DNA of 33,904 nt, taken from positions 1 through 33,904 of the forward strand of contig JADFMY010000022.1 of the NCBI GenBank assembly GCA_022563685.1, read 5' to 3'. Position 1 is the stretch's first letter. The number at the start of each line of letters is the position of its first letter. The notes beneath the pieces are model-generated. The model was not told where the DNA came from, ran no database searches, and worked only from the letters and a program-made list of their open reading frames with translations. Positions 1 through 33,904 of this stretch are shown piece by piece. Source of the DNA: Pseudomonadota bacterium. GTDB taxonomy: Bacteria > Pseudomonadota > Gammaproteobacteria > GCA-001735895. A program made the position numbers and the translations under genes.

Positions 1-852
1 GGCGATAAATAGCCATACCCACACGGGGCCCAGCGCGAACTCCAGCAGCATGATCAAGGTGACTTCTGCGGCTGCCAGGTGCCTCGACGCAACGATAAAC
101 GCCCAGTTGACAAAGCCGGACAGGCAGCCGCCCCAAAACAGGCAGAGTAAGATATCGCGTAATGGAATAGCCATATCACCTGATTTGACCAGCAGGGTAA
201 GCACCATGACGATACAGGCCGATAACAACATCACCGGCATCATTTCGGTTTGTCGTTTATAGCGTACGATAACCGCGTAGAACGCAAAGCTAACCGCGGT
301 GATCAAGGCCATCGCATTACCAAACCCCGAACCGGCACTGACGCCCTGTACCACCATAATGCCGAGCCCGAAGGCGGCGCCTAACATGGTGAGCATCGTG
401 GTGCGGCGTAATTTCTCTCCGAGAAAAATGCGCGCTAACAGGGCCGCAAAGAACGGAATCGCACCGAGAATAAACAGGGCGTTGGCTATCGTGGTGTGGG
501 TCAATGCCTGGACAAAGGTAATTCCGGCTATCGAAACCATCGCACCAGCGAGTAAACCCATACGCCCGATGCCGGTGAGCGTCCCGAATAAACGGCCGCG
601 ATAGCGAGCGGCAACAAATACAGCCATCACGATGAACATGCCGAGCGAACGATAAAAGATCACTTGCCAGGCGTCGGCAAACTCGATGTTTCGTTGTACC
701 AGGCCGCCGAAGCTGATCGCGATCGAGCCTGCCATCATCAGCAGCATCGCGTAGCCATGGCGAGAATCTATCGAGTGCTGATGGGTGGTAGAAATAGCCA
801 TCGGCGCAGTGTGCCAGCGAGTTTGAGCGGAAGCAAACCCTAATCGTTGCAT
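1..852 (-). CDS. EamA/DMT-family transporter, 3' end cut by window edge
   Basis: Own translation of minus strand from ATG at 850-852: MQRLGFASAQTRWHTAPMAISTTHQ...AMLLMMAGSIAISFGGLVQRNIEFADAWQVIFYRSLGMF...; open to base 1; hydrophobic DMT pattern. The listed 317..859 ORF is an out-of-frame shadow. Confidence 0.85.
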   Translation of the reverse strand, partial: MQRLGFASAQTRWHTAPMAISTTHQHSIDSRHGYAMLLMMAGSIAISFGGLVQRNIEFADAWQVIFYRSLGMFIVMAVFVAARYRGRLFGTLTGIGRMGLLAGAMVSIAGITFVQALTHTTIANALFILGAIPFFAALLARIFLGEKLRRTTMLTMLGAAFGLGIMVVQGVSAGSGFGNAMALITAVSFAFYAVIVRYKRQTEMMPVMLLSACIVMVLTLLVKSGDMAIPLRDILLCLFWGGCLSGFVNWAFIVASRHLAAAEVTLIMLLEFALGPVWVWLFIA

Positions 853-944
853 CGATCACCTCTCTCGGGAAAATCAGTATCCGAACACTACTCTGCCGAT
901 TTGATCCTGTGATTGTAACTGATGATTAAGGTTGCTAGCCCGTG

Positions 945-2180
945 TTAATCTCGGGTGAGATCCAGTAGTGTATGAAGTAGCACATGGGCCCCCGCCATGA
1001 CATCTTCAGGGGTTGTTGCCTCTGCCGGGTTATGCGACACACCCTTGATCGAGGGCGTGAATATCATCGCCGTAGGACAGATGCGGGACATCATTTGAGC
1101 ATCGTGGCCCGCACCAGAGGTCATGCGCCGGCAGGAATGACCCAGCGCCCGGGCATTTTCCTCGATACACCGGGCGATGCCATGGTCGAATTGCACCGGG
1201 TCGAATCTGGCAAGGCTTTTAGTTTGCACTACCACGCCCTCGGCCTGGGCCAGTTCTGAAAGAAAGACTTGCAGTCGCCGTTCGGCTTCGACCAGACGGG
1301 CATTATCGGGGTTTCGGAGATCAACGGTTACCCGGGCGCGACCCGGTACCACATTAATAATATTTGGCTCTAGCTCGATCACGCCAATGGTTGCAACCTG
1401 GGCTTCGCCAATATCTTTCGCCAGGTCGTGGATAAAGGATGCAAGCGCCCCGGCGCAGTAACCTGCATCGTGTCGCAAGTGCATCGGTGTCGTGCCAGCG
1501 TGATTAGCCTGGCCCGAGAAGATGACTTCGGTCCAGGAGATACCCTGAAGATTTTCCACGGCGCCCAGGGTGACTCCTTCCTGCTCCAATATTGGTCCCT
1601 GTTCGATATGTAGCTCAACAAAGGCCGAAGGTATTATTTCTCCACAGGCCATGTCGCCGGCATAACCGATCCGCTGCAACTCATCCCCCAGCACGACTCC
1701 CTGGTCATCTGCGGTATTGAGTGCTTTTTCCAGATCGTACCCTCCAGCATAGACCAGCGACCCCATCATATCGGGCTGGAAACGTGCGCCTTCCTCGTTG
1801 GTGAAGACAGCCACTACTAATGGTCGCCGGGTTTCAATCGCTGCTTCATTCAGGGTTTCGATCACTTCCAGGCCTGCGAGCACGCCCAGGTTCCCGTCGA
1901 GATTTCCACCGTTAAACACCGTATCAATATGCGAGCCCGTCATCACGGGAGCCAGGCTTTCCTGTCCGGCACGCAACCCAAAAATATTGCCAATGCGGTC
2001 GATCCGGACGCTGAGACCCAGTTCTTTCATCCAGCGCGTGACCAGATCACGGCCGTCTTTATCGGCGTCACTCAATGCCAGGCGCCGGACACCACCTTCG
2101 GGTGTCGCACCTACTGCACCGAGGGTGTCGAGCCTGGTAAATAGTCTTTCGGATGAAAGCCGTAAATCCAGCTTATTCAT
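945..2180 (-). CDS. M20-family Zn hydrolase, N-carbamoyl-L-amino-acid hydrolase / allantoate amidohydrolase type
   Basis: MTGSHIDTVFNGGNLDGNLGVLAGLEV, FTNEEGARF, ELHIEQGPILE, GAGHDAQMM motifs. Confidence 0.9.
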   Translation of the reverse strand: MNKLDLRLSSERLFTRLDTLGAVGATPEGGVRRLALSDADKDGRDLVTRWMKELGLSVRIDRIGNIFGLRAGQESLAPVMTGSHIDTVFNGGNLDGNLGVLAGLEVIETLNEAAIETRRPLVVAVFTNEEGARFQPDMMGSLVYAGGYDLEKALNTADDQGVVLGDELQRIGYAGDMACGEIIPSAFVELHIEQGPILEQEGVTLGAVENLQGISWTEVIFSGQANHAGTTPMHLRHDAGYCAGALASFIHDLAKDIGEAQVATIGVIELEPNIINVVPGRARVTVDLRNPDNARLVEAERRLQVFLSELAQAEGVVVQTKSLARFDPVQFDHGIARCIEENARALGHSCRRMTSGAGHDAQMMSRICPTAMIFTPSIKGVSHNPAEATTPEDVMAGAHVLLHTLLDLTRD

Positions 2181-2196
2181 AGCGTAAAATGATTTT

Positions 2197-2209
2197 GATC
2201 AGAGGTTCC
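2197..2209. repeat. Solo GATCAGAGGTTCC motif (IS5/MITE terminus-like), 17 bp upstream of the 2180 start codon
   Basis: Reverse complement GGAACCTCTGATC matches the terminus of the elements at 2287, 10509 and 15825. Confidence 0.5.
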
Positions 2210-2286
2210 CTGGTTATCCCTGTCTAAATCGTCCGGGGGACATGTAAAATTTATGGTTAGGCACCTATTCTTCTAGGGATAGTTCA

Positions 2287-2858
2287 GGAACCTCTGAAAA
2301 ACACCGAAATTTATTAATGCAGATAGTTTTCGAGTGGCTCTTAAGAAATTTCAGTCTGTTATCGAATTGTTTTTTCTTCCTATCGTTGTTTTTCATCGGT
2401 ATTTCCATATTTTGGGCGTACTAATCCTGTAAAGCCTGTAACTCTCTTCTGTACAAGTACAGATTAGCCAGGGCAAATAACGTAAATACCTGTGTCGCAT
2501 TTTTCTCGATTCCCCGGTAGCGGGTTTTTGTGTAGCCCCAGAGATCTTTTACGATCCGAAATGCATGCTCACCCTTCGCTCGGGTGCGATTGCTTTTCCG
2601 GTTGAATAAATTCTCAGCATCGATTCAAGTGCGACCGGTGGCCTGCCTGTATGACCTTTCGGATAAGTTCGTTTGATCGGCTTGACTAATAGATTCCAGG
2701 GAATAATCGAATCCATTTCCTGTAGAAACCTTTCCCCTCGTGTTACTTTCTTCTTATGATTATATTCAAGGTCTGAAAAACTGGATTGCTTCATGAAAAT
2801 ACCCGATAAATTTGGTTCACTCATTTTATCTCGTTAACATGACTTTTGCAGAGGTTTC
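2287..2858 (-). mobile_element. Internally deleted IS5-family insertion sequence remnant
   Basis: Termini GGAACCTCTGAAAAA (2287) and reverse complement of TTTTGCAGAGGTTTC (2844-2858); flanks TTCA/TTAA resemble a degenerate YTAR duplication; contains transposase N- and C-terminal remnants. Confidence 0.7.
2421..2824 (-). pseudogene. IS5-family transposase remnant with internal deletion and frame change
   Basis: N-part MKQSSFSDLEYNHKKKVTRGERFLQEMDSIIPWNLLVKPIKRTYPKGHTGRPPVALESMLRIY, then in another frame NRKSNRTRAKGEHAFRIVKDLWGYTKTRYRGIEKNATQVFTLFALANLYLYRRELQALQD*. Confidence 0.85.
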
Positions 2859-2893
2859 TTAATTGTGTTCTGACCCTGTTTGTCTTGCTAAAT

Positions 2894-3157
2894 TTAGTAA
2901 ATGTTATTGCGATGACCAACACGTAATATCAGTACCAGCAGCGAGTCGTTTTCAATTTTGCATATAACTCGATAGCCCTGGATTCGATAACGCCACAAAC
3001 CGGTTTTATCGCCAACCAGCGCTTTACCAAAACGCCTGGGGTTTTCATTGCCAACAAAGCGGCTGCGGAAGTAGCGGAGGATTTTCTTTTGGATTGGTAT
3101 GTCGAGTTTGCGGAGTTCTTTTACAGCAGCGTTATGCCACTCAACGTTCCAGGTCAA
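2894..3157 (-). CDS. RelE/ParE-family toxin
   Basis: MTWNVEWHNAAVKELRKLDIPIQKKILRYFRSR...LWRYRIQGYRVICKIENDSLLVLILRVGHRNNIY. Confidence 0.9.
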   Translation of the reverse strand: MTWNVEWHNAAVKELRKLDIPIQKKILRYFRSRFVGNENPRRFGKALVGDKTGLWRYRIQGYRVICKIENDSLLVLILRVGHRNNIY

Positions 3158-3359
3158 GCTCAGCCTCCAGCTCGTCTAGTGTCCAGCGCTTGCCGGAACT
3201 CTCCAGACGTTCGATTGCCAGGTACTTATCTTCCATCTCGCCAAGATGCTCCAGAATCGCTTCTTTAGCATAAAAAGTTTTGGTTCGACCGGTTTTGTCA
3301 GCCAGCGCTTTCAGGCGTTTCTCGATATCTTCGGGTAATCTAATCGCTAACATGACCAA
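3141..3359 (-). CDS. Ribbon-helix-helix antitoxin of the RelE pair
   Basis: MVMLAIRLPEDIEKRLKALADKTGRTKTFYAKEAILEHL...; overlaps toxin start by 17 nt. Confidence 0.88.
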   Translation of the reverse strand: MVMLAIRLPEDIEKRLKALADKTGRTKTFYAKEAILEHLGEMEDKYLAIERLESSGKRWTLDELEAELDLER

Positions 3360-3368
3360 TCTCCACGC

Positions 3369-3380
3369 TATACATGTATA
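3369..3380. promoter_or_regulatory. Candidate TA autoregulatory operator, perfect palindrome TATACATGTATA
   Basis: 12-bp perfect palindrome ending 10 nt upstream of the antitoxin start. Confidence 0.5.
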
Positions 3381-3493
3381 ACAGTATAGAATAGCACTGG
3401 TCGTTCCTGCTTTCTACTCTATCCATATAACTATAACTACTTGACCGCTCGCTCATATAACGTCAGTAAATGTTGATCCATCTGCTCGCCGAT

Positions 3494-3637
3494 CACATCT
3501 GAAACCGGGGTCCACATCTGAAACCGGGGTCAGATCACAATATTCTCTAATATTAGAACTAATTGTGTTCTGACCCCAAATTGGATATTAGAACTAATTG
3601 TGTTCTGACCCCAAATTGGTGTTCTGACCCCAAATTG
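3494..3637. repeat. Short tandem repeats: 19-bp unit x2, then 35-bp unit x2 plus partial third
   Basis: CACATCTGAAACCGGGGTC at 3494-3512 and 3513-3531; ATATTAGAACTAATTGTGTTCTGACCCCAAATTGG at 3550-3584 and 3585-3619; TGTTCTGACCCCAAATTG at 3620-3637. Confidence 0.9.
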
Positions 3638-3640
3638 ATA

Positions 3641-3720
3641 ATTGGCCGAATGAATTCGGCCCTACGGTAATATCTATTCACTGGTTGGCTGGGTGAATCC
3701 GGCCCTACGGGTCCGGCCAA
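3641..3720. repeat. Two REP-like palindromic units (GTAGGGCCGAATTCATTCGGCC type)
   Basis: ATTGGCCGAATGAATTCGGCCCTACGG (3641-3667) and GGGTGAATCCGGCCCTACGGGTCCGGCC (3691-3718); related copy at 13851-13875. Confidence 0.6.
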
Positions 3721-3721
3721 T

Positions 3722-4465
3722 CTAGCAGGTAATCAACTCCGCCGGTAAATGATCGATACGGTTCAGGTATATGATGTTATGCGAACCGCGAATAAAATCG
3801 ATGCGTGACAGGGAGGTGTTGTGAAATGTCCAGTTAGCCGCCCAGTCGTTGGCGTAATTATGTTCATGGCGGGGAACCCGCATGAGTTCATTGATAAACT
3901 GATCCATGAAGTCACCGTGAACCACCATTGCTATACAGTCATCGGTGCGCGCATGCCTTATTCTGATATCTTCAATGACTGATCGAACGCGACTTTGAAA
4001 ATCGCCGTTGGTTTCGGCAGGTCGATCCCACCAACCGTCTTCAGTCAGACCCATCGGTAAATTGACACCGGGAAAGCGATTGGCAAAGTAGCTCAATCCG
4101 GGGCCGGGTAAGCCAAGCCTGTTACCTTCTTCATTGAATTCATAAATTCCGTATTTTTCGAAGATATCAGGCAATGCCTGTAACTCGAGATTGCAGGCGT
4201 TGGCAATATATCTCGCAGTCAGAATCGATCGTGTCATCAAGCTACAGTAAACATGAGTCAGGCCAAAGTGGGTGGTTTCTACCGGGTTATACGGATGCTG
4301 ACGCGGTTCTCCCTGGGGATGGGCCAGGTGTTGAGCCAGGTGTTCGGCTTGCTGATGGCCCGTTGCGGTGATTTCCGGATCGGAGCTACGGCCATCGGTA
4401 TTATCGGCTCCCTGCCATAGCACATTATTTTCGGATTGAGCGTGTCGGACCAGATAGAGTTTCAT
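3722..4465 (-). CDS. Histidine phosphatase (phosphoglycerate mutase) family protein
   Basis: MKLYLVRHAQSENN (RHG-like motif), VVHGDFMDQFINELM; ATG chosen at 4463-4465. Confidence 0.85.
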   Translation of the reverse strand: MKLYLVRHAQSENNVLWQGADNTDGRSSDPEITATGHQQAEHLAQHLAHPQGEPRQHPYNPVETTHFGLTHVYCSLMTRSILTARYIANACNLELQALPDIFEKYGIYEFNEEGNRLGLPGPGLSYFANRFPGVNLPMGLTEDGWWDRPAETNGDFQSRVRSVIEDIRIRHARTDDCIAMVVHGDFMDQFINELMRVPRHEHNYANDWAANWTFHNTSLSRIDFIRGSHNIIYLNRIDHLPAELITC

Positions 4466-4553
4466 GGAGATCGGTTCATCTACTTTTAATTGTAAATCAG
4501 AAAACGCAGGTAACCTGCGAGCAGGGGAGAATAAGCTTAATGCTATAGAATGA

Positions 4554-5474
4554 TCAACCAGTAACCTGATTGATACGCTTTTCGGCTTCAATAAAAATTC
4601 GTTTGACCGGGGGGGTTCTGCTGCTTGATGGCCGATCGATTTCGGCAACCGTAGTTTCTATTTCCTCGGCATTTTTGCTGTCGTCAAAATCGACGCTGAT
4701 GTTAGCCAGTATGAAATCTGGGCCCATATGCAAGGTCAGTACTTCGTTGACATGTTCGATGTTGCCATTACTGTTTAAAATATCGCGTATATCCTGAATC
4801 GTCGCTCGATTCGCGCTTTCACCAATTAGCAGGCCCTTGGTTTCATAGGCCAGCCAGATAGACGTACCGATCAGAATCAGACCGATTACGATAGACGCAA
4901 TTGAATCGAATATCAGAATGCCGGTATATTGACTCAGCGCAACGCCCGCAAATGCCACCACCAGTCCCAGCATTGCAGCAGAGTCTTCGAACAGCACGAC
5001 AAAAATCGTTGGGTCTTTGGCACGTTGGACGGCTTCTATATAGCCCCATTTACCCCGCGCTTTATTGAATTCCCTGAATGCGAACAGCCAGGCGAAACCT
5101 TCAAACACGAGCGCAAATCCTAATACCACATAGTTGACGAGTGGATTATTGATTGCCTCCGGGTGCGGGAGACTGGAGACGCCTTCGTAAATGGAAAGGC
5201 CCCCGCCCAGGGCGAATATTAAAATCGCGACGATGAAACTCCAGAAATAAATCTCCTTGCCATAACCAAATGGAAAATCGGCATCGGCCGGTTTAGAGGC
5301 ACGCTTAATACCATACAACAATAAGAACTAATTACCGGTATCGACCAGCGAGTGAATGCCCTCCGACAACATCGCTGAACTACCGGTGTATGCAGCCGCG
5401 CCGAACTTGGTGATCGAAATGAGTGTATTGCCCGCGAGTGCCGCGAGGATGACCTTTTTTGAACCCGATGCCAT
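4554..5474 (-). pseudogene. Cation diffusion facilitator (CDF) transporter interrupted by one in-frame TAG
   Basis: [82 protein letters not shown]...; both ORF pieces are in the same frame. Confidence 0.85.
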
Positions 5475-5689
5475 AGTAGATTTGCCTGGAGGTTTGTGTT
5501 GGCAGGTTTGGTAAAACTGCACGGTAGCCAATATAATGCTGCCTGTGAACATACCCTTGATGACCAGGCCTGACAATAGAATTTATACTGATTCATGCTA
5601 ATGCCCACAATTTCCTCGAAGTTCCTGATTGGAATCATGCTTGAAGATCGTGACGAACTGGCGTCGGCGCTCTACCGATTTCAACAGGA

Positions 5690-6199
5690 ATGACAGACGA
5701 TAGCCGGGAACTGCTTGACGTGGTCGATGAAGACGATCGCGTAATTGGCGCCAAAACGAGAGGTGAAATTCACGCCCAGGGGCTGATGCACCGTGCTACG
5801 CATATTCTGGTATTTAATAACCAGGGGGAGTTATTTCTTCAAAAACGTTCGATGAGCAAGGATGAAAACCCGGGTCTATGGGATACCTCGGCGGCCGGTC
5901 ATGTCGATAGCGGAGAGGATTACCTCGCCTGCGCGCTGCGGGAGCTCGACGAGGAACTGGGTATATCGGGCGATGTTTCTCTCAGGCTTTTGTTTCGGTT
6001 GCCCGTATCGTCGCTGACAGGGATGGAGCACAGCACTGTTTATGCCTGCCAGTACGATGGGCCACTCAAATTGCAGGCTGCAGAAATTGACGAAGGGATA
6101 TGGATCAGTCCCGAGGCGATGAGCCAACGGGTCAAAGATTCAGATCCGAGCTTGACCGATGGCGCGAAATTGATCTGGAAATGGTATTGTAGACAGTAA
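5690..6199 (+). CDS. NUDIX hydrolase (Idi/YfcD-like)
   Basis: GHVDSGEDYLACALRELDEELGI NUDIX box. Confidence 0.92.
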   Translation: MTDDSRELLDVVDEDDRVIGAKTRGEIHAQGLMHRATHILVFNNQGELFLQKRSMSKDENPGLWDTSAAGHVDSGEDYLACALRELDEELGISGDVSLRLLFRLPVSSLTGMEHSTVYACQYDGPLKLQAAEIDEGIWISPEAMSQRVKDSDPSLTDGAKLIWKWYCRQ

Positions 6200-6231
6200 C
6201 GGCCTTGTTCGTCGGATGAAATTGCATAGTC

Positions 6232-7491
6232 CTACATTATCTGAATATAAATCTTTTTATTATCTGGCTTTGAGTTGAGTTGCGAAATCCAGTCATTATC
6301 CAGGTAAAACCATCGATTAGGAATGAGCTTTCGGAAAGTTTGAACATGTAATAGTTTTCCACCCTGTACAACTCCAATCGCCGTTTTCTGCAGAAATTCA
6401 CCGGTACGGAAAGTGAAGTGATCTAAGGGTAGCGTAGTGTTATTTTCTGGAACAATGATGTTCGGAGAAATCCAGAGTAGTGGGGAGTTTACTACCAGGG
6501 GTATGCGGTTGTTTAACGGCCAGCAGGTTGTGGATAAATATCGTACTATGCTATGTGCGACATGCCGTCCTTCCAGTGCGGCGGTGTCGGCTTTTTCTAC
6601 GCCGTGGAGGAGGTTACCAGCGGCGAAGATACCTTGTTTCGATGTTCTCAGGCTTTGGTCGATATCGGGGCCGTTGGTGTATTTATTCAGTGTGATATTG
6701 CCTTTTCTGGCCAGGTCATGATCGGGAATCCAGTCACCGGTGAAAATAAGGGTGTCGCATTCCAGTTGTTTTTTTTCTCCGGTTTGGGTAGAAGTGATTT
6801 CTATGGCCTCTACTCGATTTCTTCCGTGAATATCGGTGACTTTATAATTGGTTAACAAAGGCGTGCGGTAGCAGAGCCTGGCGCCCCAGTAGAACGGCAG
6901 ATAGGTTTGGTGTTGACTGTATTCGGTGATCATTGCCGCTACCTGGGCGCCATTTCGGTGCAGGGTGCGTACCGCTGAATAGCTGACGTGTTCGGCGCCG
7001 ATAACGATGGCTTTCTTGCCCAATTTTAATTTTTTCAGGTAAATCAATTGCTGTAATAAGCCGGTGTTGTATATGCCCAACGGACGACTACCGGGAATGA
7101 GTTTGGCGGCGCGGGGACGTTCGCGACAGCCGGTGGCCAGTAGTATGGCGTTGGCGGTGATGTTTTTTAACCCTGTTGGACTGGTGATTTGTAGTGAGAG
7201 ATCGTCGGTCCAGTGTTGGGCGGTGGCTTCGGTGATGATTTCTACTCCCGCTTGTTCTGCGCGGTGCACGTTTTCATCTGCATAGGACGGGCCACTGAGA
7301 ATTCGTCGCAGGTCAAGCCAACCAAAGCCGGTGTGATAACAATGTCGGGGTATACCGCCGGCTTGTGATTCTCTATCGATGAGCAGCACTTTTTCTACGC
7401 CCAGTTTGCGTAGTTGGGTGGCGGCGGCGAGACCAGCGGGGCCGGCGCCGATGATTAATACGTCTGTATTGATTTGTTCTGGTTGCATCAT
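6232..7491 (-). CDS. NAD(P)/FAD-dependent oxidoreductase (HcnB / GlpA-partner type)
   Basis: VLIIGAGPAGLAAATQLRKLGVEKVLLIDRESQAGGIPRHCYHTGFG; IFAAGNLLHGVEKADTAALEGR; ATG at 7489-7491. Confidence 0.85.
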   Translation of the reverse strand: MMQPEQINTDVLIIGAGPAGLAAATQLRKLGVEKVLLIDRESQAGGIPRHCYHTGFGWLDLRRILSGPSYADENVHRAEQAGVEIITEATAQHWTDDLSLQITSPTGLKNITANAILLATGCRERPRAAKLIPGSRPLGIYNTGLLQQLIYLKKLKLGKKAIVIGAEHVSYSAVRTLHRNGAQVAAMITEYSQHQTYLPFYWGARLCYRTPLLTNYKVTDIHGRNRVEAIEITSTQTGEKKQLECDTLIFTGDWIPDHDLARKGNITLNKYTNGPDIDQSLRTSKQGIFAAGNLLHGVEKADTAALEGRHVAHSIVRYLSTTCWPLNNRIPLVVNSPLLWISPNIIVPENNTTLPLDHFTFRTGEFLQKTAIGVVQGGKLLHVQTFRKLIPNRWFYLDNDWISQLNSKPDNKKIYIQIM

Positions 7492-7492
7492 G

Positions 7493-8917
7493 TTATTGAT
7501 TGATGGCCAGCAGTTCATGCTTAGACATAGACCCCCACTGTGCCATGATTTCAACTAACTCGGCGGTACAATAAAATCCCTGACAGCGGCCCTGCAAACA
7601 ACGAGTGCGTCGGCGTAGGCCATCCAGGTTTGGTGGTGGCAGTGGAGAATTCATGGCATCGATGATTTCGCCTCGGCTGACTTCTTCGCAGTGGCACAGG
7701 ATTCTGCCGTAGTCCGGGTTTTGTTTGATGCGGTATGGGTTGTGGCTGACTTTTCTTTGTCGGTCTTCTCCGATATAGGGCATGGTGATGGTTTTGAATG
7801 TTTCCGTGGGTTGCAGCGTTACGTTTGCTTCACGCAATAAGTCCACGACATATTCTGCGATGCCCATGGAGCTGGAAAGTCCAGTGGAACGAATGCCGCC
7901 GACACAAATGTAGTGTTGCTTTTCGTCCAGGTGGATTTGGTAATCTTTATGTTGGGTAGCGGCACGTAATCCAGAATAGGTGGCGGTGATTTCTTCTTGC
8001 TGTAGTGCCGGAAGAATTTGTCGTCCCATTTTTTGCAACGACATATAACCGTCATGGGTGGTGGCGGTATCGTGCTTGTTGGGTAAGTCTTCAGCCGTTG
8101 GACCTAATAACAGATTGCCAAAAACCGTGGGGCACACCATCACACCTTTGGTGGTTTGGGTGGGGACGGGAAGAATGATATGTGATAGCAGGGAGCGGGA
8201 TGCTTTGTCATAAATGATGAGTTGTCCCCGCCGGGCGGTGACTTTGAATCGCTTGTAACCGAATAGGTGGTCAATTTTATCGGAGTAAAGTCCGGCGCTA
8301 TTGATGACCCAAATGGCGTTAATGGTTTTTTGTTGGCAAGCGAGGTAGGTAATATTTTCCCCCTGAGTGATGTTTGTTACCAGGTGGTTAAATAAAAAAT
8401 CTACACCGTTGATTTTCGCCTGCGTGGCAAAGGCCAGGGGTGGTGTGAATGGGCAGATAATGCCCTCTTCTTTTACCATAAGACCACCTAATACGCCTGG
8501 ACCAAGGCGGGGTTCTTTTTGGTATATCTGTCCCGCTGTCAGGGGATGTAAAGTTTCACCATTTTTCTGTGCGTCGTTCTGTAGGGCGGGAAGTTTGGTC
8601 AGCTGTTCCTGATTCCAGGCAACTAATATTCCGCCGGTGTACTCAATAGGGATACCCACTTCTTGCGCATAACATTTTAGGCGTTTGATACTTCGTTTGA
8701 GTAGACGAGCTTCCAGCGAACCCGGAGGCGCGTCAAAACCAGTATGGAACAAAGCAGTGTTGGCCTTGCTGGTGCCGACTCCAACATCGGGGCCGGCTTC
8801 GAGCAGGACGATGTTAAGTCGATATTGTGCCAGTTCTCTTGCGATGGCTGTGCCCACCACACCACCGCCGATAATTGCGACATCATAGGTTGCTTGAGGC
8901 GTTTCCATTTTTACCAA
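7493..8917 (-). CDS. GlpA-like FAD-dependent glycerol-3-phosphate dehydrogenase family protein with C-terminal BFD-type [2Fe-2S] domain
   Basis: YDVAIIGGGVVGTAIARELAQYRLNIVLLEAG; C-terminal ILCHCEEVSRGEI...RCLQGRCQGFYC. Confidence 0.85.
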   Translation of the reverse strand: MVKMETPQATYDVAIIGGGVVGTAIARELAQYRLNIVLLEAGPDVGVGTSKANTALFHTGFDAPPGSLEARLLKRSIKRLKCYAQEVGIPIEYTGGILVAWNQEQLTKLPALQNDAQKNGETLHPLTAGQIYQKEPRLGPGVLGGLMVKEEGIICPFTPPLAFATQAKINGVDFLFNHLVTNITQGENITYLACQQKTINAIWVINSAGLYSDKIDHLFGYKRFKVTARRGQLIIYDKASRSLLSHIILPVPTQTTKGVMVCPTVFGNLLLGPTAEDLPNKHDTATTHDGYMSLQKMGRQILPALQQEEITATYSGLRAATQHKDYQIHLDEKQHYICVGGIRSTGLSSSMGIAEYVVDLLREANVTLQPTETFKTITMPYIGEDRQRKVSHNPYRIKQNPDYGRILCHCEEVSRGEIIDAMNSPLPPPNLDGLRRRTRCLQGRCQGFYCTAELVEIMAQWGSMSKHELLAINQ

Positions 8918-9465
8918 TACTCGATTCTCCAGTGATTCTGATCACCGATTTCTTTTAACTTAGGGTTGGTATTCACTGCAACGGGATAGCCAATTTTTTC
9001 GAAAATCCGGATATCGGAAATGCTATTCCCATAATACATCGCATTTCCAAAATTCATATTATGCTGTTGGCAGTAGTCCTGACCGCGGTTTAACTTTCCA
9101 TCGCGAATGCAAAAAGGCCCGACGATACCACCAGTGTAGGTTCCATCGATTAATTCTAATTCGGTGCAGGCGATATCGTTAAAACCCATGGCCTGGGCGA
9201 TTGGGGTAACCATGACGCGGGTTGATCCGGATAATAACACTACCGGGATTTCTTGTTGTTGGTGATTTTCGATTGCTTCTCTGGCGGCGTGAAAAATCGT
9301 ATTTCGAATATAGTTTTCGAAATTATATTGCGCCAGCTGTTGCATGGTAACCGGGGTTTGTCCGACAAATTCCTGCAAGATGAATTTGAGGTACTCCTTC
9401 GCAGGCGTTTGTCCTTTGGCGTGGAGTTCAATGTAGTGTTGTTGTTTTGCCCGATAGTGCCCTGG
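8911..9465 (-). pseudogene. HAD-IB (SerB-like) phosphatase, 5' truncated
   Basis: Own readthrough gives ...PGHYRAKQQHYIELHAKGQTPAKEYLKFILQEFVGQTPVTMQQLAQ...VVLLSGSTRVMVTPIAQAMGF...YYGNSISDIRIFEKIGYPVAVNTNPKL; N-terminal DxDxT part absent at the junction near 9460. Confidence 0.7.
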
Positions 9466-9965
9466 TACTCGGCCTCGCTTATATCTTCTTTTTCAATGAC
9501 CCGGCCAACCCGTTGAATTCAATTTACGCGACCATGGGTATCCTGGTGATCTGTACCGTGACACACTTTTACACGGTATCGCACCTGACCGCGGTTACCG
9601 CGCTCAAACAGCTGGATCGGGAGTTTGAATCGGTTGCTTCGTCGCTGAAAACGCCCTTCTACAAGTTGTTTTCAAAGGTCACGGTGCCTGTGTGCCTGCC
9701 GTCCATACTGGATATTTCGATTTACCTGTTTGTCAACGCCATGACCACGGTATCGGCGGTGATATTTCTGTATGCGCCCGGCACCACGCTGGCTTCAGTC
9801 GCGGTACTCAATATTGATGACGCCGGGGATGCGGCGCCCGCCGCCGCGATGGGCATGATGATTTTCTATACCAATGTAATTGCGCGCATGATTCACCTGC
9901 TGATTACGCGAAAAGTATTGGTCAAAACACAGGCCTGGCGTAAGCGTGAGTCCGATCCTGATTGA
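9447..9965 (+). pseudogene. 2-aminoethylphosphonate-type ABC transporter permease, C-terminal part only
   Basis: ALVLGLAYIFFFNDPANPLN...EFESVASSLKTPFYKLFSKVTVPVCLPSILDISIYLFVNAMTTVSAVIFLYAPGTTLASVAVLNIDDAGDAAPAAAMGMMI; lacks N-terminal half. Confidence 0.75.
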
Positions 9966-10508
9966 TACTCATCCTATAGTCTTTTCCCTGTTGAACCCGG
10001 CACGACCGCCATGGTGGTCATGTAACTTATTAGAACACCAACAGTAGGCGCTTTTAGGCGATGCAAGGAGCAATTGTCGAGGAACAGCCCTTGCCCCAGT
10101 TGCTTATATCTGCAGGAGAATTCCCTCCGGAGCAGTATTCCAGGGTATTTTTTCGGTAAATTAAGCTCATATTCAGCGAATATTAAACTTGACTATATTC
10201 TTTAATTACATATAGTTACGTTGTATAGTTAATCTTAATTATAGAAATTTGCGTAATTATGGACTTAATTGATTCGGTTTTGAAAGCAATAATCAATAGC
10301 ACGGCGCCCAGCACCTGGTTTTTGATTATTAGCCTTTTCATCTCCTACAGATACTTTCGAAAAACCCGCTAGTACCTTATCGACTTCGGGTATTCGGTTT
10401 TCGGGTCGGCAGATATCGACCTGACGGCGTCTTAGCCCCTTATCTAAAACTCTCTCCACATGGAATAGACAGTCATGACACAGGTGTAAATCGCGCGTGT
10501 ATCATTGG

Positions 10509-10659
10509 GGAACCTCTGAATAATTCATCCATGAATTCTCAGAGGACGACAAACGAAAAGTGTGATTTTCGTTTGTCTCACAAAATCAATGCCTTAGAGG
10601 CACTGATTTTGGCAGCACATCCATGTACTGCTGGAAGATCTGAATAAATCAGACCTTCC
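10509..10659 (+). mobile_element. 151-bp MITE-like element, copy 1
   Basis: GGAACCTCTGAATAATTCATCCATGAATTCTCAGAGG...TCTGAATAAATCAGACCTTCC; near-identical to 15825-15975; flanks TTGG/TTAG. Confidence 0.85.
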
Positions 10660-10727
10660 TTAGACTATATTTTTGTATCCAGTCTGGTTAAGGTTCGGCT
10701 GGCCCAAACTTTTATCCAGGCAGTGTT

Positions 10728-11432
10728 ATGACTCAAAACGCATTAATTGTCGGCGCCGGTAGTGGTATCAGCGCCTCTTTCGCTCGCGCTCTGGCTCGCC
10801 AGGGGGTGAAGGTTGCACTCGCGGCGCGTAATATCGAAAAACTCGAACAACTGGCCAGTGAAATCGATGGTAAAGCCATCGCGTGCGATGCCACCGATGC
10901 TGAGCAGGTAGACGCTCTGTTTGTGCAGTTGGATCAGTCGATGGGTACGCCCGACGTGGTGCTTTACAACGCCAGCGCCTATACCGCGGGCCCGGTTGCC
11001 GAGCTCGATCCAGATGCGGTTCACCAGTCGTTGATGCAAACTGCTTTCGGCGCATTTCTGGTGGCGCAGCAGGCCGCGAAACGAATGCAACGGGTGGGTT
11101 CAGGTGCAATTTTTTTCACCGGTGCGACCGCCAGCGTCAAGGGGTTCCCAAATTTTGCCTCCTTTGCGATGGGGAAATTCGCGCTACGAGGTTTGACCCA
11201 GAGTCTCGCGCGCGAATTGGGGCCCGCTAATATTCACATAGCCCATTTTATTATCGATGGCGGGATAGCATCGCCAGGACGGGATCTTGCACAGGAATTC
11301 CCGACGACCAATACCGACGATGCGATGCTGGAACCCGATGCAATCGCCGAGACTTACCTGGCCGTATTAAATCAGCATCGCAGCGCCTGGAGTCTGGAGG
11401 TTGAGTTACGTCCCTGGAAAGAAACTTTTTGA
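10728..11432 (+). CDS. Short-chain dehydrogenase/reductase family protein
   Basis: MTQNALIVGAGSGISASFARALARQGVKVALAARN; catalytic region divergent (FASFAMGKFAL). Confidence 0.9.
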   Translation: MTQNALIVGAGSGISASFARALARQGVKVALAARNIEKLEQLASEIDGKAIACDATDAEQVDALFVQLDQSMGTPDVVLYNASAYTAGPVAELDPDAVHQSLMQTAFGAFLVAQQAAKRMQRVGSGAIFFTGATASVKGFPNFASFAMGKFALRGLTQSLARELGPANIHIAHFIIDGGIASPGRDLAQEFPTTNTDDAMLEPDAIAETYLAVLNQHRSAWSLEVELRPWKETF

Positions 11433-11527
11433 AACACCTTAATTCGGCGTGTTTTTGAATGTAACCTTACCGAAACGGTTAGATTGAAGGCTCTGCGAGA
11501 GCTGCAACCAATTAAGATGAAACCGTT

Positions 11528-11989
11528 CTAGCGCTTTTTAAAACCGATTTGACGCCCGACCCAGTCGGGTTTTTCTGCGATTTCCGCCTGTTTTAGCGCC
11601 TGTTGCACCGATTCGGGCATTTCGATCGTGCGCGCTTCCCGCGTAGCATAGTGCAAAACCATGAACTCCCCGGTCGCACACAGCTCCCCATCGACCAGCA
11701 TCTGGTGGGCGAACCAAATTTTCTTCGCATCCGAACCCAGTATGATCGATTCTATATCCATCACTGCAGGCGATTGCACCTCGTTGAGATAGCGCAGGTG
11801 AGTTTCCACCGTGTAGAGTGCGCAACCGGTTTGGTCGAAGTAATCAACGCCAATTCCGAACTGATCCTGTAGTTTCCACGTGGTATTGGTGAATGGCAGC
11901 AGATAATAAGCTTCGTTCAGGTGACCATAGGGGTCCAGCCACTCGGCTTTCAGGGGCTCGCTGTGTAATTTGAAAGTTGTCATAGGCAA
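11528..11989 (-). CDS. 4HBT/hotdog acyl-CoA thioesterase, resembling the thioesterase domain of carnitine dehydrogenase (betainyl-CoA thioesterase type)
   Basis: EWLDPYGHLNEAYYLLPF...YTVETHLRYLNEV...ATGEFMVLHY. Confidence 0.75.
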   Translation of the reverse strand: MPMTTFKLHSEPLKAEWLDPYGHLNEAYYLLPFTNTTWKLQDQFGIGVDYFDQTGCALYTVETHLRYLNEVQSPAVMDIESIILGSDAKKIWFAHQMLVDGELCATGEFMVLHYATREARTIEMPESVQQALKQAEIAEKPDWVGRQIGFKKR

Positions 11990-12143
11990 AGTTTTTTAAC
12001 TTTTTTTGTTCCCCAGGCGAGTATAGATATTTCCTTCATAGAGTGAAGAGTTTTCGGTATTCAATATCGCCCAGAGAGCGGGTATTGCCCGATCTATCGA
12101 ATAATAAATTTGCACAGTAATTTTCTGAGAGTAGAATCGCGCG

Positions 12144-13070
12144 ATGCAATCCATCGTCAGCATTTCCGATCTATCGAAAACCTATGAATCGGGCCATCAC
12201 GCGCTCAAGAATATCAACCTCGAAATTTACGACGGGGAAATTCTGGCCCTGCTCGGGCCCAACGGTGCGGGTAAAACGACCCTGATTTCGATTATCTGCG
12301 GAATCGTTTCGGCCAGCAGCGGGTCGGTTACCGTGGCCGGCCATGATATTGTCAGCGGCTATCGCATCACCCGCGAGTTGATCGGCCTCGTGCCACAGGA
12401 ACTCACACTCGGTGCATTCGACACGGTCTGGAACTCGGTCAATTTCAGCCGGGGATTGTTCGGTAAAAAACCAGATCCTGATTATATCGAACAGTTGCTC
12501 AAGGATCTGTCACTGTACGATAAAAAAGATAACGAACTGAGAGAGTTGTCCGGTGGCATGAAGCGCCGCGTATTGATCGCCAAGGCTCTGTCACACCAGC
12601 CCAGGATATTGTTTCTCGACGAACCGACCGCCGGGGTAGACGTTGAATTGCGTCAAGATATGTGGAATCTGGTGCGAGGTCTGCATGAATCGGGTGTGAC
12701 CATCATTCTAACCACGCATTACATCGCAGAAGCCGAGGAAATAGCCGATCGTGTCGGTATTATCAACAATGGAGAGTTATTGCTGGTGGACCAGAAGCAG
12801 ACCTTGATGCGGGAGCTTGGCAAGAAGCAACTGGTTCTCGATATGAAGCAACCGATAAAATCCCTGCCCGCATCTCTGGCGAAATATAATCTCGAAATAT
12901 CAGCCGATGGTAGCCAGTTGACCTATACCTATGATACCCATGCCAGTCGTACCGGAATCACCGCGCTACTGCAAGGTTTAAACGAAGCGGGATTGGCAAT
13001 GAGGGATTTGAACACCAGCCAGAGTTCGTTGGAAGAGATTTTTGTCAAATTGGTCAGGGCGCATTCATGA
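12144..13070 (+). CDS. ABC transporter ATP-binding protein (YadG-like)
   Basis: Walker [10 protein letters not shown], signature LSGGMKRR, Walker [13 protein letters not shown]. Confidence 0.93.
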
Positions 13071-13828
13071 ATTATCAGGCAATTCGAGTCATATATAAAA
13101 ACGAAATGCTGCGTGCATGGAAAACTCTTTTGCAAACCATTGCTTCGCCCGTAATCTCAACCTCGCTCTATTTTGTCGTGTTCGGCGCAGCTATCGGTTC
13201 ACGTATCGAGCAGATCGAGGGTGTACCTTATGGTGTTTTTATCGTGCCCGGCCTGGTCATGCTGTCATTACTGACGCAAAGTATCGCCAACGCCTCGTTT
13301 GGCATTTTCTTTCCCAAATTTACCGGTGCGATTTACGAAGTCATGTCGGCGCCGATATCGTTCTTTGAAATAATCGTGGGTTACGTGGGTGCTGCGGCAT
13401 CGAAATCCCTGATTCTGGGGGTGATTATCCTGATTACAGCCAACCTGTTTGTCGATTTGAATATCGCGCACCCCTTATGGATGCTGACCTTTTTGATTTT
13501 AACCTGTATTTCGTTCAGCCTGTTTGGCTTTATTATTGGTCTGTGGGCCACCAATTTTGAAAAACTTCAACTGATCCCAATGCTGGTAATAACTCCTCTG
13601 GTATTTCTCGGTGGTAGTTTTTATTCGGTGAGCATGTTGCCACCCGCCTGGCAAACGGTAACCCTGTTCAACCCCGTGCTCTATTTGATCAGTGGCTTTC
13701 GCTGGAGCTTCTTCGAAGTAGCAGACGTGAGTGTCGGCATCAGCCTGGGCATGATAATGTTATTTCTGCTGTCTTGCCTGTTACTGGTGTGGTGGATGTT
13801 TAAAACCGGTTACCGCTTAAAGCAGTAA
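13067..13828 (+). CDS. ABC-2 type transporter permease (YadH-like)
   Basis: Start overlaps previous stop (ATGA); hydrophobic protein with [18 protein letters not shown] and [30 protein letters not shown]. Confidence 0.9.
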
Positions 13829-13850
13829 AATCCAGAGGGTAGATTATGCC

Positions 13851-13875
13851 TGTAGGGTCGAATTCATTCGACCAA
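13851..13875. repeat. REP-like palindromic unit TGTAGGGTCGAATTCATTCGACC
   Basis: Same motif as inverted copy at 3641-3667. Confidence 0.55.
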
Positions 13876-13936
13876 TAATAAGAAAGAATAAAAAAACGAC
13901 CATCCATGGCCAACAATCCTGGGAGGAGAGGGGGAT

Positions 13937-13967
13937 CGCCCGCAACGCAATGAAGTGGTTGCGGGCG
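13937..13967. terminator. GC-rich stem-loop downstream of the DUF1127 gene and the ABC operon
   Basis: CGCCCGCAAC / GTTGCGGGCG perfect 10-bp stem, 11-nt loop; no clear T-tract. Confidence 0.4.
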
Positions 13968-13974
13968 GTAAAGC

Positions 13975-14214
13975 TTAACGCTGCCAGAAGGGCTTGTTGA
14001 TTTCGTTCGCAATTTCGATGCGATTGAGGCCAATGTCGTTCAACATGTGGTCGCTCATGCGCGCCAGTTGGCGACGGTCTTCAGTACGGCCGATCCAGGT
14101 AGCGATGGTTTTATCCACAGCTTTCGCTGTTGATTCGATTTTTTGTACCAGAGTGTAGAATGCTGCGCTGATGTCAAGGTCGTCAAGAATGTGGTGTAGT
14201 CTCAAAGTAGTCAT
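13975..14214 (-). CDS. DUF1127 small protein
   Basis: MTTLRLHHILDDL...WIGRTEDRRQLARMSDHMLNDIGLNRIEIANEINKPFWQR. Confidence 0.85.
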   Translation of the reverse strand: MTTLRLHHILDDLDISAAFYTLVQKIESTAKAVDKTIATWIGRTEDRRQLARMSDHMLNDIGLNRIEIANEINKPFWQR

Positions 14215-14294
14215 GGCGGTGCTCCCTAAAAAATCTGTCCCGTGGACGAAACCGGACAGTGGTGTTAATTTATGGTGATAAGTATAGTCATGAA

Positions 14295-14355
14295 CTGTTA
14301 TAGTAACAGATACAGATAAATTGAAATACATACATAACAGTTAACCATAACAGTT
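14295..14355. promoter_or_regulatory. Clustered TAACAG operator-like motifs upstream of the DUF1127 gene
   Basis: CTGTTA-TAG-TAACAG (14295-14309) plus ATAACAGTT at 14334-14342 and 14347-14355. Confidence 0.5.
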
Positions 14356-14675
14356 TATCTGTTTGAGAAAATTGTGAACCATTTCACAGGGATTTCGAGA
14401 ACCAGATCACAAAAGCGCTGGAAGCGATACGAAGGATTTTCTAAATCAATTTTAACTAATTGAATTTAAAGAATAAAAAATGCACAATTAGGTGAAATTC
14501 GGGTGTAGGCGATGGGTTTCTAAAACACTTGAGACAAGTCGCCTCGACGCCACCGTATTTGACTCGACAGGGTTTAAAAACAGTTGTTAAAAAATGGTCA
14601 AAAAATCACAAGAACAGTTGGACCTGTATCGTAATTAGTATCAGTGGCAGGTCTGTTTAGATCGTCATCCGCATA

Positions 14676-15650
14676 TCAAATTTCCAGCACCGTCGAACCG
14701 GTGGTATCTCTGGCCTCGAGGCTACGGTGCGCATCGGCACATTCGGCCAGTGGAAAAGTCTGATTAACGTGTATTTTGACGCTGCCGTTGCCAACCACTT
14801 CGAATAGATTTTTGGCCCCTTGCTCCAGCAATTCGCGCGTTGAGATATGCGTCGCGAGCGTAGGTCGGGTGACATAGAGCGATCCCTTTGGTGCGAGAAT
14901 GGCCGGGCTAAATGGCTCTACCGGGCCACTGGCATTGCCATAGGTTGCGAGCACGCCGAATGGCCTGAGCGAATCGAGCGAAGATTCAAATGTTGCCTTG
15001 CCGATCGAATCGTATGCCGCAGCAACGCCCACCCCACCCGTAATGTCACGTACGCGCTTTGCGATATCTTCGTTGCGATAAAGAATGGTGTGTTCGCAAC
15101 CGTTTGCTTTCGCCAGTTCAGCCTTTTGCTCCGAGCCGACGCAGCCGATCACGCTCACACCGAGCTGACGAGCCCACTGGCACAGGATCAGTCCGACGCC
15201 ACCGGCGGCAGCGTATACCAGAACGATATCGCCAGCCTGTACCGGGTAGGTGCGATGCAAAAGATAATGCGCAGTCAGCCCCTTTAACATCATAGCGGCC
15301 GCGGTCTGGTCGTCAATGCTGTCGGGTATTTTGACCAGGTGTTTCGCGTCGATCAGGCGCGCTTCAGAGTAAGCGCCGATCTGCATCGGGTAGGCCACCC
15401 GGTCGCCAGTTGCGAATGAATCCACTCCCTTGCCGACTGCTTCGACAACGCCAGCCGCTTCCATGCCGAGAATGGCAGGAAGCTCTGGCAGCGGATAGAG
15501 GCCGGTACGACCGTAAACGTCGATATAGTTCAGGCCGCAGGCTGTTTGACGTAATCGTACCTGGCCCTCAGCCGGGTCGCCAACCTCAATAGTTTCCCAG
15601 CGTAAAACTTCTGGGCCGCCGTGTTCGTGGATTCGGATTGCTTTGGTCAT
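14676..15650 (-). CDS. qor: Quinone oxidoreductase (zinc-type ADH superfamily)
   Basis: MTKAIRIHEHGGPEVLRWETIEVGDPAEGQVRLRQTACGLNYIDVYGRTGLYPLPELPAILGMEAAGVVEAVG; VYAAAGGVGLILCQWA. Confidence 0.9.
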   Translation of the reverse strand: MTKAIRIHEHGGPEVLRWETIEVGDPAEGQVRLRQTACGLNYIDVYGRTGLYPLPELPAILGMEAAGVVEAVGKGVDSFATGDRVAYPMQIGAYSEARLIDAKHLVKIPDSIDDQTAAAMMLKGLTAHYLLHRTYPVQAGDIVLVYAAAGGVGLILCQWARQLGVSVIGCVGSEQKAELAKANGCEHTILYRNEDIAKRVRDITGGVGVAAAYDSIGKATFESSLDSLRPFGVLATYGNASGPVEPFSPAILAPKGSLYVTRPTLATHISTRELLEQGAKNLFEVVGNGSVKIHVNQTFPLAECADAHRSLEARDTTGSTVLEI

Positions 15651-15792
15651 TTGATTTCTCAGTGAGTTAAATAGTGTCAGTCATGTTGATCGATGCATTA
15701 TGCCAAGAATGAGTCTGGCTTCAATATAACCAGTTTAGTCGGCTTGCCAAACTTATACCAATCCGATATCGTCGAAGTGATATTCCGAACTT

Positions 15793-15805
15793 GATCGGAG
15801 GTTCC
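15793..15805. repeat. Solo terminus-like motif GATCGGAGGTTCC facing the MITE at 15825
   Basis: Inverted relative to GGAACCTCTGA at 15825, 19-bp spacer. Confidence 0.45.
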
Positions 15806-15824
15806 TCAAGTCAATATTATCTAA

Positions 15825-15975
15825 GGAACCTCTGAATAATTCATCCATGAATTCTCAGAGGACGACAAGCGAAAAGTGTGATTTTCGTTTGTCTCGCAAA
15901 ATCAATGCCTTAGCGGCACTGATTTTGGCAGCACGTCCCTGTACTGCAGGAAGGTCTGAATAAATCAGACCTTCC
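15825..15975 (+). mobile_element. 151-bp MITE-like element, copy 2, flanked by CTAA/CTAA
   Basis: Near-identical to 10509-10659; CTAA at 15821-15824 and 15977-15980 fits the IS5-type YTAR target. Confidence 0.88.
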
Positions 15976-16007
15976 CCTAAGCTGTAAAGGACGATAAGAA
16001 TAAAGCC

Positions 16008-17294
16008 ATGAGGCAGTTATTGAAGAATATTGATATATCGATTGTGCTACTTGTAGTGGCATTTTCCCTGGGTATTGGCGCGATGATTTTGCATGTATCG
16101 AGCCTGCAGTCCAGCTTGCTCAGAGCCAGCGCAATCAATACCGCGAGTATATTTTCCCACACCCTGACCGCGGTGCGAACCCTGTATACCTCGGATGTCG
16201 TGCTGGCAGCTAGCGCCTATGGCATGGATGTCACGCACGACTATTTGCTGAAAAAAAATGCGATTCCCTTACCCGCAACCTTCACGATACGACTGGGGGA
16301 ATTAATGGGTAAACATGCCGGCGGAGCCTACAGTCGTCTGTATAGCGCTTTACCGTTTCCGTGGCGCCGTGTCGAAGGTGGCCTAAGCGATGAATTTGCG
16401 AAGAAAGCCTGGGACGAGTTGTCGCGTGATCCAGGCAAGCCCTATAGCCGTTTCGTTGAAACCGGGCAGGGCCTGGTGCTGCGTTACGCGACTGCCGACC
16501 TGATGCGGCCAGCCTGCGTCGAGTGTCACAATTCGCACCCTCAATCACCCAGGCGTGACTGGAAGGCAGGGGATTTAGGCGGTGTGCTGGAAGTCTCTCT
16601 GCCGCTCCAGGGCATAAGTCAACAGGTGGCTGGCCAGGTGGCGAATATCAGGTTGATTTACTCGCTGGTCGGCCTGGTTATGCTGGGGGGATTTGCGCTG
16701 GCTATTTACCGTTTGAAGTTGTCGGAAAAAACTTTGATCCAGGGTTCCGAGGAGCTGGAAGTTGCCAACCAGACACTGAAAGATATCAGCGAACGCGATG
16801 CGCTCACTCAAATAGCCAATCGGCGTTGTTACGATGCCCGCCTTAGTTCGGAAGTATCGGCGGCCAAACGCTCGGCTGCCCCACTTTCGATGCTGCTGAT
16901 CGATATTGACTACTTTAAATTATACAACGATGGATACGGGCATGAGCAAGGTGACGAAGCGCTGATACAGGTTGCCAATATCGCTAATGATTGCATGTTG
17001 CGTGAAACTGATTTTTTGGCCCGTTATGGCGGTGAGGAATTTGTTGCCTTACTGCCCTTTACCGATGTTGAAGGCGCTATTGGCATCGCCGAAAACATCC
17101 GTGCCAAAATCGAGGCGGCAGCAATACCGCACGCTTTCGCCAGCCAGGGTGACTGTGTTACCGTGAGTGTCGGTATCGCCACGCAGACAGGAGGAAATAT
17201 TGATGCGCGTGAGCTGTTCAAATTTGCCGATGCTGAGTTATACAAAGCCAAGGCAAACGGACGCAATCGTTGCGAGGTCTATAAGCATAAATAG
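16008..17294 (+). CDS. Diguanylate cyclase (GGDEF) with N-terminal DUF3365/Tll0287-like sensor containing CXXCH
   Basis: ACVECHNSHPQSPRRDWKAGDLGGVLEVSLPL; GGDEF domain YGGEEF; two TM segments. Confidence 0.9.
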   Translation: MRQLLKNIDISIVLLVVAFSLGIGAMILHVSSLQSSLLRASAINTASIFSHTLTAVRTLYTSDVVLAASAYGMDVTHDYLLKKNAIPLPATFTIRLGELMGKHAGGAYSRLYSALPFPWRRVEGGLSDEFAKKAWDELSRDPGKPYSRFVETGQGLVLRYATADLMRPACVECHNSHPQSPRRDWKAGDLGGVLEVSLPLQGISQQVAGQVANIRLIYSLVGLVMLGGFALAIYRLKLSEKTLIQGSEELEVANQTLKDISERDALTQIANRRCYDARLSSEVSAAKRSAAPLSMLLIDIDYFKLYNDGYGHEQGDEALIQVANIANDCMLRETDFLARYGGEEFVALLPFTDVEGAIGIAENIRAKIEAAAIPHAFASQGDCVTVSVGIATQTGGNIDARELFKFADAELYKAKANGRNRCEVYKHK

Positions 17295-17328
17295 GGAGGA
17301 TTACTCGCTCAGTCATCCAAAAGAGTAA

Positions 17329-17355
17329 GGAAGGTCTGATTTATTCAGAGGTTCC
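17329..17355 (-). repeat. 27-bp collapsed derivative of the 151-bp element with GTAA flanks
   Basis: Reverse complement GGAACCTCTGAATAAATCAGACCTTCC = left end joined to right end at shared TCTGAATAA; GTAA at 17325-17328 and 17356-17359. Confidence 0.75.
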
Positions 17356-17386
17356 GTAATAACTCTTTTCTGTAGCCAGTTGCCCT

Positions 17387-18415
17387 CTATACAACAGTGA
17401 TCCAGCTTGCATTTTTTTTAGGCACCATTTTGCCAATCTCACAAGCCTGTGGAGCGACTTTAACAAAATCCTCGACAGCATCCTGCATCACGGCAACCAG
17501 TAATCCTCCGCTGGTTTGTGGATCGCATAAAATATGTTTTTGTTGCTCGCTAAGAGTAGATATATGATGCCCATAACTGTCAAAATTGCGGCTGCCACCT
17601 CCCGGAATACAGCCCATGCGGCGATATTCCTCCACTGCCGGATCCAGTAAGGGAATCCGTTCAAAATCCACTTGCGCAGCAACATTACTACCCTGGCAGA
17701 CTTCCAGCAGATGCCCTAACAAGCCAAAACCTGTGACATCCGTCATCGCTGTAACAGATGGTAGCCGCCCCAGCCGTTCACCAATTTTATTCAGTTTAAT
17801 CATGCTGTTTATGGCGATGTCCTCGTGCTCGGCTTTGAGTTTTTTTTGTTTTTGGGCCGTGCATAAAATACCCACACCCAGAGGTTTGGTTAAATAAAGG
17901 ACGCAACCCGCCCTGGCTCGATTATTCTGTTTTAAATAATCTATCTTAATTCTGCCCGTAGCAGCCAGGCCAAAGATAGGCTCGGAGGCATCGATGCTGT
18001 GCCCGCCAGCCAAAATAATCCCGGCATCTTTACAGGCCTGACGCCCCCCATCAACTACCCTTGCAGCAATATCTGCATCCAGTTTTGCAATAGGCCAGCC
18101 TAATATTGCAATCGCCATCATTGGCGACGCCCCCATGGCGTAGACATCACTCAGGGCATTGGTCGCGGCTATCTGTCCGAAGGTAAAAGGATCATCGACA
18201 ATCGGCATGAAAAAATCAGTAGTACTGATAATGGCCTCTCCGTTGCCCAGATCGTAAACAGCAGCATCATCCTTCGATTCGGTACCTACCAGTAAGTATT
18301 TATCGGCAGTAAATTCTACCTGTCCCTGGAGAATACTGTCTAACATCGAAGGCGAAATTTTGCAGCCACAGCCTGCGCCGTGACTATATTCGGTTAGTTT
18401 TATTTGGGATGTCAT
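17387..18415 (-). CDS. selD: Selenide, water dikinase
   Basis: [12 protein letters not shown] active-site motif; [33 protein letters not shown]. Confidence 0.95.
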
Positions 18416-18418
18416 AAG

Positions 18419-19684
18419 TTATTGACTCAAGTTTATCTTAGCCAGGTAGGCTTTTTTCATTGCAGCCTCAAACTCAATATTGGATGCATACTCGTAACCA
18501 AATACCGGTTTCCACAACCGATGGTTCTCCATACAGAGATAAAAGAATACATCACTTTTCCAGCTTGCGGGGAAACTGTTATATACATGCGAAAAAAGGG
18601 AGAGCTTGATCTTAACCGGATAAGACTGTTTACCGGCGGTATCGACCATAGGCATTTTTAAAATTTGAGTGGGTATCGCTCGTTTTCGAATCTCGCGTAT
18701 CACTGATTTTATATAGGTGAGCGTACCCATCGATACCAGTGCCACTTCTTCTGGTTTAAATAACGAGCTGAGCTGTTCGACAACAAGCTGATAGTCTTGC
18801 TGCCATTGATCGTAATGTATGATCGGGTGAAAGTGGAAACCAACGAGATAACCCGCGTCTGCTACCCTGCGTGCTGCATCCAGGCGTTTATTCAGCGGTG
18901 CAGTACCGTGTTCTTCGAAATTAATCAGGGTAGGCGTATTCAATGACCAGGTGCAAATGATATTTTTTGGCGCATCCACGCGCAACAGATGACTGACATT
19001 AGCCGATTTGGTTTTCAACTCCAGAATAACATTGGGATTAGTCCAGGCAAAATCGATCACCGCATCCAGCACACCATGGCTATTGCCCCACATCAGCGAA
19101 TCGGAAGATTGCCCGGTACCAATGTGGTAAGTCTTTTCCGCATCAAGCTCCAGGTGCTTTAGCTTATCCGCAAAACCTTTATCGAAACTAATCTGCTTGC
19201 CATCGAAGAAGGATTGAATGCTGCAATAACTACAGCCATAACCACAGTTATCAACCGCATCCAGGGTTTGCAGATTACAACACAGAGTACGTGGTGAAGC
19301 GACCGGACAGCGACCCAGACCCAAATTGATTTTTTCGATGGCACGGGGTTTGGACGCTGCACTGATTTTGGGTGTGCTGCCATCCACGGGGTATTGATTA
19401 TCACTTTTTTTATACCCCTCCCAGATTGAATGTAACAGCCTCATGACCCGTTGTTTTCGAAATTTCGTTAATACCCTATGGCTTTTTTCTTCGGGCCAGA
19501 CATCCTCAATAGACTCTGCGCCCCACATTTGGAAATCCAGCGCAATCTCACAGGCCATGCGAGAATCCTGAACGGAAAGACGTAATTCTTCCGCTCTTTC
19601 AGTGAGGAATATTTTTGCTTTCGTTTGGAGTAACTGAAACAGGGGTTGATCTGAAATAGAGGAAATATAAGCAGTCATGTTCAT
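18419..19684 (-). CDS. Spore photolyase-like radical SAM protein
   Basis: CGYGCSYCSIQSFF (CxxxCxxC); GTAPLNKRLDAARRVADAGYLVGFHFHPIIHYDQW resembles SplB. Confidence 0.85.
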   Translation of the reverse strand: MNMTAYISSISDQPLFQLLQTKAKIFLTERAEELRLSVQDSRMACEIALDFQMWGAESIEDVWPEEKSHRVLTKFRKQRVMRLLHSIWEGYKKSDNQYPVDGSTPKISAASKPRAIEKINLGLGRCPVASPRTLCCNLQTLDAVDNCGYGCSYCSIQSFFDGKQISFDKGFADKLKHLELDAEKTYHIGTGQSSDSLMWGNSHGVLDAVIDFAWTNPNVILELKTKSANVSHLLRVDAPKNIICTWSLNTPTLINFEEHGTAPLNKRLDAARRVADAGYLVGFHFHPIIHYDQWQQDYQLVVEQLSSLFKPEEVALVSMGTLTYIKSVIREIRKRAIPTQILKMPMVDTAGKQSYPVKIKLSLFSHVYNSFPASWKSDVFFYLCMENHRLWKPVFGYEYASNIEFEAAMKKAYLAKINLSQ

Positions 19685-19696
19685 TTATAATGATTA

Positions 19697-19709
19697 GATC
19701 AGAGGCTCC
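19697..19709. repeat. Solo terminus-like motif GATCAGAGGCTCC upstream of the spore photolyase-like gene
   Basis: Same motif as 2197-2209 with one substitution. Confidence 0.4.
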
Positions 19710-19908
19710 TTGAATATTAAAGGTATTTGACTGGATTAAAGGGTAGCGCCCCTTTATTCTAAGGTATAAAGAAAGTCGCTCGGCCCCAAGAAAGAGTCGC
19801 TTGCCTTACAGAAAACTATCTGCCATACAGACATTCTATATCGGTAATATTGAAGTAAACCGGTTTGGGGGAATTGGCTGATTCTATGATTTGGAGAGAT
19901 AAAGGCAC

Positions 19909-22900
19909 ATGCCACTAGATGCAAACAATGACCACAACGATGGTCTGAGGTCGGACGAGAACAATCCGACTGGCGCTGCCCTTGTTATCGGCGGTGGCAT
20001 CGCGGGTATGCAGGCCTCGCTTGATCTTGCCAACACCGGTTACAAGGTTTTCATGGTCGAAAAGAACTCGGCCATCGGCGGCAACATGGCGCGTCTGGAC
20101 AAAACATTTCCGTCCAACGATTGCGCCATGTGCACGATCTCGCCCCGTCTGGTTGATTCGGAGCAACATCTGGACGTGGAAGTCCTGACTAATAGCGAAG
20201 TGGTCAAGGTGACGGGAGAAGCCGGAAACTTTACCGCAACCCTGCACACGAAGCCACGGTTTATCGATGCCGATAAATGCACCGCCTGCGGCAAGTGCGC
20301 CGAAGTCTGCCCGGTGCCGAGTGAAAATGATTTTGACGGCTTACTGGTCACACGCCGCGCAGCCTACCAGCTGTATCCGCAAGGCGCACCCAATGCGTTC
20401 GCTATCGACAAGCGTGGTGTCGCACCTTGCCGTGATGCCTGTCCCGCCGGGCAGCGTGCACAGGGCTACATCGCCATGATCGCCGAAGGACGCGTTGAAG
20501 AGGCCTATCGTTCCATCAAACGAGACAACCCCTTCCCCGGTATTTGCGGTCGCATCTGTAACGCGCGTTGCGAGCTTGCGTGCAGCCGTGGCAAGGTCGA
20601 TGAGCCGGTCAATATCCGCAGCCTGAAGCGCTATGTCACCGATATCATGATGCGCAGGGAACGAGTCGCCCCGCAAAAGGCTGAACGCCTGTATGACGAG
20701 AAAATCGCCATTATCGGTGCTGGCCCCTGTGGTCTGACTGCGGCGCAGGATCTCACCCTGGCAGGCTACCAGGTGACCGTGTTTGATGCCCTGCCGGTGG
20801 CCGGCGGCATGCTGCGCGTCGGTGTCCCCGAATATCGTCTGCCTGTAGACATCATCGAACGTGAAGTCGCCGACATTATCGATCTGGGCGTGGACTTGCG
20901 TCTGAATACGACGGTCGACAATCTGGATGACCTTCTGAATAACGGATACAGGTCCGTGCTGATCTCCGTGGGCGCCCATGAAGGGGTCAAGTTGAATGTC
21001 CCTGGCAACGATTTGCAGGGCGTTTTGATTAACACCGATTTCTTGCGTGATGTCCGCATGTGGGAGCGCGATAAGCAAGCCATGGTCAGTGCCGGCAAAT
21101 CAGACCCTGCCACCTCTGTCAGGGGCAAGCGGGTGGTGGTGATTGGTGGCGGTGATGTCGCGGTCGATGTGGCTCGATCATCCATGCGGCTTGGTGCTGC
21201 GAGCGTAGACATGGCCGTGCGCGGCAGCAGTGGCCGGATGCCGGCTTCTGATCATGAGATTGAAGCTGCCCATGAAGAGGGCATCACGATGCATGTGAGC
21301 CTTAATTTTCTGCGCATCCACGATGATGGCAATGGCAATGCTACCGGCCTGGAAGTCCAGGACGTGGAGCGTTTTGAGACCAACGATGAGGGCCGCAAAA
21401 TTGCCGTCATCAAGGAAAATTCCGAACACGTGCTTCACGCCGACGTGATTATCTTCTCGGTTGGACAGAAAGCCGGCCTGGCGTTTATCCCCGAGGATGC
21501 CGGTGTCAGGCTCACCGCCTGGGGCGAAGTCGATGTGCTTAGCCACTCTACTTATGCCACCGACAGGCCTGGCGTGTTTGCCGCCGGTGATGCAGTAACG
21601 GGCACCGCCTTCGTGATCGATGCCGTGGCCAGTGGCCACAAGGTTGCCACCGCCATGCAGCATTACCTGCGTGGCGAAGATATGGAGGTCGCTGAGCCGG
21701 AACACCCCATCGCGACTTTTACCCAGGAGGAGCTCGATGCCCGCGTTTTGAAAGGCGAGCTGGTCCCGACCCCGCGCGTGAAGTTCTCCACCTTGTCTGT
21801 CGAGGACAGAATCGGCAACTTTATCGAAGTTGATCAGGTATATACTGACGAGGAAGCCATGGCTGAGGCAGCACGCTGCCTCAACTGCGGTATCTGCTCG
21901 GAATGCCTGGCCTGTGAAGATGCCTGTGAAATAGGAGCTATCGACATGGACGGGATGGCAAAGACCTATGAGGTCAAGGTCGGCGCCGTGATCATGGCGC
22001 CGGGCTACAGGCTCTACGACGCCGGGCACTCTGAAGAGTTCGGTCTGGGTCGTTACCCCAACGTGCTGACATCGATTCAATACGAACGCCTGTTATCGGC
22101 CTCCGGCCCGACCAATGGCAAGGTGCTGCGTCCGTCGGACAAGCAACGGCCAAAGCGCATAGCCTGGTTACAGTGCATCGGCTCGCGCGATGCCAACCAT
22201 GACTACTGCTCATCTGTATGCTGCATGTACGCCACCAAACAGGTCACCATGACAAAGGGCCACTGGCCTGACATCGACCTGGAAATATTCATCATGGACC
22301 TGCGCTCCTTTGGTAAGGGCTATGAGGCCTATTACAAAAATGCGCGTGACAATTTGAAGGTTCGTTACACCCGCAGCCGTGTCTCCAAGATCATCGAAGA
22401 CCCCGTTACGAAAAACCTGGTGCTGCGCTACATGGATCGCGGCGAAAGCGCAAAGGGTGAAACCAACGAACGTATTCGCGAAGAAATCTTCGACATGGTC
22501 GTGCTCTCCGTCGGTATGGAAATCGACGAGAGCACCAAAGAACTGGCCAGGCGTCTCAAGGTGGAAGTGGACGACTACGGTTTTTGCAAGACCATACAGT
22601 ACGATCCCTTGCAGACCAGCCGCGCAGGCTTTTATGCCGTTGGCCCATTTCGCGAGCCAAAAGATATTCCTGAGTCTCTGCTGGAAGCAAGTGGCGCAGC
22701 CGCTCAGGCCGGGGCCATGCTGCGCAAGTCGCGTGGCACCCTGACCCGTGAAGCCGTGTTCCCGCCCGAGCGGGATATCGCATCGGAAAATCCCAGGGTC
22801 GCCGTCTTTGTGTGTCATTGCGGCACCAACATTGGCGGCTATCTGGATGTTCCAAAGGTAGCCGAGTACGCCAGGGGCCTGCCTGGTGTTATTTATTCGG

Positions 22901-24537
22901 AAGACCCCATGTATGCCTGCTCCCAGGACAGCGTGGCCCATATCACCGAGAAGGTAAAAGAAATGGGTGCCAACCGTGTGGTAATTGCGAGCTGTTCGCC
23001 GCTGACCCATGAACCGGTCTTCCGCAAGGCCCTGCGCTCCGCCGGGCTGAACGCCTATCTGCTCGATATGGCCAACATCCGCAACCAGTGCTCCTGGGTG
23101 CATTCCCACGACTGGGATGCGGCGACCGCAAAGGCCAGGGACCTGGTTCGCATGTCTATTGCGCGGGCTACCAACCTGCAATCGCTGACCACCAGTGAAA
23201 TGCCGGTCCAGCGCGGCGCCCTCGTCATCGGTGGTGGCGCCGCCGGCATGGAAGCCGCAATCACGCTCGCCGATCAGGGCTTCCCGGTTGACCTGGTGGA
23301 ACGCGACAGTGAGCTGGGCGGTGCGCTTCGTCACCTGTATTACGATCTGGAAAACCTCGGCATAGAAGCAGCCCTGCCTCCGGAGGGTTCTGATGAATTT
23401 CTCGGCCCACAGGACTATCTGAAAAAACTGATTGCCAAAGTTGAAGACCACCCATCCATCAGCCTGCACCTGAATGCGGAAGTAGCGGATGCGCAAGGCT
23501 TCATGGGCAACTTTACCTCGACCCTTGCCTACGCAGATCGTCAGGAACGTATCGAGATCAGCCACGGCGCGACGATAGTCTGCATTGGTGGTGTCGAATA
23601 CCGCGGTGGAGAATATGCCTATGGCACCGATCCACGGATCACCACGCAGCAGCAGTTCGAAGGCCTGCTGGCCGAACTCGAAAACGGCGTTGGCGAAACT
23701 CCGAATAACATCGTGATGATCCAGTGCGTCGGACCGGCGGATAAATATTGTGGCCGTATCTGCTGCACCAGCGCCTTGAAAAACGCATTGACCCTGAAGC
23801 GATTGAACCCTCTGGCTCAGATCACCGTGATCTACAAGGACATCCGCACCTACGGCTTCAAAGAGCGCATCTACACCCAGGCCCGCGAGGCCGGTGTCCT
23901 GTTCTTGCGCTACGAAGACGACCGCAAAGCCGAAGTCACAGTCGGTGCCGATGGTGCTCTAAACGTCAGAGTGTGGGAAGAAATTCTCGGCAAACAAATG
24001 GACCTCAAGCCCGATATGGTGGTTCTCAGTATGCCGGTCGTTCCTTCACCCGGCGCAGAAAATCTGGCCAACAAATTGAAAGTCTCGCAAGATGCCAACG
24101 GTTTCTTCCTGGAAGCTCACGTCAAGTTGCGTCCGGTGGACTTCCTCGCCGATGGCGTGTTCATGGCGGGTCTCGCACACTATCCCAAACTGTTGCAGGA
24201 ATCCATCATTCAGGCCAAGGCGGCGGCTGCGCGCGCGGCAACCATCCTCTCGCGTGACACCCTGACTACCGGTGGGCCGGTGGCCGAGGTCAACAGGGAA
24301 ATGTGCGTTGCCTGTCTGACCTGTATTCGCAGTTGCGTCTTTGGCGCACCACGGATTTCCAGCGACGCGAAAGGTGTCGGCGGCATCCTCGGTGCGGCCT
24401 ATATTGAAACTGCACTGTGTCAGGGCTGTGGTCTGTGCATCGCATCCTGCCCGGCTGGTGCTATCGAGTTGAAGCACTACACGGAAAACCAGATCGGCGC
24501 CAAGCTCGATGCCCTGTTTGAAAAGGCGTATGTATAA
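19909..24537 (+). CDS. hdrA: Giant HdrA-like flavoprotein: HdrA module with inserted NfnB/GltD-like module, second HdrA module, C-terminal 2x[4Fe-4S] ferredoxin domain
   Basis: ALVIGGGIAGMQASLDLANTGYKVFMVEKNSAIGGNMARLDKTFPSNDCAMC; IAIIGAGPCGLTAAQDLTLAGYQVTVFDALPVAGGMLRVGVPEYRLP; VVVIGGGDVAVDVARSSMRLGA; ALVIGGGAAGMEAAITLADQGFPVDLVERDSELGG; CVACLTCIRSC...CQGCGLCIASCPAGAI. Confidence 0.93.
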   Translation: MPLDANNDHNDGLRSDENNPTGAALVIGGGIAGMQASLDLANTGYKVFMVEKNSAIGGNMARLDKTFPSNDCAMCTISPRLVDSEQHLDVEVLTNSEVVKVTGEAGNFTATLHTKPRFIDADKCTACGKCAEVCPVPSENDFDGLLVTRRAAYQLYPQGAPNAFAIDKRGVAPCRDACPAGQRAQGYIAMIAEGRVEEAYRSIKRDNPFPGICGRICNARCELACSRGKVDEPVNIRSLKRYVTDIMMRRERVAPQKAERLYDEKIAIIGAGPCGLTAAQDLTLAGYQVTVFDALPVAGGMLRVGVPEYRLPVDIIEREVADIIDLGVDLRLNTTVDNLDDLLNNGYRSVLISVGAHEGVKLNVPGNDLQGVLINTDFLRDVRMWERDKQAMVSAGKSDPATSVRGKRVVVIGGGDVAVDVARSSMRLGAASVDMAVRGSSGRMPASDHEIEAAHEEGITMHVSLNFLRIHDDGNGNATGLEVQDVERFETNDEGRKIAVIKENSEHVLHADVIIFSVGQKAGLAFIPEDAGVRLTAWGEVDVLSHSTYATDRPGVFAAGDAVTGTAFVIDAVASGHKVATAMQHYLRGEDMEVAEPEHPIATFTQEELDARVLKGELVPTPRVKFSTLSVEDRIGNFIEVDQVYTDEEAMAEAARCLNCGICSECLACEDACEIGAIDMDGMAKTYEVKVGAVIMAPGYRLYDAGHSEEFGLGRYPNVLTSIQYERLLSASGPTNGKVLRPSDKQRPKRIAWLQCIGSRDANHDYCSSVCCMYATKQVTMTKGHWPDIDLEIFIMDLRSFGKGYEAYYKNARDNLKVRYTRSRVSKIIEDPVTKNLVLRYMDRGESAKGETNERIREEIFDMVVLSVGMEIDESTKELARRLKVEVDDYGFCKTIQYDPLQTSRAGFYAVGPFREPKDIPESLLEASGAAAQAGAMLRKSRGTLTREAVFPPERDIASENPRVAVFVCHCGTNIGGYLDVPKVAEYARGLPGVIYSEDPMYACSQDSVAHITEKVKEMGANRVVIASCSPLTHEPVFRKALRSAGLNAYLLDMANIRNQCSWVHSHDWDAATAKARDLVRMSIARATNLQSLTTSEMPVQRGALVIGGGAAGMEAAITLADQGFPVDLVERDSELGGALRHLYYDLENLGIEAALPPEGSDEFLGPQDYLKKLIAKVEDHPSISLHLNAEVADAQGFMGNFTSTLAYADRQERIEISHGATIVCIGGVEYRGGEYAYGTDPRITTQQQFEGLLAELENGVGETPNNIVMIQCVGPADKYCGRICCTSALKNALTLKRLNPLAQITVIYKDIRTYGFKERIYTQAREAGVLFLRYEDDRKAEVTVGADGALNVRVWEEILGKQMDLKPDMVVLSMPVVPSPGAENLANKLKVSQDANGFFLEAHVKLRPVDFLADGVFMAGLAHYPKLLQESIIQAKAAAARAATILSRDTLTTGGPVAEVNREMCVACLTCIRSCVFGAPRISSDAKGVGGILGAAYIETALCQGCGLCIASCPAGAIELKHYTENQIGAKLDALFEKAYV

Positions 24538-24993
24538 ATGAGGACCGAAGAGAAAACCTTTGAGCCGGAAGTCGTGGCCTTTTGCTGCCGCCACTGTGCC
24601 TATTCAGCCGCCGATCTGGCGGGCGGTGGCCGCATGAATTATCCATCGTCCATCAAGATTATCGAAATGCCGTGCACCGGCCGCGTTAATGTACTGGAAA
24701 TTCTTCACGCTCTGGAAAAGGGTGCGGACGGAGTTGCGGTTGCAGGATGTCTGCCCGGTACCTGTCACTACATCAAGGGAAACACCCTGGCGAAACAACG
24801 CGTCGACCATGTCATGGAATTACTCAAGACCATCGGCCTGGAAGAGCAACGCGCTCGCATGATCAATATCTCTGCAGCCATGGGGGCGCAGTTCGTTACC
24901 GAAGTGACCGATTTTGTCGAAACTATCAAAGCGCTGGGGCCTTCTCCGTTATCGGGAGAAACCAGCAATACCCGGAAAGAGAGCCAATCATGA
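24538..24993 (+). CDS. mvhD: MvhD/FrhD-like [2Fe-2S] subunit
   Basis: VVAFCCRHCAYSAADLAGGGRMNYPSSIKIIEMPCTGRVNVLEILHALEKGADGVAVAGCLPGTCHYIKGN. Confidence 0.9.
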   Translation: MRTEEKTFEPEVVAFCCRHCAYSAADLAGGGRMNYPSSIKIIEMPCTGRVNVLEILHALEKGADGVAVAGCLPGTCHYIKGNTLAKQRVDHVMELLKTIGLEEQRARMINISAAMGAQFVTEVTDFVETIKALGPSPLSGETSNTRKESQS

Positions 24994-25676
24994 TTGTCGC
25001 CGAACAGAAACCGCTTGATGAAATCAAGTCCATGCTCAAGGGTTGCAAGAAAGTCCTGGCCGTTGGCTGTGGCACCTGCGTGACGGTGTGCTTTGCCGGT
25101 GGCAAACAGGAAGTCGGCATCCTGTCGGCTTCCCTGCGTATGTCCACCGATCTGGATGGTGAAGCCATCAGCATCGATGAAACCATTGTCCAGCGCCAGT
25201 GTGAGGAAGAATACAACGCCCCGCTGGAAGCTGATCTGGAGCAGTACGACGCGATCCTGTCACTGGGTTGTGGCGTCGGGGTTCAGTCCCTCGCCCAGCA
25301 ATTCCCCGGCAAGCGCATCCTGCCAGCGCTCAACACCAAGTTTATGGGCTATCCATCCGAACAGGGTGTGTGGGAAGAACGCTGTCAGGGCTGCGGCAAT
25401 TGCGTGCTTCATCTTACCGGCGGTATCTGCCCGGTCAGCCGCTGCCCCAAGTCCCTGTTCAATGGCCCCTGTGGCGGATCGCAGTCCGGTATCTGCGAAG
25501 TGGATCAGGAAACCGAATGTGCATGGCACCTCATTTGTGAGAACCAGATCAGGCTGGGCCTGTTCGAAGAAATGATGAAAATCCAGCCCGCCAAGGACTG
25601 GTCCTCGGCCCGTGATGGCGGTCATCGCAAGATTGTACGCGAGGATGTTCGCATCCCGGATGTTGAGAAAGCCTAG
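24990..25676 (+). CDS. metV: MetV-like protein (methylenetetrahydrofolate reductase C-terminal-domain, cysteine-rich partner of MetF)
   Basis: MIVAEQKPLDEIKSMLKGCKKVLAVGCGTCVTVCFAGGKQEV...CQGCGNCVLHLTGGICPVSRCPKSLFNGPCGG; ATGA overlap with mvhD. Confidence 0.88.
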   Translation: MIVAEQKPLDEIKSMLKGCKKVLAVGCGTCVTVCFAGGKQEVGILSASLRMSTDLDGEAISIDETIVQRQCEEEYNAPLEADLEQYDAILSLGCGVGVQSLAQQFPGKRILPALNTKFMGYPSEQGVWEERCQGCGNCVLHLTGGICPVSRCPKSLFNGPCGGSQSGICEVDQETECAWHLICENQIRLGLFEEMMKIQPAKDWSSARDGGHRKIVREDVRIPDVEKA

Positions 25677-25692
25677 GACAGAGGATACGACT

Positions 25693-26721
25693 ATGAATAT
25701 GATGAATTTCCCCGCTTTCACTATGCCCGAAAACACCAACACGCCACCCATCGCCGAGCGTTGTGACAGTAATCTGGCCCGCGTACTGGCTTCTGGCGAA
25801 TTTGCCGTAACCGGCGAAGTCGGACCGCCAAAGGGACACGATGCGGAAGTGGTCCGTACCAAGACCCGCCTGTTGCTCGATTGTGTGGACGCGGCCAACG
25901 TGACCGACAACCAGGCCGCCGTGGTGCGCATGAGCTCTATCGCTGCCGGCCTGATCATGATGGAAGAGGGCCTGGAGCCGATCATCCAGATGACCTGTCG
26001 TGATCGCAACCGTCTCGCGATGCAATCCGATCTGCTGGGGGCCTATGCGCTCGGCCTCAAAAATTTATTATGCCTGTCGGGTGACCACCAGAGCTGCGGT
26101 AACCACCCCGGCGCCAAGAACGTCCACGACATCGACTCCATGCAGTTTCTGCGCATGATGAAAGAGATGCGCGACGAAAATAAATTCCAGTGTGGTGAAG
26201 AAATCGCGGGCGGTGGCCCGCGCTTCCTGATCGGTGGCGCAGCCAACCCGTTTGCCGACCCGGCGGAATGGCGGCCCTATCGTCTGGCAAAGAAAGCCAT
26301 CGCCGGGGCGGACTTCGTTCAGACCCAACTGGTCTATGACATGGAGCGCTTTCGCGAATACATGAAGCGCGTGGTCGACATGGGCGTGGCCGAACAGATC
26401 AAGATCATCGCCGGTGTTGGCCCTTTGAAGAGTACCGGTATGGCAAAGTTCATGCGCGACCGTATTCCGGGCATGAGCGTCCCCGACGCGATTATCGATC
26501 GTATGGCCGGTGCGGTCGAAGGCATCGATACGGACAAGAAGCCGGAGCGCGCCACCGCATGGAAGGCCGAAGGCATCAAAATTTGCATCGAACAGGTACA
26601 GGAAATCCGCGAGATCGACGGCGTCGCCGGTGTCCATATCATGGGCATCGAGTGGGAAGAGGCGATTCGCCCCATCGCCGAGGGTGCGGGCCTGCTACCG
26701 CGTCCGATCATCAAGGTATGA
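25693..26721 (+). CDS. metF: Methylenetetrahydrofolate reductase, MetV-associated type
   Basis: GEFAVTGEVGPPKGHDAEVVRTK...DCVDAANVTDNQAAVVRMSS...LCLSGDHQSCGNHPGAKNVHDID...GADFVQTQLVYD. Confidence 0.9.
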   Translation: MNMMNFPAFTMPENTNTPPIAERCDSNLARVLASGEFAVTGEVGPPKGHDAEVVRTKTRLLLDCVDAANVTDNQAAVVRMSSIAAGLIMMEEGLEPIIQMTCRDRNRLAMQSDLLGAYALGLKNLLCLSGDHQSCGNHPGAKNVHDIDSMQFLRMMKEMRDENKFQCGEEIAGGGPRFLIGGAANPFADPAEWRPYRLAKKAIAGADFVQTQLVYDMERFREYMKRVVDMGVAEQIKIIAGVGPLKSTGMAKFMRDRIPGMSVPDAIIDRMAGAVEGIDTDKKPERATAWKAEGIKICIEQVQEIREIDGVAGVHIMGIEWEEAIRPIAEGAGLLPRPIIKV

Positions 26722-26742
26722 TTTGATACAGTGAGAACCGAT

Positions 26743-33904: not shown

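Follow-up and report, generated by a model that had tools for sequence, protein, structure and literature searches.

What does an HdrA do that carries a GltD/NfnB-type flavin module inside one of its own ferredoxin domains, and which enzyme does it serve in a proteobacterium with oxidase genes? The question is raised by hdrA (19909..24537, + strand), which encodes a 1542-aa fused HdrA (167.5 kDa) with inserted GltD module. The gene lies in a stretch of 33,904 nucleotides (contig JADFMY010000022.1; hereafter the window) from a 3.0-Mb MAG that is 92% complete and whose nearest named relatives belong to the Gammaproteobacteria. What tells most about the protein had been missed by the original prediction: hdrA is the first gene of a five-gene operon, hdrA-mvhD-metV-metF-hdrCB, which by its predicted products encodes a type IV (Hdr-type) methylenetetrahydrofolate reductase (MTHFR). 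The reading favored here, which we consider fairly probable, is that the fused HdrA is the electron hub of this reductase and that the enzyme is in this host most likely run from methyl-THF to methylene-THF.

The open reading frame begins with ATG and is uninterrupted by internal stops; its start is backed by a GGAG just before it and by the N-terminus MPLD, which is also found in relatives. GltD-bearing HdrAs were found in 19 other sequences from Gamma- and Alphaproteobacteria and Chloroflexi, 13 of them full-length, which rules out a fusion generated by sequencing or assembly and shows the predicted 1542-aa frame to be intact and conserved. The domain search by which the original prediction was to be checked returned matches of all three kinds (HdrA, GltD-family and Fer4). 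For example, Pfam recognizes Fer4_20 at aa 172-250, Pyr_redox_2 at 265-576 plus two more stretches, and Fer4 at 119-136 and 1459-1521, and NCBIfam the HdrA2 model in four stretches (905 bits) and PRK12771 of the GltD family at 168-693 (493 bits). In a phmmer search of the PDB the HdrA structures 5odc and 8rvu align to the query in four pieces (23-169, 662-843, 955-1110, 1350-1538), and Nfn, Stn and GltD chains occupy 171-590. The order along the chain is a split HdrA-1 core with GltD/NfnB in the gap, the remainder of this core, HdrA-2, and a 2x[4Fe-4S] tail; each of the motifs quoted earlier lies at its expected place.

The first half of HdrA-1 (aa 22-168; 19972..20412, +) contains the FAD Rossmann motif GGGIAG, PSNDCAMC and, with C124/127/130/134, the first half of the inserted ferredoxin. 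The GltD/NfnB module (aa 171-650; 20419..21858, +) is inserted after AFAIDK, at aa 169-171, and has the Fer4_20 cysteines 174/178/213/217/221/225, the FAD motif GAGPCG, the NAD(H) site GGGDVA and the GD motif FAAGDA. It was rightly described as a complete segment with two nucleotide-binding motifs, FAD and dinucleotide motifs both being intact. The second ferredoxin half comes after the module, which returns to ferredoxin in CLNCGICSECLACEDAC, within a six-Cys half (aa 657-673; 21877..21927, +) common to the tail of the GltD family and the inserted ferredoxin of HdrA. Indeed, the same genome encodes a GltD-family paralogue (L002) with RCLSCGNCFECDNCYGIC at its end, a six-Cys tail like CLNCGICSECLACEDAC. 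HdrA does resume at this motif, as had been noted, but GltD-family proteins, too, have this motif as their tail; the junction thus lies in a ferredoxin half common to both families, which explains how a module of ~480 aa could be accommodated. The second half of HdrA-1 (aa 674-945; 21928..22743, +) follows with the FAD-proximal cluster C756/767/771/772 and the pair E726 and K777.

HdrA-2 consists of an N-terminal cluster domain (aa 959-1100; 22783..23208, +; CHCGTNIGG, C1004, C1029, C1061) and an FAD core without inserted ferredoxin (aa 1101-1455; 23209..24273, +; E1251, K1291, cluster C1273/1281/1285/1286), and is followed by the predicted ferredoxin tail, a C-terminal 2x[4Fe-4S] ferredoxin (aa 1459-1542; 24283..24534, +) that contains the Fer4 match at 1459-1521. 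The predicted structure of HdrA-2 (pLDDT 72.5) matches 5odc_A with an E-value of 1.4e-51 and a TM score of 0.74. An N-terminal CHCG domain and a C-terminal ferredoxin are present in HdrA-2 only, the inserted ferredoxin and PSNDCAMC in HdrA-1 only. A second HdrA core is therefore present (955-1542), as had been claimed, and dimeric HdrA (5odc/8rvu) and GltD/Nfn chains do align, but the protein is not made of two full HdrAs: its halves are complementary, and we infer that HdrA-1 and HdrA-2 together resemble one HdrA dimer in a single chain. The cysteine sets predict eight to nine [4Fe-4S] clusters; for the HdrA of Moorella eight have been predicted (PMC9430772).

Bifurcating and non-bifurcating HdrAs are separated by a Glu/Lys pair, and this signature is found in both cores. 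E726/K777 was mapped directly on E356/K409 of 5odc, and E1251/K1291 was assigned via the matching motif. Across 20 homologues the residues of both pairs are conserved in 18-20, and almost every cysteine is invariant, so that a degenerate second core or insert is ruled out. The motifs were checked for lost cofactor residues in the insert and in the second HdrA unit and are intact; the proposal of three FAD-type modules in one chain has held. Internal bifurcation, which had also been proposed, has the signature of both cores on its side, but bifurcation itself is a signature-based prediction.

The coenzyme of the inserted module can be predicted from its second Rossmann motif (aa 404-452; 21118..21264, +), in which the YRR of NADP(H)-type GltD/Nfn structures is replaced by VRGSSGRMPA. 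This replacement makes NAD(H) the more likely coenzyme, a prediction that fits the activity of Moorella HdrA with NADH (PMC8760232). The original idea of an NAD(P)H port is thereby narrowed: a pyridine-nucleotide site is present in the insert, but NADP(H) is the less likely substrate. The second Arg of YRR is lost in the Proteobacteria and most Chloroflexi copies and retained in three Chloroflexi (L020, L021 and L022), which keep the NADP-type RR motif as VYRRSE; coenzyme preference may therefore have switched within the family. It should be noted that in one of the two GltD-bearing HdrA copies of L023 (8367-13133) the FAD GD motif is degraded to VGGRKTG and a normal NAD motif is missing; judged by these motifs, the insert of this copy appears to be inactive and the other copy active. 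The AlphaFold model of HdrA-1 with GltD (aa 16-960) has a pLDDT of only 61, a pTM of 0.47 and junctions below 50, and was therefore left out of any reading of cofactor geometry; the GltD part of this low-confidence model matches NfnABC/StnABC and GltD folds. Taken with the Glu/Lys pairs, the motifs indicate that the complex is probably NAD(H)-linked and bifurcating.

Downstream of hdrA follow, all on the + strand, mvhD/FlpD (24538..24993; 151 aa, five Cys invariant in 14 homologues), metV (24990..25676; DUF5981/PF12225) for the Fe-S/Zn subunit of methylene-THF reductase, metF (25693..26721) for its catalytic subunit, with a start at 25693 or 25699 and a longer GTG frame from 25612, and an hdrC-hdrB fusion (26731..28179; 482 aa) with two CxxCxxCxxxC motifs and two complete CCG (non-cubane cluster) motifs. 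That both CCG motifs are kept in HdrB would suit an HdrA working in a heterodisulfide- or disulfide-type reaction with the MetVF genes as mere neighbors. However, MetV (PF12225) and MetF (PF02219) are adjacent and stand between mvhD and hdrCB, an order retained in relatives of two classes; in Sporomusa pulldowns MetF binds HdrA, HdrB and MvhD (PMC9430772), and a coenzyme M/B pathway is not expected in this bacterial group. We therefore regard a disulfide reaction as very improbable.

The order of the five genes is identical in gamma- and alphaproteobacterial MAGs, and the flanks vary. Divergently beside hdrA lie selD (NCBIfam SelD, 531 bits) and a gene for a spore-photoproduct-lyase-like radical SAM protein (17387-19684, -); in G012 (L086 5202-7517) the same pair, with 79-81% identity, is found next to hdrCB, where the operon ends. 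A convergent block (28201-32954, -) encodes a HAD phosphatase, an FAD/GcvT demethylase (dimethylglycine dehydrogenase-like) and a non-Pyl MTTB-family methyltransferase, and ends at a LysR regulator; its GC content (0.54-0.58) is similarly high to that of the operon. The MTTB and demethylase neighbors were considered as part of the unit and ruled out because only the five-gene operon recurs in relatives.

In which direction the reductase works must be judged from the host, whose gene content was assessed through family searches. Heme-copper oxidase (COX1) is encoded in 29 of 31 genomes of the genus, the window's genome included. Acetyl-CoA synthase (CdhC) was found in 0 of the 31 and in 0 of 10 proteobacterial carriers, as compared with 7 of 8 Chloroflexi carriers (one a partial match). 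Seven MTTB methyltransferase genes are present in the window's genome (an in-frame TAG in the MTTB fragment L081 8009-8642, considered as pyrrolysine, lies ~50 bases from the contig end and is probably an assembly artefact). A corrinoid gene cluster (L076, described below) and FTHFS, both encoded in this genome, likewise speak for the oxidative reading. With methyl donors, an oxidase and none of the tested methyl routes into acetyl-CoA, oxidation of methyl-THF is the simplest use of the complex.

In the mechanism proposed here, methyl-THF from methylated amines would be oxidized to methylene-THF, with MetF and MetV handling the methylene-/methyl-THF couple. The two complementary HdrA cores would pair within the one chain much as in a dimer. 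The NAD(H)-reactive GltD flavin module sits in the ferredoxin that is inserted in the first of these cores, and would pass electrons between NAD(H) and the flavin of that core via the ferredoxin clusters; HdrCB and MvhD would carry the other electron branch. The reduction potentials are −200 mV for methylene-/methyl-THF, −320 mV for NAD+ and −74 mV for menaquinone. By arithmetic from the first two, electron transfer from methyl-THF to NAD+ is uphill by about 23 kJ/mol and would have to be paid for by paired electrons going to an acceptor of higher potential, plausibly a quinone. In a 2026 model the Moorella enzyme confurcates NADH and menaquinol to methylene-THF (PMC13040438). Reversed, so that methyl-THF yields NADH plus quinol, the model is by the same arithmetic near equilibrium with menaquinone and clearly favorable with ubiquinone. 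We propose this reverse Moorella scheme as the most economical mechanism, with quinone as a plausible partner of the second branch. From earlier work it is known that Moorella HdrA oxidizes NADH (PMC8760232) and that in Sporomusa HdrA, HdrB and MvhD interact with MetF, and HdrA with MetV (PMC9430772). What the sequences show is the anatomy of the protein, its motifs, the operon and the gene content of the host; direction, bifurcation and the role of quinone are what we infer.

Several observations speak against parts of this mechanism. One is a second, simpler MetV-MetF in the same genome (L076 1353-7490) beside genes for an MtgC-like corrinoid protein, DUF1638, a pterin methyltransferase and a corrinoid activase. 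This type of MetV is nearly universal in the genus, and the Hdr-type MetV, and with it the operon, occurs in only 4 of the 31 genomes, so that methyl oxidation in general does not need the operon. Another is that the operon has no quinone-binding or membrane subunit and that no transmembrane segment was seen in it.

Could the complex instead work reductively as in acetogens, NADH and a co-reductant such as menaquinol reducing methylene-THF to methyl-THF to supply methionine synthesis or some other methyl sink? Such a direction has been proposed for the enzymes of Moorella and Sporomusa (PMC13040438, PMC9430772), and the window's genome does contain FTHFS. However, with CdhC in 0/31 genomes of the genus there is no catabolic methyl sink of the acetyl-CoA kind, biosynthesis normally has no need for a five-subunit complex where a simpler MetVF is present, and methyl donors are abundant. 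We consider the reductive direction unlikely. Equally doubtful is a quinone-free oxidation in which NAD+ receives confurcated electrons from methyl-THF and from reduced ferredoxin. Ferredoxin is the classical partner of HdrA complexes, and the 2-oxoacid:ferredoxin oxidoreductase genes in the genome mean that it could be the second partner. Against this stands the position of GltD in the ferredoxin-docking domain, proposed to block ferredoxin access (PMC12054007), and the fact that HdrA-2 is without the inserted ferredoxin. Moreover, the partner of the Moorella enzyme was not ferredoxin (PMC13040438), and a full-score RnfC is missing from the window's genome (G000; MAG 92% complete) and present in 27/31 genomes of the genus. 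Oxidation of methyl-THF with NAD+ and, plausibly, a quinone is kept as the preferred mechanism.

Where the operon came from is suggested by its distribution. In a sample of 200 Pseudomonadota genomes there was no other carrier of the GltD-bearing protein, and in Proteobacteria the operon is a sporadic accessory. In a quick HdrA tree, from which Firmicutes and archaeal type III were left out, all GltD-bearing HdrAs form one clade (SH-aLRT 98), within which the Proteobacteria (SH-aLRT 100) are nested inside Anaerolineae with nesting branches of 83-99. This nesting suggests that the operon may have been transferred from Chloroflexi to Proteobacteria. The operon has a GC content of 0.57, higher than the 0.49 of the DNA upstream and the ~0.52 of other contigs, which is weakly consistent with transfer. 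Plasmid- or virus-borne mobility was considered and ruled out: there was no plasmid match at E<1e-100 and no viral relative. The closest hdrA (81%) is from L014, a MAG labelled Rhodospirillales that is placed within the gammaproteobacterial copies, which reflects either a mislabelled bin or a transfer.

It is possible, if only tentatively to be held, that these respiring, non-acetogenic Proteobacteria have a reversed, flavin-bifurcating type IV MTHFR that reduces NAD+ and the quinone pool and was acquired from Chloroflexi with its NAD(H) module built in. If true, C1 oxidation would feed respiration directly via NAD+ and the quinone pool. The proteobacterial version predicts quinone and NAD+ as acceptors of an enzyme whose second partner has been sought since 2014. 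A version in non-acetogens with respiratory oxidases would also separate type IV MTHFR from acetogenesis. In all 25 reported cases the hosts were obligate anaerobes (PMC6085437), and the complex is now extended to marine amine-demethylating Proteobacteria. Obligate anaerobiosis, which does not fit the gene content of a genus with COX1 in 29/31 genomes, is not itself a property of the enzyme.

Of the known systems, the methanogen heterodisulfide reductase HdrABC differs in having a complete single-HdrA homodimer with exposed inserted ferredoxin, whereas in the window protein this ferredoxin carries GltD and the second core is without it. QmoA/QmoB likewise combine two complementary HdrA-like proteins in one electron hub, but as separate chains, without GltD and with other partners; the same genome has HdrB-, HdrC-, QmoB-like and QmoA-like genes in a row (L084 5503-10599) as a second HdrA-type hub. 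The HdrA of the Sporomusa ovata type IV MTHFR shares tandem TrxR cores and MetVF and MvhD partners (PMC9430772); however, it has 942 aa, no GltD, and E/K in one core only. GltD-inserted archaeal HdrAs were named type III in 2025 (PMC12054007), and those of ANME-1 and Bathyarchaeota also have GltD at the ferredoxin and keep the E356/K409 equivalents. Archaeal type III HdrAs commonly possess a single, HdrA1-like TrxR core, whereas the window protein, with its second full core (955-1542), combines type II and type III.

Anaerolineae have full-length GltD-bearing HdrA at 54-60% identity, MetV/MetF nearby and an HdrC-HdrB fusion; hdrABC-mvhD-metVF clusters were already known from deep-sea Chloroflexi (PMC5736913). 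Most of the Anaerolineae carriers have acetyl-CoA synthase, and in some of them a tandem HdrA without GltD is present in addition, together with two sets of MetVF. For example, in L018 (8177-11755) and L027 (855-4604) a GltD-less tandem HdrA with its own MvhD lies directly upstream of the GltD-bearing hdrA.

A categorically new fusion was considered and is ruled out: the HdrA of Moorella thermoacetica (1487 aa) has the same parts, namely an N-terminal TrxR core and ferredoxin split by GltD, a second HdrA without inserted ferredoxin, a C-terminal ferredoxin, E/K pairs in both cores, three FAD and one NAD(P)H site (PMC9430772; Kremp et al. are cited for the known architecture). For the Moorella enzyme NADH oxidation has been demonstrated, but not electron transfer from NADH to methylene-THF or a second acceptor (PMC8760232, PMC13040438). 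The likeness in HdrA layout and operon partners, which rests on the published description (PMC9430772), ends with the fusion of hdrC and hdrB and with the host, a proteobacterium with oxidase genes and without acetyl-CoA synthase. What is new is the whole operon in marine Gamma- and Alphaproteobacteria that have oxidase genes and lack CdhC.
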